DNA of 64,000 bases from assembly GCF_001021385.1 (NCBI RefSeq), contig NZ_CP011773.1:2232001-2296000 (forward strand), given 5' to 3'. Position 1 is the first letter of the stretch, and each line of letters opens with the position of its first letter. Shown piece after piece: positions 1-64,000 of the stretch. This stretch comes from Mycobacterium sp. EPa45. Its GTDB lineage: Bacteria > Actinomycetota > Actinomycetes > Mycobacteriales > Mycobacteriaceae. Below the pieces are notes generated by a model. It was not told the origin of the DNA and ran no database searches. It was given only the letters and a program-made list of their open reading frames with translations. The position numbers and the translations under genes were made by a program.

Positions 1-2515
1 CGTGACCGAGGAGATCACCGACGTCGACCTGGTGTCGGCGCAGCTGCGAATCGCCGCGGGGGAGACGCTGGCGGATCTGGGCCTGAGCCAGGACCGGATC
101 GCCCCGCACGGCGCGGCGCTGCAATGCCGCATCACCACCGAGGACCCGGCGAATGGCTTTCGGCCCGACACCGGCCGCATCACGACCTACCGCTCACCGG
201 GCGGGGCGGGGATCCGCCTGGACGGCGGAACCCACCTGGGCGCCGAAGTCACGGCGCACTTCGATTCGATGCTGGTCAAGCTGACCTGCCGCGGCCGTGA
301 TTTCCCCACCGCGGTGGCCCGGGCCAAGCGGGCGGTGGCCGAATTCCGCATCCGCGGTGTGTCGACGAATATCCCGTTCCTGCAGGCGGTTCTGGACGAC
401 CCGGACTTCCAGGCCGGCCGGATCACCACCTCGTTCATCGACGAGCGCCCGGAATTGCTGACCGCGCGCACGTCGGCTGACCGCGGAACCAAGATGTTGA
501 AGTTCCTGGCCGAGGTGACTGTGAACTCGCCGTATCGGGACCGACCCCGGTACTACCCCCAGGACAAGCTGCCCGATATCGACATCGCGGCGAGCGCACC
601 GCCGGGCAGCAAACAGCGCCTCGACGAACTCGGCCCACAGGGATTCGCCCAGTGGCTCAAGGATTCTCCGGCGATCGGGGTGACCGATACCACCTTCCGC
701 GATGCCCACCAGTCGCTGTTGGCGACGCGGGTGCGGACGTCGGGTCTGCTCAAGGTCGCTCCGTACATCGCCAGGATGACCCCGGAACTGTTGTCGATCG
801 AATGCTGGGGCGGCGCGACTTACGATGTGGCGCTTCGGTTTTTGAAGGAAGACCCGTGGGAGCGACTGGCCGCGCTTCGTGAGGCGATCCCCAACATTTG
901 TTTGCAGATGCTGCTACGCGGCCGAAACACCGTGGGTTACACGCCTTATCCGGAGACGGTGACGCACGCCTTCGTCGACGAGGCCGCCCGCACCGGGGTG
1001 GACATCTTCCGGATCTTCGACGCGCTCAACAACGTCGATTCGATGCGCCCTGCCATCGATGCGGTACGTGCAACGGGTTCGGCGGTCGCCGAGGTCGCGA
1101 TGTCCTACACCGGGGATCTGTCCGACCCCGCCGAGACGCTGTACACCCTGGACTACTGGCTGCGGCTGGCCGAGCAGATCGTCGAGGCCGGTGCGCATGT
1201 GCTGGCGATCAAGGACATGGCCGGGCTGTTGCGCCCGCCTGCGGCGGCCACCCTGGTCTCTGCGCTGCGCAGCCGCTTCGACCTGCCGGTGCACGTGCAC
1301 ACCCATGACACCCCGGGCGGACAGCTGGCCACCTATACCGCGGCCTGGCACGCCGGGGCCAGCGCGGTCGATGGTGCCGCAGCGCCGCTGTCGGGCACCA
1401 CAAGCCAGCCGGCTCTGTCGGCGATCGTCGCCGCCGCGGCGCACACCCCCTTCGACACCGGTATCAACCTGGACGCGGTCTGCGACCTGGAACCGTACTG
1501 GGAGTTGCTGCGCCGGGTGTACGCGCCGTTCGAGTCGGGTCTGCCCGCGCCGACCGGGCGGGTGTATCACCACGAGATCCCCGGTGGCCAGTTGAGCAAC
1601 CTGCGCACCCAGGCCATCGCGCTCGGCCTGGGCGAGCGGTTCGAGGACGTCGAGAACGCCTACGCCGGCGCCGACCGGATCCTGGGTCGGCTGGTCAAGG
1701 TGACCCCGTCGAGCAAGGTGGTCGGAGATCTGGCGCTGGCCCTGGTGGGCGCCGACATCACCGCCGAGGAGTTCGCCGAGGACCCAGCCCGGCACGACAT
1801 TCCCGACTCGGTGATCGGGTTCCTGCGCGGCGAGCTGGGCGATCCCCCCGGCGGCTGGCCAGAACCGTTGCGCACCAAGGCATTAGAGGGTCGTGGGGCC
1901 GCCAAGCCTGAGCAGCCGCTGTCGGTCGAGGACGAGAAGATACTCGGCGAGCCGGGCGCGGCTCGCCAGGCCGCTTTGAACCGATTGCTGTTCCCCGGCC
2001 CCACCAAGGAATTCGAGGCGCACCGCGAGGAGTACGGCGACACCTCGGGCTTGAGCGCTAATCAGTTCTTCTCGGGTCTGCGCCACGGTGACGAGCACCG
2101 CATCGAGCTCGAGCGCGGTGTGGAGCTCATCGTCGGGCTGGAGGCGATCTCCGATCCCGACGAGCGCGGCATGCGCACCGTCATGTGCATCATCAACGGG
2201 CAGCTCCGCCCGGTGTTGGTGCGCGACAACAACATCGCCGAAATCGTGCCGGCGGCCGAGAAGGCTGACCGCACCAACCCCGACCACGTCGCCGCCCCCT
2301 TCGCCGGCGTGGTCACCGTCGGGGTCAGCGTCGACGAGAAGGTCAAAGCGGGCCAGACCATCGCCACCATCGAGGCGATGAAGATGGAGGCTGCCATCAC
2401 CGCACCCAAGTCCGGCACCGTCACCCGCGTCGCTGTCAGCAGCACCGCCCAGGTCGAAGGCGGCGACCTACTGGTGGTGATCGGTTCGGAGGGCTTGACC
2501 GGGGGATCGGCCTGA
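1..2515 (+). CDS. pca: Pyruvate carboxylase, 3' part (5' end outside window)
   Basis: Biotin-dependent carboxylation of pyruvate to oxaloacetate (anaplerosis), cytoplasmic. The reading frame is already open at base 2 inside the biotin-carboxylase domain; the sequence [10 protein letters not shown] is the usual continuation of the BC active-site strand, so the GTG at base 2 is internal and not a start. Visible order: C-terminal BC subdomain (about 1-150 of the visible residues), carboxyltransferase domain opening with [16 protein letters not shown] near 230, the PYC/OADA conserved region, and a C-terminal biotinyl domain with EAMKMEA near residue 790, whose Lys is the biotin site. 837 residues are visible against about 1127 for the mycobacterial enzyme, so roughly 290 are missing. 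rsmD follows directly with a 4-base overlap. Confidence 0.97.
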
Positions 2516-3063
2516 CCCGCATAGTCGGAGGCAGCGCCGGCGGGCGGCACTTCGACGTGCCGCCGCGTGGTACCCGGCCCACGACGGACCGGGTCCGTGA
2601 GGCGCTGTTCAATGTGCTTGCCGCACGGCGGGATTTCGACGGTCTGCGGGTGCTGGATCTGTATGCCGGGTCGGGCGCGCTCGGGCTGGAAGCATTGTCG
2701 CGCGGTGCGACTTCGGCATTGTTCGTCGAAAGTGATTCGCGCGCAATCACGGTCATCAAACGAAATGTCGAGGCCCTCGGCCTTTCGGGTGCGACGGTCC
2801 GGCGGGGGTCGGTCGCGGCGGTCCTGGCGGCCGGGGCCGACCGGCCGGTGGATCTCGTGTTGGCCGATCCGCCGTATGACGTCTCTACCGTCGAGATCGA
2901 AGCGCTGCTGGACAGTCTGGAGCGCAACGGTTGGCTGCGCCCGGACAGCGTCGTCGCGATCGAGAGGCCGGCGTCGGCGGACGAGCTCACCTGGCCAACG
3001 GGTTGGACATCCTGGCCGGTGCGTCGCTATGGAGATACTCGCATCGAGATCGGGGCCTGCTAG
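2512..3063 (+). CDS. rsmD: 16S rRNA (guanine966-N2)-methyltransferase RsmD
   Basis: Methylates G966 of 16S rRNA in the 30S subunit. The 183-residue frame shows the family N-terminus [17 protein letters not shown], the [16 protein letters not shown] helix, the SAM-binding [19 protein letters not shown] and the catalytic ADPPYDV motif. The first in-frame ATG/GTG is a GTG at 2557, which would cut off the conserved N-terminus. The only start candidate that keeps it is CTG at 2512, overlapping the pca stop as CTGA, so I place the start there. This fits translational coupling to pca. Function is certain, start is inferred. Confidence 0.9.
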
Positions 3064-3066
3064 CGT
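3061..3066 (+). promoter_or_regulatory. Candidate -10 (TAGCGT) for leaderless coaD
   Basis: TAGCGT lies 8 bases before the coaD ATG, within GCTAGCGTC, and overlaps the rsmD stop codon. The TANNNT-N6-8-RTG layout is typical of leaderless mycobacterial transcripts, and the identical GCTAGCGT precedes two other starts in this window (13969 minus, 59417 plus). Confidence 0.45.
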
Positions 3067-3074
3067 CATCCGAC

Positions 3075-3560
3075 ATGAGTGGCGCGGTATGCCCGGGATC
3101 GTTCGATCCGGTGACGCTGGGTCATGTCGACATCTTCGAGCGGGCCGCAGCGCAATTCGACGAGGTGATCGTCGCCGTCCTGATCAACCCCAACAAGTCG
3201 GGGATGTTCGACATCGACGAGCGGATCGCGATGATCGACGAATCATGCGCGCACCTGCCGAACCTACGTGCCGAGTCGGGGCAGGGACTGGTCGTCGACT
3301 TCGTCAAGCAACGCGGGCTGACCGCGATCGTCAAAGGTCTGCGCACCGGAACCGATTTCGAGTACGAGCTGCAGATGGCTCAGATGAACAAGCACATCGC
3401 CGGCGTGGACACGTTCTTTGTGGCCACCACCCCGCAGTACTCGTTCGTCTCCTCGTCGCTGGCCAAAGAGGTCGCGACATTTGGCGGAGATGTCTCGGCG
3501 CTGCTTCCCGAGCCGGTGAACCGCCGCCTGCAGGCCAAGCTGGCCAGCCGCTCCCGCTGA
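3075..3560 (+). CDS. coaD: Phosphopantetheine adenylyltransferase
   Basis: Penultimate step of coenzyme A synthesis: 4'-phosphopantetheine + ATP to dephospho-CoA. 161 residues, the usual length. It begins with the nucleotidyltransferase signature [16 protein letters not shown] (GxFDPxxxGH, the His stabilising the transition state), has [19 protein letters not shown] for pantetheine binding, and [13 protein letters not shown] near the C-terminus. ATG 3075 gives the exact family N-terminus [12 protein letters not shown]. It follows rsmD by 11 bases, the conserved mycobacterial arrangement. Confidence 0.97.
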
Positions 3561-3649
3561 CCATTGGGTTTGGTCCGGGGTCGTCCGGGTATCGCCAAGT
3601 TGGCGCACAGCCCCGCGCCGAAAACCCACCAAACAGCGGAGGTATTGCT

Positions 3650-4216
3650 GTGGTCGAAACATTCGTGCAGTCCACGACCGACGTCGTCGACTTTCTCAAG
3701 CACCAGCACAACCTGATCAAGGACATGTTCGACGACGTGCTGTCCGCCTCGGAATCCAAGGCAAGAGAGAAGGCGTTCGTCGATCTGCGGCAGCTTCTTG
3801 CCGTGCACGAAACCGCCGAGGAGATGGTGGTTCATCCGCGTGCGCGGCACGAGCTGACCGGCGGCGACAATATCGTCGAAGCCCTGCTCGCCGAAGAGCA
3901 CGAGGCCAAGCAGCAGCTCTCGGCGCTGGAGAAGATGGACATCGACTCCAAGGAATTCCTCGACGAACTCACCAAGTTCCGCGATGCCGTGGTCGCGCAC
4001 GCCGAGCGGGAGGAGAACGAGGAGTTCAACCAGTTGCAGTCCGAACTGGACGCTCCTGACCTGGAGCGGATGGCCGGCGCCGTGCGCGCGGCCGAGGCGA
4101 TCGCCCCTACCCGCCCGCACGCCGGAGTCGAGTCGGCCAAGTTGAACTTCGCGGTCGGCCCGTTCGCCTCGATGCTCGACCGTGCGCGCGACGCGATCTC
4201 GGCAGCCATCAAATAG
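3650..4216 (+). CDS. Hemerythrin HHE cation-binding domain protein
   Basis: A 188-residue four-helix-bundle protein of the HHE family, which can bind a non-haem di-iron centre through regularly spaced His and Glu. Visible ligand-type clusters: HQHNLI near residue 18, VHETAEEMVVHPRARHE near 50, EEHEAK near 75 and AHAEREENEEF near 110. The C-terminal third is Ala-rich with no recognisable motif. GTG 3650 is chosen because GGAGG sits 7 bases upstream and the HHE domain starts immediately. Family members in mycobacteria have been linked to oxidative and nitrosative stress; which applies here cannot be told. It appears monocistronic. Confidence 0.88.
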   Translation: MVETFVQSTTDVVDFLKHQHNLIKDMFDDVLSASESKAREKAFVDLRQLLAVHETAEEMVVHPRARHELTGGDNIVEALLAEEHEAKQQLSALEKMDIDSKEFLDELTKFRDAVVAHAEREENEEFNQLQSELDAPDLERMAGAVRAAEAIAPTRPHAGVESAKLNFAVGPFASMLDRARDAISAAIK

Positions 4217-4388
4217 CGCTGCGAACCGCACCGCGAAGGGGCGTCCGGGGACGATAATCTTCAGCGAGACGCCTTCTGACCGGTGCGGTTACCGCAAATG
4301 ACTTTCCGACACACCGAGCCGCCACCGCAGTCACAGGCGTAACACCAGGCACACTGGTCACTACCAACTACGCCAGGAGGGTGGCGCC

Positions 4389-5126
4389 GTGTACCGAGTT
4401 TTTGAAGCGCTCGATGAACTGAGTGCGATTGTCGAAGAGGCCCGCGGCGTTCCGATGACGGCTGGTTGCGTGGTCCCGCGCGGCGACGTGCTGGAGCTCC
4501 TCGATGACATCAAGGACGCCATCCCCGGTGAACTCGACGACGCCCAGGATGTGCTGGACGCCCGCGACTCGCTGTTGCGGGAGGCCAAGGAGCACTCCGA
4601 GTCGATGGTGTCGAACTCGACCGCGGAGGCCGACTCGCTGCTGAGCCACGCCCGCGCCGAAGCCGACCGCCTGCTGGCCGACGCCAAGTCGCAGGCCGAC
4701 CGCATGGTCGCCGAGGCCCGCCAGCACAGTGAGCGCATGGTTGCCGAGGCCCGCGACGAGTCCGCGCGCCTGGCGGCGACGGCCAAGCGGGAGTACGAGG
4801 CGGCCACCAGCCGGGCCAAGGCCGAGGCGGACCGGCTCGTGGAGAGCGGCAACATGTCGTACGAGAAGGCCGTGCAGGAAGGCATCAAGGAGCAGCAGCG
4901 GCTGGTCTCGCAGACCGAGGTGGTGCAGGCGGCCAACGCCGAGTCGACCCGGTTGATCGACACCGCCCACGCCGAAGCCGACCGGCTGCGCGGCGAGTGC
5001 GACATCTACGTCGACAACAAGCTCGCCCAGTTCGAGGACTACCTGAACGGAACGCTGCGTTCGGTGAGCCGCGGTCGGCACCAGCTGCGCACCGCCGCCG
5101 GGACGCACGACTACGTGCAGCGCTGA
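4389..5126 (+). CDS. sepIVA: Septum/division coiled-coil protein SepIVA (DivIVA-like)
   Basis: A cytoplasmic coiled-coil protein of 245 residues; in mycobacteria SepIVA is needed for septation and subpolar growth. The N-terminus MYRVFEALDELSAIVEEARGV and the VVPRGDVLELLDDIKDAIPGELDDAQDVL segment match the family. Residues about 60-200 are almost all A, E, R, D and S with heptad-like repeats of the type AEADRLLADA and AEARxxSxRM, indicating a long coiled coil. GTG 4389 is preceded by AGGAGG. It lies before the DUF177-rnc-mutM cluster, as in other mycobacteria. Confidence 0.93.
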   Translation: MYRVFEALDELSAIVEEARGVPMTAGCVVPRGDVLELLDDIKDAIPGELDDAQDVLDARDSLLREAKEHSESMVSNSTAEADSLLSHARAEADRLLADAKSQADRMVAEARQHSERMVAEARDESARLAATAKREYEAATSRAKAEADRLVESGNMSYEKAVQEGIKEQQRLVSQTEVVQAANAESTRLIDTAHAEADRLRGECDIYVDNKLAQFEDYLNGTLRSVSRGRHQLRTAAGTHDYVQR

Positions 5127-5173
5127 TCTGACGCGCCCCGCGCCTACCGGCTGAATCGGACGGCACCGGGTCT

Positions 5174-5179
5174 TAAGAT
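5174..5179 (+). promoter_or_regulatory. Candidate -10 (TAAGAT) for the leaderless DUF177 gene
   Basis: TAAGAT is followed by 7 bases and then the ATG at 5187. No Shine-Dalgarno is visible, so transcription would begin at or next to the start codon of the DUF177-rnc-mutM operon. Confidence 0.45.
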
Positions 5180-5186
5180 CAGAACC

Positions 5187-5780
5187 ATGGCGACACTGAA
5201 CAGTGCGAAGGCAAAGCACAGGTCGCGGTCGCCGCTCGTATTCGACATCTCCCGCTTGGGGCGGCGCCCCGGGGCCATGCTGGAGCTGCACGAGACCGTG
5301 CCCAGTCCGTCGCGAATCGGATTGGACCTGATCGCGATCGAACGCGGTGCGGACCTGACCCTGGACTTGCGGCTGGAATCGGTATCCGAGGGCGTGTTGG
5401 TCACCGGCACGATGTACGCCCCGACGCGCGGCGAGTGTTCCCGCTGCCTGACCGAGGTCACCGGAGATGTCGAGATTTCGCTGACCGAACTGTTCGCCTA
5501 CCCAGACAGCGCCACGGAATCGACCACCGAGGAAGATGAAGTCGGCCACGTCGTCGACCAGACCATCGACCTCGAACAGTCGATTGTCGACGCTGTTGGC
5601 CTGGCGCTGCCGTTCGCCCCGCTGTGCACCGAGGACTGTGCGGGGCTCTGCCCGCAATGCGGTGTCGCGCTGGCAGGAGAACCCGGCCACCGGCACGACG
5701 TGATCGATCCGCGGTTCGCCAAGTTGGCCGGCATGTTTCCCGCCGACGACACCCCCGAGTCGGGGGCCGGCACTTCGTGA
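5187..5780 (+). CDS. YceD/DUF177 family protein
   Basis: A 197-residue protein of the YceD family, which elsewhere is associated with 23S rRNA accumulation and usually lies before rpmF; here it is linked to rnc instead, as in other mycobacteria. It has two Cys pairs that could bind metal: CSRC near residue 90 and [12 protein letters not shown] near 150. The family signature [19 protein letters not shown] is complete. ATG 5187 has no ribosome site but sits 7 bases after a TAAGAT box. Its stop overlaps the rnc start as GTGA. No rpmF follows in the window. Confidence 0.9.
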
Positions 5781-6469
5781 GCCCAACTCGTGAGAAATTA
5801 CTTGCCGCCCTCGGCGTCGACATGCCCGAAGAATTGCTGACACTGGCGCTGACCCACCGCAGCTACGCCTACGAGCATGGCGGCCTGCCCACCAACGAGC
5901 GGCTGGAGTTCCTCGGCGACGCGGTGCTCGGTCTGACGATCACCGACGAACTGTTCCACCGCCACCCGGAGCGCACCGAAGGTGACCTGGCCAAGCTCCG
6001 CGCCAGCATCGTCAACACCCAGGCACTGGCCGACGTGGGGCGCGGCCTCACCGACGAGGGCCTGGGCGCGCACCTGCTGCTGGGCCGCGGCGAGGTCAAC
6101 ACCGGCGGGGCCGACAAGTCCAGCATCCTGGCCGACGGCATGGAGTCACTGCTGGGCGCGGTGTATCTGCAGCACGGCATCGACGTTGCGCGCGACGTGA
6201 TCATGCGGTTGTTCGGCAATCTGCTGGACACCGCCCCGACGCTGGGCGCGGGCCTGGACTGGAAGACCAGCCTGCAGGAGCTCACCGCATCCCGCAGCCT
6301 GGGGCCGCCGTCCTATGTGGTCACCTCGACCGGGCCCGACCACGACAAGGAGTTCACCGCCGTGGTCATGGTGATGGACACCGAGTACGGCCATGGCGTC
6401 GGCCGTTCGAAAAAGGAAGCCGAACAGAAGGCCGCCGCCGCAGCCTGGAATAAGTTGGACAACGCTTGA
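5777..6469 (+). CDS. rnc: Ribonuclease III
   Basis: Double-strand-specific endoribonuclease for rRNA precursor and mRNA processing. 230 residues. The signature [14 protein letters not shown] (residues 40-53) holds the metal-binding acidic residues (E44, D48), and [16 protein letters not shown] carries the second acidic pair. A C-terminal double-stranded-RNA binding domain covers about 157-228 and ends in [21 protein letters not shown] 5777 overlaps the upstream stop by 4 bases and gives the family N-terminus. Likely co-transcribed with the DUF177 gene and mutM. Confidence 0.96.
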
Positions 6470-6496
6470 GCCGCAGTTTAATTCGGTCCCGCTCCC

Positions 6497-7345
6497 GTGC
6501 CTGAACTGCCCGAGGTCGAGGTAGTTCGGCGCGGCCTGCAGGCCCACGTCGCCGGTCGGTCCATCTCCGCCGTGCGGGTACACCACCCGCGAGCAGTTCG
6601 CCGGCACGAGGCCGGTGCCGCCGACCTGACCGCCCGGCTGCTCGACGCGGAGATCACCGGAACCGACCGGCGTGGAAAGTACCTGTGGCTCAACCTTTCT
6701 GACGAGACGGCGCTGGTGGTACACCTGGGGATGAGCGGTCAGATGCTGCTCGGCCCGGTGCCCAACACCAATCACCTCCGCATCGCGGCCCTGCTCGATG
6801 ACGGCACCGCGCTGAGCTTCGTCGACCAGCGCACCTTCGGCGGATGGCAGCTGGCCGACCTGGTCGACGTCGACGGCAGTCGGGTGCCCGAGCCGGTCGC
6901 CCACATCGCACGCGACCCGCTCGATCCGCGGTTCGACCGCGACGCCGTCGTTACAGTGTTGCGCCGCAAGCACTCCGAGATCAAGCGGCAGCTCCTCGAT
7001 CAGACCGTGGTGTCGGGGATCGGCAACATCTACGCCGACGAGGCGCTGTGGCGGGCCAAGATCAACGGCGCGCGTTTGGCCGCCAACCTGACCCGCCGCC
7101 AGCTCGGCGAGCTGCTCGATGCGGCCACCGAAGTGATGCGCGAGGCGCTCGGCCAGGGCGGCACGTCGTTCGACTCGCTGTACGTCAACGTCAATGGGCA
7201 GTCCGGTTACTTCGACCGGTCACTGAACGTCTACGGCCGCGAGGACCTGCCTTGTCCGCGCTGTGGCACAGCTATTCGCCGCGAGAAGTTCATGAATCGC
7301 TCGTCGTTCTATTGCCCGAAATGCCAACCCCGGCCGAGGCGTTGA
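6497..7345 (+). CDS. mutM: Formamidopyrimidine-DNA glycosylase (Fpg/MutM)
   Basis: Bifunctional DNA glycosylase/AP lyase removing 8-oxoguanine and Fapy lesions. It begins [13 protein letters not shown], with the catalytic Pro and Glu directly after the initiator. Further marks are HLGMSGQML, the helix-two-turn-helix [12 protein letters not shown], and a C-terminal zinc finger CPRCG...FYCPKCQ. 282 residues is normal. GTG 6497 must be the start because the mature protein needs N-terminal Pro. The start is 27 bases after rnc. Confidence 0.97.
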
Positions 7346-7381
7346 AATCACCGCGCCGAGATCGACGTTTTGGCGTGATTT
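7345..7381 (+). repeat. Small inverted repeat after mutM
   Basis: AAATCAC at the mutM stop pairs with GTGATTT ending at 7381, with GCC/GGC next to them and a small bulge. It could form a hairpin in the mutM-OsmC gap, but there is no T-run, so terminator function is doubtful. Confidence 0.3.
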
Positions 7382-7430
7382 ACTCGCACTTTCGCGGCCA
7401 AGCGTTGGTTTGGGCGCAGAGGAAGGAACC

Positions 7431-7847
7431 ATGACTGACCTTTGGGTGGAACGCACCGGCATCCGCCGCTACACCGGACGCAGCAGCCGCGGCGCGGAGG
7501 TGCTGATCGGCTCGGAGACCGACGAGGGCGTCTTCACCCCGGGCGAGCTGCTCAAGATCGCACTGGCCGGCTGCAGCGGCCTGAGCAGCGACCAGCCACT
7601 GCGCCGCCGCCTCGGCGACGATTATCCGGCGGTGATCAAGGTGTCCGGGGCGGCCGACCGGGAGCAGGAGCGCTACCCGTTGCTCGAGGAGAAGCTGGAG
7701 ATCGACCTCTCCGGGATGTCGGCAGAGGAGGTCGAACGACTGGTAGTGGTGGTCAGCAGGGCGATCGACCAGGTGTGCACGGTTGGGCGCACGCTGAAAT
7801 CCGGCACCGAGGTCCGCTTCGAGGTGGATGACAGTGGCCGATCCTGA
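7431..7847 (+). CDS. OsmC/Ohr family protein
   Basis: A 138-residue OsmC-like thiol peroxidase candidate. The two family cysteines are present: [13 protein letters not shown] near residue 50 and [13 protein letters not shown] near 115, positions used for organic hydroperoxide reduction in OsmC/Ohr. ATG 7431 is preceded by GGAAGGAA; an upstream in-frame GTG at 7410 is less likely. It overlaps acyP by 14 bases. The same OsmC-acyP-smc order is found in M. tuberculosis. Substrate unknown. Confidence 0.88.
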
Positions 7848-8115
7848 CACTCGCCTGACCGCCTGGGTGCACGGCCACGTACAGGGCGTCGGATTCCGCT
7901 GGTGGACTCGTTCGCGGGCGCTGGAGCTGGGCCTGACCGGTTATGCGGCCAATCAGGCCGACGGCCGGGTGCTGGTCGTCGCGCAGGGTTCGCGTGACGC
8001 GTGTGAACAGCTGTTACAGCTGCTCAATAGTGGGAAAACGCCGGGGCACGTCGACACAGTTGTTGTCGACTGGTCACCGCGCGGCGAAGCCATCAGAGGC
8101 TTTAGCGAGCGGTAG
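7834..8115 (+). CDS. acyP: Acylphosphatase
   Basis: Hydrolyses acyl phosphates such as 1,3-bisphosphoglycerate or carbamoyl phosphate. The fold signature [26 protein letters not shown] contains the phosphate-binding loop and catalytic Arg, and AANQADGRV contains the catalytic Asn. GTG 7834 is chosen because GAGGTGG lies 6 bases upstream, giving 93 residues, the normal length; the ATG at 7828 would sit directly on that ribosome site. It overlaps the OsmC gene by 14 bases. Confidence 0.93.
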
Positions 8116-8118
8116 TCT
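8113..8118 (+). promoter_or_regulatory. Candidate -10 (TAGTCT) for leaderless smc
   Basis: TAGTCT overlaps the acyP stop codon and is followed by 8 bases and the smc GTG. It suggests smc can be transcribed separately and without a leader. Confidence 0.4.
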
Positions 8119-8126
8119 GGCTCGCC

Positions 8127-11100
8127 GTGTACCTCAAGAGTCTGACGCTGAAGGGCTTCAAGTCCTTCGCCGCGGCGACGACTCTGCGCCTCGAGCCCGG
8201 CATCACCTGTGTGGTCGGTCCCAACGGCTCGGGTAAGTCCAATGTCGTCGACGCGCTGGCCTGGGTGATGGGTGAGCAGGGCGCCAAAACGCTGCGCGGC
8301 GGCAAGATGGAGGACGTCATCTTCGCCGGCACCTCGTCGCGGGCGCCGCTGGGCCGAGCGGAGGTCACTCTCACCATCGACAACTCGGACAACGCGCTGC
8401 CGATCGAGTACTCCGAGGTCTCGATCACCCGGCGGATGTTCCGCGACGGTGCGGGTGAATACGAGATCAACGGCAGCAGTTGCCGGCTGATGGACGTCCA
8501 GGAATTGCTCAGCGACTCCGGCATCGGCCGGGAGATGCACGTCATCGTCGGCCAGGGCAGGCTCGCCCAGATCCTGGAGTCGCGACCCGAAGACCGCCGG
8601 GCCTTCATCGAAGAGGCCGCCGGTGTGCTCAAGCACCGCAAACGCAAGGAAAAGGCGGTCCGCAAACTCGAGTCGATGGGTGCCAATCTGGCCCGGCTCA
8701 CCGACCTGACCACCGAGCTGCGCCGTCAGCTCAAGCCGCTGGGCCGGCAGGCCGAGATGGCCCGGCGCGCCCAGACGATTCAGGCCGATCTGCGCGACGC
8801 TCGGCTGCGACTCGCCGCCGACGACCTCGTCGCCCGGCGCGCTGAGTTCGCCGGCGCTGATGACACCGAGACCACGCTGCGCCGCGAGCACGACGAAGCC
8901 TCGAAACGCCTGGACATCCTCAGTGCGGCACTGGCCACTCACGAGGCCGCCGTGTCGACGCTGTCGGAGCGCACCGATGCCGCTCAGCAGGCCTGGTTCC
9001 GGCTGTCCGCATTGGCCGAGCGGGTCAGCGCCACCATCCGGATCGCCTCCGAGCGGGCGCAGTACCTCGAGGCCGAGCCCACTGCGAGCACCGGCCCGGA
9101 CCCCGACGCGCTGGAAGCCGAGGCCGACGAGGTCGCGGCACTCGAGCAGGAGTTGGTGGCCGAACTGGCCGAGGCGCAGTCGCGGCTGGAATTCGCCCGC
9201 GCCGAGCTCGGCGAACGCGAGCGTGCGGCCGCGGAGGCCGAACGCGCCCACATGGCCGCCGTGCGAGCCGAAGCCGACCGCCGCGAGGGCCTGGCCCGGC
9301 TGGCCGGTCAGGTGGAGACGGTGCGTGCCCGGGTCGAATCGATCGACGAGGGTGTCGCCCGGCTGACCGGCGCGATCGAAGAGGCTGCCGCGCGCACTCA
9401 ACAGGCGAGAGCCGAGTTCGAGACCGTTCAGGGCCGGGTCGGTGAGCTCGATCAGGGCGAAGTCGGCCTCGACGAGCAGCACGACCGCACGATCACCGCG
9501 CTGCGGTTGGCCGACGAACGGGTGGCCGAGTTGCAGGCCGCCGAGCGCAGCGCCGAACGGCAGGTGGCCTCCCTGCGGGCCCGCATTGATGCGCTCGCCG
9601 TTGGTCTGGAGCGCAGGGACGGGTCGGCCTGGCTGACTGAAAATCACCGCGGCACAGGACTTTTCGGAACGATTGCCAAGCTTGTCAAGGTACGTTCGGG
9701 TTACGAGGCGGCACTGGCGGCGGTGCTGGGGGCTGCGGCCGACGCGGTGGCAGCTGATGACTTCAACGCGGCCCGCTCGGCGGTGCGTGCGCTCAAGGAC
9801 GCCGACGGCGGCCGAGCCGCAATCGTCTTGGGGGACTGGCCGGTTGTACCGCGCCAGTTCGGGCCGCTGCCCGACGGCGCGTTGTGGGCGCTGGACCTGA
9901 TCGAGGCGCCGGGTCGTCTTCAGGGCGCAATGACGGCGATGCTGGCCGACGTCGCCGTTGTCGACGAGCTCGGTGCCGCGCTGGACCTGGTTGCCTCCCG
10001 GCCTACATTGCGCGCGGTCACCCTCGAAGGTGATCTCGTCGGCGCCGGATGGGTCACCGGCGGTTCCGACCGCAAGCCGAGCACACTGGAGATCACCGGC
10101 GAAATCGACAAGGCGAGACGCGAACTCGCCGCAGCCGAGACCCAGGTAGAGGAGCTCTCCGCCGCACTGGCCGGTGCGCTCACCGAGCAGGGTGAACGAC
10201 AGGACGCCGCCGAGCAGGCGCTGGCCGCGCTCAACGAATCCGATGCCGAAATCGCGGCGATCTACGAACAGCTCGGCAGGCTCGGGCAGGAAGCCCGTGC
10301 GGCTGAGGGGGAGTGGCGTCGCCAACAGGCCCAGCGTGACGAGCTCGAGGCCGGGCGTCTGCAGACGGTCGAGGAGCTGACCGAGCTCGAGAACCGGCTG
10401 GCCGCCGCCCAGGAGGGGCAAACCGAGATCGCGGACACTCCCGACGACCGGCAGTACATGCAGGCCGCCGCCGAGGAAGCCCGTGCCGTCGAGGTGGAGG
10501 TGCGACTGGCCGTGCGTACGGCCGAGGAACGCGCCAATGCCGTTCGTGGGCGGGCAGATTCGCTGCGCCGCGCCGCGACCGCCGAACGGGAGGCGCGAAT
10601 CCGTGCCCAGCGTGCCCGCGCGGCCCGCGAACATGCCGCCGCCGTGGCCGCCGCGGTGGCCGAATCCGGCCGCCGCGTCGCCGAACACCTGGCCGGCGTC
10701 GTCGCGGCAGCGTCCCGGCGGCGCGACGCGCTGGCGGCCGAACGCCAGGAGCGGGCCACTGCGATGACCGCCGCGCGGGAAGAGGTCAACGCGCTGAACG
10801 CCCGGATCGCCGCGTTGACCGACTCGATGCACCGCGACGAGGTGGCCAAAGCCCAAGCGGCGCTGCGTATCGAGCAGCTCGAGCAGATGGTGCTCGAGCA
10901 GTTCGGCATGGCGGCCGACGACCTGATCGCCGAGTACGGCCCCGACGTGGCGCTGCCGCCGTCGGAGTTGGAGATGGCCGAATACGAACAGGCCAAGGAG
11001 CGTGGCGAACAGGTCATGGCGCCGGCGCCGATGCGGTTCGACCGGCCGACCCAGGAGCGGCGCGCCAAGCGGGCCGAGCGAGAGTTGTCCGAGTTGGGCC

Positions 11101-11714
11101 GGGTGAATCCGCTTGCGCTGGAAGAGTTTGCCGCTCTGGAGGAACGCTACAACTTCCTGGCCACCCAACTCGAGGACGTCAAAGCCGCCCGTAAGGATCT
11201 GCTCGACGTGATCGCCGACGTCGATGCGCGCATCCTGCAGGTGTTCGCCGAGGCCTATGCCGATGTCGAGCGCGAGTTCGAGCAGGTGTTTTCGACGCTG
11301 TTTCCCGGCGGCGAAGGCCGGCTCCTGCTGACCGACCCGAACGACCTGTTGACCACCGGCGTCGAGGTCGAGGCCCGCCCGCCCGGCAAGAAGGTCAAGC
11401 GACTGTCGCTGCTCTCCGGTGGTGAGAAGTCGCTGACCGCGGTGGCCATGCTGGTGGCGATCTTCCGTGCCCGCCCCTCGCCGTTCTACGTGATGGACGA
11501 GGTCGAGGCCGCCCTCGACGACGTGAACCTGCGCCGGTTGATCGGGTTGTTCGAGCAGCTGCGGGCGCAGTCACAGCTGATCGTGATCACCCACCAGAAG
11601 CCGACCATGGAGATCGCGGACGCGCTCTACGGCGTCACGATGCAGGGCGACGGCATCACGACGGTGATCTCGCAGCGGATGCGCGGCGAGGAACTGGTTG
11701 CCAGCGCGACCTGA
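8127..11714 (+). CDS. smc: Chromosome segregation protein SMC
   Basis: ATPase of the condensin-like SMC complex for chromosome compaction and segregation. 1195 residues, full length. Walker [10 protein letters not shown] lies at about 31-39, followed by [15 protein letters not shown]. Two long coiled coils (about 170-490 and 670-1010) flank a hinge at about 500-660. The C-terminal head has the ABC signature [12 protein letters not shown] near 1097 and Walker [13 protein letters not shown]. The coil regions are extremely rich in A, E and R, which creates long meaningless open frames on the opposite strand. Confidence 0.97.
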
Positions 11715-11732
11715 TATTGAACTCGTTGTCGC

Positions 11733-12731
11733 TCAGTCTGTTTGGATGACGAAGTGCGTTGTCACCAGGTCGTGCGCCAGTGGCGAGTCATCGAGCACGT
11801 CGGCAAGGAGGGTCGCCAGCTCGGCCACCGCTGCCGGGTCGGCGCCGCGCGCCTGTAGTACATCGCCGATCCACCAGGCGGTCTCGCTGATCGGGCGGGT
11901 GTCGCCGGTGAGCAGCGCGGCCGACACCGCGTGCAAGGCCTGGTTCAACGTGTCGTTGACCAAGTCGGCGAAGGCTGCGTCTGGATGCGGTTCGCGCGTC
12001 AGTGACCACCGCTCGCGCAGCGCATCGACTATCTGGCGGTGATGCAAGTCGAGGAAGGCTTGTTCGGTGGCTGCCGCCGGCGAAAGTTCTGGTAGTGCAC
12101 CGGCAACCGTTGGCAGCGCGTCCATCGCCAGCACTGCGGCGTACGCATCGGACGCCCACGCGGTCGCGCCCAGCGCCAGGGCTCGCACGTCATCGTGGCC
12201 GAACGCCGGACCGCCGACCAGGGTCGGGACACCCGCCGCGGTGGCCGCCTCGATGAAGCGGCGGGTGGTCGGCAGCGAACCGAGTACCGAACAGCTGATA
12301 GCGACCGCATCGGGTCCCCGGTCGGCCAGATGCTGGCTGAGCCGCATCGGTGAGGTGGCCGCGCCCAACACGGTGGTGTCCCACCCGTGCACACGCAGTG
12401 CACAGGCGATGATCATGGCCGGCAGCTCATGCCACTCGCGCTCGGCGCAGGCCACCAGAACCGACTTGCCGCTCATCGGATATTCACTCGCGTAGTCTCC
12501 GACGACGCGAGTCGCGGCCACCGAGATCGCGGTGCAGGCGTGCTCGTCGGCGACGGTCCATTCGCCACGCTGCCAACGCATTCCGACATCGCGCTGTGAT
12601 GCGGCGATCACATCGGTCAGCACTTCCACCGGGTCGACGCCGTCGTTGAGCAGTTGGGTCACGATGCCGGTCGCCTGCGCGCGGTTTCTGTTCGCCAGGG
12701 CGTCCTGATAGGCCGAGTTCAGCTCTCGCAC
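11733..12731 (-). CDS. Cobalamin-binding sensor protein, CarH-like cap and B12 domains without DNA-binding domain
   Basis: 332 residues in three parts. Residues 1-80 form a helical bundle with W53-x9-E63-H64, the cap motif that covers adenosylcobalamin in CarH/LitR photoreceptors. Residues 88-185 are a Rossmann-like B12 domain with E99-x-H101-x-x-P104 (normally ExHxxG; H101 would be the lower cobalt ligand), SVL at 148-150 and GG at 173-174. About 210-332 is a helical domain of unknown role. The MerR-type DNA-binding domain of CarH is absent. The residue after W53, where Thermus CarH has the light-state ligand His132, is Gln54. GTG 12731 overlaps the upstream phosphatase gene by 13 bases, so the two are coupled. 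A B12 (possibly light) input to that phosphatase is my inference. Confidence 0.82.
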   Translation of the reverse strand: MRELNSAYQDALANRNRAQATGIVTQLLNDGVDPVEVLTDVIAASQRDVGMRWQRGEWTVADEHACTAISVAATRVVGDYASEYPMSGKSVLVACAEREWHELPAMIIACALRVHGWDTTVLGAATSPMRLSQHLADRGPDAVAISCSVLGSLPTTRRFIEAATAAGVPTLVGGPAFGHDDVRALALGATAWASDAYAAVLAMDALPTVAGALPELSPAAATEQAFLDLHHRQIVDALRERWSLTREPHPDAAFADLVNDTLNQALHAVSAALLTGDTRPISETAWWIGDVLQARGADPAAVAELATLLADVLDDSPLAHDLVTTHFVIQTD

Positions 12732-13969
12732 GTCACCGCCAGTAGCGCCATGTCGTCGTGCGGATCACCGTCCAGATACTCCAGTACGTCGCGTTCGACG
12801 GCTTCGCAGATGACCTCACCGCCGGTGCCGGCATAGGCGGGCAGCATGTCGAGCAGCCGGCGCACGCCATAGAGCCGCTCGTCCCGGCGGGCTTCCTCGA
12901 CCCCGTCGGTGAACATCAGCATCGTGTCACCGCGCTGCAGTCGCACCGTGGCCGGCCGGTAAGACACGCCGGTCTTCACGCCGGCTGCGATTCCGGAGAC
13001 CTCGATCTGCTCGACGTCACCGTTGGCACGGACCACGATCGGGCCGGGGTGGCCGGCGGCGGCGATGCGCGCCTCGGCCCACTGGCCGTCGGACCGGCCA
13101 CGTACCCGGGCGCAGAGCGCGGTAACGAAGCGTCCCGCAGCCTGATCGCACAGGACGGAGTTCAGCGCATCGAGTATCCGGTCGGGGTTACGGTCGAAAT
13201 GTGCTGCGGTACGGATGGTTTGGCGGGCCTGCAAGGTGAGGGCCGCGGAGTCCACTCCTTTGCCGCACACATCACCCAACGTGAGGACCAGGTCGTCACC
13301 GGTGCCGACGACGTCGTAGAAATCACCGCCGACTTCCAGATGCTCCACCGCCGGACGGTAGCGGGCCGCGACCGAGAAACCGGTGGGCTGAGGAAGTTTC
13401 GGCGGCCGAAGGGTCCGCTGCAGCGCCACTGCCAGTTGGCCGCGCTCCTCGTAGAGCCGGGCGGAATCGAGGGCGACAGCCGCCATGGCGCCGACCCGCT
13501 CGGCCTCGACGATCGTGTCGGCGTCGAACAGCCGACCGGCCGTCCGGGCCAGAACGAACGCACCCAGCGTCGCGCCCCGCGCGGTGAGCGCCAGCGTCAG
13601 CACATCGGCCGGTCGCAGTCCGGCGAGTTCCTCGGCGAGCGCGCCGTGTCGTAGCCGGGTGGCGATTTCGGTGAGCGACATGTCGTTACCGACGTGGCGA
13701 TGGGCCCGCTGGCCGGTGCGCAACACCTGATCCAAACCCCGCTCGGTCGCCGACGACCGCGAAATGACGTCGGCGAAGCCGACATTGGCGCCGCCATAGA
13801 CCGACAGGCCGCCGGTCCGGTGATCGGGCATGGCCAGGACCGCCCAGTCCGCCAGTGCGGGCCGGACGGCGGTGAGTAGCTTCAGCACCGTCCGTCGCAG
13901 ATTCAGCGACCCATTCAAGGCGACCTCGACGTCGCGGTGCGCGACACCGGCCGCATACTGGTTTGCCAT
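12719..13969 (-). CDS. GAF-SpoIIE serine phosphatase (RsbU-type, PP2C)
   Basis: 416 residues. A GAF-like sensor region (about 20-190) precedes a SpoIIE-type PP2C domain with the metal-binding marks GGDFYDVV, GDVCGKGVDSAAL, MFTDGVEEAR and DPHDDMALLAV. Such phosphatases dephosphorylate STAS anti-sigma antagonists in partner-switching cascades. ATG 13969 is preferred over GTG 13978 because a TAGCGT box lies 7 bases upstream. The gene is followed with a 13-base overlap by the cobalamin-binding protein and is divergent from a STAS antagonist gene, its likely substrate. The specific sigma factor is not in the window. Confidence 0.9.
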   Translation of the reverse strand: MANQYAAGVAHRDVEVALNGSLNLRRTVLKLLTAVRPALADWAVLAMPDHRTGGLSVYGGANVGFADVISRSSATERGLDQVLRTGQRAHRHVGNDMSLTEIATRLRHGALAEELAGLRPADVLTLALTARGATLGAFVLARTAGRLFDADTIVEAERVGAMAAVALDSARLYEERGQLAVALQRTLRPPKLPQPTGFSVAARYRPAVEHLEVGGDFYDVVGTGDDLVLTLGDVCGKGVDSAALTLQARQTIRTAAHFDRNPDRILDALNSVLCDQAAGRFVTALCARVRGRSDGQWAEARIAAAGHPGPIVVRANGDVEQIEVSGIAAGVKTGVSYRPATVRLQRGDTMLMFTDGVEEARRDERLYGVRRLLDMLPAYAGTGGEVICEAVERDVLEYLDGDPHDDMALLAVTCES

Positions 13970-13976
13970 TGCTTCC

Positions 13977-13982
13977 ACGCTA
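13977..13982 (-). promoter_or_regulatory. Candidate -10 (TAGCGT) for the phosphatase/B12 operon
   Basis: Read on the minus strand, GCTAGCGT is followed by 7 bases and ATG 13969, the leaderless layout also seen before coaD and amiC. The rest of the 146-base divergent region (13970-14115) contains GCTAACCTA at 14035-14043, half of an IdeR-like palindrome only, and no other clear operator. Confidence 0.45.
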
Positions 13983-14115
13983 GCGCCACGTGCACCTGCT
14001 CGTGCAGGCCCGGTGCTGTTAACCGTGATGAGCTAACCTATTCGCCGGGGTTAAAGCAGCAGCCTTCAGACATGTTGTCGCCCGTCGACCGGGCACCGAT
14101 CGTCGAAGGGTGGCT

Positions 14116-14466
14116 TTGGACGCATACGATCCCCGCTTGCAGTGGTTGGGGAGGACCGCAGTCGTCAGCGCCTCGGGAGCCCTGGACCTGCTGACATCCC
14201 CGCGTCTGGAACACCTCGTCACCAGCACACTCGAACAGCGGCCGATGGCGTTGATCATCGACCTGACCGACGTGACCTTCCTGAGTTCGGCGGGCATGCA
14301 GGTTCTGGTGGACGCCCATGACGCGACGGGGCCGGACATCGGTTTCGCCGTGGTCGCCGACGGTCCCGGCACCAGCCGGCCACTCAAGCTCGTCGGCCTG
14401 AACGAAGTGTTCGACGTCGTTCCCGTCCTGCAGACGGCTGTCGACAGGCTCAGCCGAGGGGCATGA
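14116..14466 (+). CDS. STAS-domain anti-sigma factor antagonist
   Basis: A single STAS domain of 116 residues (SpoIIAA/RsbV-like). The phosphorylation loop reads [12 protein letters not shown] with Ser57/Ser58, one of which would be phosphorylated by a RsbW-type kinase and released by a SpoIIE phosphatase. TTG 14116 has GAAGGG 5 bases upstream; GTG 14110, two codons earlier, would lie on that ribosome site but is possible (118 residues). Divergent from the phosphatase/B12 operon and convergent with fni, overlapping its 3' end by 17 bases. Confidence 0.88.
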
Positions 14467-15463
14467 CAGTCAGTTGTCGTAGCTCGGTCAGGTCAGCGGC
14501 CCCGCAACCGTGCAGGCAGACCCGCAGTTCTTCGACGAAACCGTGCAGCGCATCCAGTGCCGCGGTGGGTGACTCGATGGCGGGCGCCAGCAGCGGCCGG
14601 GCCAGGGCCACCACATCGGCGCCCATCACCAGCGCTTTGGCGGCATCGACTCCCGTGCGGATGCCGCCGGAGGCCACCAGCGGCATGCCCGGCAGGGTGG
14701 CGCGGACCTCGGTGAGCGCCTGTGCGGTAGGCACCCCCCATTCGGCGATCGCCGGGTGCCGCACCTCGCCGTAGCGCACCAGTTGCTCGACCCGCGCCCA
14801 CGATGTTCCGCCGGCCCCGGCGACATCGACCGCGGCGATCGGCAGGTTCTGCAGCCGCTGGGCGGCGGCTACGCCGATGCCGTGGCCGACCTCTTTGAGC
14901 AGGATGGGGTAGGGCAGATCGTCGGCCAGTCGTCGCAACCGCTCCAACGAGCCGCTGAAGTCGGTGTCGCCGTTGTCCTGCATGGCCTCCTGCAGCGGGT
15001 TGGTATGTACCGCGAGTGCATCCGCGCCGATCCGGTCCAGTGCCGCGGCGATCTTCGGGATGACGGCCTCGGAGAGTTGAGCCAGTCCGATGTTGCCGAT
15101 CAACAGGACGTCGGGGGCGAGATCGCGGACCTCGAAGCTGGTTGCGGCCACCGTGCCGTCGGGGTCGTCGAGCATGATGCGCTGCGAACCGAGCATCAGG
15201 CCGATGCCCAGCTTCTGGGCGGCTTCAGCCAGATTGCGGTTGATTGTGCGGGACAACTCGGCCCCGCCGGTCATCGCGCCGATCAGAACCGGGGCGCGCA
15301 GCTGGGCGCCGAGGAAATCGGCGCTGAGGTCAATCGCGCCCAGATTGGTCTGGGTGAGGGCGTTGTAAGGCAGTTGATAGCGCTCGAAGCCGGTGGTCAA
15401 CGTCTCGTACTGGACTGGTCCGTGCAGGCATGCGTCGATGTGGCGCAGCTTGCGGCTGGCCAT
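14450..15463 (-). CDS. fni: Type 2 isopentenyl-diphosphate delta-isomerase
   Basis: FMN- and NADPH-dependent interconversion of IPP and DMAPP, unrelated to the type 1 Idi enzyme. 337 residues from ATG 15463: [11 protein letters not shown] at the N-terminus, the FMN barrel strand [22 protein letters not shown] (substrate loop with Gln/Glu for Mg2+), [16 protein letters not shown] and [14 protein letters not shown] for FMN phosphate. The frame stays open to 15592, but the extra 43 residues come mostly from a direct repeat (GGQERSDPG twice), so the later ATG is chosen. Bacterial fni genes are often found with carotenoid genes; none is present here. Confidence 0.92.
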
Positions 15464-15470
15464 CCGTGAT

Positions 15471-15532
15471 CCCGGGTCGCTTCGCTCCTGCCCGCCGGGC
15501 CCAATCCCCGGGTCGCTTCGCTCCTGCCCGCC
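15471..15532 (-). repeat. Direct repeat, two identical 26-bp copies upstream of fni
   Basis: Copies at 15471-15496 and 15507-15532 are identical over 26 bases (plus strand starts CCCGGGTCGCTTCGCTCC) with a period of 36. A related copy, reverse-oriented, lies at 31317-31348. The element falls in the fni 5' region. Confidence 0.75.
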
Positions 15533-15616
15533 GATCCCGCTCCGGTCCATCGTCACCACGTACCCCGTTGCCCGGCCGTGACGCGGCCCCACTGCGCACC
15601 CTGAAACAATGGCACG

Positions 15617-16957
15617 GTGTCAGAGGGTCTCTGGATCGCTATCGCGGTCATCGCCGTCCTGGTTGTCGCTGCTCTCATCGTCGGCCTAATTCGCTACCGG
15701 CGACGCCAGATCAGTCTGCGCCGCAGCTCAGAGAGTCCCACACCGATTGACCGATCCGGCGGATACAGCGCGTCGGCGGGCATTTCGTTCACACAATCGT
15801 CAGCAACGACGTCGCCCCCTCGAGCGCCGGCGCCACCGCCCACGATCGACACCACCGGATTGCCCGGAGTCGGCGACGATGCCGCCCTGCCGCGGGATTC
15901 GATCCGACGTCCGATCGAAGACGTGCGGCTACCGGAGCCCCCGGTCGCCGAGCAGCCGGCTCGCGACACCGGAGTAGCGCCGCCCGCTCCGCCGGTCGAG
16001 CCGCAAGCCCCTTCGGCGCCCGCAATCGACACCATCGCGCCGGCTGAAGGCCGCCTCGAGCGTCTGCGCGGGCGGCTCGCCAAGTCACAGAACGCGCTGG
16101 GCCGCAGCATGCTCGGCCTGCTCGGCGGCGGTGACCTCGACGAAGACTCGTGGGAAGAGGTCGAAGACACGCTGCTGATCGCCGACCTCGGCCCGGTGGT
16201 CACCAGCTCGGTGATCGAGCAGCTGCGCAGCCGGCTGGCCAGCGCCACGGTCCGCACCGAGGCCGACGCCCGCGCCATTCTGCGCGACGTGCTGATCACC
16301 GAACTCAACCCCGGCCTGGACCGCTCGATCAAGGCGCTGCCGCACGAGGACAAGCCGTCGGTGCTGTTGGTCGTCGGAGTGAACGGAACCGGTAAGACCA
16401 CCACGGTGGGCAAGCTGGCCCGCGTCCTGGTCGCCGACGGGCGCCGCGTCGTGCTGGGTGCGGCCGACACCTTCCGCGCGGCCGCCGCCGACCAACTGCA
16501 GAGCTGGGGGTCGCGGGTCGGCGCCGCGGTCATCCGTGGCCCGGAGGGCGCCGATCCAGCCTCGGTGGCCTTCGATTCGGTGGACAAGGGCATCGAAACC
16601 GGCGCCGACGTCGTCGTCATCGACACCGCCGGGCGACTGCACACCAAAACCGGCCTGATGGACGAGCTCGGCAAGGTCAAGCGGGTGGTGAGCAAACGCG
16701 CTGCCGTCGATGAGGTGTTGCTGGTGCTCGACGCGACGATCGGTCAGAACGGCCTTGCGCAGGCTCGGGTTTTCGCCGACGTCGTCGACATCACCGGGGT
16801 GGTGCTCACCAAACTCGACGGCACTGCCAAGGGCGGCATCGTCTTCCGCGTGCAGCAGGAACTCGGCGTACCGGTGAAGCTGGTCGGATTGGGCGAGGGC
16901 CCCGACGATCTCGCGCCGTTCGAGCCGGCCGCGTTCGTCGACGCGCTGCTGGGATAG
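15617..16957 (+). CDS. ftsY: Signal recognition particle receptor FtsY
   Basis: SRP receptor GTPase that docks ribosome-SRP complexes at the membrane. 446 residues: an N-terminal membrane segment ([21 protein letters not shown], residues 5-25), an acidic/Pro-rich linker to about 145, then the NG domain with [14 protein letters not shown] (G1, near 253), [27 protein letters not shown] (G3) and [10 protein letters not shown] (G4). GTG 15617 gives the family N-terminus [17 protein letters not shown] six bases upstream of the start may be a -10 for a leaderless transcript. Confidence 0.96.
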
Positions 16958-16991
16958 CTGGAAACCGTTCGCAGCGGCGCAAATTGCGGGA

Positions 16992-17040
16992 TGTAACACC
17001 AGCGAAACGCAGACTGCCGATCCGTTCACACGCGCGAAAC
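16992..17040 (+). promoter_or_regulatory. Two GlnR-type boxes upstream of amt
   Basis: The mycobacterial GlnR consensus is GnTnAC-N6-GnAAC. GTTCAC-N6-GAAAC at 17024-17040 matches at every fixed position. TGTAAC-N6-GAAAC at 16992-17008 misses only the first G. They are 32 bases apart on the same face of the helix and lie 93-141 bases before the amt start, as expected for nitrogen-limitation activation of amt-glnB-glnD. Confidence 0.75.
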
Positions 17041-17132
17041 ACCTAGGCGTCTCAGCCGAAACAACCACTGCGCATTGTCTTGGCCTAGGTCAACGGTGCC
17101 TAACCGTGGCATGGGTGAAGGAGAAACTGCGA

Positions 17133-18832
<1,700 letters not shown>

Positions 18833-18906
18833 CGCACACGTTGTGAGGTTCTTTCGCGGCCACACCGAATAAGCGTTAGTTGAGCGTCGGCCGTTGGAGG
18901 ACTGAG

Positions 18907-21390
18907 ATGACAAAGCAATCAGGAGATTCCGCCGCCGGCGCTTCCCGATGGGAGGCACCGGCGGCGGGTTCATCCAAACCCGCGAAAGACCTGGCCGCCG
19001 CCAACCAGCAGCTGCTGGAAGGTGGTCAGCGCCAACTGGATTCGGCCGCGTTGCGGGACGCTCTGCTGGATCTTCACGAATTCTGGCTGACCACCAAGGC
19101 CACGGAGATCGGGATCACGCCCACCAGCGGGTTCGCCATCGTGGCGACCGGTGGTCTGGGTCGTCGGGAATTCGTGCCGTACTCCGATCTCGATCTCATG
19201 CTGCTGCACGACAACATGCCCGCCGACATCGTCACCCAGGTGGCCGAATTGCTGTGGTATCCATTGTGGGACGCCAATATTCGGCTCGACCACAGCGTCC
19301 GTACGGTGCCCGAGGCGCTCTCGGTGGCCAATGAGGACATCTCAGCCGGTCTGGCGATGCTGGAGGCGCGACACATCGCCGGCGACGCCGAACTGTCGCA
19401 GCTGCTGATCGGCGGGGCGCGACGGCAGTGGCGCACCGGAATCGCCTCCCGCTTCGACGAACTCGTCGAGCACACCCAGGCGCGCTGGCAACGCAGCGGT
19501 CAGATCGCGCACCGCGCCGAACCGGACCTCAAATGCGGCAGGGGCGGACTTCGCGACGTGCAGCTGCTCAACGCGCTGGCGATCGCCCAGCTGGCCGATG
19601 TGTACCCCAGCCACGCGCTGGTGTCCCCGACGGGCTCGCTGGGCGAGGCGCATCTGGCGCTGCTCAATGTGCGCACCGAACTACACCGGTCATCCAAGCG
19701 CGGCCGCGACCAGCTGCTGGCCCAGTTCGCCGACGAGATCGGCGCAGCCCTGCGCATCGGTGACCGCTTCGATCTCGCCCGGGTCCTCTCCGACGCGGCG
19801 CGCACCATCAGCTACTACGTCGACGCCGGGCTGCGCACCGCGGCCAATGCCCTTCCCAAGCGCGGTCTTTCGGTGCTGCGCCGGCCGACCCGTCGTCCAC
19901 TCGACGAAGGTGTGGTGGAATTCGCCGGTGAGGTGATCCTGGCCCGCGATGCCCGCCCGGAGCGCGATCCCGGCCTGATCTTGCGGGTCGCCGCGGCGTC
20001 GGCGACCACCGGCCTGCCGATGTCGGCATCGACGTTGAACAGGCTGGCCGCCTCGGCGCCGGAACTCCGCACGCCCTGGCCGCGCGACGCACTGAAGGAC
20101 CTGCTGGTGTTGCTGGCAGCCGGCCCGACCACGGTGGCCACCATCGAGGCACTCGACCGCACCGGTTTGTGGGGACGGTTGTTCCCGGAATGGGGAGCGG
20201 TGCGTGACCTGCCGCCCCGCGATGTCGTCCACATCTGGACCGTCGATCGGCATCTGGTCGAAACAGTCTCGCGGGCAAGCACATTCACCACCAGAGTGTC
20301 CCGTCCGGACCTGTTGGTGCTGGGCGCGCTGCTGCACGACATCGGAAAGGGCCGCGGCGGGGACCACAGTGTCATCGGTGCCGAGCTGGCTGTGCAGGTC
20401 GGCACCCGACTCGGCCTGTGGCCCTCGGACATCGACGTGCTGTCGGCGATAGTGCGGTACCACCTGCTGCTGCCCGATGTCGCGACCCGCCGGGACCTAC
20501 AGGATCCCAAGACCATCTCCGGGGTCGTCGATGCGCTCGGTGGCGATCCGGTGCTCCTGGAGCTGCTGGATGCGCTGGCCGAGGCGGATTCGCTGGCCAC
20601 CGGCCCCGGGGTGTGGGGTGACTGGAAGGCCTCGCTGATCGGCGACCTGGTCCGGCGCTGTCGGTTGATGCTGGCCGGCGAGCCGCAGCCACAGGCGGAT
20701 CCGATTGACCCGCATCATCTTTCGCTGGCCGCCGATGGTGGCGTGCACGTCGAGATGACGCCGGGGGACAGTGTGCACACCTTCAACGTGGCGATGATCG
20801 CACCGGATCGGCGCGGCTTGTTGTCCAAGGCCGCCGGGGTGCTGGCGCTGAATTCGTTGCGCGTGCACTCGGCATCGGTCAACAGCGCCGGCGGAACGGC
20901 GATCAACACCTTCGTGGTGTCGCCGCACTTCGGTGCACCACCCGCCGCCGAGCTGCTACGCCAGCAGTTCATCCTCGCCCTCAACGGCGAGTTGGACGTC
21001 ATGTCTGCGTTGGAGAAGCGCGACCAGGAGTCGGCGCAGTACGGCAGTGGACGGGTGGGGGAGCACAAGCCGGCCGTGCCGATCAATGCGGTGCCGGCCC
21101 CGCCGCGCATCCTGTGGCACGACGGCAGCGGCGAGGGACAGCTGATCGTCGAGATCCGCACGACCGACCGCACCGGGCTGCTCGCGGTGCTCACCGGTGT
21201 GTTGGAGCGGACCGGCGCGGACATCGCGTGGGCCAAGATCACCACGCTGGGATCGTCGGTCGTCGACGCCTTCGGCATCTCGGTCCCGGCGTCGGGTTCC
21301 GTCGAGGAGACCCGCAAGCAGTTGGAGAACGACCTCTACGCCGTGCTGCCGACCCCGCCCCCGGCCAAGCCCGCCGAAGCGGCCAGCTAG
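18907..21390 (+). CDS. glnD: P-II (de)nucleotidylyltransferase GlnD
   Basis: Modifies and demodifies the P-II T-loop tyrosine; in actinobacteria it acts as adenylyltransferase. 827 residues: nucleotidyltransferase domain with [21 protein letters not shown] (82-102), HD hydrolase domain with [14 protein letters not shown] near 475, and two C-terminal ACT domains (about 620-690 and 740-815) for glutamine sensing. ATG 18907 is preceded by GGAGG at 6 bases. It lies 74 bases after glnB and completes the GlnR-type amt-glnB-glnD operon. Confidence 0.96.
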
Positions 21391-21410
21391 CAGAGGTGGC
21401 TACCGCCACA

Positions 21411-21467
21411 CGAAATCGACAAGATGGTCGTGTTTCGCAGCCGAGCACGACCATGGTGGCGATTTCG
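21411..21467. repeat. Imperfect inverted repeat between glnD and ffh
   Basis: Two 22-base arms (21411-21432 and 21446-21467) pair at 18 positions around a 13-base loop; the outer eight (CGAAATCG/CGATTTCG) and inner nine (ATGGTCGTG/CACGACCAT) are perfect. No T-run follows. It may be a transcript-end hairpin or a dispersed intergenic palindrome. Confidence 0.65.
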
Positions 21468-21485
21468 GTCGTGAGTTGCGCCAGA

Positions 21486-21491
21486 TAGGCT
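21486..21491 (+). promoter_or_regulatory. Candidate -10 (TAGGCT) for leaderless ffh
   Basis: TAGGCT followed by six bases and the ffh GTG at 21498; no Shine-Dalgarno is visible. Confidence 0.5.
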
Positions 21492-21497
21492 TGGCGC

Positions 21498-23060
21498 GTG
21501 TTTGAATCCCTGTCCGACCGGTTGACCGGTGCGCTGGCCGGCCTGCGAGGCAAAGGCCGGCTGACCGATGCCGACATCGATGCCACCACGCGTGAGATCA
21601 GGCTGGCGCTGCTGGAGGCCGACGTATCGCTTCCGGTGGTGCGTGCCTTCGTCAATCGCATCAAGGAGCGGGCGCGCGGCGCCGAGGTCTCCGGCGCGCT
21701 CAACCCCGCCCAGCAGGTCGTCAAGATCGTCAACGAGGAGCTCATCGGCATCCTCGGCGGCGAGACCCGTCAGCTGGCCTTCGCCAAGAACCCGCCGACG
21801 GTCATCATGCTGGCCGGCCTGCAGGGTGCCGGTAAGACGACACTGGCCGGCAAGCTCGCCAACTGGCTCAAGGGTCAGGGCCACACCCCGCTGCTGGTGG
21901 CCTGCGATCTGCAGCGCCCCGGTGCGGTCAACCAGCTCAAGATCGTCGGTGAGCGCGCCGGCGTCAACGTCTTCGCCCCGCATCCGGGCACCGCGCCCGA
22001 CGCCGCCGACACCGAAAGCGCCGGCCCTGGCGATCCCGTCGCCGTCGCGGCCGCCGGCCTGGCCGAGGCGCGGGCCAAGCACTTCGACGTCGTCATCGTC
22101 GACACCGCTGGCCGCCTCGGCATCGACGACGTCCTGATGGCGCAGGCGGCCGCGATCCGTGATGCCGTGCACCCCGACGAGACGCTGTTCGTCCTCGACG
22201 CGATGATCGGTCAGGACGCCGTGGCCACCGCCGACGCGTTCGGCGCCGGTGTCGGGTTCACCGGCGTGGTGCTGACCAAGCTGGACGGCGATGCCCGCGG
22301 TGGTGCGGCGCTGTCGGTGCGCGAGGTCACCGGCGTGCCGATCCTGTTCGCGTCTACCGGTGAGAAGCTCGAGGACTTCGACGTCTTCCACCCCGACCGG
22401 ATGGCCAGCCGGATTCTCGGCATGGGTGACGTGCTGTCCCTCATCGAGCAGGCCGAGCAGGTCTTCGATCAGCAGAAGGCCGAGGAGGCCGCCGCCAAGA
22501 TCGGCTCCGGCGAGCTCACGCTGGAGGACTTCCTCGAGCAGATGCTGGCGATCCGCAAGATGGGCCCGATCGGCAATCTGCTCGGCATGTTGCCCGGCGC
22601 CGGCCAGATGAAGGACGCGCTGGCCGCCGTCGACGACAAACAGCTCGACCGCCTGCAGGCGATCATCCGCGGCATGACTCCACAGGAGCGCGCCGACCCG
22701 AAGATCATCAACGCCTCGCGTCGGCTGCGCATCGCCAACGGCTCCGGCGTCACGGTGTCGGAGGTCAACCAGCTCGTCGACCGCTTCTTCGAGGCGCGAA
22801 AGATGATGTCGCAGATGGCCGGCGCGATGGGCATGCCGTTCGGGCGTCGCTCGTCGAAGAAGAACGCCAAGGGCAAGAACAAGCAGAAGGGCAAGAAGGG
22901 TGGACGGGGCCCGACGCCGCCGAAGCGCAATCCGCTGCTCGCCGGTGGCATGCCGGGTGGTTTCCCGGACCTCTCCGGAATGCCCGAAGGTCTCAACGAG
23001 TTGCCGCCCGGGCTGGCCGATTTCGACCTGTCCAAGCTGAAGTTCCCGGGCAAGAACTAG
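21498..23060 (+). CDS. ffh: Signal recognition particle protein Ffh (SRP54)
   Basis: GTPase and signal-sequence-binding subunit of SRP. 520 residues: N domain, G domain with GLQGAGKTTLAGKLA (near 108), DTAGRLGIDDVLMAQ and TKLDGDARGGAAL, then the methionine-rich M domain (LEQMLAIRKMGPIGNLLGMLPG, IINASRRLRIANGSG for 4.5S RNA, RKMMSQMAGAMGMPFG). The C-terminal tail has a Lys-rich stretch (KKNAKGKNKQKGKKGG) typical of actinobacterial Ffh. The amidohydrolase gene starts at its last base. Confidence 0.97.
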   Translation: MFESLSDRLTGALAGLRGKGRLTDADIDATTREIRLALLEADVSLPVVRAFVNRIKERARGAEVSGALNPAQQVVKIVNEELIGILGGETRQLAFAKNPPTVIMLAGLQGAGKTTLAGKLANWLKGQGHTPLLVACDLQRPGAVNQLKIVGERAGVNVFAPHPGTAPDAADTESAGPGDPVAVAAAGLAEARAKHFDVVIVDTAGRLGIDDVLMAQAAAIRDAVHPDETLFVLDAMIGQDAVATADAFGAGVGFTGVVLTKLDGDARGGAALSVREVTGVPILFASTGEKLEDFDVFHPDRMASRILGMGDVLSLIEQAEQVFDQQKAEEAAAKIGSGELTLEDFLEQMLAIRKMGPIGNLLGMLPGAGQMKDALAAVDDKQLDRLQAIIRGMTPQERADPKIINASRRLRIANGSGVTVSEVNQLVDRFFEARKMMSQMAGAMGMPFGRRSSKKNAKGKNKQKGKKGGRGPTPPKRNPLLAGGMPGGFPDLSGMPEGLNELPPGLADFDLSKLKFPGKN

Positions 23061-24136
23061 TGCCGGCAACGGCATTCCACGTTCGGGGTCGCAGCCTGCC
23101 CGACGGCCAGCTCGTCGAGTGGTGGATCGTCGACGGCATCCTGCGTTCCGAACCGGTCGCCGGTGCCGAGACCGTATTCGACAACGGCTGGATCCTGCCC
23201 GGCCTGGTCGACGCGCACTGCCACGTCGGACTGGGGGAGCACGGCGAGATCCCGCTGGACGAGGCGATCGCCCAGGCTGAGCGCGAACGTGAGGTCGGCG
23301 CGCTGCTGTTGCGCGATTGCGGATCGCCCACCGACACCCGCAGCCTCGACGATCATCACGACTTGCCGCGGATCATTCGTGCCGGACGACATCTGGCCCG
23401 CCCCAAGCGTTATTCGCGTGGCTTCGCCATCGAACTCGAGGATGAGTGGGAGCTGCCCGAGGCGCTGGCCGCGCAAGCCCGCGCCGGCGACGGCTGGGTC
23501 AAGCTGGTCGGCGACTGGATCGATCGGTCGGTGGGCGATCTGGCGCCGCTGTGGTCCGACGATGTTCTGCGCGCGGCGATCGCCGCCGTGCACGACGAGG
23601 GCGCCCGGGTCACCGCCCACGTGTTCAGTGAGGACGCGCTACCGGGACTGATCGGCGCGGGCATCGATTGCATCGAGCACGGCACGGGCCTGACCGACGA
23701 CACGATCGCGATGATGGTCGAGCACGGCACGGCGCTGGTGCCCACCCTGATCAACATCGAGAATTTTCCCGGGTTCGCCGACGCCGCAAGCAAGTACCCG
23801 ACATACGCCGCCCATATGCGCGACCTCCACGCCAGCTGCTATCCCCGAGTGGCGGCCGCCCGGGAGGCGGGTGTGCCGATCTATGCGGGCAGCGACGCGG
23901 GCAGCACGATCGTGCACGGACGCATCGCCGACGAGGTCGAGGCGCTGACCCGGATCGGGATGAGCCCGACCGACGCGCTGGGGGCGGCGTGCTGGGATGC
24001 GCGCCGGTGGCTGGGCCGGCCGGTTCTCGACGACGGCGCGCCGGCGGACCTGGTGTGCTTTATCGAGGATCCGCGTGGCGGCGCCGACATCTTGTCCAAT
24101 CCCGACCGGGTGATCCTGCGCGGCCGGGTCTACTAG
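23060..24136 (+). CDS. Metal-dependent amidohydrolase (imidazolonepropionase-like)
   Basis: A 358-residue TIM-barrel amidohydrolase. Metal motifs: VDAHCHVGLG (HxH) near residue 52, TAHVFSEDALPGLIGAGIDCIEHG (two His), and YAGSDAGST with the catalytic Asp near 278. The C-terminal PADLVCF strand belongs to the flanking beta-sandwich. GTG 23060 overlaps the ffh stop by one base, so it is co-translated with ffh, as its homologue is in M. tuberculosis. The substrate is not known. Confidence 0.88.
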   Translation: MPATAFHVRGRSLPDGQLVEWWIVDGILRSEPVAGAETVFDNGWILPGLVDAHCHVGLGEHGEIPLDEAIAQAEREREVGALLLRDCGSPTDTRSLDDHHDLPRIIRAGRHLARPKRYSRGFAIELEDEWELPEALAAQARAGDGWVKLVGDWIDRSVGDLAPLWSDDVLRAAIAAVHDEGARVTAHVFSEDALPGLIGAGIDCIEHGTGLTDDTIAMMVEHGTALVPTLINIENFPGFADAASKYPTYAAHMRDLHASCYPRVAAAREAGVPIYAGSDAGSTIVHGRIADEVEALTRIGMSPTDALGAACWDARRWLGRPVLDDGAPADLVCFIEDPRGGADILSNPDRVILRGRVY

Positions 24137-24137
24137 G

Positions 24138-25577
24138 TCAGGCAGCGATGCCGGTGTCTACCGCAGCGGCTGCGCTCTGTGCCGGCTTCTCTGCGTAGAT
24201 GGTGTTGAAGTCGCTGCCCATCCAGCCCCACATGAAGGCACCGATCGAAATCGGTGTGCTGCCGGTCATCAGATTGCCGTCGTTGACGTAGACCTTGCCC
24301 GTGCTGATGTCCACACCGGTCACCTGGATCGCGTGATTGGCTTCGAAGAACGGTGTGGGGTAAGCATTTCCGGCAGCGGTGTAGATGATCTGCGCGTTGA
24401 CGATCGCGATCACCGCCTCGCCCCCGGCCAGTGCCGCCTCGACGTCGAGGAGAGCCCGTGCCCCGTCGGTCAGAGTCGCCTTGTTGGGCGCTTCGCCCGG
24501 AAGCGCGGGATCGACGTACGTGACGAGCTGGGCCGCCAAGCCGTACTTCTGCAAAAGCGCAACGGCATCTTCGAGTTTGACACCGCCGAACCCGGTTTCT
24601 GCCTTGGAACCGACGTACATCGGGCTGGCCGGATTCACCACGCTTGGAGTGTTCTTCGCGACGTCGACGATCGCCGCTTCAGACGGCATGGTTCCGGAGA
24701 GTTGGCCGAGAGCTGATGCGACGGCGATCAGCACGCAGTCATTGTCGATGGTCTGCTTCTGCCACCACGCGGCGTTCGTTGTCGGGTCCCCGTAGTCGCT
24801 TGTTCCCGTGATCGTGACCGAAATCGTCGAGTAGATGGTGTCGGGTTTGGCCACTCCCAACGCGACAGCCATCGAGTGAAGCGCAAGCTGGAGCTGGCCG
24901 AGCAGGCCGGGCAACCTGGCAGACGCGCCGTTGTCGATCTGTACCGTGAAGGAGTCGGTGATGCCCGGTGTGATCAGCTCTTTGCGCGCGGTGTAGGAGT
25001 AGGCGCCGGTGTTCGGGTCGACGAACGCGTTGCCGTACTTCGGCATCTCCGCGATGCTGTAGGACAATCCGAACCCGTTGTTGCTGGCGCCGTTGAGTGC
25101 GCCCGCGATCGTTTTGTCCGGACCCGTTTGTTGACCCTGCGACGGGTTCGCCGTCGGCGCCTTGTTGAAGAACGTGTAGTCGATCTGGCGAGCGATATCG
25201 CTCAGCACCGACTGTGGAGTCGGAAGCTGTGGTGACGCCGAGGTTTTACTCCTGGCTGCCGAAGTGCTGTCGGTCACCAGCGACAGCTGCGTCCGTGTCT
25301 GTGGCGCTGTCGTCAGTCCCGAGGCCGCTGGCCGTGGCGCCGCCTTGCCGACAGCCTTGCGCGGCGAAATGGCCGGATTCTGCTTTGATGCAGAGGTATT
25401 CGAGCTGTCTGACGTCGTATGTGAGGCCGTCCCAGACGAACCGGCGTCCGCCTTGGCCACCGGTGTGCCGGTGACCGCGGCCGCCCCGATGCCGAAGGTG
25501 ATCGTGCCGGCAGCCACCCAGGCCGCGATTTTCTGTGGGGTTGTGCGTTTGCGCGCCTGACCCGTTCGGTGATCCAT
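24138..25577 (-). CDS. Exported C39-like cysteine peptidase-domain protein (copy 1)
   Basis: 479 residues. The signal peptide lies after a basic start (KIAAWVAAGTITFGIGAAAV, cleavage near AKADA). A Ser/Thr-rich linker (45-110) follows, then a conserved segment SVLSDIARQIDYTFFN, a beta-rich VCBS/Ig-like region (YGNAFVDPNTGAYSYTAR) and a C-terminal C39-like fold with NDCVLIAVASALGQL (Cys), NHAIQVTGVD (His) and VYVNDGN (Asn/Asp). The Cys-His-Asn/Asp set suggests an active papain-like hydrolase outside the membrane; substrate unknown. ATG 25577 has GGGGAG 8 bases upstream. Tandem paralogue of the next gene. Confidence 0.75.
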   Translation of the reverse strand: MDHRTGQARKRTTPQKIAAWVAAGTITFGIGAAAVTGTPVAKADAGSSGTASHTTSDSSNTSASKQNPAISPRKAVGKAAPRPAASGLTTAPQTRTQLSLVTDSTSAARSKTSASPQLPTPQSVLSDIARQIDYTFFNKAPTANPSQGQQTGPDKTIAGALNGASNNGFGLSYSIAEMPKYGNAFVDPNTGAYSYTARKELITPGITDSFTVQIDNGASARLPGLLGQLQLALHSMAVALGVAKPDTIYSTISVTITGTSDYGDPTTNAAWWQKQTIDNDCVLIAVASALGQLSGTMPSEAAIVDVAKNTPSVVNPASPMYVGSKAETGFGGVKLEDAVALLQKYGLAAQLVTYVDPALPGEAPNKATLTDGARALLDVEAALAGGEAVIAIVNAQIIYTAAGNAYPTPFFEANHAIQVTGVDISTGKVYVNDGNLMTGSTPISIGAFMWGWMGSDFNTIYAEKPAQSAAAAVDTGIAA

Positions 25578-25735
25578 CAGCGAAGCTCCCCGTCCATAAA
25601 GTCCGCGCCGGTTTCGAAGGTGGCTTGTGTAGCCGCGTCAAGAGTAGGGCTCATCAACCCAGGTGATAGGGCAACCACGAGCCATTTCTTCTCGGTTGCC
25701 TTTCTGCGCGAAACAGGTGGTGGCAAACCCGCCGA

Positions 25736-27154
25736 TCAGGCCGCGATCGCTGCGGCGGTGACAGCTTTCTGCGCGATGATGAGCCCGAAGTTGTCCGCTC
25801 CCCACGCCGACATGAAGGCGCTCAGCGGTATCGCGACACTGCCCTTGTCCAGGTTTCCGTCGTTGACATAGACCAAGCCGTTGGCGAGGTCGACGCCAGA
25901 CACGGCGATCTCGTGATCGGTCTCGGTGACCACGGTGTTGCTCACCTGCCCGTTGGATGCGTCGACGATGGTGGTCGCATCGACGTCGACCATGATCGCT
26001 TTGCCGTCGGCGAGCGCCACCGCCATGGCGGTGAGTGCCCCTTGGCCGTAGGCCGCCTTGGTCTCGGCGACAGACTGGCCGTTCTGTGCCTTGCCGTCGA
26101 AGGTCGTGAGGGTGCCGGTGAGGCTGAAGTGCTCCAGCAGAGCGACGCCGTCGCGGATGTCCAGGCCCGCGAAACCGGTGTCCTTTTTGGTTCCCAGATA
26201 CATCTTGGCAGGCGCGTCCACCACACTGGTTGTGGCTTTACCCAGAGTGACCATGGCTTGTTCGGAGGGCAAGTCGCCGTTCAGCTGGCCGACCACCGAT
26301 GCGACCGCAAGCAGGACACAAGTGTTGTCACCATCCTGGTCCTGCCAATTCTTCGCGTTCGTCTGTTGATCTCCGTAGATGCCGGTACCCGTGACGGTGA
26401 CGGTGATGGTCTCGTCGATGGTGTCGGGTTTGGCGGCTCCCAGAGCGACGGCGACCGAGTGCAGCAGGAGTTGTACCTGACCCAACAGGCCGGGCAGCCT
26501 GGCCGCGGCGCCGTTGTTGACGGTGACGGTGAACTGGTCGGTGATTCCCGGGGCGATGAGTGCGTCGCGGGCGACGTAGGTGTAGTGCCCGGTTGTCGGG
26601 TCGAGGGTCAGCTCGCCGTATTTCGGCGCGGTGGTGACCTTGTAGGTCGGGTCGAACCCGTTGTTGCCGGCGCCGTTGATCGCGCCGGTGATCTGCTTGT
26701 CCTCACCGCTTTGCGGGTTCTGGGTGGGATCGGCCGTCGGCGTCCTGTTGAAGAACGTGTACTGAATCTGGCGGGCGATATCGCTGAGCACTGCCTCCGG
26801 CGTAGGCAGTTTGGGTGTTGCCGATGCCGTGCTCTTGGCGGCGGGGGAGTCGGACACCAGCGACAGGGACGCCCGCGACTTCGAGTCACCGGCGGCGGCG
26901 CCGGTGGCCTTCGGTGCGAGCCTGCCGACCGTTCTGCCCGTCGAGCCGGTCGAATTATGGTTCGTGGCAGTGGAGTTCGACGAGTCCGAGGTGGAGTGCG
27001 ACGCCGCACCGGACGATCCGGTGTCGGCATACGCCACTGCCGAGCCGCTGACCGCGGCCGCGCCCAGACCGGCGGCGATCGTGCCGGCCGCCAGCCAGGC
27101 GGCAAATTTGTGTGCAGCTCTGCGCCGACGCGTGTCAGCGGTGCTTCGATCCAT
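25736..27154 (-). CDS. Exported C39-like cysteine peptidase-domain protein (copy 2)
   Basis: 472 residues, same architecture as the neighbour at 24138-25577: signal peptide (FAAWLAAGTIAAGLGAAAV), Ser/Thr/Asn linker, VLSDIARQIQYTFFN, Ig-like YGELTLDPTTGHYTYVAR, and the C39 marks NTCVLLAVASVVGQL, DHEIAVSGVD and VYVNDGN. The two copies have diverged strongly in the linker and between the catalytic motifs. ATG 27154 aligns with the start of copy 1 (MDRST against MDHRT); the frame is open 14 codons further upstream. The 158-base gap between the copies has no clear terminator. Confidence 0.75.
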   Translation of the reverse strand: MDRSTADTRRRRAAHKFAAWLAAGTIAAGLGAAAVSGSAVAYADTGSSGAASHSTSDSSNSTATNHNSTGSTGRTVGRLAPKATGAAAGDSKSRASLSLVSDSPAAKSTASATPKLPTPEAVLSDIARQIQYTFFNRTPTADPTQNPQSGEDKQITGAINGAGNNGFDPTYKVTTAPKYGELTLDPTTGHYTYVARDALIAPGITDQFTVTVNNGAAARLPGLLGQVQLLLHSVAVALGAAKPDTIDETITVTVTGTGIYGDQQTNAKNWQDQDGDNTCVLLAVASVVGQLNGDLPSEQAMVTLGKATTSVVDAPAKMYLGTKKDTGFAGLDIRDGVALLEHFSLTGTLTTFDGKAQNGQSVAETKAAYGQGALTAMAVALADGKAIMVDVDATTIVDASNGQVSNTVVTETDHEIAVSGVDLANGLVYVNDGNLDKGSVAIPLSAFMSAWGADNFGLIIAQKAVTAAAIAA

Positions 27155-27296
27155 CAAGGAAGTCCCCGTCCCAAAAAATGGCCAATGCGGCGACATGAGG
27201 GTAGAGCTAATTTGCTCGCCGGGTCGTCAATTCCGAAATATCGATGATCGGTTGTCTTTTCGTAGTCAATCGGATTCGGCAGCATTTGCCATCCGG

Positions 27297-28139
27297 TCAC
27301 CGGCCGTACTGACCGAAGCCCCAGTCCAAGAGCTGGCCGGCCTGGTTCCACAGGTCGTCGTCGCCGTACATCTCCACCACGATCAGCCGGTGGCCGCCTC
27401 GTTGCGCCATGCCCACGTAGGTCTCGCGGGCTAGATCGGTGTAGCCGCTCTTGCCGCCGATGAAGCCGGGGTAGCTTCGCAGCAGGCGGTCCTGGTTCTT
27501 GATTTCCTTGAATCCCGACTTGTCGGGAAACAGGGCCGAGGCCTGGTGGACGATCTGTCCAAACAGCGGGTAGCGCAAGGCTTCCCGGTAGATCATCGCC
27601 AGATCGTGCGGTGAGGTCACCGATTCCCAGCCGGGTCCGTCCAACCCCGACGGCGAGCCCGCCCTGGTGCTGCGGGCGCCGAGTTGATATGCCTTCGCGT
27701 TCATCTTCTGCACGGCCACCTGTTGGCCGCCGAGCATGTCGGCCAACAGGTTGGCCGCGTCATTGCCCGACACCAACAGCAATCCGTCGAGCAGTTGACG
27801 CGCGGTGTAGACCTGGCCGGGCACCAGCCCGACACACGAGCACTCCACTTCGGTGTTGGCCGCGCTCGCCCGGACGGCGGCGTTCGGCGCCAGCTGATCG
27901 AGCACGACCATCGCCAGGAGCGGCTTGATGGTGCTGGCCGGGGCGTGGGCGCCGTACGGGTCGCGGCTGCCCAAGATCTGACCCGTGTCGAGGTCGGCGA
28001 CCAGCCAGGCCTTCGCCGGGCCGTCAGGCGGAGCAGCCACCGTACCGGCCGGTTGCGGATTGGGCTGGGCCGCGGCCGGCGCAACCAGCACCAAAGACAT
28101 GACGATGCCCAGCATCGCGACGAACGGGCGGGCGGGCAT
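27297..28139 (-). CDS. D-alanyl-D-alanine carboxypeptidase (DacB-type)
   Basis: Penicillin-binding serine peptidase trimming peptidoglycan stem peptides, exported (signal peptide 1-24, ending APAAAQ). 280 residues with PASTIKPLLA (SxxK nucleophile), LLVSGNDAANLLADMLGG (SxN) and IGGKSGYTD (KTG-type KSG). A Cys pair ECSCVG near 98 may form a disulphide. TAGCGT 8 bases before ATG 28139 suggests a leaderless transcript. A second paralogue lies at 28991-29866. Confidence 0.92.
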   Translation of the reverse strand: MPARPFVAMLGIVMSLVLVAPAAAQPNPQPAGTVAAPPDGPAKAWLVADLDTGQILGSRDPYGAHAPASTIKPLLAMVVLDQLAPNAAVRASAANTEVECSCVGLVPGQVYTARQLLDGLLLVSGNDAANLLADMLGGQQVAVQKMNAKAYQLGARSTRAGSPSGLDGPGWESVTSPHDLAMIYREALRYPLFGQIVHQASALFPDKSGFKEIKNQDRLLRSYPGFIGGKSGYTDLARETYVGMAQRGGHRLIVVEMYGDDDLWNQAGQLLDWGFGQYGR

Positions 28140-28147
28140 GACTGCCG

Positions 28148-28153
28148 ACGCTA
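28148..28153 (-). promoter_or_regulatory. Candidate -10 (TAGCGT) for the first dacB-like gene
   Basis: Minus-strand TTAGCGT with 8 bases to ATG 28139; no ribosome site is visible. Confidence 0.4.
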
Positions 28154-28348
28154 ACCAGCCCGTACCTCGGCAATGACGCGACCACGTCTCGAATGCGTTG
28201 CGATGACGGTCCCGGGGTTTAGAGCGCGGTGACGACGGCTTAGTTCATCGCGGAGAGATGGTGATGAAACCGGGCGTTGGTAGACAAGTCACAGTAAAGT
28301 TTTCGAAGCAATCGCCGGGGGTTGGCACTAGTGAGCTGGGGAGAGACT

Positions 28349-28981
28349 GTGAAGATCGTGAAAATGGCCGGAGTGGCCGCCACCGTTGTCACGTTGGGCC
28401 TTGCCGGCGTCACGGCCGCACCGGCGTGGGCGACCGACAGCGTGCGGGTGTTCGGCGAGCAGGAAACGCTGAACGGCCCCAATGGCCTGCCCTACATCGG
28501 CTACACGGTGGGCAAGCTCAAGCCCAGTTCGGACCCGGTGCCACACAATGGCAAGTTGTACGCGGCCAAGCTGACGGTCGACGGGTTCGGCGGCAGCTAC
28601 CCGCCATTCATCGAGCGCTTCGGTGCCAGGGCCGAGTCCGGTGATTTTTACCCCTCCATCTGGGGGGCGTCGAACCCCGGAAAACTGTATTTCGACGTCG
28701 TCGGTGACGTTCCGAACAGCGTGGTGTACAACGACGGCATCCGCGACCTCCTGGCCTGGGTGCCGGGTCAGCCCGGCAGCACCGCGGCGCCCGTCGTCGT
28801 GCCGGATGAAGACGAGAATTTCCAGGTCGTGCCGGACAACCAGGCCACGGCCGGTGCCCCGACGACGCCGGGCAACTCGTCCATCGTGGCCACCCCGAAC
28901 GATTTGGCCAGCCCGCCCTATCAGATCACCGAAGGTGAAGCTGCCCAGCCGGGATTCAATGCGGGTGGCGGACACCGCTAG
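28349..28981 (+). CDS. MPT63-like exported protein
   Basis: 210 residues. The signal peptide (VKMAGVAATVVTLGLAGVTAAPAWA) is followed by a beta-sandwich of the MPT63/MPB63 family, recognised from memory by YTVGKLKPSS, GNLYAA-type AAKLTVDGFGGSYPPFIERFGARAESG and GKLYFDVVGDVPNSVVYNDGIRDLLAW. A Pro/Thr-rich C-terminal tail of about 70 residues is longer than in MPT63. GTG 28349 has GGGGAGAG about 5 bases upstream. Function of MPT63 is not established; it is a secreted antigen. Lies between two minus-strand carboxypeptidase genes. Confidence 0.82.
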   Translation: MKIVKMAGVAATVVTLGLAGVTAAPAWATDSVRVFGEQETLNGPNGLPYIGYTVGKLKPSSDPVPHNGKLYAAKLTVDGFGGSYPPFIERFGARAESGDFYPSIWGASNPGKLYFDVVGDVPNSVVYNDGIRDLLAWVPGQPGSTAAPVVVPDEDENFQVVPDNQATAGAPTTPGNSSIVATPNDLASPPYQITEGEAAQPGFNAGGGHR

Positions 28982-28990
28982 CCAGGCGAC

Positions 28991-29866
28991 CTAGAGCGCG
29001 GCGACGCTCTCCGAGCGGTTCTGCGCGAAGCCCCAGTCCAGCAGTGTCGCTGCCTGATCCCAGTAGGTCGGACCACCCTCGTGGATCAGGCCGTACATCA
29101 TCGCGATGACGAGGCGGCGGCCGTCACGGTTGGCGGCGCCGACGAACGTCTTGCGGGCGGCGTCGGTGAACCCGGTCTTGCCGCCGATGGCGCCCGGGTA
29201 GCGGGCCAGCAACTCGTCTTGATTGACCAGCGGCTTGTCACCGGTATCCCCGGGGAACATCGCCACGGGCTGGGCGGTGATTTGGGCGAATACCGGGTTG
29301 GCCATCGCGGCACGGAAGATGACGGCCAAATCGTGTGGGGTGGTCCAGCCCGGACCACCCGCGCCGTCCAGTCCCGACGGCGTCGTCGCGTGGGTATTGG
29401 TGGCCCCGATCGCGACGGCCTTTGCGTTCATCTTTCCGACCGCCGCCTGGTAGCCGCCGAGCATGTCGGCCAGCGTGTTCGCGGCGTCGTTGCCCGATAC
29501 CAGCAGCAGGCCATCGAGAAGTTGGCGTGCGGTGTAGGTGCGGCCGGGCCGCACGCCGGCACAGTTGCATTCGACGAGGGTGTCGGAGTTACTGGCCACC
29601 ACGGTGGCGTTCAGATCGGGCAACTCGTCGAGCGCGGTCAGGGCGAGCAGTGTCTTGATCGTGCTGGCCGGCGGGTGGGCGGCGTACATGTCACGACCCG
29701 CGAGCACCTGCCCGGTGTCCATGTCGGCGACGATCCATGCGGTCGCGGGTCCGTCGGGAATCGGCACCGACCCCGCTGGCTGATCGATGTTGTCCGCCTT
29801 GGCAATTCCTGCCGTCGCCGTCAATAAGGTGAGCGACGTCGCCAGGCCCGCGAGAAGTCTGCGCAT
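28991..29866 (-). CDS. D-alanyl-D-alanine carboxypeptidase (DacB-type, second copy)
   Basis: 291 residues, paralogous to the enzyme at 27297-28139. Signal peptide 1-24 (ending IAKA), PASTIKTLLA (SxxK), LLVSGNDAANTLADMLGG (SxN), IGGKTGFTD (KTG). The ECNCAG Cys pair is conserved between the copies. A minus-strand TACGCT 8 bases before ATG 29866 suggests leaderless transcription. The stop is 9 bases from the MPT63-like gene stop; the two converge. Confidence 0.92.
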   Translation of the reverse strand: MRRLLAGLATSLTLLTATAGIAKADNIDQPAGSVPIPDGPATAWIVADMDTGQVLAGRDMYAAHPPASTIKTLLALTALDELPDLNATVVASNSDTLVECNCAGVRPGRTYTARQLLDGLLLVSGNDAANTLADMLGGYQAAVGKMNAKAVAIGATNTHATTPSGLDGAGGPGWTTPHDLAVIFRAAMANPVFAQITAQPVAMFPGDTGDKPLVNQDELLARYPGAIGGKTGFTDAARKTFVGAANRDGRRLVIAMMYGLIHEGGPTYWDQAATLLDWGFAQNRSESVAAL

Positions 29867-29874
29867 GGGCTCTG

Positions 29875-29880
29875 AGCGTA
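29875..29880 (-). promoter_or_regulatory. Candidate -10 (TACGCT) for the second dacB-like gene
   Basis: Minus-strand TTACGCT with 8 bases to ATG 29866. Confidence 0.38.
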
Positions 29881-29964
29881 ACCGCCGCGGGGAATCACCA
29901 GAAAGTGTCCCGCAGGTGTGGACCCCGACAGCCGCGCACGGCGATCAGGTGTTGAATCACGCGC

Positions 29965-30381
29965 ATGCTGAGTCTTGAAGAGATCTCGGATCGACTGGAG
30001 ATCCAGCAGTTGCTGGTGGACTACTCCACGGCGATCGACAGCCGCCGGTTTGACGACCTCGATCGTGTTTTCACCCCCGACGCCCACATCGACTACACCG
30101 AACTGGGCGGAATCGCGGGCACCTATCCCGACATCAAGGCCTGGCTGGCGGAGGTGCTGCCCAATTTCCCGGCGTATTTCCACATGCTCGGCAATTTCGA
30201 CATCCGCCTCGCCGGTGACACCGCGACGTCGCGGACCATTCTGTTCAACCCAATGGCGCTCGGTGACGACGGCCAGATCATGTTCTGCGGGCTCTGGTAC
30301 GACGATGAGTTCGTGCGCACACCCGACGGCTGGCGGATGACGCGACGCGTAGAACAGAAGTGCATTCAGAAGATCGTCTGA
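29965..30381 (+). CDS. SnoaL-like / NTF2-fold protein
   Basis: 138 residues forming a cone-like alpha+beta fold: EEISDRLEIQQLLVDYSTAIDSRRFDDLDRVFTPDAHIDYTELGG is the typical helix and first strand of SnoaL-like proteins, and WRMTRRVEQKCIQKIV the last strand. These include small isomerases and dehydratases; Asp and His are available in the cavity positions (D41-A-H43), but no function can be assigned. The gene order dacB-SnoaL-rpsP is conserved in M. tuberculosis. ATG 29965 lacks a clear ribosome site. Confidence 0.85.
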   Translation: MLSLEEISDRLEIQQLLVDYSTAIDSRRFDDLDRVFTPDAHIDYTELGGIAGTYPDIKAWLAEVLPNFPAYFHMLGNFDIRLAGDTATSRTILFNPMALGDDGQIMFCGLWYDDEFVRTPDGWRMTRRVEQKCIQKIV

Positions 30382-30424
30382 GCACCGTAGGGACTCCCGC
30401 GCGATTAACACCTGACCAGCGCGG

Positions 30425-30478
30425 TCTGGCACAATAGGCGGCTGTCCGGCCGCGGCTTCCGTTATGGATGGGCCGCGG
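30425..30478 (+). promoter_or_regulatory. rpsP promoter (TGG-CACAAT) and leader hairpin
   Basis: TCTGGCACAAT at 30425-30435 reads as an extended -10 (TGn plus CACAAT) and is identical over 11 bases to a site at 37953-37963 upstream of rplS. Start of transcription would be near 30442, leaving about 120 bases of leader. CCGCGGC (30450-30456) and GCCGCGG (30472-30478) can form a hairpin at its 5' end. Confidence 0.5.
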
Positions 30479-30563
30479 GCTGGTCACGCACGCGAGGCAA
30501 AACCGGATCCGGCAATCCGCCGGCATCGCTGAATTGCAGCGTGATACCCACAGGAGTTAGTTC

Positions 30564-31070
30564 ATGGCTGTCAAGATCAAGCTCACCCGGCTTGGCAAGA
30601 TCCGCAACCCCCAGTACCGCATCGCTGTCGCCGACGCACGCACCCGTCGTGACGGCCGCTCGATCGAGGTCATCGGCCGCTACCACCCCAAGGAAGAGCC
30701 GAGCCTGATCGAGATCGACTCCGAGCGCGCTCAGTACTGGCTGTCGGTCGGTGCCCAGCCCACCGAGCCGGTTCTCAACCTGCTGAAGATCACCGGTGAC
30801 TGGCAGAAGTTCAAGGGTCTGCCCGGGGCCGAGGGCACACTGAAGGTCAAGGAGCCCAAGCCCAGCAAGCTGGACCTGTTCAACGCCGCGCTGGCCGAGG
30901 CCGATGGCGCGCCGGGTGGCGAGGCCGCCCAGCCGAAGAAGAAGAAGGCTCCCGCCAAGAAGGCCGAGGCCGCCGAGGCAGAGCCGGCCGCCAAGACCGC
31001 CGAGCCGGCTGCCGAAGCCGCCGAGCCGGCCGCCGAAGCCGCCGAGTCCACTGAGGCCGCCGCAGAATGA
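30564..31070 (+). CDS. rpsP: 30S ribosomal protein bS16
   Basis: Small-subunit assembly protein. [32 protein letters not shown] is the family N-terminus. The core ends near residue 110; an added tail carries a Lys cluster ([10 protein letters not shown]) and repeats of the type AEPAAEAA, as usual in mycobacteria, giving 168 residues against about 80-90 in E. coli. ATG 30564 follows AGGAG. It overlaps the KH gene as ATGA and heads the rpsP-KH-rimM-trmD operon. Confidence 0.97.
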
Positions 31071-31309
31071 GTTCGGTCGTCGTCGACGCCGTGGAACACC
31101 TGGTCCGCGGGATCGTCGACAATCCCGACGACGTCCGCGTCGACATGGTCACCAACCGGCGGGGACGCACGGTAGAGGTTCACGTCCACCCCGAGGATCT
31201 CGGCAAGGTGATCGGCCGAGGCGGTCGCACCGCGACTGCGTTGCGCACCCTGGTCGCCGGCATCGGCGGCCGGGGGATCCGCGTCGACGTGGTGGACACC
31301 GACCAGTAG
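31067..31309 (+). CDS. KH-domain RNA-binding protein (KhpA-like)
   Basis: 80 residues, a single KH domain with the RNA-binding loop [18 protein letters not shown] (GxxG as GRGG). KhpA/YlqC proteins act as small RNA chaperones, often with KhpB, and sit between rpsP and rimM in many Gram-positives. The start overlaps the rpsP stop (ATGA), so translation is coupled. Confidence 0.93.
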
Positions 31310-31316
31310 CTCATCC

Positions 31317-31348
31317 GGCGGCCGGGAGCGAGGCGACCCGGGGATTGG
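31317..31348 (+). repeat. Dispersed repeat copy between KH gene and rimM
   Basis: 32 bases (core GAGCGAGGCGACCCGGGGAT) match the reverse complement of the second copy upstream of fni and its flank at 28 of 32 positions. Lies within 8 bases of the rimM start and may include its ribosome-binding region. Confidence 0.55.
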
Positions 31349-31355
31349 ACTGAGT

Positions 31356-31886
31356 ATGGAACTCGTCGTCGGGCGCGTGGCAAAAGCCCACGGCATCACC
31401 GGCGAACTTGTTGTCGACGTCCGCACCGACGACCCCGACGAGCGGTTCGCCCCCGGTAATCAGTTGCTCCTGCGGCCATCCCGTGGCGGTGGTGGTCAGG
31501 ACGTCGTCATCGAGGCCGCCCGTCCGCACGGCGGTCGACTGCTGGTCCGGCTGCGCGGAGTCTCCGACCGCAATACCGCTGATACGTTGCGCGGCAATCT
31601 CTTTGTCGTTGATTCTGCGGAGCTGCCGCCGATCGAGGATCCCGACGAGTTCTACGACCACCAGCTCGAAGGTTTGGCGGTGCGCACCGTCGACGGTCAT
31701 GCCGTCGGCAAGGTCACCGAAGTGCTGCACACCGCAGGCGGCGAACTGTTGGCGGTGCGCGGCGCTGATGGTGCAGAAGTGCTGGTGCCGTTCGTCGGTG
31801 CGATCGTGACCTCGGTGTCGCTGACCGACGGGATCGTCGAAATCGATCCGCCGGATGGACTTCTGGATCTGGACGGTTTGAGCTGA
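31356..31886 (+). CDS. rimM: Ribosome maturation factor RimM
   Basis: 30S maturation factor binding uS19. 176 residues: N-terminal RimM barrel ([28 protein letters not shown]) and C-terminal PRC-barrel ([20 protein letters not shown] ... [31 protein letters not shown]). trmD begins two bases after its stop codon. Confidence 0.96.
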
Positions 31887-31887
31887 G

Positions 31888-32574
31888 ATGCGCATTGACG
31901 TTGTCTCGATCTTTCCCGAGTATCTCGACCCGGTGCGACAGTCGTTGCCGGGCAAGGCGATCGAGTCGGGCATCGTCGATTTCGCTGTGCACGATCTGCG
32001 CCGCTGGACCCACGACGTGCACCACTCCGTCGACGACGCACCGTACGGCGGTGGGCCCGGGATGGTGATGAAGGCGCCGGTCTGGGGTGAGGCGCTCGAC
32101 GAGATCTGCACCGAGGAATCAGTTCTCGTGATCCCGACCCCGGCCGGGCGGCTCTTCACCCAAAACGACGCCCAGGCCTGGACGATGCAGCCGCACCTCG
32201 TTTTCGCCTGCGGCCGTTACGAAGGCATCGATCAGCGGGTAGCCGAGGACGCGCGCCGGCGCATGCGGGTCGAGGAGGTCTCGATCGGCGACTACGTGCT
32301 CGCGGGGGGTGAAGTCGCGACGTTGGTCATGATCGAGGCGGTGGTTCGGCTACTGGCGGGCGTGATGGGTAATCCGCGGTCGCATCAAGACGATTCGCAC
32401 TCGCCGGAGAAGGACGGCCTGCTCGAAGGCCCGAGCTACACCCGGCCACCGGTCTGGCGCGAGCTGTCCGTGCCCGACATCCTGCTCTCCGGTGACCACG
32501 GCAAGGTTGCGGCCTGGCGCCATGAGCAGGCGCTGCAGCGCACGCGCGAACGCCGACCGGACCTGCTGCACTGA
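31888..32574 (+). CDS. trmD: tRNA (guanine37-N1)-methyltransferase
   Basis: SAM-dependent methylation of G37 next to the anticodon, preventing +1 frameshifts. 228 residues of the SPOUT class; the trefoil-knot motif SIGDYVLAGGEVATLVMIEA (near 135-154) and the LVFACGRYEGIDQRV strand are present, as is the linker with SHQDDSHS and the catalytic Asp. Last gene of the rpsP operon. Confidence 0.97.
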   Translation: MRIDVVSIFPEYLDPVRQSLPGKAIESGIVDFAVHDLRRWTHDVHHSVDDAPYGGGPGMVMKAPVWGEALDEICTEESVLVIPTPAGRLFTQNDAQAWTMQPHLVFACGRYEGIDQRVAEDARRRMRVEEVSIGDYVLAGGEVATLVMIEAVVRLLAGVMGNPRSHQDDSHSPEKDGLLEGPSYTRPPVWRELSVPDILLSGDHGKVAAWRHEQALQRTRERRPDLLH

Positions 32575-32654
32575 GGGTTCCTGCGGCTGCAGGCTGGGTC
32601 GACACGGCGCGGCCCTGTGCGATCTTTCTCGAACACGCCTCACCGGCGCAGGCC

Positions 32655-32660
32655 TATGCT
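32655..32660 (+). promoter_or_regulatory. Candidate -10 (TATGCT) for the MEDS operon
   Basis: TATGCT, six bases, then GTG 32667; decides the start of the MEDS-STAS gene over internal ATGs at 32679 and 32685. Confidence 0.45.
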
Positions 32661-32666
32661 GGACGA

Positions 32667-33533
32667 GTGCGGGCATCGATGGTCATGGACTCGGTGGTCG
32701 GCTTCGGCCCACGAGACCATCTGTGTCTGGCCTACGACGACCCCGCTACCTTCGCCACGAAGGCCGTGGCGTTTCTGGCCGACGGCCTCGCCCAAGGGCT
32801 ACAGGTCCGATATGTATCGGCGAGTTCGTCGCACGAAATCGCCGATCTTCGTGACTGGCTACTCGACGAGCTGGCACCGGATCGAGCCGACGCGGTGCAA
32901 ATAGAGTCGGTTCGCGACACGTACGGCTTGGGGCATGTCGTGTCGGTAGGCGAGCAGGTCACGGCGTACGCGAACGCCACATCAGCGGCACTGGCGGCTG
33001 GCTTTGCCGGACTCCGCGTTGCCGCGGATGCCACGCCCTTGGTCACCACACCGCAACAGCTCGATGCCTTCGCCCGGTACGAACACCAGATCGATCGGTA
33101 CATGAGCCGGCACCCATTCTCGGCGATGTGCGGCTATGACCGGGCAGTGCTCGGGACGGACGCGGTGGCGGAGCTCGCCTGCCTGCATCCGGTGAGCAAT
33201 GCCGCGACGATGTTCCGATGGCACGCGGCCGAATCGGGCGATGGCCCGCCGCGCGCAGGCGGGCCCGTAGAGGTGGTGCTGGCGGGGGAGATCGACCGAT
33301 CGGTCCATGCTTTGCTTCGTAAGGCATTGCAGCGCATCGATTTAGAGCAAGGGCAGTTAGTCGAGCTCGACGTCGCCGGCCTCGATTTCATCGATCACCA
33401 CGCCATCGCCGAACTCGACGCACTCGGCCGGCGACACCAAGCCCGGATAGTGCTTCGCAATCCCGGCCACTTGGTGACGCGAGTCGTCGAGCTGATGACA
33501 CCCGAGACCGTCGGGGTGGGGACACCAGCATGA
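32667..33533 (+). CDS. MEDS-STAS fusion regulator (serine site replaced)
   Basis: 288 residues. Residues about 12-165 form a MEDS domain (sensor domain named from methanogen/methylotroph DcmR; starts FGPRDHLCLAYDD, core RVAADATPLV, FSAMCGYDRAVL). About 195-280 is a STAS domain (VEVVLAGEIDRSVHALL ... LDVAGLDFIDHHAIAEL). At the site where antagonists carry a phosphorylatable Ser (DSSG-type loop) this protein reads DHHA, so Ser control is probably lost. The 3' end overlaps the next gene as ATGA. Likely role: sensor partner of the neighbouring ATPase; signal unknown. Confidence 0.82.
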   Translation: MRASMVMDSVVGFGPRDHLCLAYDDPATFATKAVAFLADGLAQGLQVRYVSASSSHEIADLRDWLLDELAPDRADAVQIESVRDTYGLGHVVSVGEQVTAYANATSAALAAGFAGLRVAADATPLVTTPQQLDAFARYEHQIDRYMSRHPFSAMCGYDRAVLGTDAVAELACLHPVSNAATMFRWHAAESGDGPPRAGGPVEVVLAGEIDRSVHALLRKALQRIDLEQGQLVELDVAGLDFIDHHAIAELDALGRRHQARIVLRNPGHLVTRVVELMTPETVGVGTPA

Positions 33534-34486
33534 GGACCGGCGCGGCATCAGGGACAGAGGGCTACTTTCACGAGGCGGCGTTCTACCGCAGCGACGACGA
33601 ATTCCTCGCCCTTGTCATGCCGTTTCTCACCGACGGGGTGGCCGCTGGGGAGCCCACGCTCGTCACGCTGGGTGAGGCCAACAGCCAACTGGTCCGTGCC
33701 GCGCTGACCACCACTCGCGGCATCTCGTTCGTGCCGGCAGAGACGCAGTACGCCCGGCCGGCCGCGGCAATCCGTACCTATCAGGAGTTGATGGCCGACT
33801 ACGTGCGACGAGGCGCCACTCAGATCCGCATCGTCGGCGACGTCCCCCATCCTGGTGTGGGAGCGGAGTGGGGTTGGTGGGCGCGGTACGAAGCGGCCGT
33901 CAACGAGGCCTTCAACGCTTATCCGGTGTGGGGCTTGTGTCCCTACGACGTGCGCCACACACCCACAGACGTTCTCGCCGACGTGTCGCGTACACATCCG
34001 CAGCTCGCCACCGTTGACGGCGGCCACGTGACCAACCCAGACTTCGTCGTCCCCACCGACTTCCTCGCCGAGCTCATCAACAGCTCGCCGCCCGCCGAGC
34101 CCCAACCACCCTCGATCACATTGGCCAATCCCACCCCAGAGGCGGCCCGGGCTGCTGTGCGGCACCTCGCCGATCAACGGCTGACGACGCTGGCCGACAC
34201 AGCGGTCAATGACATGATCTTCGCTGTCAGCGAAGGCGTGGAGAACGCGACGGTCCACGGCAGAGCGCCGACAACGCTACGGATCTGGAACTACCGCCAT
34301 CGGCTCGTCGCCCACATCACCGACGCCGGACTGGGCCCGACGGATCCCTACGCTGGACTGCTGCGCGCGGGCAGCACCGCAGGCGCGGGTCTCGGACTGT
34401 GGCTGGCCCACCAGATGTGTACCGCTGTCACGTTGCATCGGCATCGCGGCGGATTCACCCTGCGCATCGCGACGGCCGCCAGCTGA
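33530..34486 (+). CDS. MEDS-HATPase anti-sigma regulatory kinase-like protein
   Basis: 318 residues. MEDS domain at about 12-165 (FHEAAFYRSDDEFLALVMPFLTDGVAAGEPTLV ... VWGLCPYD), then a RsbW-like ATPase at about 190-315 with the N box FAVSEGVENATVHG, D-box ITDAGLGPTDP and G-box GAGLGLWLAHQMC. There is no HisKA dimerisation domain or phosphoacceptor His, so it resembles an anti-sigma factor/Ser kinase rather than a two-component kinase. Translational coupling to the MEDS-STAS gene implies the pair work together. No sigma factor gene is adjacent. Confidence 0.82.
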   Translation: MRTGAASGTEGYFHEAAFYRSDDEFLALVMPFLTDGVAAGEPTLVTLGEANSQLVRAALTTTRGISFVPAETQYARPAAAIRTYQELMADYVRRGATQIRIVGDVPHPGVGAEWGWWARYEAAVNEAFNAYPVWGLCPYDVRHTPTDVLADVSRTHPQLATVDGGHVTNPDFVVPTDFLAELINSSPPAEPQPPSITLANPTPEAARAAVRHLADQRLTTLADTAVNDMIFAVSEGVENATVHGRAPTTLRIWNYRHRLVAHITDAGLGPTDPYAGLLRAGSTAGAGLGLWLAHQMCTAVTLHRHRGGFTLRIATAAS

Positions 34487-34640
34487 CGGTATGAGGTCGG
34501 AAACGATTCGCGCGCAAATCATCTGAGGCGACCTCGTCGCGTCAGTCGGTCAATCGGGTGGCACACCTTCCTGTGCCGGGTGATTGAACGCACGGCGCGG
34601 CACCGGTTACCCAGCCGCGCAGCAGGGTATTGAGAACAGC

Positions 34641-36845
34641 GTGACTCGTCCATCCACCGGCGCTCCGCCAGCACCGGCGGCCGCGCAGGTGACGGGCAGG
34701 CAGCGCAACCTGGTCTTCACGGCCGTGGTGCTCGGCATGCTGCTGGCGGCCCTGGACCAGACGATCGTGGCCACCGCGCTGCCGACCGTCGTGGCCGACC
34801 TCGGCGGAGCCGGCCACCAGTCCTGGGTGGTCACCAGCTACCTCCTGGCATCGACGATCGTGACCGCGGTCGTCGGCAAGCTCGGCGACACATTCGGTCG
34901 CAAGACGGTGTTTCAAGCCGCCGTGCTGTTCTTCCTGGCCGGCTCGGTGTTGTGCGGACTGGCCGGATCGATGTCGATGCTGGTCGCCTCCCGGGCGCTG
35001 CAAGGCATCGGCGGCGGAGCGATCACCGTCACTGCGGTCGCGGTCATCGGCGAGGTGATCCCGCTGCGAGAGCGCGGCCGCTACCAGGGCGCCCTTGGCG
35101 CGGTGTTCGGTGTCACCACCGTCGTGGGCCCGCTGCTGGGCGGGCTGTTCACCGACCACCTCGGCTGGCGGTGGGCATTCTGGGTGAACGTGCCGATCGC
35201 CGTGGTGGTGCTGATCGTGGCCGCGTGGGCCATCCCGGCCATGGGCCGCACCGCCCGCCCCGTCATCGACTATCCCGGCATCGTGCTGGTCGGCCTCGGC
35301 GCCGCCGGCCTCACCCTCGCCACCAGTTGGGGCGGGACGACCTACGCGTGGGGCTCGCCGACGATCATCGGTTTGTTCGTCGGCTCGGTCGCCATCCTGG
35401 TGGCCTTCGTCGTCGTCGAGAAACGGGCGGCGGAGCCGATCCTGCCGATCCGGCTGTTCGCCGACCCGGTGTTCACGGTGTGTTGTGTGCTGTCGTTCGT
35501 CGTCGGATTCGCGATGCTCGGCGCGCTGACGTTCCTGCCGACCTATATGCAGTTCGTCGACGGGGTGTCGGCCACGGTGTCCGGCCTGCACACGCTGCCG
35601 ATGGTGTTGGGTCTGCTGGCCACGTCGCTGACCAGCGGTGTGATCGTCGGCCGTACCGGGCGCTACAAGATTTTTCCGATCGCGGGGACCGCGATCATGG
35701 CGGTCGGGTTCATCCTGCTGTCGCTGATGGACGCGCACACCTCGACGCTCGTGCAGTCGCTGGACCTGTTGATCCTGGGTGCCGGGATCGGGCTGAGCAT
35801 GCAGGTGCTGATCCTGACCGTGCAGAATACCGTCGACTTCACCGACCTGGGCGTGGCCACCTCGGGTGTCACGTTCTTCCGCACGATCGGCAGTTCGTTC
35901 GGCGCCGCGATCTTCGGCTCGCTGTTCAGCAACTTCCTGGCCGACCGGCTGCCGCCGGCCCTGGCCGCCAGCGGCGCCGCGCCCGAGGTCGCGCAGTCGC
36001 CGCAGGCATTGCACAAACTCTCGCCCGCGGCGGCCGCGCCGATCATCGACGCCTACGCCGACTCACTGAGCAAGGTGTTCCTGTTCGCGGCACCCGTGGC
36101 GATCGTCGGCTTCGTGCTCGCCCTGTTCCTCAAGCAGGTGCCGCTGCGCGACGCGGCCGCCACCGGCAGCACCGACCTCGGCGAAGGCTTCGGCATGCCG
36201 ACTACCGAACCAGCGGAAAAGGTGTTGGAGGTGGCGGTGAGCCGGCTGCTCCGTGAGAGTCGCGGCCAGCACCTGCCTGCCCTGGCCCGGGCGGGCGGCA
36301 CCCGCCTGGATGTCCCGCTGATGTGGGCAGCGTTGCAGATCTACCGGCATGCGCAGGTGGCCGGTGCGGCGGATCTGGGCGCCGTGGCGTCACAGCACCG
36401 GGTGCCGGTCGAGATCTTGGAGCCGACGTTCGACCGGCTGGTCGCGACGGGTTACGCCCAGCGCAGCGGCGACCAGTTGTGGCTCACGGCGGCCGGCGCC
36501 GCCGAGGTCAACCATGCCCGCAACATGTTGGCGAGCTGGATCACGGACACCCTCACCCGTTCGCCGGCCTTCGAAGGCCGGCCCGACCGCATGCAGGTGC
36601 AGGGCGCGATCGAACGGATCGCTCGGAGTGTGTTGGAACAGAACGATGACGAGAGCGCTCAGGCCACCCGCCCGATGGTGCTCGGTCCGCAGCGCGCTGC
36701 CAGTCCGACCGCGCCCACGACCCGTCTCGCCAGCCCCATGGTGAGCAGGACGGCGGTGGCCACCACGGCCGGCAACGAACCAACCCGGCCGTTCCGCGCG
36801 CGGGCCGAACTTCGCGAGCCGCCACCGGGGGCACCGCGGCGCTGA
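34641..36845 (+). CDS. DHA2-family (EmrB/QacA-like) multidrug efflux MFS transporter with C-terminal winged-helix-like domain
   Basis: 734 residues from GTG 34641 (a TTG at 34584 would add 19). Fourteen membrane segments. DHA2 motifs are LDQTIVATALPTVVADL (motif D1), GKLGDTFGRKTVF (motif A), SRALQGIGGGAI (motif B) and GVTTVVGPLLGG (motif C). After TM14 (near residue 515) about 200 cytoplasmic residues follow, including LGAVASQHRVPVEILEPTFDRLVATGYAQRSGDQLWLTAAG, which reads as a winged-helix fold, then a Pro/Thr-rich end. Proton-driven drug export is known for the family; the substrate is unknown. Confidence 0.88.
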   Translation: MTRPSTGAPPAPAAAQVTGRQRNLVFTAVVLGMLLAALDQTIVATALPTVVADLGGAGHQSWVVTSYLLASTIVTAVVGKLGDTFGRKTVFQAAVLFFLAGSVLCGLAGSMSMLVASRALQGIGGGAITVTAVAVIGEVIPLRERGRYQGALGAVFGVTTVVGPLLGGLFTDHLGWRWAFWVNVPIAVVVLIVAAWAIPAMGRTARPVIDYPGIVLVGLGAAGLTLATSWGGTTYAWGSPTIIGLFVGSVAILVAFVVVEKRAAEPILPIRLFADPVFTVCCVLSFVVGFAMLGALTFLPTYMQFVDGVSATVSGLHTLPMVLGLLATSLTSGVIVGRTGRYKIFPIAGTAIMAVGFILLSLMDAHTSTLVQSLDLLILGAGIGLSMQVLILTVQNTVDFTDLGVATSGVTFFRTIGSSFGAAIFGSLFSNFLADRLPPALAASGAAPEVAQSPQALHKLSPAAAAPIIDAYADSLSKVFLFAAPVAIVGFVLALFLKQVPLRDAAATGSTDLGEGFGMPTTEPAEKVLEVAVSRLLRESRGQHLPALARAGGTRLDVPLMWAALQIYRHAQVAGAADLGAVASQHRVPVEILEPTFDRLVATGYAQRSGDQLWLTAAGAAEVNHARNMLASWITDTLTRSPAFEGRPDRMQVQGAIERIARSVLEQNDDESAQATRPMVLGPQRAASPTAPTTRLASPMVSRTAVATTAGNEPTRPFRARAELREPPPGAPRR

Positions 36846-36857
36846 TGGCGTCGAGGG

Positions 36858-37790
36858 TCAGATCCGCCCGCCGGGGAACATCGTCTTCACGGCCTTCGTC
36901 ATCGTGCTGCGCGCGGTCGCGTCATCGACCGGCTGCAGTGACGCCATCGCCAACACGAAGCGATGGTCCGACCCGATCACCCCGGTGGACATGTGCAGCC
37001 AGTTTCCACCGTTCCAGCAGCACATCCAACCCTGTTTCACCGCAACGGTTTCGGCGAACAAGCCGTCGGGAATGCCGAACCGCTGCGGGTAGCCGTCGAC
37101 GCCGGTGGGGGTCGACGCCGAGAGGTCACCGAGGATGACCGCGGCCTGCGAGGCCGGCAGGCCGCCCGTGCCGTCGAGCAGCATGTCGTAGTAACGCACC
37201 AGATCGGCGGTGGTGCTCATGGTGTTCCACCAGTTGCCGTCGTAGGGCGCACTGGTCGAGGACAATCCATACCGCGCGGTCACCCGGCTGATGATCGCGT
37301 TGCCGCCACCCTCGCCCCAGAACACCTCTGCGGCGCTGTCGTCGGAGGACCGCAGCATCACGTCGAAGGACTGCTGCTCATCCGGCGTGAGTTGACGCTG
37401 GCCTTTGGCCACCTGCATGAGCAGGTCATCGGCGATGAACAGTTTGCTCACCGAGGCCACCGGGAAGGGGACGTCGTCGCCACCGGTGAGGACCTTGCCC
37501 GTCTTCCGGTCGAGGAGGGTGAAGCTGATGTCGGCACCGTCCTGAGCAGCCGCTGAGGCGACCTCCTTGGCCCGCAGGTCCAGACCGATCGCCACGTCCG
37601 GCGGAGCGTCGGGCAGCGGACCGATGGCGGGGGATTGCGCGATTGCATTCGGGTCAGCGGACAGCAGATTCACAGAGCGGGCCGCCGCGTCGCTGGGCCC
37701 GGCGTTCACCTGAGCGGACGAGGCGGCCACCAGGACGCCGATCACTGCCGCTGCGGTGCCGGCGACCAGCATCGACAGATGCCGTCGCAT
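36858..37790 (-). CDS. Exported beta-lactamase-like serine hydrolase (LppW position)
   Basis: 310 residues with a signal peptide (LVAGTAAAVIGVLVAASSA). Class A-like motifs: VASVSKLFIADDLL (SxxK), RSSDDSAAEVFWG (SDD where SDN is usual) and AVKQGWMCC (KQG where KTG is usual), so its catalysis is doubtful. A Cys pair (MCCW) follows. The locus between trmD and rplS is where M. tuberculosis has lppW, but no lipobox Cys is visible here. ATG 37790 has AAGGAGA 6 bases upstream. Convergent with the MFS gene, 12 bases apart. Confidence 0.78.
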   Translation of the reverse strand: MRRHLSMLVAGTAAAVIGVLVAASSAQVNAGPSDAAARSVNLLSADPNAIAQSPAIGPLPDAPPDVAIGLDLRAKEVASAAAQDGADISFTLLDRKTGKVLTGGDDVPFPVASVSKLFIADDLLMQVAKGQRQLTPDEQQSFDVMLRSSDDSAAEVFWGEGGGNAIISRVTARYGLSSTSAPYDGNWWNTMSTTADLVRYYDMLLDGTGGLPASQAAVILGDLSASTPTGVDGYPQRFGIPDGLFAETVAVKQGWMCCWNGGNWLHMSTGVIGSDHRFVLAMASLQPVDDATARSTMTKAVKTMFPGGRI

Positions 37791-38100
37791 GTCCTTCTCC
37801 TTGGGAGCATGGTGGAACGCTGAGATCCGGGGTGCCGCGCTGCCGCCCGACCATATTCCAGGTTAACGGTATCTTTTCTACACCGCCTGATTAGCTGGCC
37901 GGCAGATCAACGACACCTCGGCGGGTCGCGCGATTTCGCTGCTCGCCGTGCATCTGGCACAATTGAGCAGTTGCCGCGCGGGCTGGGACTTTCCGCCTGC
38001 TGCGCCATACACCACGTGCCCGAATCCATCGGCCCGGCGATCGCCAGCGCGTTTTGCGCAGGCAGGTGGCTGCGCCGCGAACCGCAAGGAAGTGTCACCG
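37791..38100. other. Intergenic region before rplS (310 bases)
   Basis: Divergent control region. On the left is the ribosome site of the beta-lactamase-like gene (minus strand). On the right, TCTGGCACAAT at 37953-37963 is the probable rplS promoter, giving a leader of about 130 bases ending with AAGGAAG before ATG 38101. Nothing coding was recognised. Confidence 0.55.
37953..37963 (+). promoter_or_regulatory. rplS promoter, extended -10 (TGG-CACAAT)
   Basis: Eleven bases identical to the rpsP site at 30425-30435, at a similar distance from a ribosomal protein gene. No convincing -35 hexamer was found at either. Confidence 0.45.
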
Positions 38101-38442
38101 ATGAACACGCTGGACTTCGTCGACCAGGCGTCGCTGCGCGACGACATCCCGACCTTCAGCCCCGGGGACACCATCAATGTCCACGTGAAGGTCATCGAGG
38201 GCAACAAGCAGCGCGTCCAGGTCTTCAAGGGTGTTGTGCTCCGTCGTTCGGGCGGCGGCATCCGCGAGACCTTCACTGTGCGCAAGGAGAGCTACGGCGT
38301 GGGCGTCGAGCGCACCTTCCCGGTGCATTCTCCCAACATCGACCACATCGAGGTCCTCACCCGCGGTGATGTGCGTCGCGCCAAGCTGTACTACCTGCGC
38401 GAGCTGCGGGGCAAGAAGGCCAAGATCAAGGAGAAGCGCTGA
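38101..38442 (+). CDS. rplS: 50S ribosomal protein bL19
   Basis: 113 residues, standard. [34 protein letters not shown] at the start, then [20 protein letters not shown] and the C-terminal [19 protein letters not shown]. It lies at the 30S-50S interface. ATG 38101 follows AAGGAAG. lepB follows after 54 bases. Confidence 0.97.
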
Positions 38443-38484
38443 GCTTCGGCCTGTGGGCGGCACTGACGGGTCAGCTGGTCTGAC

Positions 38485-38490
38485 TACGCT
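38485..38490 (+). promoter_or_regulatory. Candidate -10 (TACGCT) for leaderless lepB
   Basis: TACGCT, six bases, GTG 38497; no ribosome site. Confidence 0.45.
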
Positions 38491-38496
38491 AACGAC

Positions 38497-39357
38497 GTGA
38501 CCGACAACACGGGCTCGGACGACTCCTTGCCGGACAACGCCACGCGGACGGACGCTCCGGACGACACCACCGCTGACAAGGCCGCTGCGCGAGATGGATC
38601 CGCCGACGGGGCGGGCGGCGAAAAGAAGAAGAAGTCGGCGCTGCGCGAAGGCGCGATCCTCGTCGCCATCGCGATCGTCCTCTACTACGTGATGCTGACG
38701 TTCATCGCGCGTCCGTACCTGATTCCGTCGGAATCGATGGAACCCACGTTGCATGGCTGCGCCGGCTGCGTCGGCGACCGGATCATGGTCGACAAGGTCA
38801 CCTACCGTTTCGGGCAACCGCATCCCGGTGACGTCATCGTCTTCAAGGGCCCGCCGAACTGGAATGTCGGCTACAAGTCCATCCGGTCCACCAACACCGC
38901 GGTCCGCTACGTCGAGAACGCGCTGTCGGTGGTCGGATTCGTGCCGCCCGATGAGAACGACTTGGTCAAGCGCGTCATCGCGACGGGAGGCCAGACGGTG
39001 CAATGCCGCGCTGACACCGGACTGACCGTCGACGGCAAGCCGCTCACCGAGCCGTACCTGAATGCACAGACGATGATGGCCGACCCGCTGGTCTACCCGT
39101 GCCTGGGCAACGAATTCGGTCCGGTGAAGGTGCCCGACGGCCGGTTATGGGTGATGGGTGACAATCGCACGCATTCGGCGGACTCGCGTGCCCACTGCAC
39201 CAGCACACCCGCCGACGCTCAGAAGGGCATCCTGTGCACCGGTGACCCGATGGCCGGCACCGTTCCGGTGAGCAATGTGATCGGTAAGGCCCGGTTCATC
39301 GCGTGGCCGCCGTCTCGCTGGGGTGGTGTGTCCTCGGTCAACCCGCAGCAGGGCTGA
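38497..39357 (+). CDS. lepB: Signal peptidase I
   Basis: Membrane protease removing Sec/Tat signal peptides. 286 residues: acidic cytoplasmic N-terminus, one membrane segment (about 50-70), catalytic [10 protein letters not shown] with Ser80, a Cys pair [10 protein letters not shown], the Lys box [11 protein letters not shown] and [16 protein letters not shown] near 225. GTG 38497 is set by the 6-base spacing from TACGCT. rnhB starts two bases after the stop. Confidence 0.96.
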
Positions 39358-39359
39358 CC

Positions 39360-40073
39360 ATGCCGGCGATGACGTGGCCTCCACGGACGGTGATCCGCAA
39401 ATCGTCGGGATTGCGAACGCTCGAATCTGCGCTATACCGAAGCGGTTTGGGGCCGGTGGCCGGAGTCGATGAAGTCGGCCGCGGTGCGTGCGCCGGCCCG
39501 CTTGTGGTGGCAGCCTGTGTGCTGAGCCCCAACCGTCTCGAGAGTCTGGCGGCTCTCGACGACTCCAAGAAGCTCACCGAGAAGGCGCGCGAGGAACTGT
39601 TCCCGTTGATCCGCCGCTATGCGCTGGCGTATCACGTGGTGTACATCCCCGCCCCCGAAGTCGACCGGCGCGGTGTGCACGTGGCCAACATCGAGGGCAT
39701 GCGGCGCGCGGTGGCGGGGTTGTCGGTGCGGCCCGGGTACGTGTTGTCCGACGGGTTCCGGGTGCCGGGGTTGCCGATGCCGTCGTTGCCGGTGATCGGC
39801 GGGGACGCCGCGGCCGCCTGCATCGCGGCGGCCAGCGTGCTGGCGAAGGTCAGCCGCGATCGGCTGATGGTGGCCATGGATACCGAGCATCCGGGTTACG
39901 GGTTCGCCGAGCACAAGGGATACAGCACGCCGGCGCACAGTGCGGCGTTGACCGACCTGGGTCCCTGCCGTGAGCACCGGTTTTCCTACATCAATGTGCG
40001 GCGGGTGGCCCGCGCCGGTGGCACGGAAATGGTGATGGAGTGCCCACCCCCGCAGCGTGACGATGAGCTGTGA
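39360..40073 (+). CDS. rnhB: Ribonuclease HII
   Basis: Removes ribonucleotides and RNA from RNA-DNA hybrids. 237 residues; [20 protein letters not shown] carries the first acidic pair, [15 protein letters not shown] the substrate loop, VLSDGF and [30 protein letters not shown] the remaining acidic residues. ATG 39360 or ATG 39369 can start it; the conserved region begins [21 protein letters not shown]. Coupled to lepB. Confidence 0.95.
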
Positions 40074-40121
40074 GTCAAGATGGATAGCACCACGACCGAA
40101 GACGAAGAGGGCCGCTGACCG

Positions 40122-40427
40122 ATGAGTGCCGAAGATCTCGAAAAGTACGAGACCGAGATGGAGCTCTCGCTGTACCGCGAATACAAGGACATCGTGGGGC
40201 AGTTCAGCTTCGTCGTGGAGACCGAGCGCCGCTTCTACCTGGCCAACAGCGTGGAGTTGGTGCCCCGCAACACCGACGGCGAGGTGTACTTCGAGCTGCG
40301 CCTGTCCGATGCGTGGGTGTGGGACATGTATCGCCCCGCTCGGTTCGTCAAGCAGGTCCGGGTGATCACGTTCAAGGACGTCAACATCGAAGAGGTCGAG
40401 AAGCCCGAACTTCGGCTGCCCGAATAG
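40122..40427 (+). CDS. DUF2469 family protein
   Basis: 101 residues, highly conserved in actinobacteria directly after rnhB but of unknown function. Acidic and aromatic: SAEDLEKYETEMELSLYREYKDIVGQFSFVVETERRFYLANSVEL, ending DVNIEEVEKPELRLPE. ATG 40122 follows GAAGAGGG. No motif suggests an enzymatic role. Confidence 0.92.
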   Translation: MSAEDLEKYETEMELSLYREYKDIVGQFSFVVETERRFYLANSVELVPRNTDGEVYFELRLSDAWVWDMYRPARFVKQVRVITFKDVNIEEVEKPELRLPE

Positions 40428-40453
40428 GCATACGGCGCAACGAATTACGGGTA

Positions 40454-40515
40454 GCTGACGAACTCCCGTGCGCTCACGGTAGTTCCGCACGGTGGTGCAG
40501 GACAAGTTCGTCAGC
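40454..40515. repeat. Inverted repeat between DUF2469 and ROK genes
   Basis: GCTGACGAAC (40454-40463) pairs perfectly with GTTCGTCAGC (40506-40515); inside it CCGTGCG pairs with CGCACGG. It lies between convergent genes and touches the ROK gene's last codons, so it may serve as a shared transcript end. Confidence 0.5.
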
Positions 40516-41689
40516 GCAACGAGGCGTCGATGGCGTCGGCCGACAGGATCTGTTCCAGCACCAGTGCCGCGCTGCCGATGTTGCCTGCCTTGTCGCCGTA
40601 GGTCGAGGGGACGACCTGAAGGTGCCGGGTAGCAAGCGCTGTTGCATTGCCGTACAACGTTTCTCGCAGTCCAGCTACGAAGACGTCATAGGCGCCCGAC
40701 ATGTCGCCGCCGATGACGAGAACCTCGGGATTGAGCAGGTTCACCGCCGGGGCGATCACCTCGCCCACGTGGCGGCCGCTTTCGCGCAGCAACCGGCGCA
40801 CCTCGCCGTCGCCATGGTTGGCCAACTCGACCACATCGCGAATGTGGGCGACGGCGCGGCCCTGCTGCTGAAGTGTGCGCACCAGGGCCCACCCGCCGGC
40901 GATCGCCTCGAGGCAGCCGGTGTCGCCGCAGCGGCACGGGACACCCGCCGCGGCGGCGGTCTTGTTGTGGCCGAACTCGCCGGCCGCGCCCAGAGCTCCG
41001 CGCTGCAGCACGCCGCCCGACACGATTCCGGCGCCAAGCCCGGTGGACGCCTTGATCAGCAGCAGATCGCGATGAATTCGCAAGGGGCCGCGGCGTTCTG
41101 AGAGGGCCTGCACGTTTGTGTCGTTGTCGAGCACGACCGGCGCCGAGGTCAGCTCGCGGAAGTACGGTTCGAGCGGTACGCCGTCCCAACCGCTCATCAC
41201 CGGTGAGGCCAGGCTGCACCCGCGCAGCTGGTCGACCGTGCCGGGCAGCGAGACCCCCACCCCGAGCACATCACGGGCGGGGCGGCCGGTTTCGTCGAGC
41301 AGGACTTCCAGGCGCTTGACCAGATCGGGCATCAGGTCGTCCGGGCCGATGCGGACCTCGGAGTCCATGTCGCTCAGCGCGTGGATGTCGCCGGCGAGAT
41401 TGCACACCGCGAGCCGGGTCCGGCTGCGGCCGATGGCCGCGGACAGGACGACGCCGGCCTCGGCGTTGAACCGAACCAGTGCTGGTGGCCGGCCGCCGGT
41501 CGACGGGCCCTCCTCGCCTTCAGTGACCAGCCCGCGACGGCCCAGCGCGGCAATCCGGCTGCCCACCGCTGTTCTGGACAGCCCAGTGAGCTCGCGAACT
41601 TGGGTGCGGGTGGTGGCCACGCCGTCCCGAATGAGCGCGAAGACGTCCCCGGCGGTAGCCGGGGCGGCAGAACGCCTGGTGACGGGCAT
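40511..41689 (-). CDS. ROK-family transcriptional regulator
   Basis: 392 residues. Winged-helix N-terminus (TRTQVRELTGLSRTAVGSRIAALGRRGLV), then an ASKHA sugar-kinase-like domain with GVGVSLPGTVD, DNDTNVQALSE, the ROK zinc site GHNKTAAAAGVPCRCGDTGCLEAIAGG and VLVIGGDMSG. Such proteins repress sugar or transport genes and respond to sugars. ATG 41689 aligns with the domain start; the frame stays open to 41737. Divergent from an MFS exporter, its likely target. Confidence 0.86.
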   Translation of the reverse strand: MPVTRRSAAPATAGDVFALIRDGVATTRTQVRELTGLSRTAVGSRIAALGRRGLVTEGEEGPSTGGRPPALVRFNAEAGVVLSAAIGRSRTRLAVCNLAGDIHALSDMDSEVRIGPDDLMPDLVKRLEVLLDETGRPARDVLGVGVSLPGTVDQLRGCSLASPVMSGWDGVPLEPYFRELTSAPVVLDNDTNVQALSERRGPLRIHRDLLLIKASTGLGAGIVSGGVLQRGALGAAGEFGHNKTAAAAGVPCRCGDTGCLEAIAGGWALVRTLQQQGRAVAHIRDVVELANHGDGEVRRLLRESGRHVGEVIAPAVNLLNPEVLVIGGDMSGAYDVFVAGLRETLYGNATALATRHLQVVPSTYGDKAGNIGSAALVLEQILSADAIDASLR

Positions 41690-41866
41690 CTTTCCATTTA
41701 ACCAAGATCTAACTGTGCTGTATACCAATCGAGACACCGGTCACTTTGATCGTATTTAGACAAAAGTCGGTTGGAACAACGGTGTAAGTGAGACTAGGGT
41801 CGGGAACAGGGACCACGCGCTGCAATGCGGCAGCAACCGCCACCGCACAGAAAGGCGATAGCTCCC

Positions 41867-43087
41867 GTGACTGTCACCTCCACACCCGCCCCTGCTGGGG
41901 CGTCCCCGTCGTTGTGTCCGACCAGGGCCGGGCTGGGCATCCTGGCCCTCGCGCTGGGTTCATTCGGCATCGGCACCAACGAGTTCGTCGCGATGGGCTT
42001 GCTGCCCCAGATCGCCGGCGGCCTGCACATCTCCGAGCCGACAGCCGGCCATGTCATCTCCGCCTACGCCCTCGGCGTGGTGATCGGTGCCCCGGTGCTT
42101 GCCGCGATGACCGCCAAGTTCAATCGCAAGATCGTGCTGATGAGCCTGGTAGCGCTGTTCGCCGTGGGCAACGTGGCCACAGTGCTCGCTCCCAACTACG
42201 GCGTCCTCATCGGCGCCCGATTCCTCGCCGGCCTGCCGCACGGAGCATTCTTCGGCGTCGCGGCGCTGGTTGCCGCCCAGTTGCTCGGACCCGAGCAACG
42301 CGCCAAGGCCGTCGCACAGGTGATGACCGGGCTGACGGTGGCCACTGTGGTCGGGGTGCCGTTGGCGTCCTGGCTCGGCCAGCTGCTCGGCTGGCGCAGC
42401 GCATTCGCGTTGGTCGTCGGCATCGGGCTCGTTACGTTGGCCGCGATCTGGTTATGGCTGCCGACGCTGGCTCCGACACGCACCACCAGTACCCGCGCCG
42501 AGCTCGGTGCGCTGCGGCGTCCCCAGGTATGGCTGGCGGTGGCGATCGGCATGGTCGGCTTCGGGGGGATGTTCGCCGTCTACACCTACATCGCCACTAC
42601 GCTGACCGACGTCTCCGGGGTTTCGTCATCGTGGGTTCCGTTGGGATTGATGGTGTTTGGGATCGGCATGGTGGTCGGCAATCTCGCCGGCGGCCGGATG
42701 GCCGACCGATCGGTGATCCGGGCACTCTATGTGTCGATGACGTTGTTGGCGGTTGTGCTTGCGGTTTTCGTCGTGGCCGCGCACAACCCGTACACCGCGT
42801 TGCTGGTGCTGTTCGGCATTGGTGCCAGCGGGGCGGCGATCGCCCCCGCCCTGCAGACCCGGTTGATGGACGTCGCCGCGGAGGCACAGACACTGGCCGC
42901 CGCGCTCAACCACTCGGCGCTCAACATCGCCAACGCCTCGGGGGCCTGGATCGGGGGCCTGGTGATAGCCATGGGTTACGGCTACACCGCACCTGCCGCG
43001 GCGGGTGCCGCACTCGCCGTCACCGGGCTGGTGGTGCTGACCGTCTCGGTGGCACTGCAGCGTCGTTCATCGGTGGTGCCGGCATGA
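41867..43087 (+). CDS. MFS transporter, DHA1 (arabinose-efflux-like)
   Basis: 406 residues with 12 membrane segments. FGIGTNEFVAMGLLPQIAGGLHIS matches the AraJ/YdhP-type first helix, AAMTAKFNRKIVLM is motif A, RFLAGLPHGAFFGVAA motif B and GLTVATVVGVPLASWLGQ motif C. GTG 41867 is the start nearest the first helix; ATG 41825 is possible. It ends in ATGA overlap with a 41-codon frame. The 177-base gap to the ROK gene contains no clean palindrome. Confidence 0.87.
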   Translation: MTVTSTPAPAGASPSLCPTRAGLGILALALGSFGIGTNEFVAMGLLPQIAGGLHISEPTAGHVISAYALGVVIGAPVLAAMTAKFNRKIVLMSLVALFAVGNVATVLAPNYGVLIGARFLAGLPHGAFFGVAALVAAQLLGPEQRAKAVAQVMTGLTVATVVGVPLASWLGQLLGWRSAFALVVGIGLVTLAAIWLWLPTLAPTRTTSTRAELGALRRPQVWLAVAIGMVGFGGMFAVYTYIATTLTDVSGVSSSWVPLGLMVFGIGMVVGNLAGGRMADRSVIRALYVSMTLLAVVLAVFVVAAHNPYTALLVLFGIGASGAAIAPALQTRLMDVAAEAQTLAAALNHSALNIANASGAWIGGLVIAMGYGYTAPAAAGAALAVTGLVVLTVSVALQRRSSVVPA

Positions 43088-43209
43088 TCCGGGCGCTGGT
43101 GAACATGCTGCTGGGCCGGCGTGAGGCAGTGTATATAGACGTGTATCTGCCTGCGCGGCAACGCGTTAGGCTGGTCATGGGGCAGCGTTCAGGGCGGAGG
43201 GTCAGCTGA
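43084..43209 (+). CDS. Possible 41-residue small protein
   Basis: An open frame locked between two genes: its ATG overlaps the MFS stop (ATGA) and its stop overlaps the next ATG (TGATG). Residues include VNMLLGRREAVYIDVYLPARQ and it is basic (nine Arg). It could be a real small protein or a translational bridge. No similarity recognised. Confidence 0.35.
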   Translation: MIRALVNMLLGRREAVYIDVYLPARQRVRLVMGQRSGRRVS

Positions 43210-43814
43210 TGATCGATCATGTGATTTTCCGCTACGCTCCGGACCGCCAACCCGAGCTGACTTTCCGCGCCCTGCCCAGCGGGTGTGCCGGAGGGGCCAA
43301 CACGCTTGCTGAGGCCCGCGCGTCGTACCGAACCTGCCGGTCGGCGCGCCTGCACGTCGACCGGCGCGCCCTGCCCCCGGCTGTCGAGCACATCGAGGGA
43401 TTGGTCGGCGGGATGTGGGTGCGCACCAGAGTCGGTGCCGTACACCGGGATAAGTCCAGCGACAGGATGCTGCTGCAGATCCTGCTGGCCGAGCAGGCCG
43501 GCCTGCGTGACGAGGTGGCCCGCTTGACGTCGGCGGGCGCGGAGCCGGTGGTGGTCCTGGCCGAGCCCGATCATGTTCTCGAGACGCTGCTCGACCAGAT
43601 GTCAGTACGGGACGCGCTGCTGGTCGCCCATTGCGATGACAACGGCTCGGTCGGCTGGGGCGTGTTGTACGGCCCGGAATCGTCTGCTGGACAGGGTGTT
43701 CCGCGGGAATTCGACGACGAGGCTTTGCGGGCCACGACGGTGGCGGCTTTCGCGCAGACGTGCACAGGCGGCCTCGTGGTACAGCGCAGGCCGGCGGCGG
43801 GTATCGCGTCATGA
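43209..43814 (+). CDS. Unknown protein with HicB-like N-terminal segment
   Basis: 201 residues, not recognised. LTFRALPSGCAGGANTLAEARASYRT (18-43) resembles the beta-beta-alpha of HicB-type antitoxins (sLPGCvsdGdTleEAlen), but the rest does not. A central Arg-rich part is followed by EPVVVLAEPDHVLETLLDQMSVRDALLVAHCDDNGSVGWGVLYG. ATG 43209 is coupled to the 41-codon frame upstream, with GGAGGG before it. No HicA-like toxin frame is adjacent, so a toxin-antitoxin assignment is only a thought. Confidence 0.6.
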   Translation: MIDHVIFRYAPDRQPELTFRALPSGCAGGANTLAEARASYRTCRSARLHVDRRALPPAVEHIEGLVGGMWVRTRVGAVHRDKSSDRMLLQILLAEQAGLRDEVARLTSAGAEPVVVLAEPDHVLETLLDQMSVRDALLVAHCDDNGSVGWGVLYGPESSAGQGVPREFDDEALRATTVAAFAQTCTGGLVVQRRPAAGIAS

Positions 43815-43891
43815 CGGCCCTGCTCGAACGCGCGGTTGGTAGCGCCAGGGTGGGGAACACTGATGTCGAGAGCGTTTCCGAAGGGAGGACC

Positions 43892-44665
43892 ATGCGCGCG
43901 ACACCGCAGTGCTGGCTCACCGATATGGATGGGGTCCTGGTGCGGGAGGAGCACGCGCTTCCGGGAGCCGCCGAGTTTTTGGCGTGCCTGATCGACAAGC
44001 AACGGCGGTTCCTGGTTCTGACCAACAACTCGATCTACACACCGCGTGATCTGGCGGCCCGGCTGGCTCGTTCGGGACTCGACGTACCGGAAGAGGCGAT
44101 CTGGACCTCGGCCATGGCCACCGCGGCGTTCCTGAACGATCAGCTGCCCGGCGGATCGGCGTACGTGATCGGGGAGGCGGGGCTGACGACCGCGCTGCAC
44201 GAGGCGGGGTACACGCTGACTGATACCGATCCGGATTTCGTGGTGCTCGGTGAGACGCGCACTTACTCGTTCGAGGCGATCACCAAGGCGGTGAGACTGA
44301 TCGGCAAGGGTGCGCGCTTCATTGCCACCAACCCCGACGTCACCGGGCCCTCGGCCGAAGGGCCGATGCCGGCGACCGGGTCGGTGGCCGCGATGATCAC
44401 CAAGGCCACCGCGCGCGAACCGTACTTCGTCGGCAAGCCCAACCCGATGATGTTCCGCAGTGCGTTGAATCGTATTGAGGCGCATTCGGAAAGCACGGTG
44501 ATGGTCGGCGACCGGATGGACACCGACGTCGTGGCCGGTATCGAGGCGGGGCTGGAGACGATCCTGGTATTGACGGGGTCGACGACGCTCGAGGATGTGG
44601 AGCGCTATCCGTTCCGGCCGGCGCGGGTGCTGCCGTCGATCGCGGAGGCGATTGAGCTGATCTGA
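43892..44665 (+). CDS. HAD-IIA family phosphatase (NagD-like)
   Basis: 257 residues. Motif I CWLTDMDGVLV (catalytic Asp pair), motif II LVLTNNS, the C2-type cap, substrate Lys in YFVGKPNPMMF and motif IV VMVGDRMDTDVVAG. Family members hydrolyse sugar or nucleoside monophosphates. ATG 43892 has AAGGGAGG 4 bases upstream and begins directly before motif I; the frame is open back to ATG 43811, which overlaps the preceding stop. Confidence 0.9.
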   Translation: MRATPQCWLTDMDGVLVREEHALPGAAEFLACLIDKQRRFLVLTNNSIYTPRDLAARLARSGLDVPEEAIWTSAMATAAFLNDQLPGGSAYVIGEAGLTTALHEAGYTLTDTDPDFVVLGETRTYSFEAITKAVRLIGKGARFIATNPDVTGPSAEGPMPATGSVAAMITKATAREPYFVGKPNPMMFRSALNRIEAHSESTVMVGDRMDTDVVAGIEAGLETILVLTGSTTLEDVERYPFRPARVLPSIAEAIELI

Positions 44666-44767
44666 CGCCCACGGCTCGCTTGACCTGTACCCTCTCTCGG
44701 GTAGTTCGCTGTCATTGGTGGCAATCGCGTAATCGTGGTGCGACACATCGTGAAGGGTCGGGGGAAG

Positions 44768-45727
44768 ATGGTTGCTGCGATGGTCTGGGTGCGGATTGGG
44801 GCGGCGAGTGCGGCGGTGGGTGTCGTCGTGGCGGGATGTTCGTCGCCGCGATCGGAACCGCAGGCGCAGGCCCCGCAATCATCGGCCGAAGACGGTGCCA
44901 CGGCATCAACGCCGGCCAAAGTCTCCCACCTCACGGGCAACGAGAACGCGATCGCCTTCGACTTCATCTACCCCGACGGCGATCAACACTGGACAGATGA
45001 GGCGAAGACCTCACTCAATGACGCCGCTAACGCCGTCGCCGCCTACCTTCAAGTTTCAAAACCCGTCACCATCGTCTACAAGATCGCGGACGACAACGAA
45101 CCCGGACACCTCGCGCAGGCATCCAGTGATCGGGTCGATGACGAGTCACCCGGCTACTCCCGCACGGTGGTCCAACAGAAGCTGATTACCGGCGAGGACG
45201 CCAATGGCGACCAGCCCGACGGAGACATCGACGTGAATTGGAATTCCAACTGGGAGTTGGGCGACGACGTCGGCACCTCGGGCAAAGACGACTTCAAAGC
45301 GACGATCATGCACGAGCTGCTGCACACGCTGGGCTTTGACACCAATATCCAGGGCCCGGGCTCGCCGCCGGTGAAAAACCGCCCGATATTCGACAGGTTC
45401 GTGGTCAACGCTGACGGGGCAAAAGTGATCAACGACGACTACACCTTCAACACCGCCTTCGATCCCAATCTGACCGGCGGCAACGGCGGACTGTTCTTCG
45501 GCGGCCCGAATGCGATGGCCGCCTACGGCGGTAGACCGGTGCCTCTGTCCACGGACCCGGCGTGGAGCTCCAGCAGCGTGACGCATCTGGATGGCCGCAC
45601 CTTCACCGGCCAGAACAAGAAGATGATGAATCCCGGCGACGATGGCGACGGACCAGAAGTGCGGGTCCTGAGTCCGGTCGAGCTCGGCATTCTCGAAGAT
45701 CTCGGTTACACGGTGGTGCAGCACTAG
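44768..45727 (+). CDS. Zinc-metalloprotease-like lipoprotein
   Basis: 319 residues. A lipobox (GVVVAGC, Cys24) predicts membrane anchoring. The mature part has MHELLHTLGFDT near residues 180-191: HExxHxxG is present, but the third ligand position of the matrixin-type motif (HExxHxxGxxH) is Thr. Downstream are MAAYGG and VTHLDGRTFTGQNKKMMNPGDDGDG, and a C-terminal LSPVELGILEDLGYTV, typical of secreted metalloproteases where MMNP acts as Met-turn. ATG 44768 is used; GTG 44735 is an alternative. Confidence 0.78.
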   Translation: MVAAMVWVRIGAASAAVGVVVAGCSSPRSEPQAQAPQSSAEDGATASTPAKVSHLTGNENAIAFDFIYPDGDQHWTDEAKTSLNDAANAVAAYLQVSKPVTIVYKIADDNEPGHLAQASSDRVDDESPGYSRTVVQQKLITGEDANGDQPDGDIDVNWNSNWELGDDVGTSGKDDFKATIMHELLHTLGFDTNIQGPGSPPVKNRPIFDRFVVNADGAKVINDDYTFNTAFDPNLTGGNGGLFFGGPNAMAAYGGRPVPLSTDPAWSSSSVTHLDGRTFTGQNKKMMNPGDDGDGPEVRVLSPVELGILEDLGYTVVQH

Positions 45728-45840
45728 TTCCGGTCGGTCCCTGTTGATGAATCTCTGACTGGGGACAACTGCCCGGTTTCCTGCGGTAGTTGGCGTGCGC
45801 CGTGCACCGGGCGTCGGTGCCGCAACCGATGCTGGCCCTC

Positions 45841-46215
45841 ATGGCATCTGAACCGACGTTGACGAAGGTCGAACTGGGCGCGCTCGGCGAGCAGTTGGCG
45901 GTCGAGCATCTCGAATCCCTGGGGTTGCGGACCGTGGCTCGCAATTGGCGTTGCCGCTACGGCGAACTCGACATCATCGTCGCGGCCGCCGACGGCACGG
46001 TCGTGTTCGTGGAGGTGAAGACCCGCACCGGTGACGGGTTCGGCGGGGTGGACTACGCGGTCACGCCCGTGAAAGTGCGTCGCATCCGTCGGTTGGCCGG
46101 GATCTGGCTTTCCGAACAGGCGCACAGGTGGGCGGCGGTCCGTATCGACGTGGTCGGGGTGCGCATCGGGCGGCAGCGCACACCCGAGATCACCCATCTG
46201 CGTGGGGTCGGCTGA
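45841..46215 (+). CDS. UPF0102 (YraN) nuclease-fold protein
   Basis: 124 residues, a restriction-endonuclease-like fold with GELDIIVAAADGTVVFVEVKTRTGDG (D-ExK type metal motif) and GEQLAVEHLESLGLRTVARNWRCRYGE. Function unknown; always near dprA/comM in mycobacteria. ATG 45841 gives the family length; ATG 45829 and TTG 45790 also lie in frame. The stop overlaps comM (TGATG). Confidence 0.9.
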   Translation: MASEPTLTKVELGALGEQLAVEHLESLGLRTVARNWRCRYGELDIIVAAADGTVVFVEVKTRTGDGFGGVDYAVTPVKVRRIRRLAGIWLSEQAHRWAAVRIDVVGVRIGRQRTPEITHLRGVG

Positions 46216-47726
46216 TGGCATTGGGACGGGCCTTCTCGGTCGCAGTACGCGGTCTGGACGGCGAGATCGTCGAAATCGAGACCGATATCAGCTCGGGGCT
46301 ACCCGGGGTGTACCTGGTCGGGTTGCCCGACGCCGCATTGCGCGAATCCCGAGATCGCGTGCGGGCGGCAATCACCAACTCCGGCAACGAGTGGCCGCAG
46401 TCGCGGCTGACGCTGGCGCTGTCCCCGGCCACCTTGCCGAAGACGGGCTCGCTCTACGACATCGCGATCGCCGCCGCGGTCTTGTCGGCGAGTCACAAGA
46501 AACCGTGGGATCGGCTGGAGAAGACGGTGTTGCTCGGGGAGTTGGCCCTGGACGGGCGAATCCGGCCGGTTCGTGGCGTGCTGCCTGCGGTGCTGGCCGC
46601 CAAGAAGCAGGGCTGGCCCACCGTGGTGGTGCCCATCGCGAATCTGGCCGAAGCCAGTCTGGTCGACGGCATCGAGGTTCTCGGGGTCCAGACCCTTGGA
46701 CAGCTGCAGTGCTGGCTCACGGGGAAGGGCGCACTGCAGGATCGGGTCGACGCACCAGGGCCGCAGCCCGAGCACGTCGCCGATCTGGCCGATGTGGTGG
46801 GCCAGACGCATGCGCGGTTCGCCGTCGAGGTTGCTGCCGCTGGAGCGCATCATCTCATGCTCACAGGCCCGCCCGGCGTCGGGAAAACCATGCTCGCGCA
46901 ACGACTCCCAGGACTGCTTCCCGAGCTCACCGAAAGCGAGGCCTTGGAGGTGACCGCCATCCATTCGGTCGTCGGGATGCTGTCGGAGACCACCCCGCTG
47001 ATCACCCGGCCACCATTCATCGCACCACACCACTCGTCGAGCGTGGCGGCACTCGTCGGCGGCGGCTCGGGCCTGGCGCGCCCCGGTGCGGTCAGCCGCG
47101 CCCATCGGGGCGTGCTTTTCCTCGACGAATGTGCCGAGATCCGGGTCAGCGTCTTGGAGTCCCTGCGGACGCCGTTGGAAGACGGCGAGATTCGGCTTGC
47201 CCGGCGCGACGGTGTGGCCTGCTACCCGGCGCGGTTCCAGCTCGTGATGGCGGCCAACCCGTGCGCCTGCGCAAAAACCGATCCGAAAGACTGCATCTGC
47301 ACGTCGGTGGAGAAACGCCGTTACCTCGGCAAGCTGTCCGGTCCGCTGATGGATCGGGTCGACCTGCGCGTCGAGATGCACATGGTCCGCGCAGGTGCGT
47401 TTGCGCCCGACAGTGCGGAAAGTACTGCGGCCGTGCGTGATCGGGTGGCGCAGGCACGGGCGGCTGCCGCCGATCGCTGGCGCCGGTACGGCTTCACCAC
47501 CAACGCCGAAGTGACCGGAGCGGTGCTGCGCCGCCGCTTCCGGCCGGACGGCACCGCGATGGCCCCGCTGAAGACGGCACTGGAACGGGGGGTGCTCAGC
47601 ATTCGGGGCGTCGATCGGTCACTGCGGGTCGCGTGGACGTTGGCGGACCTGGCCGGGCGGACGATGCCCAGTGTCGACGACGTGGCGGTGGCGTTGAGCT
47701 TCCGCCAGGGAGGAGCGAAACCATGA
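46215..47726 (+). CDS. comM: ComM/YifB AAA+ helicase-like protein (Mg-chelatase subunit ChlI family)
   Basis: 503 residues. N-terminal Lon-like S5 fold (GLPGVYLVGLPDAALRESRDRV), AAA+ core with Walker A TGPPGVGKTMLAQRLPGLLP near 219, Walker B GVLFLDECAE, a Cys-rich insert NPCACAKTDPKDCIC and a C-terminal helical domain. In Gram-negatives ComM promotes branch migration during natural transformation; the role in mycobacteria is unproven. Coupled on both sides to yraN (TGATG) and dprA (ATGA). Confidence 0.93.
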   Translation: MALGRAFSVAVRGLDGEIVEIETDISSGLPGVYLVGLPDAALRESRDRVRAAITNSGNEWPQSRLTLALSPATLPKTGSLYDIAIAAAVLSASHKKPWDRLEKTVLLGELALDGRIRPVRGVLPAVLAAKKQGWPTVVVPIANLAEASLVDGIEVLGVQTLGQLQCWLTGKGALQDRVDAPGPQPEHVADLADVVGQTHARFAVEVAAAGAHHLMLTGPPGVGKTMLAQRLPGLLPELTESEALEVTAIHSVVGMLSETTPLITRPPFIAPHHSSSVAALVGGGSGLARPGAVSRAHRGVLFLDECAEIRVSVLESLRTPLEDGEIRLARRDGVACYPARFQLVMAANPCACAKTDPKDCICTSVEKRRYLGKLSGPLMDRVDLRVEMHMVRAGAFAPDSAESTAAVRDRVAQARAAAADRWRRYGFTTNAEVTGAVLRRRFRPDGTAMAPLKTALERGVLSIRGVDRSLRVAWTLADLAGRTMPSVDDVAVALSFRQGGAKP

Positions 47727-48856
47727 CCGATGACGTGACGACGTTGGCATGGGCGTATTTGTCCCGAGTGGCCGAGCCTCCGTGCGATGAGATCGCCACG
47801 CTGGTCAGCGAGGTCGGTCCGGTGGAAGCCGCCTACCGCGTCGCAGGCGGCGACGTGAGCGATGCACTACGGGAACGTACCGCCGCACGGCGCGACATCC
47901 ATGCGGCGGAAGCGGACCTGAATCTGCTGCAGCGCCGGGGTGGCCGGCTGATCACACCCGACAGCGACGAGTGGCCAGTCCTGACCTTCGCGGCCTTCGG
48001 TGGAGCGGCCGTGCGGGAGAAGCCGCAGGGTCGACCGCCGATGGCGCTGTGGGCGATCGGCCCGGCCCGCCTCGACGAGCTCGCCGAGCGATCCGCGGCG
48101 CTCGTCGGGACTCGCGCGTGCTCGAGCTACGGCGAGCATGTTGCGGCCGACCTCGCCGCCGGGCTCGCCGAACACGAGGTGACCGTGGTCTCCGGCGGCG
48201 CCTACGGCATCGACGGCGTGGCGCACCGCACGGCGCTGGCGGTCGAGGGGCAGACGGTGGCCGTGCTGGCCGGCGGCATCGACGTGTTGTATCCCGCGGG
48301 TCACTCGTCGCTGCTGCACCGGATCAGTACCGCGGGATTGCTCCTCACGGAGTACCCGCCGGGTGTGCGGCCTGCGCGGCACCGATTTCTGACCCGCAAT
48401 CGGCTGGTGGCGGCACTGGGCACGGCCACCGTGGTGGTCGAGGCCGGCGTTCGCAGCGGGGCGGCGAACACAGCAGCATGGGCGCGGGCGTTGGGCCGGG
48501 TGGTGTGCGCGGTGCCCGGCCCGGTGACGTCGGCGTCGTCGATGGGATGTCATGTACTGCTGCGCGGCGGTGCCGAACTGGTGGCGCGGGCCGAAGACGT
48601 CATCGAATTAGTCGGGCGGGCAGGCGAATTCGCCGATGAGGAACCGCGTCCCACCGGGCCGCTCGATGGTCTCAGTGATGCCGAGAAGCATGTCTACGAG
48701 GCGCTTCCCGCCCGCGGCGTGCGTAGCGCCGACGAGATCGCGGTCGCGTCCGGTCTGGCGCCCACCGCGGTGCTCGGCCCGCTGGCGATGCTGGAGATCG
48801 CCGGGCTGGTCCGTCGCGATGATGGCTGCTGGCGGCTGGTGCGCAAGCCGGCATGA
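47723..48856 (+). CDS. dprA: DNA processing protein DprA
   Basis: Loads RecA on incoming single-stranded DNA in transformation. 377 residues: SAM-like N-terminus, Rossmann fold with ALVGTRACSSYG, VVSGGAYGIDGVAHRTAL, AVLAGGIDVLYPAGHSSL and FLTRNRLVAALG, and a C-terminal winged-helix (EKHVYEALPARGVRSADEIAVASGL). ATG 47723 overlaps the comM stop, with AGGGAGGAG upstream. No other competence genes are visible, so the in vivo role is open. Confidence 0.95.
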   Translation: MTDDVTTLAWAYLSRVAEPPCDEIATLVSEVGPVEAAYRVAGGDVSDALRERTAARRDIHAAEADLNLLQRRGGRLITPDSDEWPVLTFAAFGGAAVREKPQGRPPMALWAIGPARLDELAERSAALVGTRACSSYGEHVAADLAAGLAEHEVTVVSGGAYGIDGVAHRTALAVEGQTVAVLAGGIDVLYPAGHSSLLHRISTAGLLLTEYPPGVRPARHRFLTRNRLVAALGTATVVVEAGVRSGAANTAAWARALGRVVCAVPGPVTSASSMGCHVLLRGGAELVARAEDVIELVGRAGEFADEEPRPTGPLDGLSDAEKHVYEALPARGVRSADEIAVASGLAPTAVLGPLAMLEIAGLVRRDDGCWRLVRKPA

Positions 48857-48890
48857 CCGAGGTAGACGGCCCGAACGTCAGCCCGAAACG

Positions 48891-48920
48891 TATAGTCGGA
48901 AAGGTTGGCTAACAATTCTC
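48891..48920 (+). promoter_or_regulatory. viuB promoter (TATAGT) with iron-box-like sequence
   Basis: TATAGT at 48891-48896 is a good -10. Just downstream AGGTTGGCTAAC resembles the core of the IdeR palindrome but lacks one central base and the right flank, so IdeR binding is only possible. A strong ribosome site GGGAGG precedes GTG 48934. Confidence 0.35.
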
Positions 48921-48933
48921 GTCGGGAGGCGAT

Positions 48934-49782
48934 GTGGCCGGTCGACCACTACATACATTCCAGGTCGTCAGCACCGAGCAGCTGGCGCCGCATATGGTGC
49001 GGGTCGTGCTCGGCGGCACCGGGTTCGACACCTTCACACCGGGTGAGTTCACCGACTCCTACGTCAAGTTCGTCTTCGTGCGTGACGACATCGACGTTGC
49101 GAGGCTGCCGCACCCGCTGACGCTGGACAGCTTCATTGGACTGCCGCCCGAGCAGCAACCCACGGTCCGGACCTACACGGTGCGGCGGCTCGACCGCGAG
49201 GCACGCCAGATCACCGTCGACTTCGTGGTGCACGGCGAGCACGGGGTGGCCGGGCCATGGGCCGCGGCCGCAAAGGCGGGCGACACCATCCATTTGATGG
49301 GCCCCGCCGGTGCGTACTCGCCGGACCCAGCCGCCGACTGGCATCTGTTCGCCGGTGACGAGGCAGGCCTCCCTGCGATCAGCGCAGCCCTGGAAGCCCT
49401 GCCACCCAACGCCGTCGGCAAAGTCTTCATCGAGGTCGCCGGACCCGAAGACGAAATCGAGCTCAACGCGCCGGAATCCGTCGCGATCAACTGGATCTAC
49501 CGCGGCGGGCGCGCCGATCTCATCAGCGACGACCGGGCCGGTGACCACGCCCCGCTGATCGAGGCCGTCACCACCACGCCGTGGCTGCCCGGCCAGGTCC
49601 AGGTCTTCATCCACGGTGAAGCCCAAGCCGTCATGCACAACCTGCGCCCCTACATCCGCAAGGAGCGCGGGGTCGACGCGAAATGGGCGTCGATCTCCGG
49701 CTACTGGCGGCGCGGCCGCACCGAAGAGACCTTCCGGCAGTGGAAGCGCGAACTCGCCGAGGCCGAAGCCGGCCAGGACTAG
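48934..49782 (+). CDS. viuB: Siderophore-interacting FAD/NAD(P)H reductase (ViuB-like)
   Basis: 282 residues of the siderophore-interacting protein family, releasing iron from ferric siderophores by reduction. FAD motif TVRTYTVRRLD near 87 (RxYS/T type), VDFVVHGEHGVAGPWAAAAKAGD, LMGPAGAYSP and C-terminal NADPH domain (LFAGDEAGLPAISAALEALP, FIHGEAQAV, SGYWRRGRTEE). GTG 48934 follows GGGAGGCGAT. The 3' end overlaps mmpL, on the opposite strand, by 4 bases. Confidence 0.92.
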   Translation: MAGRPLHTFQVVSTEQLAPHMVRVVLGGTGFDTFTPGEFTDSYVKFVFVRDDIDVARLPHPLTLDSFIGLPPEQQPTVRTYTVRRLDREARQITVDFVVHGEHGVAGPWAAAAKAGDTIHLMGPAGAYSPDPAADWHLFAGDEAGLPAISAALEALPPNAVGKVFIEVAGPEDEIELNAPESVAINWIYRGGRADLISDDRAGDHAPLIEAVTTTPWLPGQVQVFIHGEAQAVMHNLRPYIRKERGVDAKWASISGYWRRGRTEETFRQWKRELAEAEAGQD

Positions 49783-52753
49783 GCCGGCGCCAGCACCTCG
49801 GTGTCCTCGCCGGCTTCGGGCTGGTCACTGTCCGGCTCGGGTGAGATTGCGCCCGTCCGCCCACCATGGGCCGGGCGTTGGCGCACCCGCAGCGGCCACC
49901 AGAACCACGGCCCGAGAATCGCGGCGATCGACGGAGTCATCAGGGACCGGACGATCAAGGTGTCCAGCAACAAACCGATGCCGATCGTCATTCCGCCCTG
50001 ACCGACGTTCAGCAGGTCGCCGGAGATCATCGAACCCATCGTGAAGGCGAACACAAGTCCGGCGGCGGTCACCACGGTGCCGGTGCTGCCCATGGACCTG
50101 ATGATGCCGGTGTTGATACCCGCCCCGATCTCTTCTCTGAACCGCGACACCAGGAGCAGGTTGTAGTCACTGCCGACGGCCATCAGGATGATCACCGCGA
50201 ACGCCAGCACGATCCAGTTGAGTTCGATGCCCACGATCCGCTCGAAGATGAACACCGACAGGCCGAACGCCGCCCCCAACGAGATCACCACCGTGCCGAC
50301 GATCACCATCGACGCCACCAGCGCACGGGTGATGATCAGCATCACGATGAAAATCAATGTCAGAGCGGCGAAGGCGGCGATCATGGTGTCGTACTTCGCG
50401 CCCGCCTGGACATCGCGATAGGTGGCCGCGGTGCCGGTCAGGTAGACATCCGCGTCGGCCAGCGCGGTGCCCTTGATCGCCTCGTGCGCCGCCGTCAGCT
50501 GGTCGTCGACCACCGAAATGCCCGCCTCGGACGCGGGATTCACGTCGTGGGTGACGATGAGGCGGGCCGCCTTACCGTCCGGGGAGAGGAACAGCTTGAG
50601 GCCCTTCTGGAAGTCGGGGTTGGCGAACACCTCCGGCGGCAGGTAGAAGTAGTCGTCGCTTTTCGAGGCGTCGAATGCCTCACCCATCGCAGTCGCTGTG
50701 TCGGTCATCTGCTGCATCTGGTCAATGAGTCCGTCGAAACCGCTGTGGATCGTCTGCAGCGTGTTCTGCATCGTGGTGGCTGTCGCGATGATCGGACCGA
50801 ACTGCTGCACCATCCGCGGCACCAGCGCGTCGATGTCGCCCATCCCGCTGACCATCTTGTCCATGCCATCCACCATCGCGGTCATGTCGGTCTGCAGCGA
50901 GGCCATGTTGTCGCTGAATGTGTTGACGCCGTCCATGGCATCGAACGCCGAGCGGACTCCCCAGCAGGCCGGGATGTTGAAACAGTTTGGCTCCCAGTAG
51001 AAGTAGTTGCGGAGCGGGCGAACCTGGTCATCGAAGTCGGCGATGTGATCGCGCATCTGGTCGAGGGTGGCCTTCATCGTGTTCATGTCGGCGACGCTGC
51101 GGTGCGCTGACTCCACCATGCCGTTGGCCGACCCGACGGTGGTGTGCATGGCATCGGAGAAGTTCACCATCAGCGCCTGCATCTGCGTCATCGAGGCGAT
51201 CATCGTGGCCATGTCGTCGGACATCTTGCTGATGTCACCCACCCGTTGTTTCAGGAACTGCAGGTTCTGGGTGATCGGTACCGAGGACATGCTGATCTGG
51301 TACGGGATCGAGCTGTGCGCAATGGGCGAGCCCAGTGGCCGGGTGATGCTCTGCACCATTGCGATGCCTTTTATCCTGAACAGCGCCTTGGCAATCCGGT
51401 CGAGCACAATCATGTCGGTCGGGTTGCGCATGTCGTGGTCCGACTCGATCGTCATGATGTCCGGATTCAGGCGCGCTGTGCTGAAGTGCTTTTCGGCCGC
51501 CGTATACCCGACGTTGGCCGGCACGTCTGCGGGGATGTAACGGCGGTCGTCGTAGCTCGTCTTGTAGCCGATCGTGGCCAGCAGACCGAGTAGTACGACA
51601 CTGGTCGCTGCCGCGAGAATCGGTTTGGGCCAGCGGACTGTCGCGGTACCGACCCTGCGCCACCCCCTGGTCTTCATCATCCGCTTGGGGTCCAGCAAGC
51701 CGAACCTACTGGCCACCACCAGGATCGCGGGTGCAACGGTCAGCGCCGCCGCGACGACGATGATCAGGGCCATCGCCGATGGGTAGGCCAGTGAGTTGAA
51801 GTAGGACAACCGGGTCAGGCGCAAGGTCAGCATGGCGCCGGCGATGGTCAGTCCCGACCCGAGGATGACGTGGCCGACACCGTGGAATGCGTTGTAGTAG
51901 GCCGATTCCGGGTCCTCGCCATTCTGGCGGGCTTCGTGGTAGCGGCCGATCAGGAAGATCGCATAGTCGGTACCTGCGGCGATCGACAGAGCCGTCATCA
52001 GCGGAACCGAGAACGTCGAGAAATCCATGATCCCGAGGTGGCCGACAACCGCCACCGTGCCGCGGGCGGCCCCCATCTCGATGCCGACGATCGCCAGGAT
52101 GAGCAGCACCGTGCTCACCGATCGGTACACCAGCGCCAGCATGATCGTGATCACGACCATCGTGACCACGGTCATCTTGATCATGCCGCGGTCGCTGGCC
52201 TCGAGTGAATCTGTGGTCAGCGGTGCGGGTCCGGTGACGTAGGCGTGCAGCCCGGTGGGCGGCGGTGTTGTGTCGATGATCTTGCGGACGGCGTCCACCG
52301 AGTGGTTGCCCTCGGTACTGCCCTGGTCGCCGGCCAGGTTCAGTTGGACGTAGGCGGCCTTGCCGTCACTGCTCTGTACGCCCGCGGCGGTGATCATGCC
52401 GCCCCAGAAGTCGTGGACGTGCTCCACGTGCTGTTTGTCGGCGTTGAACTTGCCGACCAGTGACTGGTAATAGCGGTGCGCCGACTCACCCAGTGGCTGC
52501 TCACCGACCAGCACGACCATCGCAATGCTGTCGGAGGTGGACTCGCCGAACTTCTGTCCCATCCTTTTGGCGGCGACCACCGAAGGTGCATCCTGGGGTG
52601 ACATCGACACGGCATTGGCCATCCCGACCTTCTCGACTTGGGGGACAAGCAGATTCACCGCCGCAGTGGCGGCGACCCAGACGAGGAGGATCGGGACCGC
52701 GAGCGCTCGGATGGTGCGGGGGATACGCGTGCGGACGTCCTTGACGTGCGCGC

Positions 52754-52757
<4 letters not shown>
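49779..52757 (-). CDS. mmpL: MmpL family RND transporter
   Basis: 992 residues, full-length mycobacterial membrane protein large: 12 membrane segments in two halves, each with a big periplasmic loop (about 45-190 and 420-740). The proton-relay type marks are DFSTFSVPLMTALSIAAGTDYAIFLIGRYHEAR in the first half and AVGSDYNLLLVSRFREEIGAG in the second. The Met/Asp-rich coil in loop 2 (SKMSDDMATMIASMTQMQ) is typical of the MmpL4/5 type, which export siderophores or drugs. GTG 52757 overlaps the mmpS stop, so expression is coupled. Which cargo it moves cannot be read from sequence. Confidence 0.94.
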
Positions 52758-53587
<830 letters not shown>

Positions 53588-53611
53588 GGCCGGCTCTGTC
53601 AGAAGGGGAAC

Positions 53612-53782
53612 ATGATGTGCCGAGCCGTGAAATGTCGAGTGTGCGGCAAGACGACGTGGGCGGGCTGCGGTGAGCACGTGGACGCCGTACGTCGTGGCGT
53701 GCCGAGTGGGCAGTGGTGCGCGGGTCACGCTGGCAGTGAGACGGCATCGTCGCGCTGGAATCCGTTCAAGCGCGGGAGCTGA
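53612..53782 (+). CDS. Small Cys/His-rich putative zinc-binding protein (56 residues)
   Basis: Short gene 24 bases after the CsoR-like gene, with AGGGGAAC before ATG 53612 (ATG 53615 also possible). Starts MMCRAVKCRVCGKTTWAGCG and continues EHVDAV...QWCAGH. Cys at 3, 8, 11, 19 and 36 and His at 22 and 39 give CxxCG and CxGH ligand pairs. I recall this CGKTTWAGCG...HVD pattern from many bacterial small proteins of unknown function. Composition is unlike random translation of high-GC DNA, so the gene is likely real. Probably co-transcribed with the regulator. Confidence 0.75.
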   Translation: MMCRAVKCRVCGKTTWAGCGEHVDAVRRGVPSGQWCAGHAGSETASSRWNPFKRGS

Positions 53783-53875
53783 GGCCGGCCGTCGGCCGTC
53801 GGCGACCGGTAACGGGCAGGACACGGTGCCGCGTCGGTCGCCCGCGGTAGCGCCCACTGATGCGACCGTAGGGGC

Positions 53876-54793
53876 GTGGACCCGAGCGACTACGCGTCGA
53901 TCCTCGACGACTACGCCGAGCATCTCGCGCTGGAGCGTGCCCGTTCCGAGCACACCCAACGGGCCTACCTCACAGACCTGAGATCGCTGTTCGCCTTCCT
54001 CGACGAACGCGCGCCGGGCGCCGGGCTGGCCGGCCTGAACCTGCCGATGCTGCGCTCGTGGCTGGCCGCCCAGACGGCGAGCGGCGCGGCCCGAACGACA
54101 CTGGCGCGCCGCACTTCGGCAGTCAAGACATTCACCGCCTGGGCTGCTCGGCGCGGCCTGCTGACCGAGGACCCGGCGGTCCGGCTGCAGCTGCCCAAGG
54201 CTCGCCGCACCCTGCCGGCAGTTCTGCGTCAGGACCAGGCGATGGCCGCCATGGCCGCCGCCGACCTCGGCGCCGAGCAGGGCGACCCGCTTGCGCTACG
54301 TGACCGGCTGATCGTCGAGATGCTCTATGCCACCGGCATCCGGGTCAGCGAGCTGTGCGGCCTCGACATCGACGATGTCGATACCGACCGTCGGGTCCTG
54401 CGAGTTCTGGGCAAGGGCAACAAACAACGGACCGTCCCGTTCGGCGCGCCCGCGCAGGCCGCGCTGACTGCCTGGCTCACCGACGGCCGACCCGAGCTGG
54501 CCACAGCAGACTCCGGCCCGGCGTTGCTGCTGGGCACAAGGGGCAAGCGGCTCGACCAGCGGCAGGCCAGAACCGTGGTGCATCAGACCATGTCGGCGGT
54601 CGACGGGGCACCTGACATCGGTCCGCACGGTCTACGGCACAGCGCCGCCACCCACCTGCTCGAAGGCGGCGCCGACCTGCGCATCGTGCAGGAAATACTG
54701 GGCCATTCCTCGCTGGCCACCACCCAGCTCTACACCCACGTGACCGTCGCGCGTTTGCGCGCGGTGCACGATCAGGCGCACCCGCGCGCCTGA
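53876..54793 (+). CDS. xerC: Tyrosine recombinase XerC
   Basis: 305 residues. Site-specific recombinase resolving chromosome dimers at dif with XerD. N-terminal SAM-like core-binding domain ([23 protein letters not shown]), catalytic domain with Arg in [12 protein letters not shown], Lys in [24 protein letters not shown] (HxxR), LGHSS and nucleophile Tyr in TQLYTHV. The backbone position before rpsB is kept from M. tuberculosis, so it is a housekeeping gene and not part of an integron or prophage. Confidence 0.95.
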
Positions 54794-54795
54794 AA

Positions 54796-56226
54796 CTAAG
54801 TCCCGCAGAAGGTTTGGAAGCAGCTCCCGAAGTCTTCCGGAGCAGGCTCGGCGTAGCGCTCGAATCCCGGGCGTTCGTCGTACGGGGTGCTGACCACCCG
54901 CAGTAGCCGATCGAACAGTTCCATGTCGCCCGAGGACGCGGCCGTCAGCGCCTCCTCGACGAGGTGATTGCGCGGGATGTAGACGGGATTCACCCGCTGC
55001 ATCGCCTCGACGTCCGGGTCCAATTCACGCCACCGGGTGGCCCACGCCTCGAATGGCGCCTCGACCGCGCCCGCAGCCAGGCCGCGGAAGAACGAGGTGT
55101 AGTCGACGCGCTCCTGCTCGAGCAGTTCCACCAGTTCCTCGCAGAGCTGGTGAGCCGCAGGGTCGTCGACCGCGTCGCTCAGTCCGAGTTTGCGGTGCAT
55201 GCCTGCCACGTATGCAGCTGCGTACCGCTGCGGGAAGTCCTGCAGCGACGCCGTTGCCAGTGCGACCGCGCGCTCCTGGTCGTCGTCGATCAGCCCGAGC
55301 AGCGCCTCAGCGAAGCGGGCGAGATTCCATGCGGCCACCGTCGGCTGATTGCCGTAGGCGTAACGGCCCCATGAGTCGATTGAGCTGAACACCGTCTTCG
55401 GGTCGAAGGCATCCATGAATGCGCACGGTCCGTAGTCGATCGTCTCGCCCGATATCGTCATGTTGTCGGTGTTCATCACGCCGTGGATGAACCCGACCAG
55501 CATCCACTGGGCGATGAGTTCCGCCTGAGCGGTGATCACCGAATCCAGCAACGCCAGGTATGGATTGTCGGCCTGTGCTGCCGCTGGGTAGTGCCTGCTG
55601 ATCGCATGGTCGGCGAGTCGCCGCAGGACCTCCAATTCACCTGCTGCAGAGACGTATTGGAAGCTACCGACGCGCAGATGGCTCGACGCGATCCGGGCGA
55701 GGACAGCGCCGTTCAGCTGCGTCTCGCGGGTGACGGTGCGTCCGGTGGCGACGACCGACAGTGAGCGGGTGGTCGGAATGCCCAGAGCGTGCATCGCTTC
55801 GCTGATGAGGTATTCGCGCAGCATCGGGCCGACGGCCGCCAGGCCGTCGCCACCGCGGGCGAACGGGGTGCGTCCCGATCCCTTGAGATGCAGGTCGCGT
55901 AACCGCCCGGCGGCGTCGGCGAGTTCCCCCAGCAGCAGTGCACGGCCGTCTCCGAGGCGCGGCACCCAGCCGCCGAACTGGTGGCCGGCATAGCCCTGCG
56001 CGACGGGTTCGGCGTCCGCCGGAAGTTGCGTCCCGACGAGCAGACCGATCCCCTCGGGGCCGCGCAGCCACGCGACGTCGAGGCCTAGCTCGGCGGCCAG
56101 AGCCTCGTTGAGGACGAGCAACCGCGGATCGGGGGCGGCTTCGGCTTGCCAACGCAGCGCGATTTCGGGCACCTCGGTGGCGAAGCGGTGGCCGAGAACG
56201 ACGGTCGTATCGGGCGCAATACTCAT
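54796..56226 (-). CDS. selO: SelO/YdiU family protein AMPylase
   Basis: 476 residues. Pseudokinase-fold enzyme that transfers AMP to protein hydroxyls. Marks: [67 protein letters not shown] and [25 protein letters not shown] with the catalytic Asn/Asp. It ends SCFQTFCGT: the Cys third from the end holds the position of the selenocysteine in animal SelO. ATG 56226 is used (TAGGCT 8 bases upstream). The frame is open further upstream to 56607 but that part crosses an inverted repeat and another gene. Confidence 0.93.
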
Positions 56227-56234
56227 CGGCATCC

Positions 56235-56240
56235 AGCCTA
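56235..56240 (-). promoter_or_regulatory. Candidate -10 (TAGGCT) for selO
   Basis: Minus-strand TAGGCT with 8 bases to ATG 56226. Confidence 0.38.
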
Positions 56241-56266
56241 CGGACGCCGACCGCGGCCACGGCAGC

Positions 56267-56322
56267 GAGCAGACGCAAAGTCGCACTATTTCGGGCTTTA
56301 CGGTGCGATTGTGCGTCTGCTC
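56267..56322. repeat. Near-perfect 20-bp-arm inverted repeat between selO and an exported protein gene
   Basis: Arms 56267-56286 (GAGCAGACGCAAAGTCGCAC) and 56303-56322 pair at 18 of 20 positions, one mismatch being G-T compatible, around a 16-base loop; one further base pair outside. I recall closely similar GCAGACGCAAAATCGC palindromes in other mycobacterial intergenic regions. Lies between divergent genes, so it is not a shared terminator. Confidence 0.75.
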
Positions 56323-56374
56323 GGGCCCAAGGAACTTGGGTTCGGTAGCTGTGGCAGCGGTGTCTGGTTGCGCC

Positions 56375-56854
56375 GTGCAGAAGATCGCGATGCTCACTCT
56401 GGCCGCAGCGGTGACGGCTGGCGTCCTGGCGCCGACCGCCCACGCGGCGCACTCCAAAGTCCAATTCCTGGCTCCGTCCGGCAACATCGGCTGCCAGATG
56501 GGCACCGCGCCCGACGGATCAGCCTTCGCGTGGTGCAAGGCGAACGGGCACCGCTGGGTCACGCCGCAGTCCAACACGTGCCCGCGCGCGAACGTCCCCG
56601 GCGCCATCGGTGAACCTGGCGGCGAGAATCTCCAGCTCGCCGAGGGCCAGGCGCCCTGCTTCGGGTTCGTGATGAGCCAGCTGTTCTTCAGCGGGCAGTA
56701 CGCGCCGCCGACCCTCGGTTACGGCGCCCGGCGATCGGTGGGCAGCATCACCTGCTCGGTCGATCCCGCCGGGGTCACCTGCGCCGACAGCGCGACCGGC
56801 AACTCATTCCAGGTGTCGCACGACGCCTACGCACTCAGCCCGCCAGCGGCTTGA
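56375..56854 (+). CDS. Small exported Cys-containing protein of unknown function
   Basis: 159 residues with a signal peptide ([20 protein letters not shown]). The mature part [31 protein letters not shown] ... CPRA ... QAPCFGFV ... [28 protein letters not shown] has six Cys, probably three disulphides. The FxxPSGNIxC pattern recurs in small secreted mycobacterial proteins whose role is unknown. GTG 56375 gives a compact signal; GTG 56351 and ATG 56390 are alternatives. Overlaps the convergent M23 gene by 20 bases. Confidence 0.72.
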
Positions 56855-57326
56855 GCCGAACCGGCGTGCCGGCCAGCAGCCCCAGCGGGTCGACGTAGTC
56901 CGCCCGCGACGCCGGCCCCCACATCGCGCCCCAATGCAGGCAGGCTGCCGCGGGGCAACCCGCATGCCCGGGCAGCAGGCGGCCCAACACGGTCGACGCA
57001 TCGACCAGCTGGCCGACCCGCACCGTCGCCTCGACGGGTTCGTAGCTGGTGCGCAACCCACCGGTATGCGCCAGCGACACCAGCGGGCGCCCGGCCAGCT
57101 TCCCGGCGAACACCACCGTCGCCGGACCCGCGGCATAAACCAGCTGGTCAGCGGCCCCGGCGAGGTCCACGCCGCGGTGACCGCGCTGCCAATCCGGTGA
57201 CGGCGCATCGAAGACCCTGGTCACCGCCGGCGGAGGCCGTAGCGGCCACACCAGCCGTCCGGCGTCGGCCCGGCCTGTCCCCGCAGACAGCAGCAGGACC
57301 GCCGCCACCATCGCAATGACGCGCAT
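56835..57326 (-). CDS. Exported M23-type peptidase-fold protein
   Basis: 163 residues, signal peptide 1-21. The LytM/M23 domain shows WQRGHRGVDLAGAAD (HxxxD zinc ligands), VVFAGKLAGRPLVSLAHTGGLRTSYEPVE and CLHWGAMWG (HxH reduced to LHWG, with the first His of the canonical HxH replaced by Leu). It may therefore be a poorly active or regulatory endopeptidase acting on peptidoglycan. The corresponding position beside rpsB is kept in M. tuberculosis. Confidence 0.85.
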   Translation of the reverse strand: MRVIAMVAAVLLLSAGTGRADAGRLVWPLRPPPAVTRVFDAPSPDWQRGHRGVDLAGAADQLVYAAGPATVVFAGKLAGRPLVSLAHTGGLRTSYEPVEATVRVGQLVDASTVLGRLLPGHAGCPAAACLHWGAMWGPASRADYVDPLGLLAGTPVRLKPLAG

Positions 57327-57424
57327 CGCTCCAGTTCAGCGGTATACAGAGTGACAAGGAAGCCACCGCACCCTGCGCTGTGCACCGGCGCGGCGCTGTG
57401 GACAAAGCACCCCTTCGAGCGGTG

Positions 57425-57430
57425 TAAACT
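57425..57430 (+). promoter_or_regulatory. Candidate -10 (TAAACT) of the rpsB-tsf operon
   Basis: TGTAAACT in the 290-base gap between the M23 gene and rpsB, leaving a leader of about 180 bases. GGCTTC/GAAGCC within 57562-57585 can form a small hairpin in the leader. Nothing coding is seen in the gap. Confidence 0.4.
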
Positions 57431-57616
57431 TTCCCCTGCAACTCGCGCGAGCGGGTTGACTTCGCGCGTCTGTTCGCAAGTTCGCCACGTCGACACTTGC
57501 ACCACGCATGCCGGTTGGTCCCGTCGGAGACGACGGGTCGGCACGCCCCAGGCGCCAGGGCTTGGCTTCACCCCGAAGCCGGGCGGCAACCGACAACCTA
57601 AGAGGTATGGCCAAAC

Positions 57617-58453
57617 ATGGCTGTTGTAACCATGAAGCAGCTGCTTGACAGCGGCACCCACTTCGGGCATCAGACCCGGCGCTGGAACCCCAAGATGAAG
57701 CGGTTCATCTTCACCGACCGCAACGGCATCTACATCATCGATCTGCAGCAGACGCTGACCTACATCGATCAGGCCTACGAGTTCGTCAAGGAGACCGTCG
57801 CCCACGGCGGCAGCATCCTGTTCGTCGGCACCAAGAAGCAGGCTCAAGAGTCCATCGCCGACGAGGCCACCCGCGTCGGCATGCCGTATGTCAACCAGCG
57901 CTGGCTGGGCGGCATGCTCACCAACTTCTCCACCGTGCACAAGCGTCTGCAGCGCCTCAAGGAGCTCGAGGCCATGGAGCAGACCGGTGGCTTCGAGGGT
58001 CGCACCAAGAAGGAAATCCTGATGCTGACCCGCGAGAAGAACAAGCTCGAGCGCAGCCTCGGCGGTATCCGCGACATGCAGAAGGTGCCCTCGGCGATCT
58101 GGGTCGTCGATACCAACAAGGAGCACCTGGCGGTCAGCGAGGCCATCAAGCTGGGCATCCCGGTCATCGCGATCCTGGACACGAACTGCGACCCCGATCA
58201 GGTCAACTACCCGATCCCGGGCAACGACGATGCGATCCGCTCGGCGGCGCTGCTGACCAAGGTGATCGCTTCCGCGGTGGCCGAGGGCCTGCAGGCTCGC
58301 TCCGGGGCTGGAAGCGACAAGGCTGGTTCCGATTCCGGGGCCGCAGCCGAACCGCTGGCCGAGTGGGAGCAAGAGCTGCTCGCCAGCGCAACGGCGTCGG
58401 CCCCCAGTGACGCCGGGCCGGTCGCCACCGAAACCACCACTGAAGGTTCTTAG
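57617..58453 (+). CDS. rpsB: 30S ribosomal protein uS2
   Basis: 278 residues: [43 protein letters not shown] at the start, [17 protein letters not shown], and [21 protein letters not shown]-terminal Ala/Ser/Glu-rich tail of about 45 residues is normal for mycobacteria. ATG 57617 follows AAGAGG; an ATG ten bases earlier is out of frame. tsf follows after 18 bases. Confidence 0.97.
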
Positions 58454-58471
58454 TTCTTAGGGAAGGGCCAC

Positions 58472-59287
58472 ATGGCTAACTACACCGCTGCCGACGTCAA
58501 GCGGCTTCGGGAGCTCACCGGTGCGGGCATGCTCGACTGCAAGAACGCCCTGGCCGAGAGCGACGGGGACTTCGATAAGGCTGTCGAGGCGCTGCGCATC
58601 AAGGGCGCCAAGGACGTCGGCAAGCGCGCCGAGCGTGCCACCGCCGAGGGCCTGGTTGCGGCCAAGGGCGGCGCGCTGATCGAACTCAACTCCGAGACCG
58701 ACTTCGTCGCCAAGAACGCGGAGTTCCAGAAGTTGGCCGACGACGTCCTCGCCGCCGCACTGGACTCCAAGGCCGCCGACGTGGAGGCCCTCAAGGCCGC
58801 CACTATCGGCGACAAGACGGTCGAGCAGGCCGTCGCGGAGCTTTCGGCCAAGATCGGCGAGAAGCTCGAACTGCGCCGTGCCGCCTACTTCGACGGCAAC
58901 GTCGAGGCATACCTGCACAAGCGGGCCGCTGACCTCCCGCCCGCCGTGGGCGTGCTGGTCGAGTATTCCGGCGACAGCAAGGACGCGGCGCATGCGGTGG
59001 CCCTGCAGATCGCCGCGCTGAAGGCCAAGTACCTCACCCGTGAGGACGTGCCGGAGGACATCGTCGCCAACGAGCGTCGGATCGCCGAAGAGACCGCCAA
59101 GGCCGAGGGCAAGCCCGAGCAGGCGCTGCCCAAGATCGTGGAAGGGCGCCTCACCGGCTTCTTCAAGGACGTCGTGCTGCTGGACCAGCCGTCGGTGTCC
59201 GACAGCAAGAAGACCGTCAAGGCGCTGCTCGACGACGCCGGCGTGACTGTCAGCCGTTTCGTGCGGTTCGAGGTCGGTCAGGCCTGA
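58472..59287 (+). CDS. tsf: Elongation factor Ts
   Basis: GDP/GTP exchange factor for EF-Tu. 271 residues: [27 protein letters not shown], the TDFVAKN motif ([14 protein letters not shown]) that displaces nucleotide, and C-terminal coiled coil before [18 protein letters not shown] 58472 with GGGAAGGG upstream. A strong terminator follows. Confidence 0.97.
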
Positions 59288-59319
59288 CAAACTTGAGCGG
59301 CGCACCAACCGCTCACTGG

Positions 59320-59363
59320 AAAACCCCGCGTCACATCCGGCGATCCCGGAGACGCGGGGTTTT
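59320..59363 (+). terminator. Rho-independent terminator after tsf
   Basis: AAAACCCCGCGTC (59320-59332) pairs perfectly with GACGCGGGGTTTT (59351-59363). A GC stem ending in a T-run; the A-run on the other side would also let it work in reverse. Confidence 0.9.
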
Positions 59364-59403
59364 GCCATCCCGGGGGAACCGCCGTTATTGAACACGTGTC
59401 TGC

Positions 59404-59409
59404 TAGCGT
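59404..59409 (+). promoter_or_regulatory. Candidate -10 (TAGCGT) for leaderless amiC
   Basis: GCTAGCGT with 7 bases to ATG 59417; it argues for ATG 59417 rather than GTG 59396 as the start. Confidence 0.5.
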
Positions 59410-59416
59410 CGGCCAG

Positions 59417-60844
59417 ATGCAGCATGTGAACGCCTATCGCGACGACGCGCTCGGCACCCTGGATGCAGTTGCCCTGGTCGATGCCCTCCGCACCGGCAAG
59501 GTGTCCCGCCCCGAACTGGTCGAGGCCGCGATCGCCCGCACCGAGCGGGTCAACCCGATCCTCAACGGACTGGCTCACGAGACCTTTGAACGGGCGCTGG
59601 CCCGCGCCTATGCGGGCGGCAGCGGATATTTCGACGGGGTGCCCACCTTCATCAAGGACAACATCGACGTCGAAGGCATGCCGACGATGCAGGGCACTGA
59701 CGCCTGGCAGCCCCGCCCTCAGCCCGCGCACGGCGAGTTCGCCAGCCTCTATCTGGCGCTCGGCCTGGTGCCGCTCGGCAAGACCCAGCTTTCGGAATTC
59801 GGGTTCAGTGCCTCGGCCGAACATCCCCGCATCGGCGCGGTGCGAAATCCGTGGGACACCGACTTCACCGCCGGAGCTTCGTCGTCGGGTTCGGGTGCCT
59901 TCGTGGCTGCCGGGGTGGTGCCCATCGCCCACGCCAACGACGGGGGTGGGTCGATCCGAATTCCCGCCGCCTGCAACGGGTTGGTGGGCCTGAAGCCTTC
60001 CCGCGGCCGGCTGCCGCTGGACAAGATGACCCGACAGATGCCGGTGCGCATCGTCAACGACGGGGTGCTGACCCGCAGCGTGCGCGACACCGCTGCGTTC
60101 TACCGCGAAGCCGAGCGCGTGTGGCGCAACCGCCGGCTGCCGGAGATCGGTGCCGTCACCGGACCCGGTGCCGGCCGGCTGCGCATTGCCGTCGTGACCC
60201 AATCGGTCAATCGACAGGCGGCGCCGAGCGTCCGTGACCTGACCCTCAAGACCGCGGAATTGCTTGCGGGCCTTGGCCATAGCGTCGAGTATCTCGACCG
60301 GCCCCCGGTGCCGAGCTACTTCCTGGACGACTTCCTCTTGTACTGGGCGCTTTTGGCAATGACGCTGGTTCGCACCGGTCAACGGACGTTCGGCCCGAGT
60401 TTCGACAAGACGAAGCTGGACAATCTGACCCTGGGCCTTGATCGCCACGCCAGTCGCAACCTGCACAAGTTGCCGATCGCGATCACGCGGCTGCGCAGGC
60501 TGCGGCGAGTCACCGCCCGGCTCTATCAGACCTACGACGCGACATTGATGCCCACACTGGCCGAGGAGACGCCCCGAATCGGTCATCTGGATCCCACCGC
60601 CGATTACCGGCAGATCATCGATCGGCTGATCGACTGGGTGGCATTCACCCCGCTGCAGAACGTGACCGGTGAGCCGGCAATCTCGTTGCCGCTGGCCCAA
60701 TCGGCGTCGGGTATGCCGGTCGGCATGATGCTGTCGGCACCGATCGGCCACGAACGCAGACTCCTGGAGCTGGCCTACGAACTCGAGGCGGCACAGCCTT
60801 GGCCGCGCATCGACACCGCGCAGCACCGGTCGCAGACATCTTGA
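59417..60844 (+). CDS. amiC: Amidase (amidase-signature family, AmiC)
   Basis: 475 residues. Ser-cisSer-Lys amidase: Lys in VPTFIKDNIDVEG (near 83), TAGASSSGSGAFVAAGVVPIAHANDGGGSIRIPAACNGLVGLKPSRGR with the cis-Ser and nucleophile Ser near 170-185. Hydrolyses carboxamides; the natural substrate is unknown, and it is the AmiC orthologue by position after tsf. ATG 59417 lies 7 bases after TAGCGT. Confidence 0.93.
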   Translation: MQHVNAYRDDALGTLDAVALVDALRTGKVSRPELVEAAIARTERVNPILNGLAHETFERALARAYAGGSGYFDGVPTFIKDNIDVEGMPTMQGTDAWQPRPQPAHGEFASLYLALGLVPLGKTQLSEFGFSASAEHPRIGAVRNPWDTDFTAGASSSGSGAFVAAGVVPIAHANDGGGSIRIPAACNGLVGLKPSRGRLPLDKMTRQMPVRIVNDGVLTRSVRDTAAFYREAERVWRNRRLPEIGAVTGPGAGRLRIAVVTQSVNRQAAPSVRDLTLKTAELLAGLGHSVEYLDRPPVPSYFLDDFLLYWALLAMTLVRTGQRTFGPSFDKTKLDNLTLGLDRHASRNLHKLPIAITRLRRLRRVTARLYQTYDATLMPTLAEETPRIGHLDPTADYRQIIDRLIDWVAFTPLQNVTGEPAISLPLAQSASGMPVGMMLSAPIGHERRLLELAYELEAAQPWPRIDTAQHRSQTS

Positions 60845-60926
60845 TTTAACCGGCTGGCGGTTCACGTAACGCCGGTGACATCAGCGGATTCGGTGGCCGA
60901 AACAGTGCGCGCCGAATATTTTCGTT

Positions 60927-62096
60927 GTGGAAACCTCTTTATCCACAACGATTTCGCGGCCATCGGTGATCGCCTCCACTTCCGGAAACAAGACGTTCGT
61001 GCGTCTGCTCCGGTTTGCGTGGGCGAACATTCGTCGACGGCCCGAACGGTTTGTGCTGTCGGTTCTCGGTATCGCGCTGGCGATCACCTGCGTGACGGTG
61101 GTGCGCACGATCTCGTCGAGCTTCGCCATCACCGGCGCGGACTCGGTGTCCGAGGTGCTCGGTGGTGCACAGCTGTGGGCGGTGCCCGCCGCCGGCGTCC
61201 ATTACGACAGCACCGTGCAGGCGCTTGTCGCCGATGGTCCGGCCCCGGTGATCGACGCCCCCGGGGGGTGGCGTGCGATCAAGACCCTCTCGGGAACAAC
61301 CGACATCAACGGAACGCCGGTATCGCTGCGCGGTGACGACGAAATCCCGGACGGACAAGCACTTTTGGGCTCCGGTGTAGCGCAACGGCTGGGTCTGCAC
61401 GACGGCGACCGGATCACCGTCGGCACCGAGAGCCTCGCCGTGCTGACGCGCGGCGGGGGGGAATCGGTCACGGTACCGGCCCCGCTGGCGCACACCTTGG
61501 TGGGCGACAACGGATGGTGGACCGTCTACGCGCCGACCGGTCAGGAGAAGAGCCGCAGTCTCGGCAGCACCCTCGGTGATCTCGTCGGTCTTCGGTCGAC
61601 CTCCGATCCGTCCGTGAAACCCGATCCCGGCGGCCCCGGACTGATCTACGACACGGTGGGTGGTACCGGTCCGCTGACGTTCGATCAGAAATTCTCAGCG
61701 CTGTTCTCCGGCAAGGTGACCAGTTCGACACTGGGCATCATCTCGATCATCGGGCTGGTGCTCGGCTTCATCATCGCGGTGTCGTCATTCCTGGCGGCCG
61801 TGCAGGAACGCCGTCGCGAATTCGGCATCATGTCCAGCATCGGCCTGGCTGACGAGGTGCTCTATTTCTTTCTCGTCGAATCCGCGGTTGTGTTCATGGC
61901 GGCCTACCTGGTGGGCGTGCTGACTGCGGGAGTCGCTGTGTGGCTGGTGATTCCGGGCATCGCCACCCCGGTCGCCTGGCTGCAGGCGGCCGGCATGGTG
62001 GCAGGCTTCCTGCCCGCGATGGCGATCGTCGGTGCGCTGATACCGGTGCATCGCCTACTGCAGAACCGTCCGGTCGAACTGCTCGGAGCGCGCTGA
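60927..62096 (+). CDS. ABC transporter permease, FtsX/MacB-type
   Basis: 389 residues: a membrane segment near 40-60 (FVLSVLGIALAITCVTVVRTI), a periplasmic domain of about 190 residues, then three segments (LGIISIIGLVLGFIIAVSSFLAAVQERRREFGIMSSIGLA, FLVESAVVFMAAYLVGVLTAGVAVWLV, AAGMVAGFLPAMAIVGALIPVHRLLQNRPVELL). The RREFGIMxxIG motif is the FtsX signature. Mechanotransmission-type exporter or lipid/peptide efflux is possible. Start GTG 60927 lacks a clear ribosome site. Overlaps the next gene by TGATG. Confidence 0.87.
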   Translation: METSLSTTISRPSVIASTSGNKTFVRLLRFAWANIRRRPERFVLSVLGIALAITCVTVVRTISSSFAITGADSVSEVLGGAQLWAVPAAGVHYDSTVQALVADGPAPVIDAPGGWRAIKTLSGTTDINGTPVSLRGDDEIPDGQALLGSGVAQRLGLHDGDRITVGTESLAVLTRGGGESVTVPAPLAHTLVGDNGWWTVYAPTGQEKSRSLGSTLGDLVGLRSTSDPSVKPDPGGPGLIYDTVGGTGPLTFDQKFSALFSGKVTSSTLGIISIIGLVLGFIIAVSSFLAAVQERRREFGIMSSIGLADEVLYFFLVESAVVFMAAYLVGVLTAGVAVWLVIPGIATPVAWLQAAGMVAGFLPAMAIVGALIPVHRLLQNRPVELLGAR

Positions 62097-62662
62097 TGAT
62101 GATCTTCGGACTGTCCTACGGCTGGCTGGCGGCGCGGCGGCGGGTTCGCGAGATGGTGCTGCCGATCGTCACGACCGCCACGGGTGCCTTCCTCGTCGTC
62201 ATCGTCTTCGGAATGTCCGCCGGCATCCAGGAACAGTCGGCGTCGCTGGGTCATGCAGGAGAAATCGGCCGGGCCGTCATCCTCATCGCGATCACCGTGC
62301 TGCTCGTGGGTGTCGTGGAAGTGGCCGTGGCGACCACCCGCACGATCGCGCACCGCACCCGCGAACTCGGGGTACTCGGCGCCACCGGAGTGCCGCGTCG
62401 ACCCGTCATCGCCGCACTGCTCGTGGAGCCGGCAGTCGCGGCCACGCTCGGAGCGATCTTCGGTGTGGTGCTTGCGATCATCGCCGCCGTCGCACTCGGC
62501 ATGCTCGGTCTGGTGCCCACCGGGGTGTCAGCGGCCGGTCTTGGATTCGGTGCGGCGATCGCGGTCGCCGTCAGCATTGTCGCCGCCCTGGCGACCAGCG
62601 TCATACCCACCTGGAACGCGGCGTCGCGTCCCCCCGTCCACTCCCTGTCGACCGGAGGTTAG
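62096..62662 (+). CDS. Second FtsX-type permease, short
   Basis: 188 residues with four membrane segments: WLAARRRVREMVLPIVTTATGAFLVVIVFG, AVILIAITVLLVGVVEVAVATTRTIAHRTRELGVLGATGVPRRPVIAAL, LVEPAVAATLGAIFGVVLAIIAAVALG and GFGAAIAVAVSIVAALATSVIPTWNAASRPPVHSL. It has the RTRELGVLGATG motif but lacks the large periplasmic domain of its partner, so the pair likely forms an asymmetric heterodimer. ATG 62096 overlaps the preceding stop. Confidence 0.85.
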   Translation: MMIFGLSYGWLAARRRVREMVLPIVTTATGAFLVVIVFGMSAGIQEQSASLGHAGEIGRAVILIAITVLLVGVVEVAVATTRTIAHRTRELGVLGATGVPRRPVIAALLVEPAVAATLGAIFGVVLAIIAAVALGMLGLVPTGVSAAGLGFGAAIAVAVSIVAALATSVIPTWNAASRPPVHSLSTGG

Positions 62663-62664
62663 AC

Positions 62665-63387
62665 ATGACCGCAGTCGAAGACGCCATCCCCGCCGTCACT
62701 TCGGTTCCCGAACCGTCGCCGGTCATCGAGATCAGCGACGTATGGAAGTTGCACAAGCTCGGCGACGAAGTCGTCAAAGCCCTGATCGCCGCTGAATTGA
62801 CAGTCATGCCAGGAGAATTCGTCTGTCTGATGGGACCCAGCGGAAGCGGCAAGTCGACGCTGTTGAACATCATCGGTGGCTTGGACCGGCCCACCAAGGG
62901 TGCGGTGCGGATCGCCGGCCGGGACACCGCCAGGCTGACCGAGAGCCAATTCGCGGCGTTACGGCATGACACCATTGGGTTCATCTTCCAGAGCTACAAC
63001 CTCATACCGTTCCTGTCCGCGGTGGAAAACGTCGAGCTACCGTTGATGTTCGAGCCGTACGACCGCAAGGCGTTGCGCCAGCGGGCACTGGACCTTCTCG
63101 ACCTGGTGGGGCTGAGCCACCGAGTGCACCACCAGCCGACCAAAATGTCGGGCGGCGAACAGCAGCGCACCGCGATCGCGCGGTCGCTGATCAGCAACCC
63201 GACGCTGGTGCTGGCCGACGAACCGACCGCAAATCTGGACCACCGCACGGGGGAGACGGTGGTGCGCATGCTGCGCGACCTGTGCTCGACGTTGGGCGTC
63301 ACGGTCGTCGCCAGCACCCACGATCCCACGGTGGCCGATGAAGCGAGCCGTGTCGTCCGGATGAGAGACGGACAGATCATCAACTGA
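62665..63387 (+). CDS. ABC transporter ATP-binding protein (LolD/MacB type)
   Basis: 240 residues. Walker A GPSGSGKST near 57, Q-loop FIFQSYNLIPFLSAVENVELPL, signature KMSGGEQQRTAIARSLI, Walker B LVLADEPTANLD and H-loop STHD. Belongs to the LolD/FtsE-type subgroup that powers FtsX-like permeases. Starts three bases after the short permease gene, completing a three-gene exporter operon. The N-terminus has about 20 extra residues. Confidence 0.93.
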   Translation: MTAVEDAIPAVTSVPEPSPVIEISDVWKLHKLGDEVVKALIAAELTVMPGEFVCLMGPSGSGKSTLLNIIGGLDRPTKGAVRIAGRDTARLTESQFAALRHDTIGFIFQSYNLIPFLSAVENVELPLMFEPYDRKALRQRALDLLDLVGLSHRVHHQPTKMSGGEQQRTAIARSLISNPTLVLADEPTANLDHRTGETVVRMLRDLCSTLGVTVVASTHDPTVADEASRVVRMRDGQIIN

Positions 63388-63433
63388 CCCAAGCGGAATT
63401 CAACTGCCCCTACCGGGATTGGGAGTCACACGT

Positions 63434-64000
63434 ATGACGCAACAAATGGACGCGCCGGCGTCGGCCGGGCGTGACAAGCTGCTGACCACAGAGCTGGTCC
63501 CCGAGCAGGTGCTGCCGAAGGTGATGACGACCTTCGGTCTCACCGCCACCTACGTCTTCATCATCTGCTGGATCACCGGCTCGTCGATCATGGCCGCCGG
63601 GGGCTGGACCGCCATCCCGATGTGGATCCTCGGCATCCTCACCTTTCTGATTCCCGCGGGCATGGCGGTCGCCGAGCTCGGCAACCTGTGGCCGGGTGAA
63701 GGTGGGGTGTACATCTGGGCAACCCGAACCATGGGCGAGACATGGGGATTCATCGGCGGTTACCTGTCATGGATCCCGGTGGTGCTCAACTCCGCATCAT
63801 CGCCGGCGATCATCCTGCAGTTCCTGCTGCTGGCCTTCCACGCCGAACTCGGCCTGACGCTGACGATCATCTTGCAGGTGGCGCTGCTGTGGGCCGTGAT
63901 CGGTTTGGCGCTGGCCAAACTCGCTGCCAACCAACGCATCATGAACATCGTCTTCGTCGTGTACTGGGCACTGACCGCCGTCATCTTCGTCTCGGGTGTC
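63434..64000 (+). CDS. APC-family amino acid permease, 5' part (runs off window)
   Basis: 189 residues are visible and the frame is open at the end of the window. The hydrophilic N-terminus (MTQQMDAPASAGRDKLL...) is followed by membrane segments: TFGLTATYVFIICWITGSSIMAAGG, IPMWILGILTFLIPAGMAVAELGNLWPGEGGVYIW, ETWGFIGGYLSWIPVVLNSASSPAIILQFLLL and beyond. AELGNLWPGEGGVYIW is the APC TM3 pattern (GxYxW), as in amino acid or GABA/glutamate transporters. Substrate not deducible from this part. ATG 63434 has GGGAG about 9 bases upstream. May be co-transcribed with the ABC operon, 46 bases before it. Confidence 0.88.
   Translation, partial: MTQQMDAPASAGRDKLLTTELVPEQVLPKVMTTFGLTATYVFIICWITGSSIMAAGGWTAIPMWILGILTFLIPAGMAVAELGNLWPGEGGVYIWATRTMGETWGFIGGYLSWIPVVLNSASSPAIILQFLLLAFHAELGLTLTIILQVALLWAVIGLALAKLAANQRIMNIVFVVYWALTAVIFVSGV

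Follow-up and report, generated by a model that had tools for sequence, protein, structure and literature searches.

The closest described systems are the photocobilins, a family published with crystal structures of SasPcob (8J2W, 8J2X) and AbPcob (8J2Y) (PMC10979010). Its members are reported to show photochemistry and to regulate a separate enzyme through contact with it: isolated AbPcob and holo-SasPcob activate a separate cyclase in their light states, and SasPcob carrying AdoCbl without biliverdin activates the cyclase in the dark and inhibits it in the light. The discoverers regarded the role of stand-alone members as less clear, and a network analysis named STAS, SpoIIE and PP2C proteins as partners with which SasPcob "potentially interacts" (PMC10979010). 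A Trp/Glu-His/His signature has been reported for light-responsive domains (PMC10979010, PMC11796333). As for partner-switching systems, Rv1364c gathers sensor, phosphatase, kinase and antagonist domains within a single protein, and M. smegmatis has a PP2C gene close to rsfB-rsbW2 whose product dephosphorylated RsfB in a preliminary result given as data not shown (PMC7693655); in the same species, the carotenoid pigment seen after growth in light disappears when sigF is lost (PMC4694148).

A link of SasPcob to SpoIIE and STAS proteins had already been proposed in print; what is new here is a clade of photocobilins that lacks Asp270 and shares changes in the globin-like domain. In the literature that we searched, we found no account of how often the genes pair, nor any of mycobacterial photocobilins, SigF-type operons containing a photocobilin or the Asp270-less clade.

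The photocobilin gene and the overlapping phosphatase gene

The window, i.e., the whole stretch of 64,000 nucleotides analysed here, belongs to a genome of 6.18 Mb in one contig and carries the following features.

11733..12731, minus strand: photocobilin gene, 332 aa, GTG start
12516..12713, minus strand: four-helix B12 cap, residues 7-72 (Pfam B12-binding_2, conservation); W53, E63 and H64 at 12540-12575
12132..12464, minus strand: Rossmann-type B12-binding domain, residues 90-200 (Pfam B12-binding, conservation); H101 at 12429-12431, R130 at 12342-12344
11754..12080, minus strand: globin-like domain, helices within residues 218-326 (helices, photocobilin alignment, whole-length fold match); T261 at 11949-11951, W287 at 11871-11873
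12719..12731, minus strand: overlap of the two genes, 13 bases (ORF coordinates)
12719..13978, minus strand: GAF-SpoIIE (PP2C) phosphatase gene, 419 aa, GTG-started ORF; probable ATG start at 13969
12731..13300, minus strand: PP2C catalytic domain, SpoIIE match at residues 227-416 (Pfam SpoIIE, 1.8e-41)
13412-13522, minus strand: long helix, residues 153-189, joining the sensor to the phosphatase domain (structure model)
13466..13903, minus strand: GAF-like sensor, residues 26-171 counted from the GTG start (GAF_2, 0.0024, under the cut-off)
13970..14109, no strand: intergenic region of the divergently oriented phosphatase and STAS genes; six relatives share conserved blocks
14110..14466, plus strand: STAS protein of the anti-sigma factor antagonist type, 118 aa (STAS, 3.3e-12), divergent from the phosphatase

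A preliminary description of this locus had proposed a CarH-like B12 cap. The CarH-type B12 site stands, but the protein is more than a cap: the Pfam matches to B12-binding_2 (residues 7-72, 9.7e-13) and B12-binding (residues 90-200, 3.4e-17) are followed by a C-terminal globin-like domain, which is the domain order of photocobilins. The fold match to photocobilins extends over the whole length. In sequence, the nearest solved relatives over residues 10-319 are 8j2w/8j2x (E 2.7e-47) and 8j2y (4.7e-35), and the CarH/LitR entries rank after them with 3.7e-8 to 9.6e-8 over residues 34-185 only. Judged by its sequence and fold, the B12 protein of the window is a photocobilin and not the CarH cap alone. 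It was rightly described as devoid of a DNA-binding domain: Pfam returned no such match, MerR-type included, in the photocobilin ORF, and nothing lies N-terminal of the B12 cap, whose first helix spans residues 2-13. Its nearest named relatives are found in Mycolicibacterium (M. pallens, 81%).

The residues W53-x9-E63-H64 and E99-W-H101-x2-P104 are present in the ORF as first read, including H101 in its ExHxxP site 37 residues further on, and constitute the B12 light motif of photocobilins, Trp...Glu-His followed by E/D-x-His. The spacing had been called close to that of CarH; the figure of 37 (H64-H101) holds, to be compared with 36 in SasPcob (H72, H108) and 35 in CarH itself (H142, H177). 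The W, E, H and H are retained in 83, 83, 83 and 84 of 84 rows of the window's clade, which contain repeats (61 are different) and the frame-split L033, the one deviating row; in the latter (genome G292), the photocobilin gene, which belongs to the window's group, is broken across two reading frames. All four residues likewise occur in the 20 rows fetched out of 57 genes of a second mycobacterial group and in 26/26 other rows. The Gly of the published GxxH signature is replaced by Arg here (Arg in 51 of 54 named clade rows, Lys in three), and we count this against the light-gated explanation developed below. These alignments support an intact AdoCbl site, predicted to be a CarH-type photosensor site, throughout the window's clade.

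The overlap of 13 bases with the phosphatase gene (12719-12731) agrees with the preliminary description, and position 13969, at which the latter had ended the feature, is an in-frame ATG, residue 4 of the GTG-started ORF; translation probably begins at this codon, which is conserved in six aligned relatives. Of the GAF-PP2C architecture claimed for the product, the SpoIIE part is firmly matched, and the GAF_2 match stays below its cut-off; the phosphatase of locus L079 passes both the GAF and the GAF_2 cut-offs of Pfam. Residues G218, D219, G235, D236 and D409 are invariant among 36 aligned phosphatases, and we take D219, D236 and D409 to be the acidic metal-site residues, which together with the SpoIIE domain characterize a SpoIIE/RsbU-type PP2C.

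The divergent STAS protein reaches 53.5 bits with TIGR00377 (cut-off 53.45), 77.7 bits with 4qtp and 61.5 bits with RsfB (8ih8), and its Ser60 (14287-14289) aligns to a serine of 4qtp. The conserved blocks of 13970-14109 and L055-L060 read GGCTGCTGC... and, right before the phosphatase start, CGCTAGCGTG; they may represent a promoter or operator. A by-eye look at this region revealed no SigF-type promoter.

Pairing and neighbourhood across genomes

The neighbourhood survey suggested in the preliminary description was carried out on the genus and on named loci. In the genus, 90 of 297 genomes yielded 103 photocobilin rows, a count that leaves out second gene pieces (G292, G008, G141, G010:C35) and rows at or below 27.3 bits (genus phosphatase rows used: at least 106). 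Forty-six belong to the window's group and 57 to the second group, which is 32-42% identical to it, and 13 genomes harbour both. In all but one of these 103 cases, a phosphatase gene related to that of the window immediately precedes the photocobilin gene on the same strand; the unpaired row (G010:C23) is a fragment of a contig-split gene, the N-terminal piece of which (G010:C35:6609-6791) was located by eye 140 nt after a phosphatase. Matched regions are spaced by -10 to 77 nt in the window's group, and the second group shows spacings of 71 to 185 nt; a gap of 403 nt is an artefact of the split gene in G292, whose omitted first piece begins at the phosphatase end. Three second-group phosphatases (G170, G194 and G147) are without a photocobilin row among the matches listed, for which sensor loss or a contig end are possible.

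Among the named loci (best 80 of 464), the phosphatase is upstream in 79, and in the remaining one (L119) the contig starts at the photocobilin. Quick, unrooted trees of the photocobilins and of the phosphatases split the 45 shared loci identically (19/26), an agreement read from this split. The coupling of photocobilin and phosphatase is strong. We also considered fusions as proof of contact between the two; at E <= 0.001, no fusion of the photocobilin region appeared among 7996 word-filtered candidates (proteins of about 413-1314 aa), which is a weak negative.

The proposed link to a SpoIIE phosphatase and a partner-switching circuit is supported by this pairing, by the trees and by the surrounding genes. 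Over the best 80 of 464 named loci, STAS frames occur in 56, RsbW-type frames in 21 and SigF-type frames in nine, compared with none in 20 control stretches of 13 kb, hand-placed in 20 genomes that include no Micromonospora, Pseudonocardia or Nocardioides. The queries were a STAS profile, with 8 of its 10 sequences taken from case loci, an RsbW profile, which also matches kinase domains in large hybrid proteins (L061), and the SigF of the window genome; frames run from stop to stop, and ten of them (L061, L064, L079, L121) were checked with Pfam. In 24 of the 80, no STAS, RsbW or SigF-type gene lies in the stretch examined, and this counts against light-gated partner switching.

The Actinokineospora locus L079 carries, on one strand, HATPase_c_2, a sigma factor of the SigB/F/G type (TIGR02980, 251.3 bits, cut-off 234.35), STAS inside a second HATPase_c_2 frame region, SpoIIE, the photocobilin and a further STAS. 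In L121 (Micromonospora) a STAS frame comes after the photocobilin, and in L061 the photocobilin stop is followed by an open frame of 1381 aa (7027-11169, plus strand) with GAF, HisKA, receiver, PAS, SpoIIE and HATPase_c_2 domains. A frame of 1380 aa located elsewhere in the window genome (L155) ends in a kinase domain similar to that of this hybrid.

The window genome further encodes an RsbW-type gene with sigF (L013; NF005514, 488.5 bits, cut-off 372), a STAS-RsbW pair (L157) and RsfB-like STAS proteins. Its sigF and RsbW genes are far from the photocobilin-phosphatase pair, which again counts against that explanation; the neighbouring genes support a partner-switching output without naming its sigma factor. 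A second partner-switching pair is present 20 kb away in the window (33003-34483, plus strand), made up of a MEDS + STAS_2 frame (33003-33530, truncated at its start in the segment analysed) and a MEDS + HATPase_c_2 frame (33323-34483).

The bilin pocket of the window's clade

In SasPcob, Asp270 touches three biliverdin rings, W296 is the globin Trp in contact with biliverdin and the corrin, and His137 possibly forms a pair, across the dimer, with a propionate of biliverdin (PMC10979010). The aligned positions in the window protein are T261, W287 and R130, respectively. None of the 82 scorable rows of the window's clade (84 rows) has Asp at position 270, which is occupied by Val, Ala, Thr, Ile, Ser or Leu, and the position of His137 is Arg in 82 of the 84; Asp is found in 19 of the 20 fetched second-group rows and in 23 of 26 rows of other actinobacteria. 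Further clade-wide changes affect positions 105, 273, 276, 277, 283 and 293; W296 and R304 are kept, the globin Trp in each of the 82 scorable rows. Asp270 is not a family-wide feature of photocobilins, since AbPcob, the founding member, has His at this position; its full protein still took up about 20% biliverdin (PMC10979010), and members of the window's clade may likewise bind it weakly. In a midpoint drawing of the photocobilin tree (47 rows), one side holds the Asp270-less rows together with two His270 rows (L110, L111), and AbPcob sits on the opposite side at the end of a very long branch.

The changed residues would lie in the bilin pocket, and the good conservation of the new ones seems to speak for a changed use of the pocket rather than its decay. 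The clade raises the question of whether loss or exchange of the second chromophore is possible. As a tentative answer, which we find possible, its members would be photocobilins with a rebuilt bilin pocket in which biliverdin is not used as in SasPcob; green light would be perceived via B12 alone or another tetrapyrrole antenna (in mycobacteria perhaps the mycobilin of MhuD), and the proteins would be devoted to feeding light into a partner-switching circuit of the SigF type. An MhuD-type enzyme is encoded in the window genome (L158; 185-191 bits to 5uq4, 4nl5, 3hx9 and 6ple, the last entitled mycobilin-producing). Mycobilin was nonetheless set aside as the cause of the Asp270 change, the relatives from Kribbella, Actinokineospora and Amycolatopsis being without Asp270 too.

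Heme oxygenase was considered as a marker of biliverdin use. PF01126 had no match in the window genome and matched 3 of 14 control genomes. Within the genus, and uncorrected for relatedness, heme oxygenase is rarer in genomes with the window's group (6/46 vs 94/251, Fisher p 0.0011); the second group shows no such difference (18/57 vs 82/240, p 0.76). Hand counts over 49 chosen named genomes (of the 80 loci) found it in 14 of 30 without Asp270 and in 5 of 19 with it; all 12 Micromonospora genomes (L112, L114, L117, L120-L122, L124, L125, L129, L131-L133) keep Asp270 yet have no PF01126 match, again by hand count. Because its presence does not follow Asp270, the marker was dropped, and its absence is not taken as proof of missing biliverdin.

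Proposed light-gated partner switching and its alternatives

The fold, the B12-site residues, the constant pairing, the matching trees and the partner-switching neighbours form the basis on which we consider it likely that the stand-alone photocobilin provides the phosphatase encoded by the preceding gene with its light input, through AdoCbl. AdoCbl would be bound in the dark by W53, E63/H64 and H101 in a head-to-tail dimer; light would split the Co-C bond, with loss of the adenosyl group and alteration of the dimer face. The altered face would change the contact with the GAF-PP2C phosphatase and, in turn, the removal of phosphate from the adjoining STAS protein, its presumed substrate; dephosphorylated STAS would then bind the RsbW-type kinase/anti-sigma factor and free a SigF-type sigma factor. 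Light would presumably activate the circuit, and given the dark activation seen with AdoCbl-SasPcob, the sign of its effect may differ. Pigment need not be the output, since light-induced carotenoid genes of M. kansasii involve the MarR-type CrtR, the available part of that report naming neither B12 nor SigF (PMC9861118); the window genome has two PF00494 (phytoene/squalene synthase) matches.

Alternatively, the protein might sense the supply of AdoCbl, the bound and empty forms setting the phosphatase and light sensitivity being incidental. The same residues would bind AdoCbl either way, dark-living bacteria need a use for such a sensor, and in the published fusion protein the cyclase became less active upon binding of AdoCbl alone (PMC10979010). 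The Trp/Glu-His/His signature is nevertheless that of light-responsive domains, the nearest solved relatives are light-switched (PMC10979010), and an unsystematic look at the ORFs noticed no B12-supply gene beside the pair; we therefore regard supply sensing as rather unlikely. It also seems improbable to us that the photocobilin leaves the phosphatase untouched and targets a different product of the cluster (STAS, RsbW-type kinase or sigma factor), the two genes simply sharing a transcript: the genes do overlap or lie close and STAS or RsbW-type frames often adjoin them, but the phosphatase is present in every assessable locus, whereas STAS, RsbW-type and SigF-type genes vary. It is hardly credible that the window protein belongs with the corrinoid methyltransferase proteins MtbC/MttC, for despite the shared B12 fold, the name "methanogenic corrinoid protein MtbC1" in some sources and a weak match to the NCBIfam MtbC model (24.6 bits, cut-off 350), it is far nearer to photocobilins over its whole length, possesses the globin-like domain and neighbours sigma-circuit genes.

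Returning to the light-gated phosphatase, the pairing across many actinobacteria suggests that light may steer stress-gene control via this enzyme, and the partner that accompanies the receptor wherever the locus can be assessed is the target to test. Were the proposal correct, light would reach a stress sigma factor by protein contact and dephosphorylation and not through a CarH repressor on DNA, and mycobacterial SigF would gain a candidate light input.

Compared with CarH/LitR (5C8D and others), the window protein is without the MerR-type DNA-binding domain and has the extra globin-like domain, and with 51.4 bits it remains far under the cut-off of 400 of the NCBIfam CarH model NF052513. 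Unlike the Rv1364c phosphatase domain (3KE6), the window phosphatase is paired with a photocobilin. The M. smegmatis SigF system has respiratory inputs and a receiver-domain phosphatase, light being unmentioned in the available part of that account, and likewise has the sigF, RsbW-type gene and RsfB-like STAS found in the window genome (PMC7693655). Among photocobilins, full AbPcob is fused to a diguanylate cyclase and the window protein is unfused; Asp270 and His137 of SasPcob are replaced by Thr261 and Arg130 along with the other clade-wide globin changes, and in contrast to both SasPcob and AbPcob the window gene has an explicit, overlapping phosphatase gene.
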